Part shown: positions 1-45,986 of the stretch, piece after piece
How the letters are laid out: each line of letters begins with the position of its first letter
Position numbering within the stretch: position 1 is the first letter of the stretch
IMG/VR virus record: IMGVR_UViG_3300025326_000069
Coordinates: 1 to 45,986 of that record
Length of the DNA stretch: 45,986 nucleotides
Reading direction: 5' to 3' (one strand)
Source of the DNA: a virus
Made by a program: the position numbers and the translations under genes
The notes under the pieces: model-generated
Told to the model about the DNA's origin: nothing
The model's database searches: none
What the model saw: only the letters and a program-made list of their open reading frames with translations

Positions 1-1017
1 TAGAAGAGAATAATCTTCAATTTCTTCCCACATATTTATAACAGCTTCTTTGAGTTGAGATTGAAGATTATTCTCTTCTATATGTTTAATAGATTTTTCA
101 AGACTAATGAATTCCTCCGTTACGGCCCAATATTTTTTGTTACCAGACATTTCTTTAATGTACACTAAATTTCCCCATAGATCGTCAAGCCCATAATCAA
201 AAATTATGAATATATCGGCTTCTCTATATGGGGCGTCTATAGAACTTTTTATTACCGTTACTTTGGATTTTACTCCAATTACTTTTTCAACCTCTACTGC
301 TCCTATTTTTACTTTTTTCTTGATTTTAGATCCTAATGTAGGTGTTACTTCTAAACGTAGAGATGCTAAAAATGGGATAGCATTTCCACCACCAGTTTTA
401 GTTCTTTTTTGCCCAGGTAATGCATCTTGGATATCTTGTACTTGATTTGTTAGTACGACCAAACGATTTTTCTTGGATATTTCTGCTTTTGCCTTTCGGC
501 ATAATTGATGGAATTCTTTCGCTCTTGAACTACCTCTTTTATCCCCCTTTTCATCTTCTAATGAAGACATTAAAACAGCAACGCTATCTATGGCTGTCAA
601 ACTAACTCCCCCATTTTCAGATTCAGGGGTTTCCATAATTAAATTTTCTACTTCTTTAACAGTAGTAGGATTTGATAAATCTTCTTTATTAATTTTGATC
701 CCCATATATTTTAACCAATCTGGAGTCATTCGACGTTCGGCATCTCCTATTTTGGTTATACCACCAGTATTTTGGACATAGGCTACCATCTCTCCAAGAA
801 CGGAGGTTTTTCCACTAGAAGGGGGTCCAGAAATTTCCATAAGTATACCGGAGGGAACTCCTCCCCCACGTATGCGTCTACCACTGATCGCCAAATCTAG
901 TAACGTGGACCCCGTAGAAACCATGCGACTTTTATCTATAAGTACTTCTTCCTCTTCTTCATGTATAGCCACTAACCCTTTTGCTACATCTTGTATTTTG
1001 CGTTTAATCAATGGCAT
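1..1017 (-). CDS. RecA/UvsX-like recombinase (3' part off the window)
   Basis: The frame opens at an ATG at 1017 and stays open for 339 codons to the left edge, so the C-terminus is missing. The protein is a RecA-family strand-exchange ATPase. Visible signatures are the Walker A motif GPPSSGKT at about residues 64-71, a DAE triplet at 92-94 in the position of the RecA catalytic glutamate, Walker B LTAIDSVA at 140-147, and a VVLTNQV segment like the RecA NQ sensor. It would coat single-stranded DNA and drive recombination-dependent replication and repair, with the gp32-like and UvsY-like proteins encoded nearby. Its start overlaps the stop of the upstream exonuclease gene by 14 bases, consistent with translational coupling. 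No intein is visible in the part present. Confidence 0.9.
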   Translation of the reverse strand, partial: MPLIKRKIQDVAKGLVAIHEEEEEVLIDKSRMVSTGSTLLDLAISGRRIRGGGVPSGILMEISGPPSSGKTSVLGEMVAYVQNTGGITKIGDAERRMTPDWLKYMGIKINKEDLSNPTTVKEVENLIMETPESENGGVSLTAIDSVAVLMSSLEDEKGDKRGSSRAKEFHQLCRKAKAEISKKNRLVVLTNQVQDIQDALPGQKRTKTGGGNAIPFLASLRLEVTPTLGSKIKKKVKIGAVEVEKVIGVKSKVTVIKSSIDAPYREADIFIIFDYGLDDLWGNLVYIKEMSGNKKYWAVTEEFISLEKSIKHIEENNLQSQLKEAVINMWEEIEDYSLL

Positions 1018-1870
1018 TCTGATCTCCTTTTAATAAAACTCTCCATTTGTTGTATAAATCCCTCTTTAAAAAACTAGAAAATCCATAATCCATGCATATT
1101 CCCTCAAATATATTGAAATCTAATTTATCTGGTACTAAATCTACCGAAGTGGATCTTTTATGAGGAAGTTTCACTAAGGAATAATTAAAAGTAGGATCAA
1201 AAGCATGTATATCTTGATATTTTTTTGAACTAACTCCTAATTCTGATTTTAAATATTTTATAGCAGTTTTCTCGCCAACTCCAACTACTCCTTTTATATT
1301 ATCAGATGAACACCCTGCGACCGATTTAACGTAGTACCACATATTAGGGTCTATCCCTTTTTCTTCTATGAAATCATCTTTAGAGTAAATTTTCTTTTCT
1401 CTTGGATTATAAATAGATACTTTTGAATTTAATAATTGGTATAAATCTTCGTCCGACGTTACAATATAAGTATGATCAAATTCCCAAGCATGGTCATTAG
1501 CTATATGAGCAATAATATCGTCTGCTTCTAATCCAGTTTGAATAAAATTATTTTGAAATCCTAATTTAGGAAGAATCTTTGTACGAATTTCCGTAAATTG
1601 GGGTTTACCAGAACGAATTATATCTTCCATCTCGGGATCTTCAATTTGAGGGCGTTTTTTATAATCAGGGTAAACATCTCTACGATATGATTTTCTAGAA
1701 TCCCAAGCAAATGTAAATCGAGGTTGTTCAAAATCCTCCGATAACTTTAAAATTTCTCTCATGAAACCAAATATAACTCCAGTGGAATGTTCCTCATAAG
1801 AGAGTCCCATCATTGATAGCATGGCTCTGTATGCTATGAAATTAGAATCAATTATTAAAAGATTGCTCAA
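1004..1870 (-). CDS. 5'-3' exonuclease / flap endonuclease (T4 RNase H / T5 exonuclease type)
   Basis: The 288-residue protein matches phage FEN/PIN-fold 5' nucleases, which remove RNA primers and 5' flaps. Metal-binding acidic residues appear in the expected order: D8 (LLIIDSNF), D57 (FAWDSRK), E115, D117 and D118 (GLEADD), D140 and D142 (TSDED), and D190. A helix-3-turn-helix DNA-binding signature, VVGVGEKTAIKYL, follows at about 195-207. Length is normal for the family. The start overlaps the upstream 95-residue gene by 4 bases (ATGA), and the end overlaps the recombinase start, so all three belong to one operon. Confidence 0.9.
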   Translation of the reverse strand: MSNLLIIDSNFIAYRAMLSMMGLSYEEHSTGVIFGFMREILKLSEDFEQPRFTFAWDSRKSYRRDVYPDYKKRPQIEDPEMEDIIRSGKPQFTEIRTKILPKLGFQNNFIQTGLEADDIIAHIANDHAWEFDHTYIVTSDEDLYQLLNSKVSIYNPREKKIYSKDDFIEEKGIDPNMWYYVKSVAGCSSDNIKGVVGVGEKTAIKYLKSELGVSSKKYQDIHAFDPTFNYSLVKLPHKRSTSVDLVPDKLDFNIFEGICMDYGFSSFLKRDLYNKWRVLLKGDQNAID

Positions 1871-2154
1871 ATTTTTTCCTTAATTTTTAACTTAGGATGG
1901 TGACGATAATGACGTAACGGGTCTTTGATAGATCTTCCAGTTTTATCTGTAAGTAGAACTTTGTATTGAGATAATTCCGGCATAAGATCATCTGGATAAA
2001 AAGTTTCTTTCATTTCTTCTAAAAGTTTGACCATTTTCTTTTGCCAATTATATGGCATTGAAATTAATCCTACTCTAGGAAGAACTAAGTATGATGCATA
2101 AGTTAATCCAAACCATTCGTGCATAGGATCTTCTTTGATAACTTCTTTTTTCAT
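1867..2154 (-). CDS. small hypothetical protein, 95 aa
   Basis: No family recognised. It is a basic, probably soluble protein without signal peptide or membrane segment and without cysteine pairs. Its ATG at 2154 lies 8 bases after an AAGGA ribosome-binding sequence that sits at the foot of a long RNA stem (see 2155-2278), so translation may depend on that structure. It overlaps the exonuclease gene by 4 bases. Position between the replication genes suggests a replication-related accessory role, but this is context only. Confidence 0.65.
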   Translation of the reverse strand: MKKEVIKEDPMHEWFGLTYASYLVLPRVGLISMPYNWQKKMVKLLEEMKETFYPDDLMPELSQYKVLLTDKTGRSIKDPLRHYRHHPKLKIKEKI

Positions 2155-2278
2155 TTTATAGTCCTTGGGAAGTGGGATATAAGCCTCAAGAGAGGCAGTC
2201 CCTTATCCGGCTGGTAGCTCCCACTCCCCAAGTCTGGATGACGCAGTTTGAATATGGTATAGGGCACCCCATCATCCA
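2155..2278 (-). promoter_or_regulatory. structured RNA leader of the 95-aa gene
   Basis: Read on the minus strand, 2219-2232 pairs with 2164-2177 to give a 14-bp stem (one G-U). Inside it GCCTC (minus strand, 2192-2196) pairs with GAGGC (2183-2187) around a 4-base loop. A further 6-bp pair, GGATGA/TCATCC, joins 2272-2277 with 2236-2241. The 3' arm of the long stem ends in CCCAAGG and partly covers the ribosome-binding AAGGA of the 95-aa gene. The region is richer in G and C than its surroundings and has no open frame of its own. It could be a translational switch, a processed RNA or an unknown small RNA; no known riboswitch class was recognised. Confidence 0.5.
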
Positions 2279-2536
2279 TTATTTAACAACCCATTTTCTA
2301 ACTTCTTCCATTTCAAATAATTCTTCTCGTAAACAATTTTGACATTTCCTAATATGGGTGGTTTGTTTCATAATAAGGGGAAGTAGTTTTTCTCTAATAG
2401 GAGTTTCAGTAGGAGGAAAGGAACTACCATTTACTAATTTGCGCCCATCCCCCCATTTTTGATGTAACTCAAAAACTTTCCAAGAATATTGAAGGCCGTG
2501 ATTTTCACAATTATCTAATTTCTGTTTTACTATCAT
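2279..2536 (-). CDS. small hypothetical protein with CxxC, 85 aa
   Basis: No family recognised. A single CxxC (RKCQNC) lies near residue 65, perhaps half a zinc site. A strong ribosome-binding site, AGGAGG, lies a few bases upstream of the ATG at 2536. The gene stands alone between two structured intergenic regions, 2155-2278 and 2537-2797, rather than overlapping its neighbours, which is unusual in this otherwise compressed genome. Confidence 0.6.
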   Translation of the reverse strand: MIVKQKLDNCENHGLQYSWKVFELHQKWGDGRKLVNGSSFPPTETPIREKLLPLIMKQTTHIRKCQNCLREELFEMEEVRKWVVK

Positions 2537-2713
2537 TTTCCCTCCTAATTAATTTGGTGGTTAGGGGTGCCATCGTCCCAAGACATTCGCTTGGTCAGCA
2601 CGGTTACCATCCGTGTCCGTACCGGAAAATCTAACCAGACATACGGAACACCCCCCCAACCAATGCACCAGTTTCAGCCCCCTACACAAGGCTTAACGCT
2701 CCCTGGAGCAATC
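2537..2713 (-). ncRNA. highly structured intergenic RNA with a four-way junction
   Basis: Pairing is seen directly. A closing stem joins 2559-2569 with 2649-2661 (4 + 6 bp with a bulge). Inside it are three hairpins in a row: 2578-2594 (5-bp stem, 7-base loop), 2599-2615 (5-bp stem, 7-base loop) and 2616-2647 (6-bp stem, 20-base loop); the last two abut and could stack. On the minus strand the order resembles a tRNA cloverleaf and the middle loop reads ATGGTAA, but the last loop lacks a TTC sequence and 8 bases separate that arm from the closing stem, so a normal tRNA is not supported. It precedes the 85-aa gene and follows the SSB gene. Function unknown. Confidence 0.5.
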
Positions 2714-2790
2714 AAAAAGGGGACGGACAGTTGGGAAGAAGTGATAGGCTATCCCGAACCAATACACCCCGACCGTCTGTGACCGTCCCC
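2714..2790 (-). terminator. terminator-like stem after the SSB gene
   Basis: On the minus strand GGGGACGG (2783-2790) pairs with CCGTCCCC (2719-2726) and is followed at once by five T residues (2714-2718). The interior also pairs in part (GATA/TATC and GGGA/TCCC). The stem begins 7 bases after the SSB stop codon. The loop is much longer than in a standard intrinsic terminator, so it may act as a transcript-stabilising 3' structure. Confidence 0.4.
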
Positions 2791-2797
2791 ATATGTA

Positions 2798-4006
2798 TTA
2801 CCCTCTTGGTCTTAAACCACGTCTGGGTCCTGCAGTGGCAGGAGCCGCAGTGGTTGCTACCGGAGCCGCTGCTGCAGGAGCCGCAGGTCTAGGAGTTGGT
2901 CTAGGAGTTGCCGGGGCTGCAGGAGTAGGACGAGTAGCAGAGGGTGCAGAAGTCTCTGCGCCAGCCGCATCAATCTTATCCTTCTCAGCCGAGCAGTCAT
3001 CCCAAATGGGGCAAGTAGCGCACTCGTTATACTTTTCACAATCTGCCCCAAATACTCCCCCAACAGGACAGATCTGGGCACCAGCCGTTACTGGAGTAGC
3101 GGCGGGGCGTTGACGGGGGGTGGGGGTTGGATTAACAGCCGGGGCAGGTATCGGAGGTTCCGCAGCAGGAGCAGGAGTTGCTCTGGTACGAAGTCGGGAT
3201 TCTGCGGGAGCCGCTGTCGGTTGGGGTGCTGGGGATTCCTCTGTTGGGGGAGCTACATCCCCTCCCCCTCCTTGAAAAGCCAGATTAATTTCATCATAAG
3301 AAGAATAGTTGACGCAATCGTCCAAAATGAAAGCCGCATCCAAAACTTCATCAGGAATTTGGTAATTTCTGTCCACAAACTTATGGGCTAGAAATTCCGA
3401 ATTCCTCTTGGTTCCCTTACGAGTAAAGGAGATGGATTTCCCTGTATCTGGGTCTGAGAATGCCACGTACATATCAGTGGATTTTCCAGCCCCCCGAACG
3501 GGGGTCTTAGCCAAAGGTGCAATATGCTTCTCCATAAACCAGTGGGCGGCATCGAAGATCTGAACCCCCTTGTTCTCTTCCTTATCATTATCGTAGCACA
3601 GGATATTGTAGATACTCCGACGTTTGGGGGTGAGTTCCTTTACCAGATCCTCATCATAATCCTCCTGCCGGCGAACCTCTTCACGATATTCGCAAATGGG
3701 GCAGGACTTATTATAATTGCGAGCGGGGCAAACATAAGCATCTTGATTTACCCCTACCTGATAATGAACCCAAAGAATCAATACATAATTGGGTTCCCCA
3801 GGCTTGGTATTAGGATCATGGTCTCCAGCAAGGAAGGGAATAATATCGATAAGATGTTCCCCCTCCCCACATTTCCAAAGTTTGCTAACGTATTCATCTT
3901 TGAAAATGTTTTTAAACTGCCCAGAGTCATCCCGCTTTTCGTATGACTCTTGGGTTTTCTTTGCCAGAGATTCTTTCATCGCCGCACGTCTGTCAAGCGT
4001 GGCCAT
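2798..4006 (-). CDS. gp32-like single-stranded DNA-binding protein
   Basis: The 402-residue protein has the zinc site of T4 gp32-type SSBs: H81, C93, C102 and C105 (HYQVGVNQDAYVC, then CPIC). The OB-fold region runs to about residue 245. A second cysteine group follows at C313, C323, C329, C332 and C338, after an Ala/Pro-rich linker (about 250-310), and the protein ends in another Ala/Pro/Thr tail with basic residues instead of the acidic tail of gp32. It should coat single-stranded DNA at the fork and interact with the recombinase, mediator, polymerase and helicases. The linker and tail make the gene locally GC-rich. AAGGAGG lies just upstream of the ATG. The IS200/IS605 element is inserted immediately upstream and may separate the gene from its original promoter. 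Confidence 0.85.
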   Translation of the reverse strand: MATLDRRAAMKESLAKKTQESYEKRDDSGQFKNIFKDEYVSKLWKCGEGEHLIDIIPFLAGDHDPNTKPGEPNYVLILWVHYQVGVNQDAYVCPARNYNKSCPICEYREEVRRQEDYDEDLVKELTPKRRSIYNILCYDNDKEENKGVQIFDAAHWFMEKHIAPLAKTPVRGAGKSTDMYVAFSDPDTGKSISFTRKGTKRNSEFLAHKFVDRNYQIPDEVLDAAFILDDCVNYSSYDEINLAFQGGGGDVAPPTEESPAPQPTAAPAESRLRTRATPAPAAEPPIPAPAVNPTPTPRQRPAATPVTAGAQICPVGGVFGADCEKYNECATCPIWDDCSAEKDKIDAAGAETSAPSATRPTPAAPATPRPTPRPAAPAAAAPVATTAAPATAGPRRGLRPRG

Positions 4007-4125
4007 TTCTTTTTCCTCCTTCTTTTATTTTATTAAATTAGTAACTGCTGCCTTTAGGTGGCAGAGGAAACTCCCTCCTTTCGATTAACTTGACTTATAT
4101 ACTCGCCGAACTTATAATAATTTAC

Positions 4126-4521
4126 ATGGCAAGATATGTTCGAAATGTTAAGGCAATTTTTAATCTTAAATTGCATTTGATATGGTGCACCAAATACCGC
4201 CGCCCTGTGCTTGTAGAGGATATTGAAAAGAGGCTTAGGATATTGCTTTATACCAAGACAAAAGAATTGGAAATGGTAATTTACTCTTTGGATATAAATC
4301 CAGATTATGTCCATATATTTATAGAATTTGACCCTCGTCAAGGGATTGCTGAAATTGTAAATCGACTGAAGGGTTTCACTAGTCGAATATTGCGTCGGGA
4401 GTTTTCTTCGTTGCGTTCTCGATTGCCTACTCTTTGGAGTCGTAGTTATTATGCTGGAACTGTAGGGCAAGTTTTGGGAGTAACAATACGAATGTATATA
4501 GACTCGCAAAAGGGAAAGTAG
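4126..4521 (+). CDS. tnpA: IS200/IS605 TnpA, Y1 HUH transposase
   Basis: The 131-residue protein matches Y1 transposases that cut and rejoin single-stranded transposon ends. The start ATG at 4126 is preferred; a TTG at 4090 would add 12 residues from the left-end DNA. The catalytic tyrosine is Y124 (IRMYIDSQ). The metal-binding HUH motif is unusual: it reads DYVHIFIEF, so Y61 occupies the place of the first histidine and only H63 remains. The gene ends directly at the tnpB start (TAG then ATG). With an incomplete HUH pair this copy may be weak or inactive, but activity cannot be judged from sequence alone. Confidence 0.85.
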   Translation: MARYVRNVKAIFNLKLHLIWCTKYRRPVLVEDIEKRLRILLYTKTKELEMVIYSLDINPDYVHIFIEFDPRQGIAEIVNRLKGFTSRILRREFSSLRSRLPTLWSRSYYAGTVGQVLGVTIRMYIDSQKGK

Positions 4522-5649
4522 ATGTTCAAAGCTTTCAAATATCGACTTGAACCAAATGTGAATCAAACTAGGGAACTTGAAACATCCCTTGAAACCCACA
4601 GAAGACTTTACAATGCCTGTTTGAGGTGGCGAAAGGAATCTTATGAAACAAATAAACATGGCGTTAATTATGTGGAACAATCGGCCCAATTTACCCTTGA
4701 TCGAAAGATAAACCCATACTATGCTAGAATCAATTTTTCCTCTGCTCAAGCAACAATGCGCAATTTGGATAAGGCTTTCAAAGCGTTCTTTCGCCGTGTT
4801 AAATCTGGCGGAAAGCCGGGCTACCCGAGATTCAAAGCAAGAAATCAATTTCATTCGATAACGTTTCCATCTGGTGGCGGAGATGGTGCCCGGATAATAG
4901 GTAATAAACTGAGGCTTCAACATATTGGACTGGTACGAATCAATTTGCATCGCCTCATTGAAGGTACAGTTAAAACTATTAATATTAAAAGAGAATTGGA
5001 TAAATGGTATGTGACGGCGGTTTGCAAATTCCCCCTGGTGCCTCAAATAATTACATGTAAGCCTATTATTGGTATTGACGTTGGGTTGGAAAGTTTCTTG
5101 ACTACTAGTGATGGAGAGCATATCTATCCTCTTCAACCGATGAAGCCAAATCTTGGCAAACTTCGAATCTCCCAACGCAGTTTGAGTAGAAAGAAAAAAG
5201 GATCGAATAGTAGAGAAAAACAACGAAGGATTGTTTCCAAATTGTACTTGAAAATATCGAATGTACGAAAGGATGCTCATCATAAAATTGCGGTGAATTT
5301 GATCAATCGCTACGGAGCTTTTGTGGTGGAGAGCTTGAACGTCCAAGGGATGGTCAAGAACCACCGATTGGCACGAGCGGTGTTGGATGCTGGCTGGGCT
5401 AGCTTCCTTATGATATTGAAGAACAAGGCTGAAAGCGCCGGTCTTCGATACGAAGAGGTGAGTGCGCGTTATACTTCGCAGATATGTCCTGAGTGCGGCA
5501 AGGTTAAAAAGAAAACCTTGAGTGAGCGGAGGCATGATTGTGATTGTGGGTATAGTGCGCACAGAGATCATGCGGCGGCGCGAGTAATTCTCGCCCGTGG
5601 TATACAGGCTGGGACGCAGCCTGAAGGACTTAATGTTAGTGTTAGCTAA
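4522..5649 (+). CDS. tnpB: TnpB RNA-guided nuclease
   Basis: The 375-residue protein is full length for a compact TnpB. RuvC residues are present: D186 (IGIDVG), E270 (VVESLNVQGM) and D349 (HRDHAAARV). A four-cysteine zinc finger lies between them (C322, C325, C340, C342). TnpB proteins use an RNA transcribed from the 3' part of the gene and the right end (omega RNA) to cut DNA next to a transposon-specific motif, helping element retention. Here that RNA would span roughly 5500-5691 with its guide starting in the flanking DNA, which is the coding sequence of the neighbouring small membrane protein. All catalytic residues look intact. Confidence 0.9.
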   Translation: MFKAFKYRLEPNVNQTRELETSLETHRRLYNACLRWRKESYETNKHGVNYVEQSAQFTLDRKINPYYARINFSSAQATMRNLDKAFKAFFRRVKSGGKPGYPRFKARNQFHSITFPSGGGDGARIIGNKLRLQHIGLVRINLHRLIEGTVKTINIKRELDKWYVTAVCKFPLVPQIITCKPIIGIDVGLESFLTTSDGEHIYPLQPMKPNLGKLRISQRSLSRKKKGSNSREKQRRIVSKLYLKISNVRKDAHHKIAVNLINRYGAFVVESLNVQGMVKNHRLARAVLDAGWASFLMILKNKAESAGLRYEEVSARYTSQICPECGKVKKKTLSERRHDCDCGYSAHRDHAAARVILARGIQAGTQPEGLNVSVS

Positions 5650-5668
5650 CATGTTCTTAGAAGCCGCC

Positions 5669-5887
5669 TCATTTATGTGGCGGAGCGTCACTTTTGCCCT
5701 CCGGTCCCTTTTGGGGGTTATCCTTGAACACGTCAAGGAGTTTTTTGGTGTGACTAATTTTAGTGTCCCACCAACTGTTCATACACGCTGTGGCTATTAC
5801 CCTAACCACCATATATATAGCCATTAGTGATAAGGGTATTCCAACTACAGCTATTAATATTTGTTCCCACAGTTTTAAATCATTCAT
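5669..5887 (-). CDS. small membrane protein, 72 aa, C-terminus altered by the IS
   Basis: One transmembrane segment is clear at about residues 8-32 (QILIAVVGIPLSLMAIYMVV), followed by a polar tail. No family recognised. The stop codon lies inside the right-end palindrome of the IS element, so the last residues (about SDAPPHK) are encoded by transposon DNA and the original C-terminus has been replaced. It overlaps the upstream mediator gene by 4 bases (ATGA). Confidence 0.6.
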   Translation of the reverse strand: MNDLKLWEQILIAVVGIPLSLMAIYMVVRVIATACMNSWWDTKISHTKKLLDVFKDNPQKGPEGKSDAPPHK

Positions 5888-6384
5888 TCGGTCCTCTTTC
5901 TGGCCTTGAGGAGAGATCGTTGGTGGGCGGTGGCGTCATCTGCTAATTTTCCTACCTCTGTGGTATCCAACCGAACTTGAGAAAAGTAACCAGAGATGTA
6001 CAGAGCCACCAATCTCTCCAACATGGACCGGCGTTGATCTAGTGCTTCTTTTGCGGCGGAATAAATATTCACCGCATATTGTGCATCTGATATTTCTTTC
6101 TCGGCTTTATTCACCTCCTCGTTGGATTCTAAAGCTGCATTTATGGAACCCTCCGTTACTTTATCTATTTTATACTCCGCAGGGCGAGCACGTACATCCA
6201 TATTTATATTAGATTTAATTACCATTGCCCTCCTTTTTGCTTCGTCTCTGACTCGGATGGCTTCTGAGTATTCTATTGACCACTTTAGGAAACGTCTTGG
6301 CTGGTCGAGGCATGCAATATCGAGGTTGTCTTTATCAATTTCTAAGTCTTTTTCAATTTCTGAAATTTCTAATTCGTCGCTCAT
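5884..6384 (-). CDS. UvsY-like recombination mediator
   Basis: The 166-residue helical protein resembles phage UvsY-type mediators in length, charge and layout: an N-terminal acidic segment, a basic central helix rich in Arg/Lys (RVRDEAKRRAMVIKSN) at about 45-60, and a long C-terminal helical region that could form a coiled coil. Such proteins load the recombinase onto DNA covered by gp32-type SSB. Both partners are encoded in this window (1-1017 and 2798-4006), which supports the call. Sequence identity to T4 UvsY is low, so the assignment rests partly on context. Confidence 0.55.
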   Translation of the reverse strand: MSDELEISEIEKDLEIDKDNLDIACLDQPRRFLKWSIEYSEAIRVRDEAKRRAMVIKSNINMDVRARPAEYKIDKVTEGSINAALESNEEVNKAEKEISDAQYAVNIYSAAKEALDQRRSMLERLVALYISGYFSQVRLDTTEVGKLADDATAHQRSLLKARKRTE

Positions 6385-6387
6385 TTC

Positions 6388-6579
6388 TTATTTCCCCCCT
6401 AACATTTTATCGAACACATTTTTATAAATTTCTTTAATTCCCTCCGCTGCTAGAGTATTTTGTAGTAAAGAAGCAGCGGATTGGAGCACCGCTATCTTTT
6501 CTGCTATATCAAAACCATTTAGCTCTTTGATGCCTGTAAGCACTTTCGCAACTCCTTCATTTATTTTATTAACGTCCAT
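6388..6579 (-). CDS. small helical hypothetical protein, 63 aa
   Basis: No family recognised. It is predicted mostly alpha-helical, with no cysteine motif or membrane segment. It ends 4 bases before the mediator start and begins 10 bases after the clamp-loader stop, so it belongs to the replication operon. A role with the clamp loader or mediator is possible from position only. Confidence 0.55.
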   Translation of the reverse strand: MDVNKINEGVAKVLTGIKELNGFDIAEKIAVLQSAASLLQNTLAAEGIKEIYKNVFDKMLGGK

Positions 6580-6588
6580 ATTTTCCCC

Positions 6589-7518
6589 TTATATTAGAGT
6601 AGACATGTAACAACTTGCAATTAATCCGGCTTTTCCAGAATCATAAAAATTGTTTGAGAATTCAGCCATCAATCTAACTACTCTCTCTCCATTCTTATGG
6701 TCCCCATTTAAAAGTACGGAGGCAAGATACCCAAGAACCGCTCTGCGAACTGATTCAGCTTCCTGATCCACTCCCTTCAACATTATGGATAATTCTTTCC
6801 AACGATTTTCGCCCTTCTCTTTAGCCATAATTTTGCGGCACAAGTCAATAATGACAGTCTCACTAGGTAAATTTTCATTGATAGCTTCAAGTTGTTTCTC
6901 TTCCTCTTGGATATCAATGATTTGATCCAAAATGACCAATGCTTTTCTAGCACACCCTTCTGCGGAGAATAGAATGTCACTTTTCACCTTTTCCGATAAT
7001 TGAACGTTCTCTGAGGTTAAAATCCAATTTATCAAGGAAATCATATCGTGTTTTCGTAGAGTTGAAACGTTATATGTGGTGGATCTAGTTTTAATTGTTT
7101 TCAACAATTTCTCTGGTTCTGTAGTACAAAGAATGAAATAGACTCCCTTTGGGGGTTCTTCTAGAATTTCTAACATTGCATTCTGAAAATCGGCGGTAGA
7201 TTTGTGACATTCGTTCAGAATGATTACTCTTATGTCCCCATACAATGGCTCAAACTGGCAACTAGCTATAATTTCTCTAGCAGTATCAATCCCCCGCATA
7301 TCAGATATATTATATTGAGCTAAATCCATTTCAGAACATTTCAACATGTTAGCGATTATTCTTGCGAGGGTTGTTTTTCCGCATCCACTTGGACCAGATA
7401 GTAAAATGGTATGTGGTTTATCTTCTCTTGATAAAATTGATTTTAGGCTTTCCTTAATATTTTCATTTCCAAAAAACTCCTCTAGATTTTTTGGGCGATA
7501 CGACAATTGCAAAGGCAT
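6589..7518 (-). CDS. clamp-loader ATPase subunit (DnaX / RFC-small / gp44 type)
   Basis: The 309-residue AAA+ protein has Walker A GPSGCGKT at 42-49, a Walker B region VIILNECHK at 98-106, a sensor-1 segment (ILCTTEP) and a TRST sequence at the place of the SRC motif. Length fits a phage clamp-loader large subunit, which loads the sliding clamp (11971-13035) for the polymerase. The first acidic Walker B residue is Asn (N102), as in some RFC-type subunits, and E103 is kept. A promoter-like motif lies 16 bases upstream (7534-7563). No small (gp62-like) subunit was recognised. Confidence 0.85.
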   Translation of the reverse strand: MPLQLSYRPKNLEEFFGNENIKESLKSILSREDKPHTILLSGPSGCGKTTLARIIANMLKCSEMDLAQYNISDMRGIDTAREIIASCQFEPLYGDIRVIILNECHKSTADFQNAMLEILEEPPKGVYFILCTTEPEKLLKTIKTRSTTYNVSTLRKHDMISLINWILTSENVQLSEKVKSDILFSAEGCARKALVILDQIIDIQEEEKQLEAINENLPSETVIIDLCRKIMAKEKGENRWKELSIMLKGVDQEAESVRRAVLGYLASVLLNGDHKNGERVVRLMAEFSNNFYDSGKAGLIASCYMSTLI

Positions 7519-7533
7519 AGGTTCTCTCCTTAC

Positions 7534-7563
7534 CTTATACTACAGGATTTCCTACATTTTCAA
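7534..7563 (-). promoter_or_regulatory. putative promoter upstream of the clamp-loader gene
   Basis: On the minus strand a TTGAAA (7558-7563) is separated by 18 bases from TATAAG (7534-7539). The spacer ends in AATCCTGTAG (7540-7549). The same AATCCTGTAG-TA sequence occurs at 23012-23021 and 31277-31286, also upstream of genes, and the -35-like and -10-like hexamers align at two of the three sites. This site lies in the 57-base gap between the polymerase and clamp-loader genes. Confidence 0.55.
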
Positions 7564-7575
7564 CTTTTAACTCCC

Positions 7576-10500
7576 TCATACTAAAAAATCCCAGGATTGG
7601 TTAATTTTTCCTATTTTTATATCAGATATTAATGGGACAATGATCCAAGGATTGTTCGCTAAAACATCTTTAGTCATCACTTTTTTAGTGGTTTCTATTA
7701 CATGATCTATTTCGTTTGGGTTAGTATCTATAATTATAGAATCATGGATTTGTCCTATTAATTTAGATTTCCATTTTTCTTCTTTTGATATTTCATTTAT
7801 TTTAATTATTGATTCTAAAAGTACGTGGAATGCTGTGCCTTGAATTACGGAATTTATAATTTCATTTTTGGTTAAAAATCCCCTTCGTCGGAAGCCATGC
7901 ATCATTTCAACATATCCGTTTTGTTGGTATGATTTTATTAGTCCATCTTGAAATTTTTTAATCCCACGATATTTTAGCCAAAATTCTCGCTCTGCTTTTT
8001 GAACTCTCATTATAGGTAGATCATGGTATCCTCTGCTAATTAAATCTGCATGAATATTTTTATAATAACTGCCGTAAAAGAGGGCAAAAACCATGGCGTT
8101 CTTGGCATCGAATCTCATTATTTTTGCATCGAATCCCTTTAGTTGTAAAAAATCTGCCCACTCTTGATGAATATCCGCTCCATCTATACGTTCTTTCATT
8201 AATACAGGGTCTTTGGAATAGCAAGCTAAAATGCCGACTTCATGCCCCCCATAATCAGCCTCAGCTAATAGGTTTCCTGGAGAGGGAATTATTCCATTTC
8301 TTACCATAGTCATAGATTCTTTATCTCTTTTGGGAATGTTTTGCATATTGGGGGAGTCCATAGAACTTCTGCCTGTTCTTACTAAATGTAAATTAGAATT
8401 AGGATGTAATTTTTTATTGACTTGTAAACCTAAAATTCCATCAATATAAGTAGTCTTCAATTTATCCAATTTTCTTTTTTTAACCAAATCTTTTGCGAAG
8501 GGTATATCCAAACTTTCCACAACGTCTTTATCTACGGAGTCCCCACCACCCTCCGTTTTTTTGATGGATTTTACTCCTAAGAATTCAAACAAAAGTTTTT
8601 TCATATCATCAGAAGAAGTTAATTTTATTTCTCTTCCTGTTTTAGATTTAAATAATTTTGCTTCTGGAGAGCGAAGTAATTGTTTTTCTAGGAAATCTAG
8701 TCTTTTTTCTAATTTTATTTGGGTATCTTGATAATATTCTACGTTTACTGAGATCCCTTCCATTTCCATATCAGAAAAAGCAAGAACTCCTTTATGAAAT
8801 AAATCGTAGGCTTTAGAAGCGGCGAGGGATTCCTTATTCCCCTTATCCATGAAATCCCATTGCCGTTCCGCCAATCTCATCGTGAAATAAGCATCTAATC
8901 CGTTATATTTCAATAGCTCATTTAATGGGCACTTCTGCATAGTATTAAATTTAGTTCCCGGAAGGGCCTTTTTGAATTTAGAAATATCCCCTCCGTATTC
9001 ATACCCCCAATTTATAAACGTTTGAAAATCTAGCCCTGTAAATCCTGCTCGTTCATCTACGATATGAGAACAAACCATTGTATCCCAATACCATCCTTTT
9101 GGCTCTTCTCCAATTATGATTTTACTCCACGGATGCTCCATCTGAATATTCTGGGCTACTTTTAATATTTCTGGGTCGGAGAGTACCCCTCGCCATGCCT
9201 TATTCAACGCTTCTAACTGTCCTGATTGCCACGCTCCGGGGTAGGAGTAGGGCCAGGCATAGGCTATGTCCTCCCCGTAGATAGCGACAGCCGTAGACAC
9301 AATAGAGTGGCCGGGATAGTAGGGACGGAGGCCAGTAGTTTCATAATCAAATGCTATCGTTGGTTTTTGTTCTTTAATCGTTTTGAGAATATCTAAAATT
9401 TCATCTGTATTGGTTAGACATTTTATCTTTTGGGAATAATCAATTTCTTCTATTTCTGGTAAATTTGAAGTTATTTGTTCCATTGCCCATTGGAGGTCTA
9501 ATTTGAAAATGTTCTCTGCGTCAGGATTTCTGATAACGAAAGAGGGATGGTATAGTGGGATAACCCAAGCCTTCGTTTGAACATCAGGAATGCAAAGTTT
9601 TCTCCATCTCCCAATAGATAAATTTGTTGAAATAGGTTGAGTCCTATTCATGAAAAACGCCTCTACTGCTTTTGCGCCAAAAAGTAGTATATACTTCGGT
9701 TGAAATTGTTGTATCGCTGCTCGCCAGTTAGGTTCGCAAGCTTTGATTTCCCGTGTAGTCGGAGTTCGGTTGCTCCCCTTCTCGTTGGTTGGCCGGCAAT
9801 TATGATGAATTACTCTATTTGCTATAAAACTATTGTCCTCTTCTACTTCTATGCAAGTTAAAGACATTCTTTTTCCTATAGGAATTTTTTCTATAGAAAC
9901 TATTTCTACTTCGGTGAATTGATATTCTTGATTATGATTCTTTATTAATCTTTCTATTGGGGAAATAGGATTTTTAGAGGAAACTCGGAGTAATTCATAA
10001 TTATAATTTTTAGCTAGTATGTTTTTTTTCGTTTGATCATTTTTAACTGATTTTTGTCCGTTCCTATCCGGATTATCTACTTCCACTAGCAAATTATACT
10101 TTGGCAAAAAGAAATCATAATTTAATGTTTCAATGGCAAATTGAGAAATGAATTGTATTTTTTTATCGGATAAATAATTTGCTAAAGACCCCTCTCCAAA
10201 TCCTATTGTGATAGGAGATATACTAGATAATTTATTTTCAGATTCTTTAATTTTGGCCCATTTTATTCTGCCTTTTAGCTTAGCTTCCTTAGTTACTTTC
10301 CCCCCCGTCATCTTCCCCCAAACGCCCAGTTTAGCCGATCTTCTTACTTTTTCATGGGCTTTCTCCCTAAGTTTTTCTCCATATTTATCCTCTAAGTATT
10401 TACTTTCGCAGATTAAAGAACAAATATTTTCCCCATAAGAATTAGTTTTAAAAAAAATACCCCCACAAATTATACATTTTTCTCCTATGGCTATTATTCT

Positions 10501-11100
10501 ATCTCCTTTATTTAATTGACGTGCATAAACCCAATTTTCTTTATTGTCTATTTTAGATAAAAATCTATGTGAAGAGGTAACAACAAATTCTTTCAAACTT
10601 CTATTTTTATAAGGAGAATTGATCCTCCCCACTTTAATTTTGTAAACTTCTTCAGTAATTCTTTTAAGGTGCTTGGGAAGATCTTGAATTCTAGATATTA
10701 CCTTTCTAAATCTTCCTTTATGGGTTAATACTAAATCCCCCACCTTAACTTTAGATACAGGTTTATACCCATCTATAGTAAATATAGGAACTTGATGATA
10801 AACAAAACACGCTACGGCATTAGTTTTTCTGAAATCTCTATCTAGATCGTACCCCATAATCCTAAAGCATTTTCTAAGAAAATGGCCAGTTTCTCCTATA
10901 AATTGATTGTTCAGTTGATCTTCTCGCTCACCACTAGCTTCCCCCAATATGAAGGTTTTAAGTTTTCCTTCACCAGTGGGGGGAATATTTGGGGATAGGG
11001 TACGATTTTTCAGCCCACATGCGTCACAACCTACGGCCCCTCGGGGGGTTTTTGGTTGGGCTGCTTTAGCAGGAGTTGGTATATCAAAGAACCCTCGCAT
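7576..11100 (-). CDS. uracil-DNA glycosylase / 3'-5' exonuclease / PolA DNA polymerase fusion with intein
   Basis: Removing the 337-residue intein (residues 98-434) leaves an 837-residue protein. The N-terminal part resembles family-4 uracil-DNA glycosylase: CDACGL, GEASGEREDQ, the interrupted NAVA/CRPTNEKG and HPSFVI. A 3'-5' exonuclease follows (FDYETTG, NIQMEHPW, YNGLDAYFT), then an A-family polymerase with motif A EADYGGHEVGIL, motif B RFDAKNAMVFALFYGS and motif C GQIHDSIIID. This is the replicative polymerase, used with the clamp and loader nearby. Fused glycosylase domains are known on phage polymerases. The intein sits in the glycosylase domain, yet splicing is needed to join this domain to the polymerase chain. 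The gene ends 57 bases before the clamp-loader start and begins directly after a 56-aa gene. Confidence 0.9.
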   Translation of the reverse strand: MRGFFDIPTPAKAAQPKTPRGAVGCDACGLKNRTLSPNIPPTGEGKLKTFILGEASGEREDQLNNQFIGETGHFLRKCFRIMGYDLDRDFRKTNAVACFVYHQVPIFTIDGYKPVSKVKVGDLVLTHKGRFRKVISRIQDLPKHLKRITEEVYKIKVGRINSPYKNRSLKEFVVTSSHRFLSKIDNKENWVYARQLNKGDRIIAIGEKCIICGGIFFKTNSYGENICSLICESKYLEDKYGEKLREKAHEKVRRSAKLGVWGKMTGGKVTKEAKLKGRIKWAKIKESENKLSSISPITIGFGEGSLANYLSDKKIQFISQFAIETLNYDFFLPKYNLLVEVDNPDRNGQKSVKNDQTKKNILAKNYNYELLRVSSKNPISPIERLIKNHNQEYQFTEVEIVSIEKIPIGKRMSLTCIEVEEDNSFIANRVIHHNCRPTNEKGSNRTPTTREIKACEPNWRAAIQQFQPKYILLFGAKAVEAFFMNRTQPISTNLSIGRWRKLCIPDVQTKAWVIPLYHPSFVIRNPDAENIFKLDLQWAMEQITSNLPEIEEIDYSQKIKCLTNTDEILDILKTIKEQKPTIAFDYETTGLRPYYPGHSIVSTAVAIYGEDIAYAWPYSYPGAWQSGQLEALNKAWRGVLSDPEILKVAQNIQMEHPWSKIIIGEEPKGWYWDTMVCSHIVDERAGFTGLDFQTFINWGYEYGGDISKFKKALPGTKFNTMQKCPLNELLKYNGLDAYFTMRLAERQWDFMDKGNKESLAASKAYDLFHKGVLAFSDMEMEGISVNVEYYQDTQIKLEKRLDFLEKQLLRSPEAKLFKSKTGREIKLTSSDDMKKLLFEFLGVKSIKKTEGGGDSVDKDVVESLDIPFAKDLVKKRKLDKLKTTYIDGILGLQVNKKLHPNSNLHLVRTGRSSMDSPNMQNIPKRDKESMTMVRNGIIPSPGNLLAEADYGGHEVGILACYSKDPVLMKERIDGADIHQEWADFLQLKGFDAKIMRFDAKNAMVFALFYGSYYKNIHADLISRGYHDLPIMRVQKAEREFWLKYRGIKKFQDGLIKSYQQNGYVEMMHGFRRRGFLTKNEIINSVIQGTAFHVLLESIIKINEISKEEKWKSKLIGQIHDSIIIDTNPNEIDHVIETTKKVMTKDVLANNPWIIVPLISDIKIGKINQSWDFLV
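9799..10809 (-). other. intein in the polymerase gene, with embedded Vsr/DUF559-like nuclease
   Basis: The intein is 337 residues, from Cys98 to Asn434 of the precursor, with Cys as the +1 residue (NAVA/CFVYHQ ... VIHHN/CRPTNE). Splicing blocks are visible: VKVGDLVLTHKG near residues 21-32, block B VVTSSHRFL (T78, H81) and C-terminal FIANRVIHHN. Between them lie a four-cysteine zinc-finger-like segment (CIIC ... CSLIC, 112-134) and a nuclease-like domain (about 200-280) with NYDFFLPKYNLLVEVDN, similar in layout to Vsr/DUF559-type PD-(D/E)XK folds. The histidine normally following the ExD motif is not obvious, so the nuclease may be degenerate. Confidence 0.85.
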
Positions 11101-11271
11101 TTATATTTTTTCCAACCCCACTTCCACATGTCCCACTACGAATCGGGGTTTGGTATCTCCTAGACTAGTCACATCTATCATGGCTATAGTTATATTCTCA
11201 ACTCTTACTTCAGTTTGGTCTATAAATAATCCTACCATTTGTGATATTATTCTTTGCATATTATTTTCCAT
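11101..11271 (-). CDS. small hypothetical protein, 56 aa
   Basis: An ATG at 11271 opens 56 codons ending in a TAA at 11101-11103 that directly abuts the polymerase ATG. The translation starts MENNMQRIISQ and ends VEVGLEKI, with a regular beta-rich composition. No family recognised. It fills what would otherwise be a 200-base gap in a compact operon, and the exact junction with the polymerase gene supports it as real. The ribosome-binding site is weak (A-rich). Confidence 0.6.
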   Translation of the reverse strand: MENNMQRIISQMVGLFIDQTEVRVENITIAMIDVTSLGDTKPRFVVGHVEVGLEKI

Positions 11272-11307
11272 CTTTTTTTTTCAATCCTAATTTGATTAAT
11301 GTCCATA

Positions 11308-11490
11308 TTAATGCTCCCTCCAGCACATAGGATCGAAGCCCTTTTTCTTGGCAATTTCATCAGCTATCCATTCGAATTGAGGAAACTTTTCAATAAAGAA
11401 TCTTGTCATTTCCCCAGTACAAAAAGCACAATCCCCTCCGTCAGCCAACCAAAATAAATTTAATATGAATCTAGCAGTCTCTTCATCCAT
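11308..11490 (-). CDS. small hypothetical protein with CxxC, 60 aa
   Basis: The ATG at 11490 (MDEETARF) overlaps the upstream stop as TAATG and is preferred over an upstream in-frame ATG at 11535, which would overlap that gene by 46 bases. The protein has a single CAFC and is acidic overall. No family recognised. Confidence 0.55.
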   Translation of the reverse strand: MDEETARFILNLFWLADGGDCAFCTGEMTRFFIEKFPQFEWIADEIAKKKGFDPMCWREH

Positions 11491-11723
11491 TAATCTTTCC
11501 CTTCCCAAGGATCTTGGGGGTGCGCCCCGTGGCATTTTACCATTATGGTAGGTGGTTTCTCCCTTTTCCCTGCAGAATATTCTGGATCTTTGAAATCCAA
11601 CACTGGAATTTTACCCGCATAATAACTTTTGCAGCGAGGACAAACTGATTTTGACTCATCAGAAGGAGTAAGAATAATACTTGTCTTAATCTTTTTGTCT
11701 TTCTTTTTCATTTTTATTTGCAA
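11490..11723 (-). CDS. small zinc-ribbon-like protein, 77 aa
   Basis: A CPRC pair near residue 28 and a later CHGAH segment could form a metal site, but no family was recognised. The N-terminus is Lys-rich. Start may be 11723 or the second ATG at 11711. It overlaps the genes on both sides by a few bases. Confidence 0.5.
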   Translation of the reverse strand: MQIKMKKKDKKIKTSIILTPSDESKSVCPRCKSYYAGKIPVLDFKDPEYSAGKREKPPTIMVKCHGAHPQDPWEGKD

Positions 11724-11962
11724 CTTTTTGGTTGAGGACTACCATGAGCATAATCACTCTTATCATACACTTGAATCACCGATGTGGGGGCCTTAGCAGG
11801 TAAGATATTTCCCATTGACCATTTAAGTGGATAGGCTACTACAAATTCAAGTCCATCTATACACACTGTTTTTACTATTATTCCAGGAGAAAATTGAACT
11901 TCAGAAAGAATAATAATTCCTATAAAAATTGCCCCAACTAATTTACTAAAATAATTTCTCAT
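11714..11962 (-). CDS. small protein with N-terminal hydrophobic segment, 82 aa
   Basis: Residues 8-20 (LVGAIFIGIIILS) form a hydrophobic stretch preceded by a short basic N-terminus, so it is either secreted or membrane-anchored. The rest is soluble with two cysteines. No family recognised. It follows the sliding-clamp gene by 8 bases. Confidence 0.55.
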   Translation of the reverse strand: MRNYFSKLVGAIFIGIIILSEVQFSPGIIVKTVCIDGLEFVVAYPLKWSMGNILPAKAPTSVIQVYDKSDYAHGSPQPKSCK

Positions 11963-11970
11963 ACAATCTC

Positions 11971-13035
11971 CTATTTTCCTACTGATGCAACCATAATATG
12001 ACTAAATTTCTCCGAAGAGAACAACAATGATTTCTTAACTCCGCTCATACGGAATTGACGGGTGATTCCTAAAATTTTTTTGAAAAAGTCAGGTTGTACT
12101 TTAAGTTCAATTCCTTCTTCAAAATGACCTTTTTTCCAATCAACTCCGTCAACAATTTCCCCTGCTTCTTTCCCCGCCCGAATTTCTAAAACTCCCTTGG
12201 AATAGGAAAGAGAAACTTTTGATAAAGCATCCCATCCATCTCCACTAGCACCAGCCAGGATTTTAGCCCTTTCCAACGGAGCCTCCAATCCCTTGGGAAA
12301 CTCAAGAGGATCAGCAGTCATATCAAATTTCATAACTTCGAACAGTCCCACAATCTTCTTGGAAGGGTAATCCCCTGCTAGTACCCTTGAACTATAGATA
12401 GCTCCCCTTTCGTTAGAGAAATGAGCCCATGCCTTTGATAAAGCAATAATTTCAAAGTTCTCTTCTAATTTCATAAGCCCTTCCACCGTTTTGGTTGGGA
12501 GGGTAAATGCGCTAGTGACTGCTTCCAACATGGTATAGATGGACACCCGGTAATTGTCTGTAGAAACTGCTTTATTTTCGAAGAAATGAACCCCTGCCAA
12601 AGGTCCCAAAGCTGGCCCCGTCCCTGCGCTGAATGAACAAAGTTCCATTCCCACTTGGAAGTCTTTGGGGAGATAGAACCATTCCAATCCATCTGTTTGA
12701 ACAGCCCAAGCCCTCTCTAGAGAACTGGTAATCTGTTCTTTTTGAAGAGGGTTCATTTTGAGAGTAGTCTTCCCCCCCTTAACTTGAAATTTACCGTCGT
12801 CATTCATCTTGATATCAATTTCTTCGGCTTCCATTTTGGATAAAACCTTGTACAATTCTTCTGCTCTAACAGCTGTTCTGATTCCCGTTTCAAGGGGGAA
12901 GGAGCAACTGATATCCTCCTTGTACGACCGGACCCAGTTTTCATCGAATAGAATAAAATCTGATCCGATGGCACTGGATTTGTCAATCCCCATCATTACA
13001 GATTTGATAGCATTTAACAGATCAACTTTTTTCAT
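11971..13035 (-). CDS. sliding clamp (DnaN-like)
   Basis: The 354-residue protein has the length and beta-rich composition of bacterial-type clamps, with the family signature VSTDNYRVSIY at about 173-183, matching the DGHRL segment of DnaN. It would encircle DNA and hold the PolA-type polymerase encoded at 7576-11100, loaded by the ATPase at 6589-7518. The start overlaps the upstream 102-aa gene by 4 bases. A DnaN-type clamp beside T4-like recombination proteins shows the mosaic nature of this replication module. Confidence 0.8.
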   Translation of the reverse strand: MKKVDLLNAIKSVMMGIDKSSAIGSDFILFDENWVRSYKEDISCSFPLETGIRTAVRAEELYKVLSKMEAEEIDIKMNDDGKFQVKGGKTTLKMNPLQKEQITSSLERAWAVQTDGLEWFYLPKDFQVGMELCSFSAGTGPALGPLAGVHFFENKAVSTDNYRVSIYTMLEAVTSAFTLPTKTVEGLMKLEENFEIIALSKAWAHFSNERGAIYSSRVLAGDYPSKKIVGLFEVMKFDMTADPLEFPKGLEAPLERAKILAGASGDGWDALSKVSLSYSKGVLEIRAGKEAGEIVDGVDWKKGHFEEGIELKVQPDFFKKILGITRQFRMSGVKKSLLFSSEKFSHIMVASVGK

Positions 13036-13340
13036 TTTTCCCTCCCCATAAAAGTTTTATTCCAGGCATCTTTTAACTTTTTAACATTTAATATCATAGG
13101 AGTAGCAAATGGTGTTTTTGTTCCTTCTAAATATATAGGTGGTTGAGTTACCCCTGAATAAACTCGGATCCAAATTTTTCCGAAAAATAAAATAGATAAT
13201 CTTTCTTTCCAATCTGCTTTCCAACAAGATATACAAATTTGTCCGTCATTCCAAATGGGAAGTGGGGAACATTCTTTATCTGTCATTTCTGCTGGTTTTT
13301 GTAAATCTTTTGTTTTCTCAGAAAAATCTATAGGTTTCAT
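13032..13340 (-). CDS. conserved phage protein with two cysteines, 102 aa
   Basis: The ATG at 13340 (MKPIDFSEKTKDLQKP) follows a GGAGG site and overlaps the upstream stop as ATGA, so it is preferred to an ATG at 13391. The sequence around CISCWKADWKERL and SGVTQPPIYL resembles a small protein family common in phages and prophages, of unknown function. From composition it appears to have a hydrophobic, Trp-rich middle but no clear membrane helix. Confidence 0.65.
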   Translation of the reverse strand: MKPIDFSEKTKDLQKPAEMTDKECSPLPIWNDGQICISCWKADWKERLSILFFGKIWIRVYSGVTQPPIYLEGTKTPFATPMILNVKKLKDAWNKTFMGREK

Positions 13341-14143
13341 ATTTCCTCCATTTTGATATAAGAAAAAATTTCCCTTTTTTCCAAAGGGCAAAGTTTGTCC
13401 TTAAATGCCTCAAGATTTTTGTTATCTAGAGATCCCCCATCATTAACCAATTTATTTTGGTTCAATATGATAGGATCTGTATAGAAAATATATCTCAAAT
13501 ATTCGTTTAAAAATTTGATATTTCGGGAGAAATTGAACCGGAAATAAATTTGGGAGTACCCCAAATCCCATATATTTACCCCCAAAATATAATTATTTTT
13601 ATCTACCAAAATTTTTCTATTATTACCATGAAAAAGGTAATTTAGCATAACTTCATCATCATGTATTTCTTGATCTTCCCCCTTGGTACCAACCCATTCC
13701 AGAAATAACTTTTTCAAATCCTCCTCATGATCAGAGGTTGCTTCAATATATCGTAGGGGGGCATTCCCATATCGGCCAGGGAATTTGCGAATATTTTTCC
13801 TAAAGATAGACCAACGACCCCCTTCCATTTTCAAAAAGTTTTTGGGATCATAGATATACTCAAAGGATAAAAATTCCTTCTTATAATCTGAGGACATTTC
13901 CCAATTATGAAAACAAGCCCAAATTTTGTTCATGGGAATAATCCAATCTGAAGGAGGGCTTTTAACTAACTCCCCCGTTAGTGAATTTATTGGCGGCCCT
14001 ATGAACCACTCGTGTTGTTTCCAATATACATAATCTCCACAAGTTTGCTCTTCAATTCCAGATCGTTCAAAATATTCTTGACTGCATGGAAAAGTTGGAG
14101 TAATTTTATATTTCTCAAGCAATTTTAAGTAATTACTTTTCAC
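13337..14143 (-). CDS. possible GNAT-like / DUF2156-type acyltransferase, 268 aa
   Basis: The C-terminal half has features of the DUF2156 (phosphatidylglycerol lysyltransferase C-terminal, GNAT-fold) family: a basic FRKNIRKFPGRYG segment, an EEDLKKLFLEW helix, a strand pair around KNNYILGVNIW and the ending VNDGGSLDN...LEAFKDKLCP. In that family the fold transfers an acyl or aminoacyl group. The N-terminal 90 residues are unassigned. Because the match is by pattern only, the reaction is not claimed. Confidence 0.4.
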   Translation of the reverse strand: MKSNYLKLLEKYKITPTFPCSQEYFERSGIEEQTCGDYVYWKQHEWFIGPPINSLTGELVKSPPSDWIIPMNKIWACFHNWEMSSDYKKEFLSFEYIYDPKNFLKMEGGRWSIFRKNIRKFPGRYGNAPLRYIEATSDHEEDLKKLFLEWVGTKGEDQEIHDDEVMLNYLFHGNNRKILVDKNNYILGVNIWDLGYSQIYFRFNFSRNIKFLNEYLRYIFYTDPIILNQNKLVNDGGSLDNKNLEAFKDKLCPLEKREIFSYIKMEEI

Positions 14144-14331
14144 CGACTTTTCCTTTCAACAGCCTCAACGATATTCTCCACCGCTTCTTTTTGCCTATCC
14201 GTTACATGACTATTTTCTTCTACAGTATTTGCAATCCCCGACAGCGTTTCTTCGGCCCAATCGTAATCTGGGTCTGATAAATAATCATTTATTTCTTCTA
14301 TGAAATTTTCCCAACTACATTCTTGACACAT
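14140..14331 (-). CDS. small conserved phage protein, 63 aa
   Basis: It begins with a CxxC (MCQECSWENF) and continues with an acidic helix and a VTDRQKEAVENI motif typical of a small protein family widespread in phage replication regions, function unknown. AGGAGG lies about 10 bases before the ATG. It overlaps the upstream gene by 34 bases. Confidence 0.6.
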   Translation of the reverse strand: MCQECSWENFIEEINDYLSDPDYDWAEETLSGIANTVEENSHVTDRQKEAVENIVEAVERKSR

Positions 14332-14555
14332 TTATGGTTATCCTCCTCTGCTCGTATAATTCCTATATCAACCCCTTCTTCAAGGATGAATATTTTTACT
14401 TTTCCTTTCATTCCTATAGGCAAATTATCTTCTGCTAGTTTTCTAATTTTTTCAGAATTTTCTGGTTTAATTTTGTAAGGAATCTTGATAATCATTAGAT
14501 CGTTTTCTCTAACTTCTAGCGTTTGAACACTTTTAACAAACTCAATTTCGTTCAT
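14298..14555 (-). CDS. small hypothetical protein, 85 aa
   Basis: No family recognised. It appears to be a compact alpha/beta protein without membrane segment or cysteine pair. It overlaps the genes on both sides (4 bases upstream, 34 bases downstream), consistent with coupling in the small-gene run. Confidence 0.5.
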   Translation of the reverse strand: MNEIEFVKSVQTLEVRENDLMIIKIPYKIKPENSEKIRKLAEDNLPIGMKGKVKIFILEEGVDIGIIRAEEDNHKCVKNVVGKIS

Positions 14556-14764
14556 ATTTTTTCCTCTACAGTTTTAAACGAGGCGGACCATCCACATCCA
14601 GACCAATGTTTGCAGGGACCATTTACTTTGCAATAGGGGCATGGGCCATCTAACTTTCCCCATAGTCGATTTATCTCTTTAAGTATTGACTTCAATTCCT
14701 CTGGTTCGCATATCCCACATAGGGCAAAGGGAGGTACTTCGTGGGTACAATTAGAAAGTCTCAT
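14552..14764 (-). CDS. cysteine-rich small protein, 70 aa
   Basis: Cysteines occur at C6, CGIC (about 16-19) and CPYCKVNGPC...C (about 42-57), enough for two zinc sites. No family recognised; such small zinc proteins are common in phage early regions. It overlaps the ABA-sandwich gene by 14 bases. Confidence 0.55.
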   Translation of the reverse strand: MRLSNCTHEVPPFALCGICEPEELKSILKEINRLWGKLDGPCPYCKVNGPCKHWSGCGWSASFKTVEEKI

Positions 14765-15194
14765 TTTTTCCCACCGTCTTCAGCGCGGCGCGGCAGATGG
14801 CGAGAGGGGCGGACGGTTCATCCCATCCCTGCTTACCATCAACGACAGTACATGACTTTTTGTCGATCCCGGTTCCCCTCTCTTCGCCTATCGCGTCTCT
14901 CATAACACAAATCCACGACGCTCCGTCATACCATTCATTACCAATAACGCTTACTTTCCATTGGTTTTGTCTGAAATGCTCCATGACCTGCCACGCAGCG
15001 GAAATGGAGGTGGAATACATCGGAGGCCCAGCTTTCTTTGGGAAACACTTGCCCATTTCATGCTCACACTTCATGTCATTCATCATCTCGCCTATATGAA
15101 AGCGACTCCATCCGTCGCATGGCACAGACCCCATGATCTTCTCCGCCACCAGCGCGTCCATCTCGCGTCCTGTGAGCATATCGTCGGGATTCAT
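14751..15194 (-). CDS. phage ABA-sandwich protein
   Basis: The 147-residue protein fits the phage ABA-sandwich family: an N-terminal LTGREMDALVAEKIMG helix, YSTSISAAWQVMEHF in the centre and the closing APLAICRAAL. The function of this family is unknown. The gene is clearly richer in G and C than its neighbours, suggesting recent acquisition. Start at 15194 overlaps the upstream stop by 4 bases. Confidence 0.8.
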   Translation of the reverse strand: MNPDDMLTGREMDALVAEKIMGSVPCDGWSRFHIGEMMNDMKCEHEMGKCFPKKAGPPMYSTSISAAWQVMEHFRQNQWKVSVIGNEWYDGASWICVMRDAIGEERGTGIDKKSCTVVDGKQGWDEPSAPLAICRAALKTVGKNETF

Positions 15195-15397
15195 TTATTT
15201 CCCCCTCCCTCGGCTTCGCGTTTCTTTCTTTCCTCATCCCCAGGAAAATCCTTCGTCCAATCAAGTCCCCCCTTATCCAATAATCCCTTTGGAGAAACCC
15301 CCGACTTAGATGATTTTCCTCCTTTTGAGGATTGGCTCAGCAACCGTTCGACTAACTTTTTGGATATACTCCCCGTTTTCCGACTTTTTCCGCCCAT
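15191..15397 (-). CDS. small Lys/Gly/Ser-rich hypothetical protein, 68 aa
   Basis: Low-complexity, basic and probably disordered. No family recognised. From the only ATG it overlaps the upstream gene by 92 bases, which is long for this genome, so the true start may be internal and non-ATG or the frame may not be expressed. Confidence 0.35.
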   Translation of the reverse strand: MGGKSRKTGSISKKLVERLLSQSSKGGKSSKSGVSPKGLLDKGGLDWTKDFPGDEERKKREAEGGGNK

Positions 15398-16136
15398 GCA
15401 TAACCTCCCCTAAATCAGCTATTGTCCCGCAGTCGTCATAAATGCACCCCGCAATAACCCCTGATATATTATTATGCAATCCCTCAATTATAAAGTATTG
15501 CAGTTCTTCTGGAAAATAAATGTCTACCTTCTCATTGAAATTAAATAGTGCCAAGAAATCACCAGTCCTCATTCCCATGGGGGAAAGAGAATCTGGAAGA
15601 ACATCTTCTGGTTCTGTTAGGCCGAGGCCCTCCATTTCCATTTTTCTTTCGAGTTGGATTAGAGATCCGACATAGATATCTCGTTGGAGTATTTTTAGTT
15701 CCCCCCCTTTAGTTACAAATTCAATATGCGATAAATTCTCGTCCAAGAGATCCAACGAAGATTTGCTAAAGGAAATTTTCCATTTCATTTTATCAGGACT
15801 ATAAAATTTATAAAACAATTCTTCAACTTCTTGAAAAGTTTGATTGGGGATTCGGCATCTCTTGCTACGTATGAATTCCTCCCCTTTTTGAAGGAAAGTT
15901 ATATTACTTCCGTCCGCAGTAAAATTTGGGGAATCATAATCGCTCAAGAAAAATCTAATGGGGTCTTTGAATTCATTAACCGATGTTTCAAACCGAAGTA
16001 GTATAGTCTTATCGGAGTTCATAATATAAATGATATTTTCCCAACAGAATACAGCGTTTTTTTGAGTACCCCCCTGTTCCAAAGCAACTCCGTAAGTGAA
16101 TACCCTTTCAACCTCTAATTCATTTCGAAGTCCCAA
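15306..16136 (-). CDS. hypothetical protein, 276 aa
   Basis: No family recognised. The protein is beta-rich, has no membrane segment, and carries a QLERKMEMEG helix in the middle. Its C-terminal segment is basic (ILKRRKII). Frame and codon use are normal for the region, and it begins one base after the stop region of the gene upstream. Function cannot be suggested. Confidence 0.6.
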   Translation of the reverse strand: MGLRNELEVERVFTYGVALEQGGTQKNAVFCWENIIYIMNSDKTILLRFETSVNEFKDPIRFFLSDYDSPNFTADGSNITFLQKGEEFIRSKRCRIPNQTFQEVEELFYKFYSPDKMKWKISFSKSSLDLLDENLSHIEFVTKGGELKILQRDIYVGSLIQLERKMEMEGLGLTEPEDVLPDSLSPMGMRTGDFLALFNFNEKVDIYFPEELQYFIIEGLHNNISGVIAGCIYDDCGTIADLGEVMHGRKKSENGEYIQKVSRTVAEPILKRRKII

Positions 16137-16137
16137 T

Positions 16138-16377
16138 TCAATTCCCCCTTGGAAATAGAGTCATAGGAACTGTAGATCCCTTGGATATCTCAAATGTTTT
16201 TCTATCTGCAATTTCCTTCCCCTTGGTAAATACGGTTATCCATACAGTAAAGAATAGTATACAAACTTGAATGGCCAATTGCAATAATAATATAATTGTT
16301 AATACAAAAGATTTCCCCAATTTAACCCCCCGTTGGACTAAATCTTTTCCTTCTTTTTTAAGATTCATTTGTAACAT
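16138..16377 (-). CDS. single-pass membrane protein, 79 aa
   Basis: A strong hydrophobic segment occupies about residues 24-50 (SFVLTIILLLQLAIQVCILF) between a basic N-terminus and a polar tail, predicting one transmembrane helix. No family recognised. Its 5' end overlaps the leftover tail described at 16361-16429. Confidence 0.6.
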   Translation of the reverse strand: MLQMNLKKEGKDLVQRGVKLGKSFVLTIILLLQLAIQVCILFFTVWITVFTKGKEIADRKTFEISKGSTVPMTLFPRGN

Positions 16378-16429
16378 CCTGTAGATTGAATAATCCTTGT
16401 GTGTCCGATTGGAAATGACCTCTCTATTT
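16361..16429 (-). pseudogene. relic copy of the C-terminus of the 223-aa gene
   Basis: On the minus strand this stretch encodes RGHFQSDTQGLFNLQ, clearly related to KGHFQSGAEGFFNLLEIKE at the end of the gene at 16644-17315. It has no start and is preceded in frame by a stop codon. The GIY-YIG relic lies exactly between the two tails, so the pair marks a past homing or recombination event. Confidence 0.6.
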
Positions 16430-16434
16430 TTAGT

Positions 16435-16638
16435 TCATTTTTCAATTTTTTTCTCCCTCATTTTTCTATGATATTCTATTTTAGCTTCTGACATTTTTTG
16501 TCTAGTTTCTTTGCTCATAGGATGTTCTTGATAATATTTTATTTTGAATTCCGATAATTTGGTCTTTCTTTCTTTGCTCCAAGGTTCGTGCATCATTCTA
16601 TTTATTTTATTAACTATTACATATATCCCAGAAGCCAT
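16435..16638 (-). pseudogene. internally deleted GIY-YIG homing endonuclease
   Basis: The 67-codon frame begins with the GIY motif MASGIYVIVNKINRM, as in the intact genes, but the YIG motif and the rest of the nuclease core are absent. It jumps to NUMOD3-type repeats (PWSKERKTKLSEFK, PMSKETRQKMSEAK). The reading frame is open, so a small protein could be made, but the catalytic arginine and glutamate of the family are missing. It is inserted after the end of the 223-aa gene. Confidence 0.75.
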
Positions 16639-16643
16639 TATTT

Positions 16644-17315
16644 TTATTCCTTTATTTCCAATAGATTAAAAAACCCCTCTGCTCCCGATTGAAAATGGCC
16701 TTTCATATATTTATTCCCTTGTAAAAACCACTCTAACCCCCTTCTTTTTACGGAGTTGGAGAAAGTATAAAAGCATTCATCTGATTTTTTATGTTTATTT
16801 AATAGTCCAATGAAACAAAATTTATTTATGCAATGATTTGCAGTCGTCCTGTCAAACTTAAATTCAATTGCTGATTGATCTGGCCCAAATTCTCTTCTAA
16901 TGAAATCTACAATATCTGGAACTTTTATTTTAGTTAATTTATTTTCAGAATATATTTTGATAAAATATCGCCACATATACCAACTGAGGCGATCATTAGG
17001 ATTCACCCCATGATTTTCCACGTAGTCTAAATCAACTCTCCCCTCCCCATCCATAACTGTTTTTTTGTTGGCCTCTATACAACTTTTAGAATATGCAGTA
17101 GAGTCAGGATATTTGGGTTTCTTTGTTCTTTTCTTTTTTTCCGCAGTTACTTCAAAAGCTAAACGAGAAAATTTAATTGAAACTTCTACTAATCCCATAT
17201 TGGATTTGGCATGGATGGTAAATTCCTTAACATCATCAAGCATTTCGTTGGTTTCTGCATTAACCACTTTAACATCTTTGACCAATCCTGTAGGACTAAC
17301 AATTTTCAGTTTCAT
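16644..17315 (-). CDS. hypothetical protein, 223 aa
   Basis: No family recognised. The N-terminal 55 residues are beta-rich; a Lys-rich linker (KKKRTKKPKYP) leads to a helical C-terminal domain with spaced cysteines and a segment (NHCINKFCFIGLLNKHKK) that could be part of a winged helix. Its last 19 residues are repeated in degenerate form at 16361-16429 beyond a GIY-YIG relic. The start overlaps the upstream stop as ATGA. Confidence 0.6.
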   Translation of the reverse strand: MKLKIVSPTGLVKDVKVVNAETNEMLDDVKEFTIHAKSNMGLVEVSIKFSRLAFEVTAEKKKRTKKPKYPDSTAYSKSCIEANKKTVMDGEGRVDLDYVENHGVNPNDRLSWYMWRYFIKIYSENKLTKIKVPDIVDFIRREFGPDQSAIEFKFDRTTANHCINKFCFIGLLNKHKKSDECFYTFSNSVKRRGLEWFLQGNKYMKGHFQSGAEGFFNLLEIKE

Positions 17316-17479
17316 TTGGAACCTTTCTTTTTCTTGGTAGGAATAATTAGAGGAGGTTTATATTCATCTATTAAAGATTGCAAAACTTCTTGTGGGCAAC
17401 CGCCATTATATTTACAATTGCAAGTAGATGCCCTTAAATAATCTTTAGCAGCCTTGATCAATTTTTTTGTATAATCCAT
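17312..17479 (-). CDS. small cysteine-containing protein, 55 aa
   Basis: An ATG at 17479 opens 55 codons (MDYTKKLIKAAKDYLR...) ending at a TGA that overlaps the next ATG. It has a CNCKYNGGC cluster at about residues 20-28 and a Lys-rich C-terminus (PTKKKKGSK). It fits exactly between its neighbours, which supports it despite the short length. No family recognised. Confidence 0.6.
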   Translation of the reverse strand: MDYTKKLIKAAKDYLRASTCNCKYNGGCPQEVLQSLIDEYKPPLIIPTKKKKGSK

Positions 17480-17860
17480 TTATTCGCCTTCCGTTAATTC
17501 GGCATCTATGGCTGTTTTTTCCACCCACTTATATTTACAAGAACAACTACGATGGAGATGCCCTTTTTCTCCGTAGGGGCATTTTAAATTTTCATTTGGT
17601 ATATAATACGGATATTTTGTTTCTAAATCCCAACGTATTCCTAAGCAAAAATAGGTATATATAGGGCTAGAATGACATATAGGGCATTTAGAGTTTTCAC
17701 AAAAAGGTTGAATAGTTTGCGAAGGAAGGGGGTTAGGCCATTCTATGGGATTAGTTAGAATACTCCCACATCTTTTACAATGGGTTCCCCCTATTAATAT
17801 CCCCCTTTTAGGATTGGTAGCAACAGGCTTATGAATTCCCCAAAAACAACGTAAATTCAT
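17480..17860 (-). CDS. cysteine-rich hypothetical protein, 126 aa
   Basis: Several metal-site pairs are visible: CKRC (about 28-31), CENSKCPIC (54-62) and C...CSCKYKW near residues 93-110, suggesting two or three zinc sites. No family recognised. It overlaps the PD-(D/E)XK-like gene by 4 bases. Confidence 0.6.
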   Translation of the reverse strand: MNLRCFWGIHKPVATNPKRGILIGGTHCKRCGSILTNPIEWPNPLPSQTIQPFCENSKCPICHSSPIYTYFCLGIRWDLETKYPYYIPNENLKCPYGEKGHLHRSCSCKYKWVEKTAIDAELTEGE

Positions 17861-18240
17861 ATCCTCGCCTCTGTAAATACTTTATTCCATAATATCGTTA
17901 TAGGTATTTTCAATTTCCGTACTCCATATTGTTCTGGAAATCGGATAGCAAATTCCAACTCCCCCGATTCTTTGACTAATACAAATAAAATCATATCGGC
18001 CTCTGTTCCCTTATCAAAGTGGAATCTCCCTCTTCTTCTCTTCCATTTTCCCTTAACACTTTCTGAATGTATCCATTCTTGGCACGATTTTATTTCTATC
18101 TTTGCATCTCCCACCGTAACGTCGTATCCAGCTTTATAATCTGGTTTAATCGGAGGATCTTTGAAAAAGTCCCCCAAATATTTGAGTACTCTTTCGTCAG
18201 ATTCGCTCCAGTGTCTTGAAAAGAATCCTTTATTTTTCAC
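17857..18240 (-). CDS. putative PD-(D/E)XK nuclease, 127 aa
   Basis: The core YDVTVGDAKIEIKSCQ has D40, then E49-x-K51, the spacing of a PD-(D/E)XK active site, followed by a beta strand (EADMILFVLV) as in Holliday-resolvase-like and restriction-type folds. It would act on DNA, perhaps in recombination intermediates or nicking. Size fits a minimal domain. The call rests on motif spacing only. It overlaps the downstream end of the radical SAM gene by 4 bases. Confidence 0.5.
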   Translation of the reverse strand: MKNKGFFSRHWSESDERVLKYLGDFFKDPPIKPDYKAGYDVTVGDAKIEIKSCQEWIHSESVKGKWKRRRGRFHFDKGTEADMILFVLVKESGELEFAIRFPEQYGVRKLKIPITILWNKVFTEARI

Positions 18241-19937
18241 CGGACCAAATTTTCTAACATTTCTAAGCGGAAGTCAGAACTTTCAATATATCTCCAAACT
18301 ATATTTCCTTCTCGATCTCTTCCATAAGGTTCAATTCCCTGGGCCCAATCCACCTGATATGCTTGATGTCCCCCAAGATTCCACGAATTCTTTACTTCTT
18401 GCATTAAGGTTTCTGATAACCACCCCCCACGTTCCTCTACGAAAGCGTTATATTTCCCCCACGTTACTGGGTGGGGTCCGTTATCCCGAACAAACCTAGC
18501 AGCAATCATGTTGTTCCCGTAGGAGAACCCTCCACCCAGGGGTAAGTAAACATCTGATACGGAGCAGCAGATTTCATCATTATTGATCGGGGAATTCCCG
18601 AAATCGAAGGTGGAAGTTGAAAATCCCTCGGATTTCATCATTTTCATAAATTCTCCTAAAATCAAAGAACCCAACCACTGACTATCTGACATTAGCAAAA
18701 ACATTCTACGAAAATCTATTCCTTCCATTTCCATTTGGCGTTCAACTCCAGGGGCAGAAGCGGAGTAGCTATATGTATCAAAAGTGATATGTTTAATCCC
18801 TGCTTCCCTGACTCCCTGTATCCATTTTTGAACATAATAAGGATCATCGTTCACAAAGACCATGAATGGCTCGATCCTTGCGACAACCCTAACCCCTGCA
18901 TCCGTAAGGGCTTTTACAGCAAGCATGCGTTTCTCAAAAGACGGGGCGCCAGGTTCCAACTTTTTATTTAGAATACCATCTGAAGATATCGCCGTCATAT
19001 GAACAGCAGCACCACCTTTATTATCTGCTAGTGCCCTAACGTAATCTTCTCTTCCGATTAACGCAGACTTAGTGTTCACCATTATGGGATATGCAATATC
19101 AGATAAATATTGCATAAAATTCAAACTGATTCCTTTTTGAGCTTCGATAGGAAGAAAATCTTCAAATCGAATTCCTAGACGGATGGGAATTTGTAGACTG
19201 ATTGCTTTATTTAATTCTGGGCCATCTATTTTCTTTCCCCTATATGGCATTAATTTATCCATCTCTGCTCGAAAGTATTCTGGACGGCAGTGGCGTATTC
19301 CAATTTCCTTGGGGTTATCAAAGAATGAAGTATAAAGAGAACTGCGAAAAGAGTCCGCAAAACAATTATGTACAAGAATTCCCTCTGCAAAATAATTATT
19401 ATTAGGTTGACACTCAAAATTATAGACTATTTTTTTACCACTAGTTTTTGCTCTAGATATAGATTCAATTCTACTCCATTCCCATTTAGAAACACTATTA
19501 GATTTAGAATAATATGGGGATATCATCATATCATGCATATTTAATTTATTTGCTTCTATCCAACCCCTAGTAGTAAATATTGTATGCTCTGGGGTTAACT
19601 TTAGAATATTATTTTTAGTTTTGATAACTATTAAGTCTTCGGTAGCTCTGCTCATTATTTTTTGAACGATTGATTTTTCTTCTATCAATAAACTATTATA
19701 AGTATTTAGAGAAACAACCTCATCTCCCTCTTTAATTTTTTCTATATTCTTTTTTATACCATTCCACATTTGTATTTTGGTTTTAGGAGGTAAACAATAT
19801 TTGCATGCGTAGCTGCAATTATGAACTAATTGGGAAGATGCAAAGAAATTGCTATTTCTATCTACAGTTAAATCAAATACAGCAGTAGGTTTACTAATTT
19901 TCCGTAGACTTTTTATTTTCTTAAATCTAGTTTGCAT
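18237..19937 (-). CDS. radical SAM protein 1, C-terminal half: split-intein C part + C-extein with a second intein
   Basis: Residues 1-40 are the C-terminal half of a split intein, ending SSQLVHN. The C-extein begins CSYACKY, is interrupted by a 144-residue mini-intein (residues 48-191), and resumes CFADSFRSSLY. Joined to the N-half at 21072-21623, the product reads YDALYCSYACKYCFADSF, a CxxxCxxC radical SAM cluster motif of the spore-photoproduct-lyase-like type, in a mature enzyme of about 473 residues. The remainder has radical SAM barrel features (LEPGAPSFEKRMLAVKALTDAG). Radical SAM enzymes reduce S-adenosylmethionine to make a radical; the substrate here is unknown. Start overlaps the endonuclease gene by 11 bases. 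Confidence 0.85.
   Translation of the reverse strand: MQTRFKKIKSLRKISKPTAVFDLTVDRNSNFFASSQLVHNCSYACKYCLPPKTKIQMWNGIKKNIEKIKEGDEVVSLNTYNSLLIEEKSIVQKIMSRATEDLIVIKTKNNILKLTPEHTIFTTRGWIEANKLNMHDMMISPYYSKSNSVSKWEWSRIESISRAKTSGKKIVYNFECQPNNNYFAEGILVHNCFADSFRSSLYTSFFDNPKEIGIRHCRPEYFRAEMDKLMPYRGKKIDGPELNKAISLQIPIRLGIRFEDFLPIEAQKGISLNFMQYLSDIAYPIMVNTKSALIGREDYVRALADNKGGAAVHMTAISSDGILNKKLEPGAPSFEKRMLAVKALTDAGVRVVARIEPFMVFVNDDPYYVQKWIQGVREAGIKHITFDTYSYSASAPGVERQMEMEGIDFRRMFLLMSDSQWLGSLILGEFMKMMKSEGFSTSTFDFGNSPINNDEICCSVSDVYLPLGGGFSYGNNMIAARFVRDNGPHPVTWGKYNAFVEERGGWLSETLMQEVKNSWNLGGHQAYQVDWAQGIEPYGRDREGNIVWRYIESSDFRLEMLENLVR
19365..19796 (-). other. mini-intein inside the radical SAM cluster motif
   Basis: The 144-residue intein runs from Cys48 to Asn191 of the precursor (CLPPKTKIQ ... 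GILVHN, then +1 Cys). Splicing blocks are IKEGDEVVSLN, LKLTPEHTIFTTRGWIEA (block B, T and H present) and YNFECQPNNNYFAEGILVHN. There is no endonuclease domain, so it is a minimal intein. Its +1 residue is the third cysteine of the CxxxCxxC motif, and it lies only seven residues after the split-intein junction. Confidence 0.85.
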
Positions 19938-21072
19938 TTATTAAAATCTCCCTGATTTTTCCAATGTAAATAGTTTTAGGGGAAGAAACTGTTTTAAGTT
20001 CGTCAATGGCTTTTAAAATAGTTTTATCCACATCTTTAGCAAAAATAGAATTAGTGTCTATTCTTATGACTGATATTTGAAATAATTTATCTACATAATC
20101 ATCTCTTTTACGATCTCTTTTTATCCCCTCTTCTGAATAATGGTCACTATAACCATCGTATTCTATAATTATTTTAAAATCCGGCAAATAAGCATCGGCA
20201 AGAATATAAGAAAAATCTAATTGTCCCAATTGAAAGAAGCACTCCGGTTCGTATTTAAATCCCATAGAATCTAAATATTCATAAAGTTTCCTTTGCCCTT
20301 CGGATATCCCCCCGTTTTTCTTTATGGTTTCTTTTGCTTTAGCCCAAACTAGTCTAGCAGTTTCTGGATCCTTCATGGGATTGTTATTAGATAACATTCT
20401 ATTCTTAGCATCCAAACGTTCTCTTCCTTTATTAGGATGTACATAACCATCTAAAGCACAAGTTCTTTTATAAGACTCGATCATTCTATTTCTTATCTCC
20501 AGAACCTTCATGGGGTTATCTTCCTTCATTCTAGCAGAAGCTATATCCTTGGCTTCCTCAGACATTTTGCTAGGTTTTCCTAATAAATCAGGCCTTAATC
20601 TACCTTTATTTGGGTGAACAAAATTAGGATCATTTAATGTTTTCATTAGAGATTCATGACTTTTATTTTTAATCTCTTCATCTTTCATAGGATTATTTTC
20701 TTTCATTCTAACAGAGGCATTTTCTTTCATTTTCTTTGTCCAAATTGCCCCCGGTTTTCCCGTCCGGGATTTTGATATCCTTTCCCTAGTCTGTTCTGAA
20801 CAAATTCTTCTTCTATTAGCATCTCCTATTTTTTTCTTAACTTCTTCTCTGCAGGCAGGATTAGTATCTCCGAACATACTATCATATTTTCCTTGCTTCC
20901 ATTGTTCTTTCTTTATTTCAGATTGAATTTGTCGGGATTCTTCTGATATTCCATTTCTGATAGCTTCTTTTTCTTTTTCTGTCCTTGGAATACCTTTATT
21001 CCAAGCTGCTTGCACCCCTGTTTTCCCTTTATTCCAAGGAATGCAGCCTTTGGCTGGTCCTCGTTTACCCAT
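19927..21072 (-). CDS. free-standing Vsr-like (EDxHD) homing endonuclease between split-intein halves
   Basis: The 381-residue protein has two parts. Residues 1-250 hold repeated DNA-binding modules around NNPMK (about 127, 187 and 231), two of which are followed by a VHPNKGR segment, as in NUMOD-type repeats. Residues 255-345 form a Vsr/DUF559-like nuclease with IIIEYDGYSDHYSEEGIKRD (E304, D306, H311, D320), fitting the EDxHD pattern described for nucleases in fractured genes. It starts as TAATG on the stop of the N-terminal intein half and ends overlapping the start of the C-terminal half, so all three are coupled. It should spread the split-intein allele by cutting empty copies of the gene. 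Confidence 0.8.
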   Translation of the reverse strand: MGKRGPAKGCIPWNKGKTGVQAAWNKGIPRTEKEKEAIRNGISEESRQIQSEIKKEQWKQGKYDSMFGDTNPACREEVKKKIGDANRRRICSEQTRERISKSRTGKPGAIWTKKMKENASVRMKENNPMKDEEIKNKSHESLMKTLNDPNFVHPNKGRLRPDLLGKPSKMSEEAKDIASARMKEDNPMKVLEIRNRMIESYKRTCALDGYVHPNKGRERLDAKNRMLSNNNPMKDPETARLVWAKAKETIKKNGGISEGQRKLYEYLDSMGFKYEPECFFQLGQLDFSYILADAYLPDFKIIIEYDGYSDHYSEEGIKRDRKRDDYVDKLFQISVIRIDTNSIFAKDVDKTILKAIDELKTVSSPKTIYIGKIREILINAN

Positions 21073-21623
21073 TAATATATCTCCAAAAGTAAGTCGTCTT
21101 CATTAAGTTGCCCGGCTTCTACCCACCCTCGTTTGGTAAAAATTTGGTGATCTTCCGTAACAACTAGAAGTCCTTTTTCAGTTTCTATTTCTACTAAATT
21201 AGTTTTTTCTGAAGAAGATGATAACAAAACTTGGGTAAACTCTACTTTTTTGGTCGATTCGTTATATGAGGCTATCTCATCCCCCACCTTTATATCTTCA
21301 ATTTTTTTGAATCCTGTTTTAGTAGTAATCAATTGACCTTTTGCTATGCAGTATAGTGCATCATAAACATCTGCATTAAGGGGCATGGGGCAATGATTTT
21401 TTCTTAGGCTCACTTCAAGGAAAGAAGTAATTTCATCTTTATTGAGCAATCTTTGTTTTATTTCAAATTTTTCACTATCGAATGAAAATTCCTTGTATCC
21501 AATTTTTCTACCCTTTTCTTTAACTAGTCCTTTATGTTTTTCTAGAAAGTCCAGCATTCCTCTTCTTGGGATGATGTTCTTCACCAGTTCACGCAACTCC
21601 CAATATCCGTTAAATAATTTCAT
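21072..21623 (-). CDS. radical SAM protein 1, N-terminal half: N-extein + split-intein N part
   Basis: Residues 1-91 are the N-extein, ending NADVYDALY. Residues 92-183 are the N-terminal half of a split intein starting CIAKGQ, with IKVGDEIASYN, block B LLVVTEDHQIF and the closing RGWVEAGQL. The matching C half begins the gene at 18237-19937. Trans-splicing would place the first cluster cysteine directly after this N-extein. No other gene for the missing part exists in the window, so the enzyme can only be made by trans-splicing. It overlaps the upstream 102-aa gene by 14 bases. Confidence 0.85.
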   Translation of the reverse strand: MKLFNGYWELRELVKNIIPRRGMLDFLEKHKGLVKEKGRKIGYKEFSFDSEKFEIKQRLLNKDEITSFLEVSLRKNHCPMPLNADVYDALYCIAKGQLITTKTGFKKIEDIKVGDEIASYNESTKKVEFTQVLLSSSSEKTNLVEIETEKGLLVVTEDHQIFTKRGWVEAGQLNEDDLLLEIY

Positions 21624-21918
21624 TTATTTTAATATCTCCTATTTCTTCTTCCAATTCATTTTCATCAAATTCGTCAATATCAATTTCTATTTTATACCAA
21701 TATCTGAAAAATGCTTTTTTCAATTTTCTTTTAAATGCTAACGCCTCTAACTTAGTATCGAATAACCATTCCATATCCCTATACATAATTCCTTCGTCAT
21801 CATATGTCCCCGCTGCCCACCAATGTTTACTATCTTCGGCCATAGCCAAATCGCTTACAAATTTCCATTCTTCCATATTAGAAACTTCAATATTTAAAGT
21901 CAATTCGTATTTGGTCAA
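21610..21918 (-). CDS. hypothetical acidic protein, 102 aa
   Basis: No family recognised. It is alpha/beta in composition and ends in a strongly acidic tail (DEFDENELEEEIGD). It is wedged between a GIY-YIG gene (4-base overlap) and the radical SAM N-half (14-base overlap). Confidence 0.55.
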   Translation of the reverse strand: MTKYELTLNIEVSNMEEWKFVSDLAMAEDSKHWWAAGTYDDEGIMYRDMEWLFDTKLEALAFKRKLKKAFFRYWYKIEIDIDEFDENELEEEIGDIKINEII

Positions 21919-22670
21919 TGATTCGCTCTTTTCTTAGCTGCTATTCTCATCTTTATTTTAGTTTCTTCAGATTTTGGTTTTCCTTTACCGGATAAACTCA
22001 TTTTTTTCTTAGTCTCCTCAGAAAGAGGTTTTCCTTTTAAAGCTAAACTTATTTTTTCTTTATGTTCTTTAGAAAGATGTTTTCCTTTATTAGCTAAACT
22101 TAATTTTCTTTTTAACTCCTCCGAAAGAATATGTTTTCCTTTATTGGCCAAACCTATTTTTGCTTTAGTTTCTTCAGAAGGATGTTTTCCTATATGTATT
22201 AAACTCATTCTTTTTCTAGTTTCTTCTGTATGGTGTTTCCCAAATAAAGGGTGATTTTCTCCTTTATTAGCTAAACTTATTTTCCCCCTCGTTTCTTCTG
22301 AATTTATTTTTCCATTATGAGCTAAACTTATTTTTTTCTTAGTTTTTTCTGTATGCTTATACCCCAAAGTAGAACTAGCATATCTACAAATATCATATCC
22401 ATATATTCGATCATATGATTTATAAAAGTCTTTCCAATATTGTTCCCTAGTAGTTAATTGATCTAAATATTTAATTATTTCTATTACCATAAATACAAAA
22501 GATTCTTCCCCATATTTATAATAAGCTGCTTGTATATGTTTAGTATGTTTTCCCTTACGAAGTTCCGTCAAATGTTGATTCCATCTGTTATACACGTCTT
22601 TAGAAGATCCTATATATTTCTTTCCGTTGATTCTATTAAGAATCATATATACCCCAGATATTCTTTTCAT
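21915..22670 (-). CDS. GIY-YIG homing endonuclease, intact
   Basis: The 251-residue protein begins SGVYMILNRINGKKYIGSSKD, with GVY and YIG motifs, the catalytic-arginine helix VYNRWNQHL, and a glutamate-containing segment further on. From about residue 105 come at least six NUMOD3-type repeats of the form SEETKKKMSLANKGK, which bind DNA. Free-standing enzymes of this type cut phage DNA lacking the gene and spread by repair. The frame is unbroken and all core motifs are present, so it is likely active. Confidence 0.9.
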   Translation of the reverse strand: MKRISGVYMILNRINGKKYIGSSKDVYNRWNQHLTELRKGKHTKHIQAAYYKYGEESFVFMVIEIIKYLDQLTTREQYWKDFYKSYDRIYGYDICRYASSTLGYKHTEKTKKKISLAHNGKINSEETRGKISLANKGENHPLFGKHHTEETRKRMSLIHIGKHPSEETKAKIGLANKGKHILSEELKRKLSLANKGKHLSKEHKEKISLALKGKPLSEETKKKMSLSGKGKPKSEETKIKMRIAAKKRANH

Positions 22671-22726
22671 TTAAAGCCCTATCATCGTATTTTATTTCTC
22701 AAACCCATCCATATATTCTCGTTTGG

Positions 22727-22987
22727 TCAATTATCTCTCCTTCCTTGTCCGGGGGGAGAATTAGTTGGTCTTGGAGTAGTAGGAGGGGAATTCCATCCCC
22801 CTTTGCACATATTGTTAAGGGGAGTAGGGGGTGGCGGAGGGGTTGGAACGTTAGGCATTTTAGTAGGCATTCTAGGTTGGTAACTTCTTCGTTTGTATTT
22901 TCTTTCCCCAGCCCCCCATAAATAGCACACTAATCCCCAAGCTAGAAAAAGGATGAGGTCTTCCCAAGTATACATCGTAACGTGCAC
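22727..22987 (-). CDS. small membrane protein with Pro-rich tail, 86 aa
   Basis: A GTG at 22987 lies 9-10 bases after GGGAGGG and is a better start than the ATG at 22975. Residues 10-25 (LILFLAWGLVCYLWGA) form one membrane segment; the rest is basic and Pro-rich (PTPPPPPTP). No family recognised. A copy of the promoter-like motif lies upstream (23006-23035). Confidence 0.5.
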   Translation of the reverse strand: MHVTMYTWEDLILFLAWGLVCYLWGAGERKYKRRSYQPRMPTKMPNVPTPPPPPTPLNNMCKGGWNSPPTTPRPTNSPPGQGRRDN

Positions 22988-23005
22988 TATATATCGCCCT
23001 CCCTA

Positions 23006-23035
23006 TATATACTACAGGATTTCTTGTCGTTTCAC
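23006..23035 (-). promoter_or_regulatory. putative promoter upstream of the 86-aa gene
   Basis: On the minus strand GTGAAA (23030-23035), an 18-base spacer ending AATCCTGTAG (23012-23021) and TATATA (23006-23011) align base for base in spacing with the site at 7534-7563; the shared core GAAATCCTGTAGTAT is 15 bases. It lies in the gap between the genes at 22727-22987 and 23053-23358. Confidence 0.55.
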
Positions 23036-23052
23036 CCTAAAATTTATAATAT

Positions 23053-23358
23053 TTATTGTATATCTTCATATATTGGCACGGTCACGCATCTCCTCGCCCT
23101 TTTTCCATCCCAAGTTTTTGGTAAAAAACAAGCTCCCATATCCTCTTTCGTTTTGATATTTACTACGATCATTATTAATTTTTTAACCACCAAAAGTGGT
23201 CCCTTTTCATCCAATGTATATGTTACTGTATAATAAGTTCCTTTTGGAATTCTCTTGATAAATTGAAGAACTTCCCATTTAGCTGTATACAATCTTTGAT
23301 TATCAACCTCTAGCATATCATTATTTATTAAAATAGTTCTAGTCACCGAAATTCCCAT
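23053..23358 (-). CDS. hypothetical protein, 101 aa
   Basis: No family recognised. It is beta-rich (YYTVTYTLDEKGPLLVVKK) with a basic C-terminal segment (KRARRCVTV). It starts 2 bases after the end of the UDP-sugar gene and ends just before the promoter-like site. Confidence 0.55.
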   Translation of the reverse strand: MGISVTRTILINNDMLEVDNQRLYTAKWEVLQFIKRIPKGTYYTVTYTLDEKGPLLVVKKLIMIVVNIKTKEDMGACFLPKTWDGKRARRCVTVPIYEDIQ

Positions 23359-23359
23359 T

Positions 23360-25627
23360 TTATCTCCCTAACGTATCTTTAAAATATTTTATTGTATATT
23401 GCAATCCTTCTTTAAAATTTACTTTTGGCCTCCATTTTAATATTTCTTTGGCCAAAGATATATCTGGCTTTCTCCTAGTAGGATCATCTAATGGCAAAGA
23501 TTTGAATTCTAATTTAGAATCAGATTCGGTTAAATTTACTATGAGATTTGCTACGTCCACTATTTTCAATTCTTCTGGATTCCCCAAATTAATAGGGCCC
23601 ACATATTTATCCTGTTCCATCATAGATATCAAACCATTCACAGTATCACTTATATAGCAAAAAGATCGAGTTTGTTTTCCATTTCCATAAATGGTTATAG
23701 GTTTACTCGTTAATGCTTGAACTATAAAATTAGATACTACCCTTCCATCGTTTATTTTCATATTGGGGCCATAAGTATTATGGCAAGATATTAAATCTCC
23801 TCCAATAAAATTTTCAAAATTTTTCACGGAGAAATCATAAACATTCTCTTCTATTAAATCAAATTTTTTTATATCTTTGATATGCGCCCATTGAATATCG
23901 CTATTCTTTTTTCTTTGTAATTTTTGAACTACGGTATCTAATCTAGATATATCATAATGGCTTAATCCTTGCACCGTTATTAAGTATCCTTTATAAAGTT
24001 TGGGATTATCTTTACTGCATGTAGTATAATAGCAACAGGTACTCCCAATTATCCCAAATTTTAATAAAATTAAATTTAAATTGTCTATCAAATTTATGCT
24101 AGATGAACTAAAAATTAATTTATTACCAGTAGTTTTAGCATCGTGGTTTCCATCCCCTTCCCAAAATCCTAAAAGGAACCATTTAAGTTGATCTTTGGGT
24201 AATTGTATAATCCAATCTGGAATAATTTTTTCTAGTTGTTTTTTAATTCCAAATTCAAAATATTTAGTTACCAATTCAAAAATGATTTTACTACGAATAC
24301 AAATATGAGGTTTTGTATCTGAGGAATAAATTTTTGTTTCTAATTCAAATAAATTATAAATTATTTGATTTAATTTTTGAAGGTATTTCAAATCAGAATA
24401 AAAATGTAATTGATAATCCCCCCCATTATTATTTACTAAACTTCCTTCTGCAACATAAAAACCTAAAAACCACAAAAATTCCTCCATAATATTAATATTA
24501 TTTTTAATAATATGCTTAGAATCATCTAGAACGATATAATCATTGGAGTTTAGTATAATATTATTACTTTTGAGAAAACTGGATTTTATTCTTTTGACTC
24601 TTTTGAAATTATTTATAGTTGATGGTAATCCAACACCACTTTGTTTACATTTATTTATAAAATATTTATTGTTAATAATCCTTTCTAAATCATCATCATT
24701 AGATACATAAAAATTAAAATCTTGTTTTAGAATATTTGATATTTTAAATGGCATTAATGGAATATCTATCCATTTTATTTGATTTGGTATAGCAATAATA
24801 TCACCAATTACCAAATCTTTGACAAATTTTTCTTGAATTTTCTGATTTTTATTTAAAATGAAAACTCCATGATCCTCCGTCAATTTTATTTGTTTTCCCC
24901 AAGTTAAAAATAATTCGTAGCCGTTTTTTGTCACTTTATGTTTATGGATTCCACTAATAGGGGAAAGAACATATCGGTTATCTTTACCAAAGCAAGGAAC
25001 TATTATATTTTCTATCTCATTTTTTATATCGTCATAGCAATCTATAAATTTTTTATACTTTAAAATACCATTTTTATAGTAAATAACTTTTTGGTCCCCC
25101 GTAAGACTATTGAATATTCTAACCACCCGGATGGGAACATTATTTTGTCTGTAGTAATCGAAAAATAACGTCTCTGCACATCTTTTCCCTTCATCATAGC
25201 ATGATCTAATTCCGATTGGATTTACATTGCCCCAATATTCCTCCGTTTGAGGATGTTCTTGGGGATTCCCGTATACTTCTGATGTGGATGCTTGCAATAT
25301 TTTAGCTTTAGTCCTCTTGGCTAATCCTAGCATATTTATAGCCCCGTGAACTATCGTCTTAGTGGTTTGAACGGGGTCCTTTTGGTAATAAATTGGGGAT
25401 GCCGGAGCCGCTAGATTATATATCTCGTCTACTTCAATATATAGGGGAAAGGTTACATCATGACGTAATAATTCAAAATTAGGATTAGTCATTAATGGAA
25501 TAATATTTTTTTTGGTAGAAGAAAAAAAATTGTCTAAGCAAATAACTTCATTTCTCAATTCCAATAATTTTTTACATAGGTGAGATCCAATAAAACCGGC
25601 TCCCCCCGTTACTAATATTCTTTTCAA
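23360..25627 (-). CDS. UDP-glucuronate decarboxylase (UDP-xylose synthase-like) with LAGLIDADG intein
   Basis: Without its 444-residue intein (residues 174-617) the protein is 311 residues, the normal length for UXS-type extended short-chain dehydrogenases. Signs are the NAD-binding GGAGFIGSH (8-16), STSEVYG (about 114-120), catalytic YDEGK (Y144, K148) and, after splicing, RIFNTYGPNM, the hallmark of this group. It would convert UDP-glucuronate to UDP-xylose, feeding glycosylation. The intein splits the enzyme after the active-site Tyr-Lys pair. The start overlaps the radical SAM 2 C-half by 4 bases, tying sugar and radical SAM genes together. Confidence 0.85.
23777..25108 (-). other. intein with LAGLIDADG endonuclease in the UXS-like gene
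   Basis: The intein spans 444 residues, from Ser174 to Asn617 ([10 protein letters not shown] ... [10 protein letters not shown]). Unlike the other four inteins here it uses Ser at position 1 and Thr at +1. Block B is [10 protein letters not shown]. Two LAGLIDADG helices are clear: [13 protein letters not shown] (about 211-223) and [12 protein letters not shown] (309-320), each with an acidic catalytic position, so the endonuclease looks intact. Confidence 0.88.
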
Positions 25628-26805
25628 AATAGAAGTCCTTTCTTATCTTCAACGGAGCCTTCTTCTTTTCTTCCATAAATATTCATACCATTTTTATCTT
25701 TATCTAAAACTTTAATTTCTGGGCTATCATTCAAAGAGAAATATTGTCCCTTTCCATTCCAAATTTCTTTCATTCGATCATAAGCCTCAGGCTGTCGAAA
25801 GGTTATTGCTTCCATATCATCCCAACAAACTAACCCCTTTTCCATTATTATTTTACAAGCATGTTGAAAAGTAAATTCGTAGGGAACGAATAGCCCATCA
25901 ACTCCACAACAACTTTCACAAGAATTACTAAATGGAAAATTTACAAAATCAGGGGAGGACGCAGGGACGTTTTTATTTTTCAAAATTTCTCTAAATTGTT
26001 TTCCTACGGGAGTCCAATTTTCATCTAGATTCTTTTCCAAAAGTTTGACGTAATTATATCCTCTGCTTTCGAATTCTTTTTGAGCTATTTTGTAATTTGA
26101 CGTTCGATAATTGAAAAAACTAACATGTTTAGCTCCAGTACGAGATGCCATCTCAGCGTACCCTTCCAACATGTCTTCTTTTGAATTGATTCCCACTAGG
26201 ATTGGTTCCCAACGCACAGCCGTCCAAATACCCATGTCGTTTAGCGTCTTAACTAGGGACCATCTCATAGATGGGGGAGGTAATCCCGGCTCCAATTTAT
26301 AATTCAGAGTGTCACTTCCCCCCATGATAGAAATGATAATAGCTACGTTTATATCTTTCAGAAGGTCCAAATATTTTTTTAATCCGACGTAATGGCTTTT
26401 CGTTTCGATGATCATGGGTACTTTATATTCTTTGAATAATTTGAGAACTGGGACAACTACGTTATCCCTCATATCTTCTAAACAGAATGTTTCTGCTTTG
26501 CTTCCCATATTAAAAGGGAGTCCTCTACGAAGACATTGAATATTCCAATTATCGTAATATTTATCTGATCCAAAGGCTTTATCAAATAATTGTTTAAAGT
26601 CATCTGGATTACAGGCCCTTACTAAATCTCTTGTCCACCCCGTATAATAATGGTTATATAGTCCTGCCTCCATTTCTCTACAAAAACAATTATGAACTAG
26701 TACCCCGTCTGCAAAATAATTGGGGTTATCTTCCACTTCTATATTAAATACTTGAATAGTTTCTTCTTCAGGCATAACTTTTGATATTTCTACCCATTTA
26801 AGCAT
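25624..26805 (-). CDS. radical SAM protein 2, C-terminal half: split-intein C part + C-extein
   Basis: Residues 1-39 are an intein C-terminal half ending FADGVLVHN. The C-extein begins [11 protein letters not shown] and continues for 354 residues with radical SAM barrel features ([26 protein letters not shown]) and a late cysteine group ([10 protein letters not shown]). Joined to the N-half at 27760-28167, the product of about 396 residues reads CFAGCSAGCNWMCFCREM across the junction. The +1 cysteine therefore falls inside the cluster-binding motif. Substrate unknown; it is related in layout to radical SAM protein 1. Confidence 0.82.
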
Positions 26806-27770
26806 TGCAATTTCTCCACGATTATACTTTCTAAATTTGGGAGGTCTTCTGGCAATATTCGGATAGTTTTAACCCCATAACAAAATTTCAGTAATCGGTC
26901 TCTTATAGAATCTAATTTTGGTCCTTTCCCATCTCGATGAGTATAAAACCCGTCATATTCCCAAGCTATGTTGTTTATCGGGTCGTAGGCATCTACGAAA
27001 ATATAAGAATACGGTTCTCCTTTGAAAATAAATTGTTGTTCGGGGAAAAATTTTATTTTTAAATTATTCAAAGCGGAATATAATGCTTTTTGTCCCTTTG
27101 ATATATGGCCGTTAGTATTTAAAATAGCGAATATATTTTTTAAGTGTTTAGCAAAGTTTTCAGGTTGAGTATGGGACCAATGTCGTTCCCCAGAAGATTT
27201 TGCAGCTATAATAGGATCTTTCATTGGATTATTATTAGTCATTCTTTCTATAGACCACTCGTTTCTCTTCCCCGTATTAGGATGAACGTATCCTTCTTGA
27301 GCATAGGTTTTTCTATGACTAACTAAGGATTTTGCTAAAATTTTAGGATCTTTCATAGGATTTGTTCTTTTAAAGAAATTATTAGAATTATGGCAAGGAT
27401 TTTTATCTGAAGATAGTTCTATTTTTCTACAGCTCATACAAATTTTGCTCCCCGAACATTTTTTAGAACCGCAAATACAAATAACTGATTCTAAAGATCC
27501 TTCTGGGTATTTTTTCTTTTTTAATTTCATCGGGTTTTGATCGGTGGTTAATAAAATATCCCAACATTTTCTACAATGTTTATGATCCTTAAAAATTTCC
27601 TCCCCACAAACAACGCAATGGGATACTATTTTAGGCTTAATTTTAGGGGTAGGTCTACATCTAGGGTCTTTTATAGATACTAATTTTTTCCAACAATCCC
27701 AACATCTTTTAGAAGTGCCCCTCCAAACTATTTTACCACAATCTATGCAAGTAGGGATTTCATTTTTCAT
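26790..27770 (-). CDS. second free-standing Vsr-like (EDxHD) endonuclease between split-intein halves
   Basis: The 326-residue protein starts with about three zinc-finger-like cysteine groups (C8/C11/C23/C26, C52/C55/C66/C69, and C98-C114), then has two NNPMKDP-type modules (about 137 and 181), one of them with a YVHPNTGKR segment as in the endonuclease at 19927-21072. The nuclease domain is at 225-325 with AWEYDGFYTHRDGKG (E271, D273, H278). It overlaps the N-half by 11 bases and the C-half by 16 bases, giving the same three-gene coupled layout as the first fractured gene. Confidence 0.8.
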   Translation of the reverse strand: MKNEIPTCIDCGKIVWRGTSKRCWDCWKKLVSIKDPRCRPTPKIKPKIVSHCVVCGEEIFKDHKHCRKCWDILLTTDQNPMKLKKKKYPEGSLESVICICGSKKCSGSKICMSCRKIELSSDKNPCHNSNNFFKRTNPMKDPKILAKSLVSHRKTYAQEGYVHPNTGKRNEWSIERMTNNNPMKDPIIAAKSSGERHWSHTQPENFAKHLKNIFAILNTNGHISKGQKALYSALNNLKIKFFPEQQFIFKGEPYSYIFVDAYDPINNIAWEYDGFYTHRDGKGPKLDSIRDRLLKFCYGVKTIRILPEDLPNLESIIVEKLQCLNG

Positions 27771-28167
27771 AAATTAATACTTTATCCCCCTTTATTAATT
27801 CCCCTGCTTCCACCCACCCCCGATCAGTAAATACTTTATGATTTTTAGTTATTTTCAATAATTTATTTCCTATTTTTATTTTGATAATTTCTGAACTCCT
27901 ATTCATAGTATGTTTAATTAATTTAGATTCTACTTCAAATGTTTTTTCATTATAAGTTAATACTTTATCCCCTACTTTCAACTCTTCTATAGGTTTAGAA
28001 GTACCATTTGATAAGTTAATTGGTGTATCTCCTGATAGACACATCCAATTGCAACCTGCACTGCAACCAGCAAAGCAATCCCCCCCGAATGCTTGAGGAC
28101 AACAAAGACTATCTGAACGAAATCCTACGATGGAACCAAATTTTAATTCTCTAATATCTTTTTTCAA
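27760..28167 (-). CDS. radical SAM protein 2, N-terminal half: N-extein + split-intein N part
   Basis: Residues 1-42 are the N-extein, ending CFAGCSAGCNWM. Residues 43-135 are an intein N-half starting CLSGDTPINLS, with LKVGDKVLTYN, block B LLKITKNHKVF and RGWVEAGEL. The short N-extein means the protein is cut near its start, right in the iron-sulfur motif. The start overlaps the upstream hypothetical gene by 4 bases. Confidence 0.82.
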   Translation of the reverse strand: MKKDIRELKFGSIVGFRSDSLCCPQAFGGDCFAGCSAGCNWMCLSGDTPINLSNGTSKPIEELKVGDKVLTYNEKTFEVESKLIKHTMNRSSEIIKIKIGNKLLKITKNHKVFTDRGWVEAGELIKGDKVLIYEK

Positions 28168-28565
28168 GATACGGCCTTTTCTTTTAATTCGAAGGGACCT
28201 TTTCTATCTTTTAGACTAAAATTCCCCAAAACTTTTTGTAAACATCTTTTTTGGTCTTCTGCTTCATCTATTGTCATTTCTGCGTTATAAATAGGAATAA
28301 TTTTATCGCCCTTTAAATTAAATCCCACATTGTAAATCCAAATTTTATTGATATTGGGTATTATATGAGAAGTTGGTTTTATTAGTGTACCAGCCCCAAC
28401 AAAACCATTAAGATATGTAATAACGTGAGCTATTTTTACACGAGAATAAAAATACTCTAATTCAATAAATAATGTATCTCTCTGTTTTTTAGTAATATTT
28501 TTATTCTTACAACTTTCGTCCCACATATTATAGGTGTCTAGACTAAATGGAAATTCTCCATCCAT
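28164..28565 (-). CDS. hypothetical protein, 133 aa
   Basis: No family recognised. Mixed alpha/beta, no membrane segment, no cysteine motif. Coupled to the radical SAM 2 N-half by a 4-base overlap, which suggests it may work with that enzyme, but this is inference from position. Confidence 0.55.
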   Translation of the reverse strand: MDGEFPFSLDTYNMWDESCKNKNITKKQRDTLFIELEYFYSRVKIAHVITYLNGFVGAGTLIKPTSHIIPNINKIWIYNVGFNLKGDKIIPIYNAEMTIDEAEDQKRCLQKVLGNFSLKDRKGPFELKEKAVS

Positions 28566-28600
28566 TTATTGATTCTCCTTAATCCTAGTATTTTCTTTCA

Positions 28601-29443
28601 TCAATACCCCACTGGGAGTTCAAACGGAGAACAATATTCTACGGGGACGATAACTTCACTAAAATATTTATTCAGAGATTTCCTAATATATTCCAAATAG
28701 GGAACATCAGATGGATAAATATTCATGATTAAAGAAGCTGCCACGTCCATTGCCCACATATCTTTTGAGGAAATTAAAACATTTGCTGGTTTGGGTATCC
28801 CACATTGTTCTGAATATTCTGATCCCACTATACCATCCATTACGCAAGCAGCTATTCTATCTTTGATAAGAAAATATAAATCATGGAGTCTCTTATGAAG
28901 AATATCATAACTTCCGCGAGGATGCATGCTTCCCTTTTGGGCCATCATGCCCATCGTATTTTTTATAGCCCCCGTTACAATTGCAATATTATGAACCTTT
29001 AGTTTGGGAACGTTGATAACAAAATCGCATTCTAGCATCGTGTTAGAAAATTTAGCCCCAAATAATGATAGATACCCATCTCTTCTATGCAAGGTAAATT
29101 CGTGAAATCTTGGGCCTTCTTGAAGTCCTATTAACTGAACTCCGTATCGTTTTGGAAGTTGGTCATATCCAGATAATTTAATTGTGTACTCGAATTGGTC
29201 TTTAAATCCGCAATCTCCCACTACTATATCATTAGCTCCATTATTCATTAAATATTCAATTACTATAGAAATAACTTCAACTCTAGTAGTAGATGCTATA
29301 TCCCATTTTGTAGGAGGGCAAACTAGATTGGGCTTTACGAAAATCTTTTTACCGTGGCAATCAGGAAAGTATTGCCAAAACTCTCGGGGGATATTTTCTA
29401 ACTTCAAATTTGCGTAATCTGTTTCCCTATGAAATTGAATCAA
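28601..29443 (-). CDS. DUF362-family protein
   Basis: The 280-residue protein shows DUF362 signatures: IFVKPNLVCPP (about 33-43), GANDIVVGDCG (68-78) and NVPKLKVHNIAIVTGAIKNTMGMM near 144-167. No ferredoxin domain is attached. The reaction of this family is not settled; members occur beside iron-sulfur and cofactor enzymes in bacteria. Its place next to two radical SAM genes fits such a link. The family is rare in phages in my experience, and the frame is complete. Confidence 0.7.
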   Translation of the reverse strand: MIQFHRETDYANLKLENIPREFWQYFPDCHGKKIFVKPNLVCPPTKWDIASTTRVEVISIVIEYLMNNGANDIVVGDCGFKDQFEYTIKLSGYDQLPKRYGVQLIGLQEGPRFHEFTLHRRDGYLSLFGAKFSNTMLECDFVINVPKLKVHNIAIVTGAIKNTMGMMAQKGSMHPRGSYDILHKRLHDLYFLIKDRIAACVMDGIVGSEYSEQCGIPKPANVLISSKDMWAMDVAASLIMNIYPSDVPYLEYIRKSLNKYFSEVIVPVEYCSPFELPVGY

Positions 29444-29626
29444 TTATAACCTCGCTATTGGTAATACTATAGTTTTGGAATTGTTTATTATTTCTGCTAA
29501 AGTATCTTTAGCGACACTTTTTGCCAATATAGAGTTTGGGGATGCTACATCTACCCATATTTCTTTCCCCATTAATTTAAATATCACTCGCCATTCAGAT
29601 ACCCCAGATTTTTCATTTGCTGCCAT
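29444..29626 (-). CDS. small hypothetical protein, 60 aa
   Basis: No family recognised. It has a short alpha/beta pattern with a central KEIWVDVASPN. GGAGAATAG precedes the ATG, and a structured leader with a possible pseudoknot lies just upstream (29627-29757), so its translation may be controlled. It is directly followed by the DUF362 gene. Confidence 0.55.
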   Translation of the reverse strand: MAANEKSGVSEWRVIFKLMGKEIWVDVASPNSILAKSVAKDTLAEIINNSKTIVLPIARL

Positions 29627-29757
29627 CTATTCTCCTAAAATCGGGCCAGAGTTAGGTAGTATCTGGCTGCCCGCCTTAACACCAACTTGAGTTCCGCTAT
29701 CGGTTCTGGATAACCCGTTGGTAATCGCGCTTCCTCAAGTAGCGGTATGATTTTATT
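29627..29757 (-). promoter_or_regulatory. structured RNA leader with possible pseudoknot
   Basis: On the minus strand CCGCTA (29740-29745) pairs with TAGCGG (29694-29699). CTTGAG (29734-29739) pairs with CTCAAG (29686-29691), crossing the first pair as in a pseudoknot. ACCAAC (29717-29722) can instead pair with GTTGGT (29681-29686), excluding the CTTGAG pairing. A small GGTT/AACC hairpin lies inside, and GGG/CCC plus CCAGA/TCTGG (29643-29672) form a hairpin just before the ribosome-binding site. Alternative pairings next to a start codon are typical of regulatory RNAs. No known class recognised. Confidence 0.5.
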
Positions 29758-30486
29758 TCAATTAACCGTGAACGACCCGTTGGCCACAGTGACTACCCCC
29801 ATCTTTTCTAAAACATTCAAGGAGGACTTCACCACCGTAGCAGATTCCTTTGCGTTATTCTTTCCGCCCTGATCAATATAATGCTGATTAGCCGACGCTA
29901 CCAACTCCTCGATAGTCCCCGTTTTTAACGCAGTAAGAGTGCCCCCCAAAGATGACCAACGATTGAACGCTTTGGGAGTCGGACCCTTCCGAGCAACCTT
30001 CTCCTTGGGGGGCTTGGGGGCCTTTGCGGAAGCCGGGGCCTTTGCCACAGCAGGAGCAGCTGCTACTGGGGTAGGTGCTGTCGTAGCCGGTGCCGGGGGA
30101 GCCGGGGCTGGGGTACTCGCTACAGGGGCAGGAGCAGCAGGAGCCGGGGCAGGAGCCGCAGGAGGACGTCCAACACGACGGGCTGCAATTGGAGGAGGCG
30201 GGGGGGGCGGCTCAGGAGCAGGAGGCGGCTCCAGTTCTGTCTCTGGGGGGGCTTCCTCTCCCTGATCCAGACCCAAAGTAGTCAGAATCTCATTGTACAG
30301 GTTGATAATATTTGCATTGAAGGTTCCAGGGGCATCCACCTCGGCCTTTTCCACTGCGTCAAGAAACGCAGGGATCAAAAGTTCCTTGGAAACCTTGTCT
30401 GCATTCTTGACCCCAACTTCTGTAGCACATGCGATTAACTTACTGTGAACAATTTTCTTCACGAGCTTCGGGTCAAAATTCGGCAT
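29758..30486 (-). CDS. Ala/Pro-rich protein with possible C-terminal winged helix, 242 aa
   Basis: The ATG at 30486 follows GGAGGG and is preferred over 30576. Residues 1-80 form a helical domain (FDPKLVKKIVHSKL...). Residues 90-170 are a Pro/Ala-rich linker with poly-Pro and an AT-hook-like GRPP; then a Lys-rich stretch precedes an 80-residue domain ending VLEKMGVVTVANGSFTVN, which resembles a winged-helix DNA-binding fold. It could be a nucleoid-type or transcription-associated protein. Linker composition makes the gene GC-rich like the SSB tail, and both genes are followed by structured RNA regions. Function unknown. Confidence 0.5.
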   Translation of the reverse strand: MPNFDPKLVKKIVHSKLIACATEVGVKNADKVSKELLIPAFLDAVEKAEVDAPGTFNANIINLYNEILTTLGLDQGEEAPPETELEPPPAPEPPPPPPPIAARRVGRPPAAPAPAPAAPAPVASTPAPAPPAPATTAPTPVAAAPAVAKAPASAKAPKPPKEKVARKGPTPKAFNRWSSLGGTLTALKTGTIEELVASANQHYIDQGGKNNAKESATVVKSSLNVLEKMGVVTVANGSFTVN

Positions 30487-30594
30487 GACTTTGCCCTCCA
30501 ATAGAGTTTTTGTACTACTGCATACTACAGCCAACAAATAGGGATAACTTAAAGTTGCTGCTAGTAAAATATTCACCCCTCCTTTCTGACATAG

Positions 30595-31232
30595 TCACCC
30601 CTTTGCTACAAGTAATTGTTTTTGTTTTCTTTTATCCAACACCATCTTTTTATAATTGGGATCTGCCCATCTTTCTCTTATCTTATCTACACTCATTTTT
30701 TTATACTCAGGATCTAACCATTTTTCTCTCATTTTTCTTTTAGTTTCTTCAGGCAGAGGTTTTCCTTTCCTTGCTAAACTATTATTCCTATTATTTTCTT
30801 CGGTGCGTCGTTTTCCTAAGTTGGATAATCTTATTCTTTCTTTAGTTTCTTCACTATGGTGTTTACCCCACCTATTATTATTTTCTCCTCTTCTGGTTAA
30901 ACTCAACCTTTGTTTTGATTCATCAAACCAATACGAAGATGCAACTATTCTGCAAAGATTATATCCATTTTCTGGAAGATATGATTTATAGTAATCTATC
31001 CAAATTTGTTCTCTTTTTTCAATTTGTATTTGTCTTTAACAATTTCTATTATCATAAAAACAAATGCTTCTTCCCCAAATTCATTATAGGCTTCTTGAAG
31101 GCGAAGACAAGGGTTGATCCCCTTACGAAGTAATCGCAAATGGGTGTTCCATCTACCAAACAAATCTTTAGTAGACCCCACATATATTTTTCTATTTTCC
31201 CTGTTTGTGATTCTATACACCCCAGATGCCAT
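30595..31232 (-). pseudogene. GIY-YIG homing endonuclease broken by a frameshift
   Basis: The N-terminal part (MASGVYRITNRENRKIYVGST) has GVY and YVG motifs and reads to a stop near 30996. The C-terminal part with NUMOD3-like repeats (HHSEETKERIRLSNLGK) continues in another frame. Adding one A to the six-A run (minus strand) at 31014-31019 restores a continuous protein through KREQIWIDYYKSYLPENGY, like the intact genes. The single-base loss is either a real inactivation or a sequencing error in a homopolymer. Confidence 0.85.
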
Positions 31233-31270
31233 GCATAACCACCACCTTCCCCGGCCTTTTTCCCCTGTAG

Positions 31271-31300
31271 TTATTACTACAGGATTCCCCACGAAATCAT
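31271..31300 (-). promoter_or_regulatory. third copy of the promoter-like motif
   Basis: The core AATCCTGTAG (31277-31286, minus strand) is followed by TAATAA. The upstream hexamer ATGATT is a poor -35 element. The core also forms one arm of an 8-bp inverted repeat, CCTGTAGT (31276-31283) with ACTACAGG (31264-31271), which could be an operator. It lies upstream of the frameshifted GIY-YIG gene. Confidence 0.4.
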
Positions 31301-31309
31301 ATTAAATTA

Positions 31310-32140
31310 CTATTGATCGTTTTCTTCTTCGTTCAGAAGACAGAATATTGAAAATCCCCCTTCCTTATCATTTATTATTTTATTCTTATCCGACTCTTTC
31401 TGATTTAGCCACCATTTCATCATTTCTTCTCCAGTTTCCCATTTAGAAAAACCAGAGGTTACTTTCAATCCGTCTATATTTCTTTTATCTATACATCTTT
31501 GAAAAGCCCTAATATACGCTTCTCTATATTTTGGCCATCTTTCCCCATCTCTTATCATTTGCTTAGTAGTCTGTAATGGGCACATAATGCAACCTAATCT
31601 TTTAAATCCTTCATCATATAATTTACAATACGATAAATTGTTGAATTTTATATAACTCCAAACGTTGCCAATAGACCAATCAATAATAGGATGTAGATAT
31701 CTTTTACTATGATCTCGTCTACAAATTTCTACCATTCCTCTTTTGGATCTTTTATTTGATTCTTGTGCCCTAATTCCAGTCATCACTAATCTGTCGGACC
31801 CCCCCCCTCTCTCCTTCAGATATCCACAACAATATCGTACTACTCTGGTAGGAGGCATTCTTTTCTTTACTATTAAGCCCCACATACTTATTTCGGGGTA
31901 CGATATATGAACTTCAGGGTGTTGATCACGAATAAACTTAACCAATTCAGGGGGATCCACCGTAGTTAAATTATAATGGGCATCAAATTTAACTTTTGCT
32001 CTTTTAACTAAATCCAATATCACCACAGAATCTTTTCCACCAGAAAATGCGATGTAGTACCCATCAGGAGGTTCAAAATTCTGAATTCTTGCTATCGAGA
32101 TATCAGATAATTTACCCCAAATATTTTCTGGTTCGTTCAT
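31310..32140 (-). CDS. PAPS-reductase/PP-loop superfamily protein
   Basis: The 276-residue protein has the PP-loop SGGKDS (33-38) that binds adenylated substrates, a CC pair (RYCCGYLKERGG) near residue 105, RAQES and a C-terminal GCIMCPLQ group typical of phage members of the PAPS reductase / DndC-like superfamily. These enzymes handle sulfur or adenylated substrates; some act in DNA or tRNA sulfur modification. No other Dnd genes are seen here, so phosphorothioation is not claimed. It is coupled to the initiator-like gene with a short gap. Confidence 0.8.
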   Translation of the reverse strand: MNEPENIWGKLSDISIARIQNFEPPDGYYIAFSGGKDSVVILDLVKRAKVKFDAHYNLTTVDPPELVKFIRDQHPEVHISYPEISMWGLIVKKRMPPTRVVRYCCGYLKERGGGSDRLVMTGIRAQESNKRSKRGMVEICRRDHSKRYLHPIIDWSIGNVWSYIKFNNLSYCKLYDEGFKRLGCIMCPLQTTKQMIRDGERWPKYREAYIRAFQRCIDKRNIDGLKVTSGFSKWETGEEMMKWWLNQKESDKNKIINDKEGGFSIFCLLNEEENDQ

Positions 32141-32146
32141 TATAAT

Positions 32147-33544
32147 TTATCCTCTATCTTTTTGATATGGATGTATTCCCTTACTAGAAAAACTTTCTGG
32201 TTCAATTCTTCCTTTTTTATGTAGGTATTGGGGCAGAACAATACTAAACGAATGATCAGAACAAACACGGCCTATTTGCATTTTATCCATTTTCCAATGA
32301 TCTATTAAGGCGTTTATGAAAATTTCCACCCATTCACGAGGCCCCGTTAACAAATTTAATCTAGGATTCAATTGTCTTGGAATATCAAATAAACGATTGG
32401 CTCCTCTAATAAATTGATTTTCTTCTAGTCGAGTAAGTTTCTTAGGAATTCCCAATAAAACTTTATCAATATAGATTTCTTTTAACCAAATTGTGGTTTG
32501 GGGGTTCTTTTCTTTTTCACTCTTTACAACGGAGGTGACTGGTTTGGGTTCATTTTCCAAACAATACAAAAATTGACTCTTAATCAATGAAGCAAAACGA
32601 TTATAAAAAAAAGTAGCTAATCCCAAGTTTTTAAAAAATGATTTATTTATGGGTTGATAATCCAAATTAGTAGCCATTAATTTATATTTATCTATCCCTG
32701 AAATTATTTCTTCTTTTGAATACTTCTTATTATCAGTTAAACCCTCTCCTATAAAAAATTCCCCGTCCAATACTTTTTCTATAGTAGAAACTATATTTAA
32801 AAATGTTTTTGTGGGAAAACCATATCCTTGTCCATTGATTGGAGGAATGTGATGATGGGGTAATCCGGGGGAACTATTCCAATAATTAATAATATCTAAC
32901 GTTTCTTTTCTATATTGTTGACGGGGGGGTTTTTCAAAAACAATCGGAGAATTTATTTTTCTTTTGATTAAAGAGAGGGTTGAATTTAGACTTAAACCAT
33001 TCATACCGGTTTCACCCGCTTCTGGTGAAACCGAGGAGTCTTTATGAGAGAAAGAACGAAGTTCTTTCGAACTTAAAGACTCTGGTTCTTTAGATTTTAG
33101 ATTTAGATCTTTTAGTTCTTTACTAGGACCGGAAAACCTTTCCGCTCCAGACCGGAAATCATTTTCCGGTCCATAGGTTAATTTTTTACACTCGGTATAA
33201 GATATATTCATTTTGATTTGATCCTCGAAGAAAGGGTGCCAAGGAAATACATAATTATTATGAAAATGTTTTACTCTCTCTATCCCCGTAGGAGCTATTA
33301 ATATAATGAAACCCCCACTCTCTAGTTCTTTAAGAATATTTCTAATTTGTCGTTCTGATATTCCTAATTCTCTTGATAAAGTATTTTGTGACGGGTAACA
33401 AAATCCTTTTTCCCCCGCATATCTAGCTAGTTGGCCGTAGCAAAGTTTAGCGGAGGAAGATAAATCAGGATTTCTGGAAATGGCATAGGGGATTTTAACT
33501 CCATCAAAAGTTATATTAGGATTGAAAAGTTCCCCAATTTTCAT
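32147..33544 (-). CDS. replication initiator-like protein with N-terminal winged helix
   Basis: The 465-residue protein begins with a helix-turn-helix of the kind found in phage replication initiators (SSAKLCYGQLARYAGEKGF, then GISERQIRNILKELESGGF, about residues 30-80). A polar, Ser/Glu-rich linker covers about 125-185 and its DNA carries nested repeats (33007-33172). The C-terminal 250 residues are unassigned, perhaps for helicase loading. The arrangement (DNA-binding N-terminus, repeat-bearing linker, protein-binding C-terminus, near helicase and primase genes) recalls lambda O. Start at 33544 follows GGGGGAAAATAA. Confidence 0.65.
   Translation of the reverse strand: MKIGELFNPNITFDGVKIPYAISRNPDLSSSAKLCYGQLARYAGEKGFCYPSQNTLSRELGISERQIRNILKELESGGFIILIAPTGIERVKHFHNNYVFPWHPFFEDQIKMNISYTECKKLTYGPENDFRSGAERFSGPSKELKDLNLKSKEPESLSSKELRSFSHKDSSVSPEAGETGMNGLSLNSTLSLIKRKINSPIVFEKPPRQQYRKETLDIINYWNSSPGLPHHHIPPINGQGYGFPTKTFLNIVSTIEKVLDGEFFIGEGLTDNKKYSKEEIISGIDKYKLMATNLDYQPINKSFFKNLGLATFFYNRFASLIKSQFLYCLENEPKPVTSVVKSEKEKNPQTTIWLKEIYIDKVLLGIPKKLTRLEENQFIRGANRLFDIPRQLNPRLNLLTGPREWVEIFINALIDHWKMDKMQIGRVCSDHSFSIVLPQYLHKKGRIEPESFSSKGIHPYQKDRG
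33007..33172. repeat. cluster of inverted and direct repeats inside the initiator gene; possible origin
   Basis: Seen directly on the plus strand: a 10-bp inverted repeat CGGTTTCACC/GGTGAAACCG with a 7-base gap (33007-33033); a 9-bp repeat GAGTCTTTA/TAAAGACTC (33036-33044 and 33074-33082) enclosing GAAAGAAC/GTTCTTTC (33050-33068); and GGACCGGAAAA (33126-33136) matched by TTTTCCGGTCC (33162-33172), with a further copy of GACCGGAAA at 33150-33158. The block lies in the coding linker, as the lambda origin lies within gene O. It could also be an autoregulatory operator or RNA structure. Confidence 0.5.
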
Positions 33545-33619
33545 TTATTTTCCCCCTAGTAGAGATCGTTTATATTTTTATTATATATTTTTATTTGTTT
33601 ATAGATTAAATTTTTTAAT
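33545..33619. other. AT-rich gap before the initiator gene
   Basis: The 75 bases hold almost only A and T, with an 8-bp inverted repeat AGATTAAA/TTTAATCT at 33603-33621 touching the upstream stop. It may contain a promoter or melt easily, but no clear -35/-10 pair was identified. Confidence 0.3.
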
Positions 33620-33988
33620 CTACGGTTCTTTTGTTTTTAATAAGAATTTTTCTAAATAATCAAAATTTATTGAATATTTATTTTTTGGGGGAAACCCTAT
33701 TCTTTTTACAGATAAAATTCCCACGTTTATTAGTTTTCTGGTTGCTATTTTTTGTTTATATGGGCTTAACCCAGTTCTTTTTTTTATAAATTTTCTGCCT
33801 ACGAAAAAAGATTCCCCCAGTAAAATGCGTTGATCGTTTTCTAAAAGAAATTGATAACTTATTAGCTCTGAAAGAAAAAAGGAGGTGTCCCAACCTAAAT
33901 TTTTTCCTACGGAAATATTTAAACCTATGTTATTTTTATTATTTTTATCTACTACGTAATTTTGGATAATACTTTTAAAGTTACTCAT
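33620..33988 (-). CDS. small winged-helix replication protein, 122 aa
   Basis: The ATG at 33988 (MSNFKSIIQNY) overlaps the helicase stop by 8 bases and is preferred over 34021. The middle (FIKKRTGLSPYKQKIATRKLINVGIL) forms a helix-turn-helix followed by a wing-like segment, as in phage initiator-associated and MarR-like winged helices. It sits between helicase and initiator genes, so a role in origin recognition or regulation is likely. Confidence 0.55.
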   Translation of the reverse strand: MSNFKSIIQNYVVDKNNKNNIGLNISVGKNLGWDTSFFLSELISYQFLLENDQRILLGESFFVGRKFIKKRTGLSPYKQKIATRKLINVGILSVKRIGFPPKNKYSINFDYLEKFLLKTKEP

Positions 33989-35552
33989 CTTTCTTTTTCT
34001 CCCCACTTTTATTTCCATCATAAAATATAATTTCTGTATCCAAAACGGGCATTCCTGTTTCCAGTTGTTGTAAAGCCATTACTTGTCGTCTTTTATTGAA
34101 ATGTTTCCATCTATGTTCGATAACCCCCATTCTCCATACTCCCCTCTCTTTTTCGTCGGGTGTTTGATCTAATGTCATCATAATATCAACGTGTGCAAGG
34201 ATATAAGCATTTACTCCGATATCCCCCTCATCTTGCATATCTTTTTTAAGCGCCGATCTGCCTACCCCCAATGATTGCGCCCCGGTTACTACTAAGGCTG
34301 ATCTAGTTTGGGCTAATCTTTTATGGGCTTTAAATACGTCATCCACTTCGTGTCTAGGATCATTATATTTTTGTTCTGGTCGTATAATGGAGGCATAGTC
34401 TGTAATAATGACGTCAGGAATAAAACCCTCTACCATTTCTAATTCATCCAGGCTTTCTTCTACGTCAGCCATGGTAGCTGAATAAGCGGGGAAACTAATG
34501 ATTCTTAATAAGTTTTTTCCAAACATCTTCTGAAACTTTTTAATCTCTTTACGGGTATTAGGCAACGTTAATTTAGGCCGATCTGCCGTGAAGAACCACG
34601 TTGTAGCCAAGAAATTGCCCCCTCCGGGTATCGACCTACAGGCCGTACAGGGTTTATATTGTCCGGGGGCTTTAGGGTCGAATTTAGGGGGCCGATTTTC
34701 TCTATTCATCCTTTGGACGTTATTGCAAGAGTTATCTTGATTATTTAAACAATCGAAGCAAGGGAAAATATATTCTTGATTTTCTTCTCCTTCCCCCATA
34801 ACACCAAGTTGTTTATATATTCTGACGGCTTGGTGTTTATCTTTCATTTCGAAGGACATGTAAACTACTCTTTTTCTAGATAACATAGCATCGAATGCAA
34901 AATCTTGTAACGAAAAACTTTTTCCACGTTTCATTGGCCCCATTACAGCTACCAACCATCCTCTATATAAATCACCTAATAAATCTCCTAACTTGCCTTT
35001 CATTCTAAATAACGGAATGTCTTTTTCTTCGAAAACTGAATTTAAAAAAGTAGAGTCATCTAATGGTTTGGACCAATTATACGAAATAGCATCAACTATC
35101 TTTTTATGGTTTTCGTAGAATTTTTCTGCTTCTTCGTTCTTTCCAATATCTAACAGAGAATTAATCCCCTCAGCAACCCTCCGTAAATGACGGGTTTTTA
35201 AATATTCCCTCCCTTTATCAATAATAAAATCTTCATTGATTCCGTCAGGGCCTCCTTCTGATAAATATTCTTCTGATAGTTTAGTCAGGAATAATCCAAC
35301 CTCTTCATCTAATCCCTGTTTGAGTTTCCCTTTTTCTGTTTCATATAAATCTTTGATATGCTTCTTTGGAGCTACTTTATATTTATCATAATATTCAATA
35401 ACCCATCTAATTATGTTTTTGCTGACTTCCAACTCGAAAATATTTGGGTCGGAAAATGGTAGAAGGTGTGCAGCAATCTTATCGGATATGATTATACCCG
35501 TAAGTATCCTTTTTTCGACCCCCCTGTCGGAATGGTGAATCCGTCTGAGCAT
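33981..35552 (-). CDS. DnaB-like replicative helicase
   Basis: The 523-residue protein has a helical N-terminal domain (1-165) and a RecA-like C-terminal motor with Walker A GPMKRGKS (205-212), FEMKD after strand 2, and Walker B VIITDYASI. A zinc-site insertion interrupts the motor (C265, C268, C276, C302, C305), seen in some phage helicases. A late arginine-rich region (IEHRWKHFNKRRQ) would bind DNA. It unwinds the fork and should pair with the primase at 36504-37433. No intein is present, although helicases are common intein sites. Confidence 0.88.
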   Translation of the reverse strand: MLRRIHHSDRGVEKRILTGIIISDKIAAHLLPFSDPNIFELEVSKNIIRWVIEYYDKYKVAPKKHIKDLYETEKGKLKQGLDEEVGLFLTKLSEEYLSEGGPDGINEDFIIDKGREYLKTRHLRRVAEGINSLLDIGKNEEAEKFYENHKKIVDAISYNWSKPLDDSTFLNSVFEEKDIPLFRMKGKLGDLLGDLYRGWLVAVMGPMKRGKSFSLQDFAFDAMLSRKRVVYMSFEMKDKHQAVRIYKQLGVMGEGEENQEYIFPCFDCLNNQDNSCNNVQRMNRENRPPKFDPKAPGQYKPCTACRSIPGGGNFLATTWFFTADRPKLTLPNTRKEIKKFQKMFGKNLLRIISFPAYSATMADVEESLDELEMVEGFIPDVIITDYASIIRPEQKYNDPRHEVDDVFKAHKRLAQTRSALVVTGAQSLGVGRSALKKDMQDEGDIGVNAYILAHVDIMMTLDQTPDEKERGVWRMGVIEHRWKHFNKRRQVMALQQLETGMPVLDTEIIFYDGNKSGEKKKDE

Positions 35553-35558
35553 GTAAAA

Positions 35559-35813
35559 CTACTTTTTTTGGACTACATTTATATTGATGGAAAACTCTTC
35601 GTGATTTGGAATGCGAAGGAATCCTCCCGTGCTGGCGACCGTGATACTTTTTCCAGATTTGGATTCCCCAAATTCTTTATTTAAGTCTATTTCTAGGACC
35701 AAAATCCCTTCGTCTTGAACAGCCATTATTATATTTTTTACTTTATTTTTCCCCTCCAACTCTGCAATTCTAGCTTCTAAATCTTGAATAGTTTTATCAG
35801 TTTTTTTGTCCAT
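35559..35813 (-). CDS. small protein with coiled-coil N-terminus, 84 aa
   Basis: Residues 6-25 (DKTIQDLEARIAELEGKN) form a short coiled coil; the rest is beta-rich. No family recognised. It overlaps the upstream gene by 17 bases and lies 6 bases before the helicase start. Confidence 0.55.
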   Translation of the reverse strand: MDKKTDKTIQDLEARIAELEGKNKVKNIIMAVQDEGILVLEIDLNKEFGESKSGKSITVASTGGFLRIPNHEEFSININVVQKK

Positions 35814-36507
35814 TTCTATTCCCCCCCGTTTTATATGGTTGAATTACACTAGGATCTTTAGTAATATTCCAATGATTTCCCTCATTCCACAGACTTAACT
35901 GCGGGAAAAATACTATATTCTCTATTCTCTTCCAAGTAAACCATAAAATAACTTGTAATTGATTAGGCAATAATTTATGTTTTTTAGCTACTTTGAAAAA
36001 TGCTTCGGCCATTTCATTGTATCTTTTCAGGGAAGACACTAATTTCAATTCCGCTACTTCTTTCATTCGATATCGTCTACCAGAATAAATAGAACACATG
36101 TGTCCGTCAAGTGTTATATATTTAGGATTTTTGGGGTATAGAATATTCAAGTAAAAATTTCTAGTTTTCACTCCGTCCGTTTCTGCTAAGAAATCTTTAT
36201 TTCCCACTAAAAAATCATACGCTCTATTTCTGCATTGATTGTAGGTAGATACAGTGATTTCTTTTGGGGATATTTTTTTATTGGCCCCAATCATAATACT
36301 GACTAGAGATCGTAAATTTCCTTGGTAATCATTATTTGGGGATAGAGCAACGAAAGTGGCGACTGTTTGACAGAATCCAAATTCATAGTAATCGGCTATG
36401 CTTTTTAGCATTTTGTTATATCTTGCGTAGGCAACTTTTCCTTCTTCAATATCGATGGAATCTGCTAGAGCAAATACTTTTTCTATGTTGGTTATTTTGG
36501 TTTTCAT
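35797..36507 (-). CDS. conserved phage protein, 236 aa (possible glycosylase-like)
   Basis: The pattern VATFVALSPNNDYQGN, KTRNFYLNILYPKNPKYITLDGH and LPNQLQVILWFTWKR is of a type found in phage proteins next to primase. The KxRNFYLNI...DGH part loosely recalls helix-hairpin-helix DNA glycosylases, but the motif is not complete enough for an assignment. Overlaps the primase gene by 4 bases. Confidence 0.5.
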   Translation of the reverse strand: MKTKITNIEKVFALADSIDIEEGKVAYARYNKMLKSIADYYEFGFCQTVATFVALSPNNDYQGNLRSLVSIMIGANKKISPKEITVSTYNQCRNRAYDFLVGNKDFLAETDGVKTRNFYLNILYPKNPKYITLDGHMCSIYSGRRYRMKEVAELKLVSSLKRYNEMAEAFFKVAKKHKLLPNQLQVILWFTWKRIENIVFFPQLSLWNEGNHWNITKDPSVIQPYKTGGNRNGQKN

Positions 36508-37433
36508 CGTAACGATCCCATCAACTCTTTCCCCTGCTCCACCGTTAATTCTCCGGGATCTTTCACATTATTTAGCATAACTATCTCGCAGGGGCACCAC
36601 CATATCATCCTTGCCAAGCGGTTAGCGGATTTCTGAGCTTCTATTTCACTATCGTACAGTATGGTTACATTCTGGGGATTTAGTTCCCTCAGTAGAGTAA
36701 CTTGTCGGTCAGTCCACGCCGTTCCGTAAGTGGCTACGGAGCCGGCACCACACTTCAATTGATCAATAGGCCCCTCTACAACCAGAAGGTTACTCCCTGG
36801 GGGGGCTTCGTCAAATCCATACAGTGTGTTTTTTGCTGGTAAAATGCTCTTTTCCTCCTCAAGATTTCTATATTTTATTTCTGACCTCCCCGTTACATCT
36901 CGACCCACCCAAGTCACTAATCGTCCTCGAAGTGTTATTGGGAGAATTAAACGAAATTTAAAATGACCTACGTGCCCACCATAATAAAATTCTCTACTTC
37001 TTATGAACACTTCTGGATCAAATCCTCTTTTGACCAAGAATTTTATTACTATATCAGGAACAATCGGCCAAGATAATTTTATAAAATTTTTAGGTATTTT
37101 TAAATGAGATATCTTAGAATTAGATTCTTCTGGAAGATTGAATAATCCCATCCGGTTAAAGTCTTGATACTTCTCAATCACTTCTAAAGTTTCAGAAAAA
37201 GTGACGTGGTTCTCTATTGCTTTTACCAGTTTAGCGATACTCCCTTTTTTCCCGCACTTCCAACAGGAGACAAAATTTGAGTTGATATTCACTCCCAAGT
37301 GTTCCCCCGAATCCGAACACCACAGACACGAAATACCAATCCATCCTCGATCCATTCTCTCAGAATTGAAAGATATTCCTTTATCGTTCAGATAGGATAC
37401 TACATCAAACAGGGCTATGGTTAAATCATTCAT
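36504..37433 (-). CDS. DnaG-like primase
   Basis: With the start at 37433 (MNDLTIALF, overlapping the upstream stop as ATGAATGA) the protein has 309 residues; an ATG at 37514 is less likely because it would overlap by 89 bases. Residues 30-62 hold a CHC2-type zinc finger (C36, C39, C57, C60). A TOPRIM domain follows, with LLVVEGPIDQ and ILYDSE. It should make RNA primers with the helicase at 33981-35552. It is shorter than bacterial DnaG and lacks a helicase-binding domain. Confidence 0.85.
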   Translation of the reverse strand: MNDLTIALFDVVSYLNDKGISFNSERMDRGWIGISCLWCSDSGEHLGVNINSNFVSCWKCGKKGSIAKLVKAIENHVTFSETLEVIEKYQDFNRMGLFNLPEESNSKISHLKIPKNFIKLSWPIVPDIVIKFLVKRGFDPEVFIRSREFYYGGHVGHFKFRLILPITLRGRLVTWVGRDVTGRSEIKYRNLEEEKSILPAKNTLYGFDEAPPGSNLLVVEGPIDQLKCGAGSVATYGTAWTDRQVTLLRELNPQNVTILYDSEIEAQKSANRLARMIWWCPCEIVMLNNVKDPGELTVEQGKELMGSLR

Positions 37434-37950
37434 TACTGTCTCTTGTTGGAATAAATTGACTAACTTTGAATTTATATCCTCCCCATATAAGGGAGACAAT
37501 TTTTCCTTTTTCATCTCTTTTTATGTTTATAGCTATTAGATGATTAGCAGCCATTATTTCTGCTTCTGGCTCATTTACTATGAATTCCCCTATATTATTT
37601 ATTCCATCTATTTTAGCTAATATTTTTTTCTCAATATTAGAAAATTCAGGGTCTAATATTTCAAATGCCACTTTGGCCATGGCATCTGATATTATTTTTG
37701 CTCTTTCCCTTTTCATCCAATCCTTAGTAGTAATTTCTTTGGCTCCATATTCTACTGCTAATTTTCTCTTAGATGGAGTGAGATCATAATGAGGGTGTTT
37801 GCTATTATGAATCCACTCTTTTTTCATTCCTATCTTATTTGCAAAGATATGTAGTTCTTCTAAATCTCCGTCAGTGAACATATGGCAATTTGCAGTTTCT
37901 TTCCCCCAAACTACCCAATCATATTCTTTTAATTCATCGACGTAGATCAT
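37426..37950 (-). CDS. DUF4031-family protein, 174 aa
   Basis: The N-terminal 85 residues match DUF4031: MIYVDELKEY, CHMFTDGDLEELHIFANKIG, KHPHYDLTPSKR. The family's function is unknown. The C-terminal 85 residues are helical and unassigned. It overlaps the primase start by 8 bases and the upstream gene by 4. Confidence 0.75.
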   Translation of the reverse strand: MIYVDELKEYDWVVWGKETANCHMFTDGDLEELHIFANKIGMKKEWIHNSKHPHYDLTPSKRKLAVEYGAKEITTKDWMKRERAKIISDAMAKVAFEILDPEFSNIEKKILAKIDGINNIGEFIVNEPEAEIMAANHLIAINIKRDEKGKIVSLIWGGYKFKVSQFIPTRDSNE

Positions 37951-38318
37951 TGTGTGTTTTTTTTGAAGGGGATCACTTTTCCCTCTTTTGGCATTTCTTT
38001 TGCTATTTCTGTAGGAGTTTCGGCAGAAGTTCCTATGGGGGGAAGTATTAAATCTATAATCATTTTTTTATCCCCCATTTCAAACTGTTCTCCATTTATT
38101 TGTGGTGCTCTTAATACCCAAGACATTTTAGAACATTGTTCTGGGGAGAAAAAAATTATAGTAAAATCCATATTATACCAATCTGGTATTATGTTCGGGG
38201 TAAATTTTTCTATTCTAGCAAAAATAAAGTTTCCCCCAACACGCGTTATTTTTACTATAGAACCAACCTCAATGTTTCCTACTTTATTTATGTCCACGTT
38301 TTGTCCTATGATTTTCAC
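37947..38318 (-). CDS. hypothetical protein, 123 aa
   Basis: No family recognised. It appears beta-rich for the first 95 residues with a polar, Glu/Pro-rich tail. It overlaps the upstream gene by 35 bases and the DUF4031 gene by 4. Confidence 0.5.
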   Translation of the reverse strand: MKIIGQNVDINKVGNIEVGSIVKITRVGGNFIFARIEKFTPNIIPDWYNMDFTIIFFSPEQCSKMSWVLRAPQINGEQFEMGDKKMIIDLILPPIGTSAETPTEIAKEMPKEGKVIPFKKNTQ

Positions 38319-38478
38319 ATAGTCTGCAATATCTATATAGTTGTTCAGCTTCGTTTCTATCTACGCTTGTTTTGTATCTTGGGTCTGCTCTTCGAAATGA
38401 AGGGCAATCTGCATTTGTATGAAACTTTACGTCTTTGATATAGGTCAATGGATGTCTAGCTACGAATACTTTTTCCAT
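38284..38478 (-). CDS. small probable zinc protein, 64 aa
   Basis: The order H...C (KFHTNADCPSF) then CRLCENH near the end suggests one zinc site. Basic and compact. No family recognised. Overlaps the next gene by 35 bases. Confidence 0.5.
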   Translation of the reverse strand: MEKVFVARHPLTYIKDVKFHTNADCPSFRRADPRYKTSVDRNEAEQLYRYCRLCENHRTKRGHK

Positions 38479-38512
38479 TATTTTTCCTTTCTTTTTAACA
38501 CTCTTTTTCTTA

Positions 38513-38833
38513 TTATGATATTGAATTAAGTTTTTCTTTGAATTCCTTTAGTACAGATTCAAATTCTTTTTTGCTGGATTTAAATTCTCCGGTGCCTAAA
38601 AAGTAATCGGCAGTACCATTCACTTTACGTTTGCTTATCTCCAATTCGTATAATGTACCGCCAGAAATATAACTATGGGATTTATGAAGTTCTATATGCA
38701 TAGTTTCAGATTCTCTTTTAATATAGTGAATGGATTCATAATCATCCTCGCTACAATCATGTTTTACATAAATGGGGAATTCTACGTCTACTGTAATTTC
38801 TTTTTCAATTTTAGTCTTCAATTTAATTTTCAT
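38513..38833 (-). CDS. hypothetical protein, 106 aa
   Basis: The ATG at 38833 (MKIKLKTKIEK) follows GAGGGG and fits the end of the gene before it, so it is preferred over 38899. The protein is beta-rich and Lys/Glu-rich, with no motif recognised. Confidence 0.5.
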   Translation of the reverse strand: MKIKLKTKIEKEITVDVEFPIYVKHDCSEDDYESIHYIKRESETMHIELHKSHSYISGGTLYELEISKRKVNGTADYFLGTGEFKSSKKEFESVLKEFKEKLNSIS

Positions 38834-38837
38834 TATT

Positions 38838-39101
38838 TTACCCCTCGAAATATTTAATGAGTGCGTCGGCATCTTGATAATAAGGTTCCTTTTGGTCATC
38901 GGTTAATTCGTCCCACCGAAGGGATCTTGTCTTATCTGGATGAAGGTAGGACACTGTATGTTTGTAGATAAATTCAGATGCTAACTTACTCCGGTCTAGT
39001 TTGTTGCGGAAGGATTTGATATATTCTGGGGCGCATATTTGGCAATATGGTAATGCATTTTCAGCTTGTTCCGTTATAACGTGGTAGCATCCATATTTCA
39101 T
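38838..39101 (-). CDS. small protein with CxxC, 87 aa; paralog of the gene at 45618
   Basis: A CQIC pair (about residue 20) is followed by RNKLDRSKLASEFIY and the ending YYQDADALIKYFEG. The protein at 45618-45878 has a matching plan: CPQC, REKLDREKMAKVIH, and ADALIKYLTE. The two are therefore related copies. Function unknown. Confidence 0.6.
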   Translation of the reverse strand: MKYGCYHVITEQAENALPYCQICAPEYIKSFRNKLDRSKLASEFIYKHTVSYLHPDKTRSLRWDELTDDQKEPYYQDADALIKYFEG

Positions 39102-39111
39102 CTTATCCTCC

Positions 39112-39270
39112 TCACCACGTTACTACATAATTTAGAGTAGCCGCAGCAAGCCAATATAGGGCCATTCTCCATTCTGATATCCCTTTGATAGCGTACCCAA
39201 TAGAAGATCCTAATGCTAGTATTACCATAATGGTAGGTAATATTTTTTCTATGGGTATATTCATTGCCAT
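39112..39270 (-). CDS. small two-helix membrane protein, 52 aa
   Basis: An ATG at 39270 opens 52 codons ending at 39112. The sequence MAMNIPIEKILPTIMVILAL and later YWLAAATLNYVV give two membrane helices. This is a widely found small phage protein type (unknown function, sometimes near lysis or replication genes). Confidence 0.6.
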   Translation of the reverse strand: MAMNIPIEKILPTIMVILALGSSIGYAIKGISEWRMALYWLAAATLNYVVTW

Positions 39271-39282
39271 CGTTTATCTCTA

Positions 39283-39381
39283 TTAAATGGAATTATTATG
39301 CTCATCTTTTCCGACATAAATCTTCTTATTTATTAAATTTGTAGTTTTATAAATAATATATGTTTTATTAAAATTGTTCAT
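39283..39381 (-). pseudogene. 32-codon relic of a GIY-YIG endonuclease
   Basis: An ATG at 39381 overlaps the UvsW-like helicase stop and opens 32 codons reading NKTYIIYKTTNLINKKIYVG and then KDEHNNSI before a stop. This is the GIY-to-YIG segment of a phage GIY-YIG nuclease of a subtype different from the intact genes here, with everything after it lost. It sits downstream of the UvsW-like helicase gene, while the intact GIY-YIG gene at 40774-41643 sits upstream of the same gene. Confidence 0.6.
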
Positions 39382-40777
39382 TTCCCATCCATCCCTCGTC
39401 AAAATATAAAACTAACCTTAGTCCAAAATGCTCAACTAAATAGCGTGAACTAATATCTAGAATATCTACCAAAATAACATCATCTTTTATTCCAGGAACG
39501 GTGCGCAATCCCCTCCCGAGGGATTGTATTGTATTAATTTCTGATTTTCCTCCGGCAGCGTTTATAATTGCCCCTAATGTAGGAATATCGACCCCTTCTT
39601 TCCAAACTGCATCTGCAATTACTACATCTACCAATCCTTCATTTAAATCTTTTTTTATTGTTGTACGAGTGGTTCCAGGTATCTTACTCCAAACAAATTC
39701 AATTCGTAGATGAGGAAATAATCTATGTGCCATATCAAGAATATTATTTCCATGTTGTACAAGTGATACGATGATAAGTACGGTTCTGCCAGCTTTTACT
39801 AAATTATCAGCCGTTTGTAGAACTAGTTTATGGCGTCGGCTATTGAACGTTACGGAATATTTATATACTTCCTGATATGACTTCGCTTCTCTAGCGGCCA
39901 ACGTAATGGGCAACTTTTTTAGAATAACTTTTATTTTTGCCAATCTTTCCACCTCTGAAATTTTCTTTTTTGAAATGACTGGCCCTATGTAACCTTCAAG
40001 TGCTAGTTGTCCTTTCCCCTCATGAGGGAGGGTGGCAGTAAACCCAATTTTGAATGGGCAATCAATTGATGATAATACTTTAGCGTAGGATCCACCACCC
40101 TCCGTACTAAACGGTTTTGAAAATCTAGCGCAGTGATGAGTTTCGTCGATTACTACTATATCTATTTCTTTGAAAAATAAACTATCCGATGGAATATCTT
40201 TTAATGTTTGAATCGTCGCTATAGTTATTCTATTTGGGGAATTATATCCTCCCCCCAGTTTGCCTACTTCTTTGGGAAAAAACTCAGAGGCGCGTTCAAA
40301 TGTTTGCTCTAATATGTCTTTAGTATTTACTACAATAAGACTGTTTAAATCAGGAAATAAAGAAATAAAAGATAGAAAAATTATTGTTTTTCCCGAGCCG
40401 GTAGGGTGAAAAATTACCCCTCGTATATTCGTAAGAATATTTTTTATAGCAAAGACTTGATCCGGTTTTAATTTAAGTCCTCTCGGAATAGTGATATTTT
40501 CTATTTGGTCATCAGTAAAATATGGTATTAGTGGTAATGGTGGTTCCTCTATGTTAATAGGTATGTTGTTTGATATACAATAATTTTTTACTCTAGGAAT
40601 AAACCCGGTTAAAAATTCGCCTTTTTTAACTAATGGTTTATAATATTCTTTTTCCACTCGTCTAAATTGAGTTTGGCGCCAATACGTTTCTTTATATTTT
40701 AGGAAATCTGCCAAAATTTTAGCGTCTTCATAAGTATTAACCTTGCTGAATATAGAATTTATTATTTTTATATTCAT
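39368..40777 (-). CDS. UvsW-like SF2 helicase
   Basis: The 469-residue protein has SF2 motifs: Walker A HPTGSGKTI, motif II VVIDETHHC, motif III FTATLPH, and motif VI QSLGRGLR. The N-terminal 90 residues are unassigned. Like T4 UvsW it would rewind or branch-migrate recombination intermediates, matching the UvsX/UvsY/SSB set. Its ends are flanked by GIY-YIG elements: an intact gene overlapping its start by 4 bases and a relic overlapping its stop by 14 bases. Confidence 0.85.
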   Translation of the reverse strand: MNIKIINSIFSKVNTYEDAKILADFLKYKETYWRQTQFRRVEKEYYKPLVKKGEFLTGFIPRVKNYCISNNIPINIEEPPLPLIPYFTDDQIENITIPRGLKLKPDQVFAIKNILTNIRGVIFHPTGSGKTIIFLSFISLFPDLNSLIVVNTKDILEQTFERASEFFPKEVGKLGGGYNSPNRITIATIQTLKDIPSDSLFFKEIDIVVIDETHHCARFSKPFSTEGGGSYAKVLSSIDCPFKIGFTATLPHEGKGQLALEGYIGPVISKKKISEVERLAKIKVILKKLPITLAAREAKSYQEVYKYSVTFNSRRHKLVLQTADNLVKAGRTVLIIVSLVQHGNNILDMAHRLFPHLRIEFVWSKIPGTTRTTIKKDLNEGLVDVVIADAVWKEGVDIPTLGAIINAAGGKSEINTIQSLGRGLRTVPGIKDDVILVDILDISSRYLVEHFGLRLVLYFDEGWMGNEQF

Positions 40778-41643
40778 TGCTTAGTTTCTTTTTGTTTATT
40801 GTATCTTATCTTTTGAGATTTAGATATTTTATCGTGGTATTCTTTACTATCCATTATGTTTTTCATTTTTTCTTGAAATTTAGGATTTGCCCATCGTTTA
40901 TGGGCAGCTTTTGCTATTTTTGCTTTAGTCTCTGCAGAGTGGGGTTTTCTCGGCCTTCCCTTTTGGGCTATAGACATATTAGCTCTAGCTTCTTCACTCC
41001 TAACTTTTCCTTTGTTTGATGCGGACACTTTAGCTCTCCATTCAGGATCTTTGGCTATTTCTCTATTTCTAAAGGCGATTTTATTTTTGGTTTCCGTACT
41101 TAGAGGTTTTCTATTATTTTGGCCATCTAACATTTTTTTTCTTAGTTCTGGATTTTCCCACATCTTTTTAGTTATCTTTGCCATTTTAGATTTATATTCT
41201 GGATCGGATAGACTTTTTTTTAGATTTGTCATAATTCTTTCTCTGCATTCAGGATTTGCCCAATTTCTTTTGGTGGCCACAGATCTTTTGGCACATGTTT
41301 CTGGAGTATGTTTTACTCCTAAGCAATTTTCAGCTTTAGGACATATATCATATCCATATCTCGGATCATATGATTTATAAAAATCTTTCCAAATTTGTTC
41401 TCTTTCTTTCAATTTTGTTTTATCTTTTATTACTTCTATAATTACGAACATAAAATTCCTTTCACCATATTTGTTATAAGCTCTTTGAAGAGTTATAGAG
41501 TGATGGTTTCCGTAACGAAGTTGGCCTAAATGAAACTTCCATCTAGATTTAAAATTAGCAGCGGACCCCACATAAACTTTACCATTCATTACATTTAATA
41601 TCTTGTATACTCCGCCATAAGTAGGCCATATTAATTTTCTCAT
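40774..41643 (-). CDS. GIY-YIG homing endonuclease, intact
   Basis: The 289-residue protein has GGVYKILNVMNGKVYVGSA with the GVY and YVG motifs, the helix KSRWKFHLGQL with the catalytic arginine, and a core running to about residue 100 (EQIWKDFYKSYDPRYGYDIC). A long tail of basic repeats follows (NPECRERIMTNLKKSLSDPEY; SAETKAKIAKAAHKRW), mixing NUMOD3-like and WxNPE-type modules. The frame is intact, so it is likely active. It starts on the stop of the 71-aa gene and overlaps the UvsW-like helicase by 4 bases. Confidence 0.88.
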   Translation of the reverse strand: MRKLIWPTYGGVYKILNVMNGKVYVGSAANFKSRWKFHLGQLRYGNHHSITLQRAYNKYGERNFMFVIIEVIKDKTKLKEREQIWKDFYKSYDPRYGYDICPKAENCLGVKHTPETCAKRSVATKRNWANPECRERIMTNLKKSLSDPEYKSKMAKITKKMWENPELRKKMLDGQNNRKPLSTETKNKIAFRNREIAKDPEWRAKVSASNKGKVRSEEARANMSIAQKGRPRKPHSAETKAKIAKAAHKRWANPKFQEKMKNIMDSKEYHDKISKSQKIRYNKQKETKQ

Positions 41644-41858
41644 TACTTAAACCCCCCACATTTGCATCTCAGGTGAGGATTATTCCCCTCAAGCCTCCGT
41701 CCATTATCCATAAATACCATACACCCCGATGCTATGTATTTATTTTTTCCATTTATGACTACTTCTTTCGAAATTAAACAATGAAGTTCTTTACTGTGCT
41801 CGCAAGTATCGCAATGATCCTCATACCATTCTTCAGTATGTAAAACTTTATGGCTCAT
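41643..41858 (-). CDS. small cysteine-rich protein, 71 aa
   Basis: CDTC (about 16-19), a central cysteine pair and CKCGGF at the end suggest a zinc fold. No family recognised. Coupled by short overlaps to the GIY-YIG gene and to the membrane-protein gene. Confidence 0.55.
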   Translation of the reverse strand: MSHKVLHTEEWYEDHCDTCEHSKELHCLISKEVVINGKNKYIASGCMVFMDNGRRLEGNNPHLRCKCGGFK

Positions 41859-42127
41859 TTACTCTCCCTAATTTCTTTTTCTTGAGAATAATGAGCTTTT
41901 AATATATCTACAGAATCTATAAATTTTTTCCAATTACTATGCCATTCACCACAGTTGGGGCATTCTCTCAAAATTTGCCCCATTTTATAAACTATTTTTA
42001 ATAATTCGACTTCTTTTTCTTCTTGTAAATTTCGTTGTTTTCCCTCTCGATACCCCCACCACCAAACTAATATTAATATTATGAGAATTAGAAATCCGCA
42101 AATTGCTATTTCTATAGCTGGAGTCAT
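41855..42127 (-). CDS. membrane protein with CxxC, 90 aa
   Basis: One strong membrane segment lies at about residues 6-25 (EIAICGFLILIILILVWWW), followed by a charged, helical region (REGKQRNLQEEKEVELLK) and a CPNC pair. The N-terminal anchor and helical stalk recall inner-membrane spanins, and the next gene upstream encodes a small lipoprotein, but gene order is opposite to the usual Rz/Rz1 arrangement, so this is tentative. Confidence 0.5.
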   Translation of the reverse strand: MTPAIEIAICGFLILIILILVWWWGYREGKQRNLQEEKEVELLKIVYKMGQILRECPNCGEWHSNWKKFIDSVDILKAHYSQEKEIRESK

Positions 42128-42396
42128 TTTATTTCTCCCTTATCACCACTTTCTCTACATTTTTGAATATCAGTTGGCGGATTAACTGAGTAAATGAACG
42201 CTTCCTTGAGCGGATATATTTTCATTATCCTATTTCCCTTTCTACAATTCAATTGTCCTTTCTCTGCCATCTCAACGCAATCTCCTTTGATGCAATTGCT
42301 ATCTGCATTTTTATCCACATAGCATACCCATCTTTTCTCAGCACATCCAAATAAGATAATGGATAAAATTAGACTGAATTTAACTAATTTTTTCAT
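42124..42396 (-). CDS. small lipoprotein, 90 aa
   Basis: The ATG at 42396 (MKKLVKFSLILSIILFGC) follows AGAGGAG and gives a classic lipoprotein signal with the lipobox LFGC, cleaved before the cysteine. An ATG at 42474 would hide the signal and is rejected. The mature part has four further cysteines. It may be an outer-membrane spanin, a superinfection-exclusion lipoprotein or neither. A lipobox suggests a host where lipoproteins are made on infection, so it does not identify the host. Confidence 0.6.
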   Translation of the reverse strand: MKKLVKFSLILSIILFGCAEKRWVCYVDKNADSNCIKGDCVEMAEKGQLNCRKGNRIMKIYPLKEAFIYSVNPPTDIQKCRESGDKGEIK

Positions 42397-42397
42397 T

Positions 42398-42817
42398 TTA
42401 TTTCTCCTCTGGTGGGGATAGTATAGCATTAATTTTTTTGCATATATCATGCGGGAGGATTCTATCAGAACCATACTTTTGACATATGCAATCTTGTATG
42501 GTTTCTTTTATTTGATTTAGTTGGGATTTCAATTTTGACATAGGATGTTCCGGGCATTTTTCAATGTGCTCTTTGAGAATATCGGCCATTGATACAGGGG
42601 TGCTCTCCTTGGGTCCATATCGGTGACCACAGTAGACACATGTGATCCAATTTCCTGATTGGAGATCATCTATCCAATTTTTCAATTCCTCTTCTTTGAG
42701 AAGAGATGCACGGAGGGATTTTACGAGAACCCCTTCTGGTCCTTTGCAACCATTTGCTATTATTTCCCTTTCTATATTTCTTAATCTTTCGTCGGTGTTT
42801 TGTATTATTAGATTCAT
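42398..42817 (-). CDS. conserved phage protein with zinc-binding motif, 139 aa
   Basis: The central CVYCGHRYGPKESTPVS, with a following HIEKCPEH, is a C-x2-C...H-x3-C type zinc site in a protein family common in phages. An acidic coiled-coil-like N-terminus precedes it. Function unknown. Confidence 0.65.
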   Translation of the reverse strand: MNLIIQNTDERLRNIEREIIANGCKGPEGVLVKSLRASLLKEEELKNWIDDLQSGNWITCVYCGHRYGPKESTPVSMADILKEHIEKCPEHPMSKLKSQLNQIKETIQDCICQKYGSDRILPHDICKKINAILSPPEEK

Positions 42818-43338
42818 TATTTTTCTCCCTTTGGTACTCTTACAGCCTTTTTTCCACTTTCCATCCGATAAGTATTTCTCCCATTAGCTTCGTTGAAATC
42901 CTTCACGGCGTTCTTAAATTCATCGACGCCATTTAAATCTTCATAGGCATCTTCGTAAAGGTTCTCGCAAAGTCTTTCCAAAATATCTTCTACATCAAGT
43001 TTAAGAATATTTTCAGTTTCTGCGATATATACGAATTCAGGTAGTTTTTCTTCATCATTACAACATATTAAATCTTCTAAAGTAGCATAATAAGAATCAT
43101 TGAATACTACGGGACCGTCCCAATTTTCTAATTTCTCTGCCTTCTCCATTTGTTCTTTATCTCGACAGTCGTAGCACATCAGATTATGTACGGAGGGGGT
43201 TTCCTTTTCACAAATTTTACAGATGCCCTTCTTACAACAATTCTCTGCTATGTCGTGAACGTGGGGGAGTTTGCAGGAAGAACAATAAGAAATATTCGTT
43301 GGGTTTCCCTCTTTCGTAAATAATGGGATGGCGTTCAT
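42817..43338 (-). CDS. zinc-finger and acidic protein, 173 aa
   Basis: The N-terminal 60 residues carry CSSC, CCKKGICKIC and CYDC groups, enough for two zinc sites. The C-terminal part is strongly acidic and helical with a basic end. This plan resembles small conserved phage proteins of unknown function. Both ends overlap neighbours by a base. Confidence 0.6.
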   Translation of the reverse strand: MNAIPLFTKEGNPTNISYCSSCKLPHVHDIAENCCKKGICKICEKETPSVHNLMCYDCRDKEQMEKAEKLENWDGPVVFNDSYYATLEDLICCNDEEKLPEFVYIAETENILKLDVEDILERLCENLYEDAYEDLNGVDEFKNAVKDFNEANGRNTYRMESGKKAVRVPKGEK

Positions 43339-43607
43339 TATTTTCCCTCTTTCTTAATCGTAAATCCCCCCATTTTAGCAGGTTGACCGTCTATGTTTGC
43401 CCTTGCAATAAAAATATCATCTGTAGTCATATGTTCAGTAATTTTTTCTGTAAGAACTGGAACTTCTGATATTGTTGTTTGTTTACCATTAGGAAAAGTA
43501 CCTACTTCTCTGAATGTTACGGTTAATGTATCCCCCGGTCGCATATGAAAATTACGTTTTTCTTGCCCAGTAACTACAAATTCAGTAACTTTAGGATTCT
43601 TTTTCAT
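43338..43607 (-). CDS. hypothetical beta-rich protein, 89 aa
   Basis: No family recognised. Strand-rich (GDTLTVTFREVG) and basic at the end. Coupled to the FkbM gene by a 4-base overlap. Confidence 0.55.
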   Translation of the reverse strand: MKKNPKVTEFVVTGQEKRNFHMRPGDTLTVTFREVGTFPNGKQTTISEVPVLTEKITEHMTTDDIFIARANIDGQPAKMGGFTIKKEGK

Positions 43608-44347
43608 TTTCCACCCCCCAATTGGATTAACAAGTCTCTATCTGTCGGAGTTCCCCACGGGATACACCAACGCCCAGGTACGCAGGATTCCAACCACCTT
43701 TCCATTGTTTGAACGTAATCTCCAGGTATTCCACTGAAATACCTACTATCTCCTAGGGGGTGAACAGACATTTCTATGAATCCTACTTTGCTTACCAACT
43801 CTTTCAGTTCGGGGTCCTCTTCAATAAGTATCCACTCCCCGCCTTCTATGTCACATTTCAAGTAGTCAATTTTTTCTTCGATCTGGAAAACCCTTATAAG
43901 TAAATCTTTGAGTGATATAGTAGTAGCCATACTTTCAATAGGAAAATCCCCATCCATTTTAAAAACTAAAGAACGTTGGCCAGAACTGTTCATATTGGTG
44001 GCCATAAATAATGGCAAAGAGTCTCCAGAATGGTTTGTTACTGCCATAGGAATTACGGTTATTTTATTTGTTAATTTATTCTCTATAATATTTCTGGTAA
44101 GAATTTGAATATTTAGCTCTGAAGGTTCGAAGGCATATACCTTTGCCCCCAATTTAGCTGCTGCTATGGATACTATCCCAATATGTGCTCCAATATCAAC
44201 TACTACATCTAAGGGACCCTTGTGTTCCTTTATATTTTTTGGTGCTTGATCTATTAAAAATTTATCGTTTTCAAGAATCCATAACTCTGTTCCATCTTTC
44301 AAGTATGCTTTTTTTGCATTAATTTTGTAAGCAATTGGTTTTTCCAT
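43604..44347 (-). CDS. FkbM-family methyltransferase
   Basis: The 247-residue protein has a class I SAM-binding site VVDIGAHIGIVSIAAAKLG (about 49-67) and VYAFEPSELN, then the FkbM-typical LKCDIEGGEW. Such enzymes O-methylate sugars or other small groups. Together with the UDP-sugar enzyme at 23360-25627 it could serve glycan or base modification; the substrate is not visible. Confidence 0.8.
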   Translation of the reverse strand: MEKPIAYKINAKKAYLKDGTELWILENDKFLIDQAPKNIKEHKGPLDVVVDIGAHIGIVSIAAAKLGAKVYAFEPSELNIQILTRNIIENKLTNKITVIPMAVTNHSGDSLPLFMATNMNSSGQRSLVFKMDGDFPIESMATTISLKDLLIRVFQIEEKIDYLKCDIEGGEWILIEEDPELKELVSKVGFIEMSVHPLGDSRYFSGIPGDYVQTMERWLESCVPGRWCIPWGTPTDRDLLIQLGGGK

Positions 44348-44354
44348 CTTCCCC

Positions 44355-44933
44355 TCACGTTATTCTTATTTTTCTTTTACAAATTACACAAGTTTTTATA
44401 AAAGGCAATCGGGGAGAACAACAATATTCTGAAAGATACTTCTCCAATGTTCCTCCCTGTTGGGTCATACTCTCAATTGATGCTTTATAGCAGGGATCGC
44501 ATACATATAGGCTTCCCCCATGACCATACATAAATCTATAAACAGCACCACATTTATTACAAATCCATTCTGCACCGTTGTTATTATAACTTCTTGCTAA
44601 TCCCCCATGCCAACTATGATTACAAATTTTCCAAGATTCGTCTTTTTCTTTTTCATCTTCCCAAATATGGATACAATCTATATATTTACAATTTTTACAA
44701 AATCTTATCCCCCCGTACCCCCTACCCCAAGGAGATCCAAAACGTTCGTCTTCCCCATTATTTTGTAGGGATATATGATATTCTCCGGAAGGAACTTTTT
44801 TACTCCAATGGAGATTGGCATTAATAAAATTATGATGAACCAGACAAACTTTTCTATTTGATATGTTATGGGTTTCTGCTACGGATTTTTCATCCCATTC
44901 ATAAATTTTACCGTACAATTCAATTTTCATCAC
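44355..44933 (-). CDS. multi-zinc-site hypothetical protein, 192 aa
   Basis: Four CxxC pairs appear: CKNC, CNKC, CDPC and CVIC, plus scattered His residues, consistent with several zinc ribbons. No family recognised. ATG at 44933 follows GGAGGGGTG. Confidence 0.6.
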   Translation of the reverse strand: MMKIELYGKIYEWDEKSVAETHNISNRKVCLVHHNFINANLHWSKKVPSGEYHISLQNNGEDERFGSPWGRGYGGIRFCKNCKYIDCIHIWEDEKEKDESWKICNHSWHGGLARSYNNNGAEWICNKCGAVYRFMYGHGGSLYVCDPCYKASIESMTQQGGTLEKYLSEYCCSPRLPFIKTCVICKRKIRIT

Positions 44934-45078
44934 CCCTCCTTACAACACGTTTATTTCATCCTTCATCTCTCACCCCCTGCGCGGGCGGCGGACTCTGTAA
45001 TTCGTCCTGAACATCCTCATGCATTCCTTACATATCCTCCCGTTCCCGCTATCAGCATCGCAACGATTAGCAGATGTA
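44934..45078 (-). other. GC-rich gap with possible micro-ORFs
   Basis: About 145 bases, richer in G and C than the genes to its left. On the minus strand an ATG overlapping the stop of the gene at 45079-45609 opens a 21-codon hydrophobic peptide (MIHLLIVAMLIAGTGGYV...), and another frame opens about 22 codons. Neither can be supported as a gene by sequence alone. Confidence 0.3.
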
Positions 45079-45609
45079 TCATTTTCCCTCCTTCTCCGCG
45101 AGCCGGGAGAGGGCGGCGAGTAACGGATCAACCGGCTCGATGTAATCGGGTATCTCCTTCGACAAGTAACGAACAAATTTCCCGTGCGTCTCAGCGTAGG
45201 CGATTTCGTTCCGTGTGCTTTCGCCGATGTACCCGCCGATGTCGAGCACCCACACCCAATCACATAGGTCGATCTTACGTAGGTGAAGTTCATCCAATTT
45301 CTTCTTCGTCTCCGCGTCAGGGAAAACACGCTCGTGATGCCCCCACAGCCCGACCGCAAGGACGATATTTCCTTCACCGGTAAGCCTGGCGTTCTCAGCG
45401 ATCCACGCCTGCTTGAAGCGCGTTGATCCGCAGATACAGACAATGGGCGGCTTCATGGCGCACACCTGCCCCTCCTTCTCCGCTCTCGCGGAATCCCGTT
45501 CCTTCAACACGGCGCGTAAAGATTCCGTCACGAGATCACCCGGCACTAACCCGTTGAGGATATCATTGCCGGTAAGTCTCGGATCATCCGCTTTCGTTAT
45601 CAGTTCCAC
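45079..45609 (-). CDS. nucleoside 2-deoxyribosyltransferase-like protein, 176 aa
   Basis: The best start is GTG at 45609, directly after AGGAGGAAAC; a frame extending to 45693 would overlap the upstream gene by 76 bases. From about residue 54 the sequence IVCICGSTRFKQAW, KKLDELHLRKIDLCDWVWVLD and YIGESTRNEIAYA matches the NDT/DUF4406 fold that binds nucleosides or nucleotides. It could exchange or scavenge bases. The gene is GC-rich compared with most of the window. Confidence 0.7.
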   Translation of the reverse strand: MELITKADDPRLTGNDILNGLVPGDLVTESLRAVLKERDSARAEKEGQVCAMKPPIVCICGSTRFKQAWIAENARLTGEGNIVLAVGLWGHHERVFPDAETKKKLDELHLRKIDLCDWVWVLDIGGYIGESTRNEIAYAETHGKFVRYLSKEIPDYIEPVDPLLAALSRLAEKEGK

Positions 45610-45617
45610 GTTTCCTC

Positions 45618-45878
45618 CTACTCGGTGAGATATTTGATGAGGGCATCGGCGAGTCTCCGGTATGTCTCCCTCGCTTCCCCTTGTTCTTTCCACCAGTCAA
45701 GCGACTCGGCACACTCATGGTCATTACGATGGATCACCTTCGCCATCTTCTCCCGGTCCAACTTCTCCCGGAAGCGGACGCATTGAGGACACTCTATTTC
45801 TTTGAGTAAGTAAGCATGTTCATTGCAACTCTCAGTAACATATCCCTTGATGTCACACAGGCACTTATCTTTACTCAT
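45618..45878 (-). CDS. small cysteine-rich protein, 86 aa; paralog of the gene at 38838
   Basis: It has C7 and C9, a C18xxxH, then CPQC and REKLDREKMAKVIHRN, ending ADALIKYLTE. The second half matches the protein at 38838-39101, while base composition is much richer in G and C here. Function unknown. Confidence 0.6.
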   Translation of the reverse strand: MSKDKCLCDIKGYVTESCNEHAYLLKEIECPQCVRFREKLDREKMAKVIHRNDHECAESLDWWKEQGEARETYRRLADALIKYLTE

Positions 45879-45889
45879 CTCTCCTCCCC

Positions 45890-45986
45890 CTATTTCCGCC
45901 GGATGGCTTCTACTACTGCTTTCGCTAAATCGTGTTCTCTCGGACTGGACATATTGATTGTTGGTGACAAAAGGTGTTTCTTTATA
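45890..45986 (-). CDS. 3' end of a gene cut by the right edge
   Basis: The last 31 or more codons run from the window edge to a TAG at 45890-45892; the end reads SSPREHDLAKAVVEAIRRK. No other stop occurs in this frame, but an ATG near 45952 could also give a separate 20-codon frame. The gene cannot be identified. Confidence 0.35.
   Translation of the reverse strand, partial: IKKHLLSPTINMSSPREHDLAKAVVEAIRRK

Follow-up and report, generated by a model that had tools for sequence, protein, structure and literature searches.

Comparative analysis of the sequence indicates that the 261-base gap (2537-2797) between a gp32-like SSB gene and an 85-aa ORF carries a real, conserved structured RNA, which belongs to a phage replication operon and is encoded on the minus strand. 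The element appears to represent a new orphan RNA family, and its function is inferred below. The window is the whole stretch of DNA analysed here, that is, the 45,986 nucleotides of the IMG/VR virus record IMGVR_UViG_3300025326_000069. The first-pass annotation of this DNA had placed a gap with these bounds after the SSB gene and had proposed a structured four-way-junction RNA there, possibly of a new class. The bounds were confirmed, and two of the checks that it had named were run: covariation was found in relatives, where the idea survived, and the search of Rfam gave no family match.

The SSB gene (2798-4006, minus strand) encodes a T4 gp32-like single-strand DNA-binding protein (PF08804, E 4.8e-8; phrog_1192), and the 85-aa ORF (2279-2536, minus strand) is the next gene after the RNA element. 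It heads a minus-strand block (1004-2536) of the 85-aa ORF, a 42-aa ORF, a 95-aa ORF and a 5'-3' exonuclease, in which consecutive ORFs overlap by 1-4 nt, and RecA comes next; the exonuclease and RecA have domain matches to PF02739 and PF00154, respectively. The minus strand is the coding strand of every local phage gene, and because the neighbouring genes sit on it, we read the structured RNA of the gap on this strand too. Its order from 5' to 3' is a terminator-like stem (P0), TTTTT, a hairpin (P1), the four-way junction of P2-P5, AAUUAAUU, AGGAGGG and the ATG at 2536. The 42-aa ORF (2151-2279, minus strand) is G+C-rich with a long hairpin (CTTGGGGAGTGGGA/TCCCACTTCCCAAGG), and both its start and its stop overlap the neighbours; this stretch could be a small gene, form another structured RNA or do both. 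Elsewhere in the window, a Family A DNA polymerase ORF (7576-11100, minus strand; PF00476) also matches a uracil-DNA-glycosylase-like domain (PF03167) and carries an intein (PF14890), and a low-complexity, G+C-rich region (29990-30260; GC 0.67, reversed skew) resembles in composition the repeat-rich 3' region of the SSB gene.

Folding of the single sequence was no better than chance (z of -0.84 on the plus strand and -1.27 on the minus strand against dinucleotide shuffles), and because this is unremarkable, it is the comparison with relatives that decides. SSB relatives from IMG/VR provided three further distinct versions of the locus, L006 (= L016), L007 and L013, with SSB identities to the window of 79%, 74% and 62%, respectively. 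RNAalifold on the four cores returned P2-P5 unprompted. In the written-out structure 94.2% of cells are paired, as against 38-49% after sliding the partners by 1-3 columns. Two-sided changes occur at 7 pairs, in only four distinct and mutually related sequences, and the covariation score was matched by none of 500 shuffles; a hand count stem by stem agrees with this score and adds P1. Relative to column-shuffled alignments, the sense strand had a z value of -6.7 and the antisense strand one of -3.6, and the seven wobble pairs are without exception G-U when read on the minus strand, with none on the plus strand. Covariation for the same fold in independent sequences, by which a new structured RNA family is recognised, was found in these four distinct versions, with P4 invariant. 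The predicted structure of P1, P2, P3 and P5 is well supported by these comparisons.

The core of the element (2555-2661, minus strand), as defined by RNAalifold and a covariance model (R1), is a four-way junction with the closing stem P2 and the arms P3, P4 and P5. R1 was built from four sequences, the window among them, and matches the window at 2661..2555 on the minus strand with 101 bits (E 6.7e-21); it also finds the junction in the three diverged relatives, L006/L016, L007 and L013. The junction had first been located at 2559-2661, and these coordinates were right; the minus strand had been left unstated, and a plus-strand reading gives the mirror image. The 5' strand of P2 (GGUUGGGGGGGUG, 2649-2661, where the window has two extra G) pairs with 2559-2569, and its 11 pairs are formed in 100% of cells, with a change between GC and AU at one pair and G-U wobbles at four. 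P3 (2616-2647) is an arm of variable length with UCCGUA and UACGGA at 2647-2642 and 2621-2616; two-sided changes are seen in three of five pairs, and it is the interior that varies in length. P4 (2599-2615) is a nearly invariant hairpin, CACG-GAUGGUAAC-CGUG, of which the loop is almost invariant and the stem identical in all four sequences, so that covariation gives no test of P4. P5 (2578-2594) is CCAAG CGAAUGU CUUGG in the window, and its versions across relatives are CCAAG/CUUGG, CCACG/CGUGG and CCGC/GCGG. The junction is preceded by P1 (2664-2710; UGCUCCAG...CUGGUGCA with an inner AGCC/GGCU stem), which was aligned by hand. The 8-bp stem of P1 differs in sequence in each of the four relatives (CGUACCAG, AGAGUCAA, GCGCCAGG) with the pairing maintained, and its sole unpaired cell is one U-U mismatch in the window. 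All these stems are on the minus strand, as are the 3' tail ACCA (2555-2558) and the Shine-Dalgarno sequence AGGAGGG of the next gene (2540-2546), 8 nt past the tail. The distance from tail to Shine-Dalgarno sequence is 8, 6, 6 and 9 nt in the window, L006, L007 and L013, respectively, and the ribosome-binding site of L006 (UGGAAAGAG) is weak.

The tail is a candidate pseudoknot partner of UGGU in the P4 loop. The loop reads AUGGU (AUGGA in L013) and could base-pair with the tail past P2, which is ACCAU in L006 and UCCAU in L013; L013 thus has a compensatory change of UA to AU, but one position in L007 is a U-U mismatch and no more than four pairs form in the window. Shuffles of the tail columns matched the score of this 4-5 bp candidate in 6.5% of trials, and the alignment is only suggestive of a pseudoknot between the P4 loop and the 3' tail. 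In L007 and L013 the tail overlaps an anti-SD-like CCUCC. Occlusion of the Shine-Dalgarno sequence by CCUCC was rejected as a universal switch, since the pairing exists in L007 and L013 only and is impossible in the window.

Upstream of P1, P0 (2719-2790, minus strand) consists of an 8-bp base, GGGGACGG/CCGTCCCC (arms at 2719-2726 and 2783-2790), and an irregular inner stem, with TTTTT (2718..2714) directly on its 3' side. The terminator-like stem that had been described at 2714-2790 therefore exists, but it is terminator-like on the minus strand only, where, as in intrinsic terminators, a U tract comes directly after a G+C-rich stem on the transcribed strand; a short-loop scan did not call it as a terminator. 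A similar stem with TTTT is present in L006, the stem of L013 lacks a U tract and L007 has no stem, and because of L007 we do not count P0 as an invariant part of the RNA element. P0 is probably a terminator, perhaps a partial one, of the SSB transcript. In L012, a P0-like stem leads straight into the ribosome site. The P0-like stems of L012 (6658-6728) and L013 (3783-3853, no U tract) share a conserved interior (87.5% over 72 nt) and are possibly a second structured RNA module. Moreover, a 28-nt motif, GGGTAAGGAAAGTAAAMGGAGMATGGGC, is common to L013 (3673-3700) and L014 (4287-4314), where it lies within long intergenic hairpins after SSB.

The element was found as a single copy per genome by R1 in the window, in four further whole-scanned contigs of the same virus and in both L006/L016 contigs, with no match in more distant SSB loci. 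A degenerate-pattern scan of 97 contigs gave no new member, and a scan with a P1 16-mer yielded the same virus only, plus three chance matches within unrelated sequence. Loci retrieved via the exonuclease or the 85-aa ORF contained no further lineage carrying the RNA, and nothing similar was found at the DNA level in named phages. There was also no match in 599 sampled bacterial genomes of two phyla, which is weak evidence. In the SSB tree, the window, L006 and L007 are grouped (92/94), and L013 stands beside L012 inside a second clade. The element is absent from the SSB-exonuclease gap of L009/L010 and from the SSB-85-aa gap of L012, which implies either two losses or an acquisition by L013.

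The genes around the RNA turn over among the genomes that carry it. The order is RNA-85aa-42aa-95aa-exonuclease in the window, Tad2-like-RNA-mini-ORF-exonuclease in L006, RNA-106aa-73aa-100aa-exonuclease in L007 and Tad2-like-RNA-85aa in L013 (Tad2-like homology judged by eye), and the element is retained in the window, L006 and L007 although genes on either side of it change. The mini-ORF of L006 is, by eye, the 95-aa gene cut down to its last codons, in frame, after the RNA and a start codon, and this remnant still overlaps the start of the exonuclease. The small ORF after SSB in L006 (6208-6441) is Tad2-like (PF11195, E 3.7e-8), and ORFs homologous to it were recognised by eye in L009, L012 and L013. 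This suggests that the gap between SSB and the exonuclease serves as an accessory site, perhaps one for anti-defence genes.

Two other origins for the RNA were considered. An IS200/IS605-type insertion with TnpA (PF01797) and TnpB (PF07282) occupies 4020-5690, directly upstream of SSB, with a CTGCC/GGCAG hairpin at its left end; the uninterrupted site is found in L006/L016. The RNA is not a TnpB guide RNA of this element (4090-5649, plus strand, opposite to the RNA), because L006 does not have the IS200/IS605 element yet keeps the RNA. A coding origin is unlikely, as indels among relatives, seen by eye in the alignment, break the 42-aa and 71-aa frames across the gap.

With regard to function, we favour, tentatively, a structured RNA of about 155 nt (P1 and the four-way junction) that acts in cis in the intercistronic space of the replication operon, and we prefer this to a trans-acting RNA. 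The conserved RNA is on the coding strand and ends 6-9 nt ahead of a ribosome-binding site in all four versions (weak in L006), a near-constant spacing in genomes whose flanking genes differ. No promoter was called on the minus strand here, and no terminator was seen 3' of the element, so that the RNA reads directly into the next gene. In L007, which has no P0, the RNA begins no more than about ten bases from the SSB stop, and for this reason the RNA is likely part of the SSB message. The SSB message would mostly stop at P0 or be cut nearby, and the RNA fold would govern translation of the next cistron. The overlapping stop/start junctions could then pass this control on to the coupled block ending in the exonuclease and RecA. 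The switch may be the 3' tail, CC(A/U)CCA: the ribosome site would be open while the tail is held by the P4 loop in the pseudoknot, and would be occluded when the tail is released (CCUCC/GGAGG in L013, with L007 matching over a shorter stretch). The T4 gene 32 operator offers a parallel, by which the gp32-like SSB itself would be the most natural ligand and the first candidate. On the other hand, the gene downstream of the RNA differs between genomes, which would be unusual if the RNA were a dedicated leader, CCUCC/SD pairing is confined to L007 and L013, and the pseudoknot is weakly supported. Moreover, the element is missing from the gaps of L009/L010 and L012, and the RNA follows SSB, while in T4 the operator stands in front.

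The main rival is a stand-alone phage RNA that acts in trans by binding a protein or RNA of the host or the phage, possibly in counter-defence, which is a possible but less probable explanation. Such an RNA would be cut from the operon transcript or transcribed from a weak promoter of its own. Its retention in the window, L006 and L007 amid changing genes is in favour of this, the conserved unpaired residues suggest a binding surface, and the patchy presence fits an accessory function in a gap that holds the Tad2-like gene in L006, though PF11195 proteins are not necessarily anti-defence. However, there is neither a promoter call nor a 3' terminator, the element meets a ribosome site within 6-9 nt in four of four versions, and no known RNA of such a kind matches. 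The more specific idea of a new phage RNA family whose fold serves counter-defence or host takeover in trans, in an SSB-exonuclease accessory gap, is quite doubtful.

It is also unlikely that the element is a 3'-end protector or processing signal of an abundant SSB message, with folds that block 3' exonucleases and a junction that is a nuclease target. The element is always in the SSB-exonuclease gap of the clade, and P0 and P1 are stable stems; in work cited in PMC3014915, the T4 gene 32 mRNA is made a stable species via RNase E processing. However, simple stems would suffice for protection, which leaves the near-invariant P4 loop and junction residues unexplained, as well as the absence from L009/L010. 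An unknown class of self-cleaving ribozyme or of metabolite riboswitch is improbable: the compact junction, the conserved unpaired nucleotides and the candidate pseudoknot would suit either, but none of the 4227 families of Rfam 15, known ribozymes and riboswitches included, reached its gathering score in the window or the relatives (best sub-threshold match E 1.6), and the downstream genes point to no metabolite. More improbable still is a DNA element such as a replication origin or packaging site, with inverted repeats acting as DNA, which would agree with the location among replication genes and one copy per genome; the wobbles, seven to none, are of the kind tolerated only in minus-strand RNA, and the antisense strand folds far less consistently. 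The tRNA-like structure or decoy of the first-pass annotation is hardly credible, because, despite the four-way junction and a CCA past the closing stem in all four sequences, ARAGORN found neither a tRNA nor a tmRNA in the window, L006, L007 or L013, P2 has 11 pairs and not 7, several conserved nucleotides separate the last arm P5 from P2, unlike in tRNA, the loops lack T-loop and anticodon-loop consensus, and the CCA stands in an mRNA context shortly before the ribosome site, where it can just as simply be taken for the 3' side of the candidate pseudoknot.

Orphan RNA families turn up regularly, and the element is therefore of moderate interest unless a ligand or a trans role is shown. To our knowledge, a role is known for few phage-specific structured RNAs. 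The present element offers a defined fold, covariation, a constant place in the operon and natural lineages with and without the RNA, so that its role should be testable by simple reporter and binding assays. It resembles GOLLD, ROOL and similar orphan phage RNAs in being covarying, phage-borne and of no known role, but it is far smaller and has no Rfam match. tRNA, tmRNA and tRNA-like structures share the four-way junction and CCA, and differ in stem lengths, arm spacing and loops. Translational riboswitches and r-protein leaders are likewise compactly folded, with unpaired residues that are conserved, and lie directly upstream of a ribosome site; here, in contrast, the downstream gene varies, no ligand is known and anti-SD pairing is present in only two of four versions.

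Finally, T4 gp32 binds a pseudoknot adjoining an A+U-rich ribosome site on its own mRNA (PMC3014915, PMC535899). The T4/RB69 gene 32 operator and the RNA described here have in common a phage replication operon, a gp32-like SSB and a pseudoknot (a candidate here), followed by an A+U-rich stretch and a ribosome site. The operator of T4 is in front of the SSB gene, while our element is 3' of SSB and not in the SSB leader, and no comparable element was seen by eye in the SSB leaders of L006, L007 and L011-L013. The T4/RB69 operator is also a pseudoknot of about 28 nt, much smaller than P1 and the four-way junction, and no sequence similarity between the two has been shown; binding of the SSB is here a hypothesis by analogy. 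If the SSB does bind this RNA, T4-style translational control by SSB would extend to another site and to a far larger RNA.
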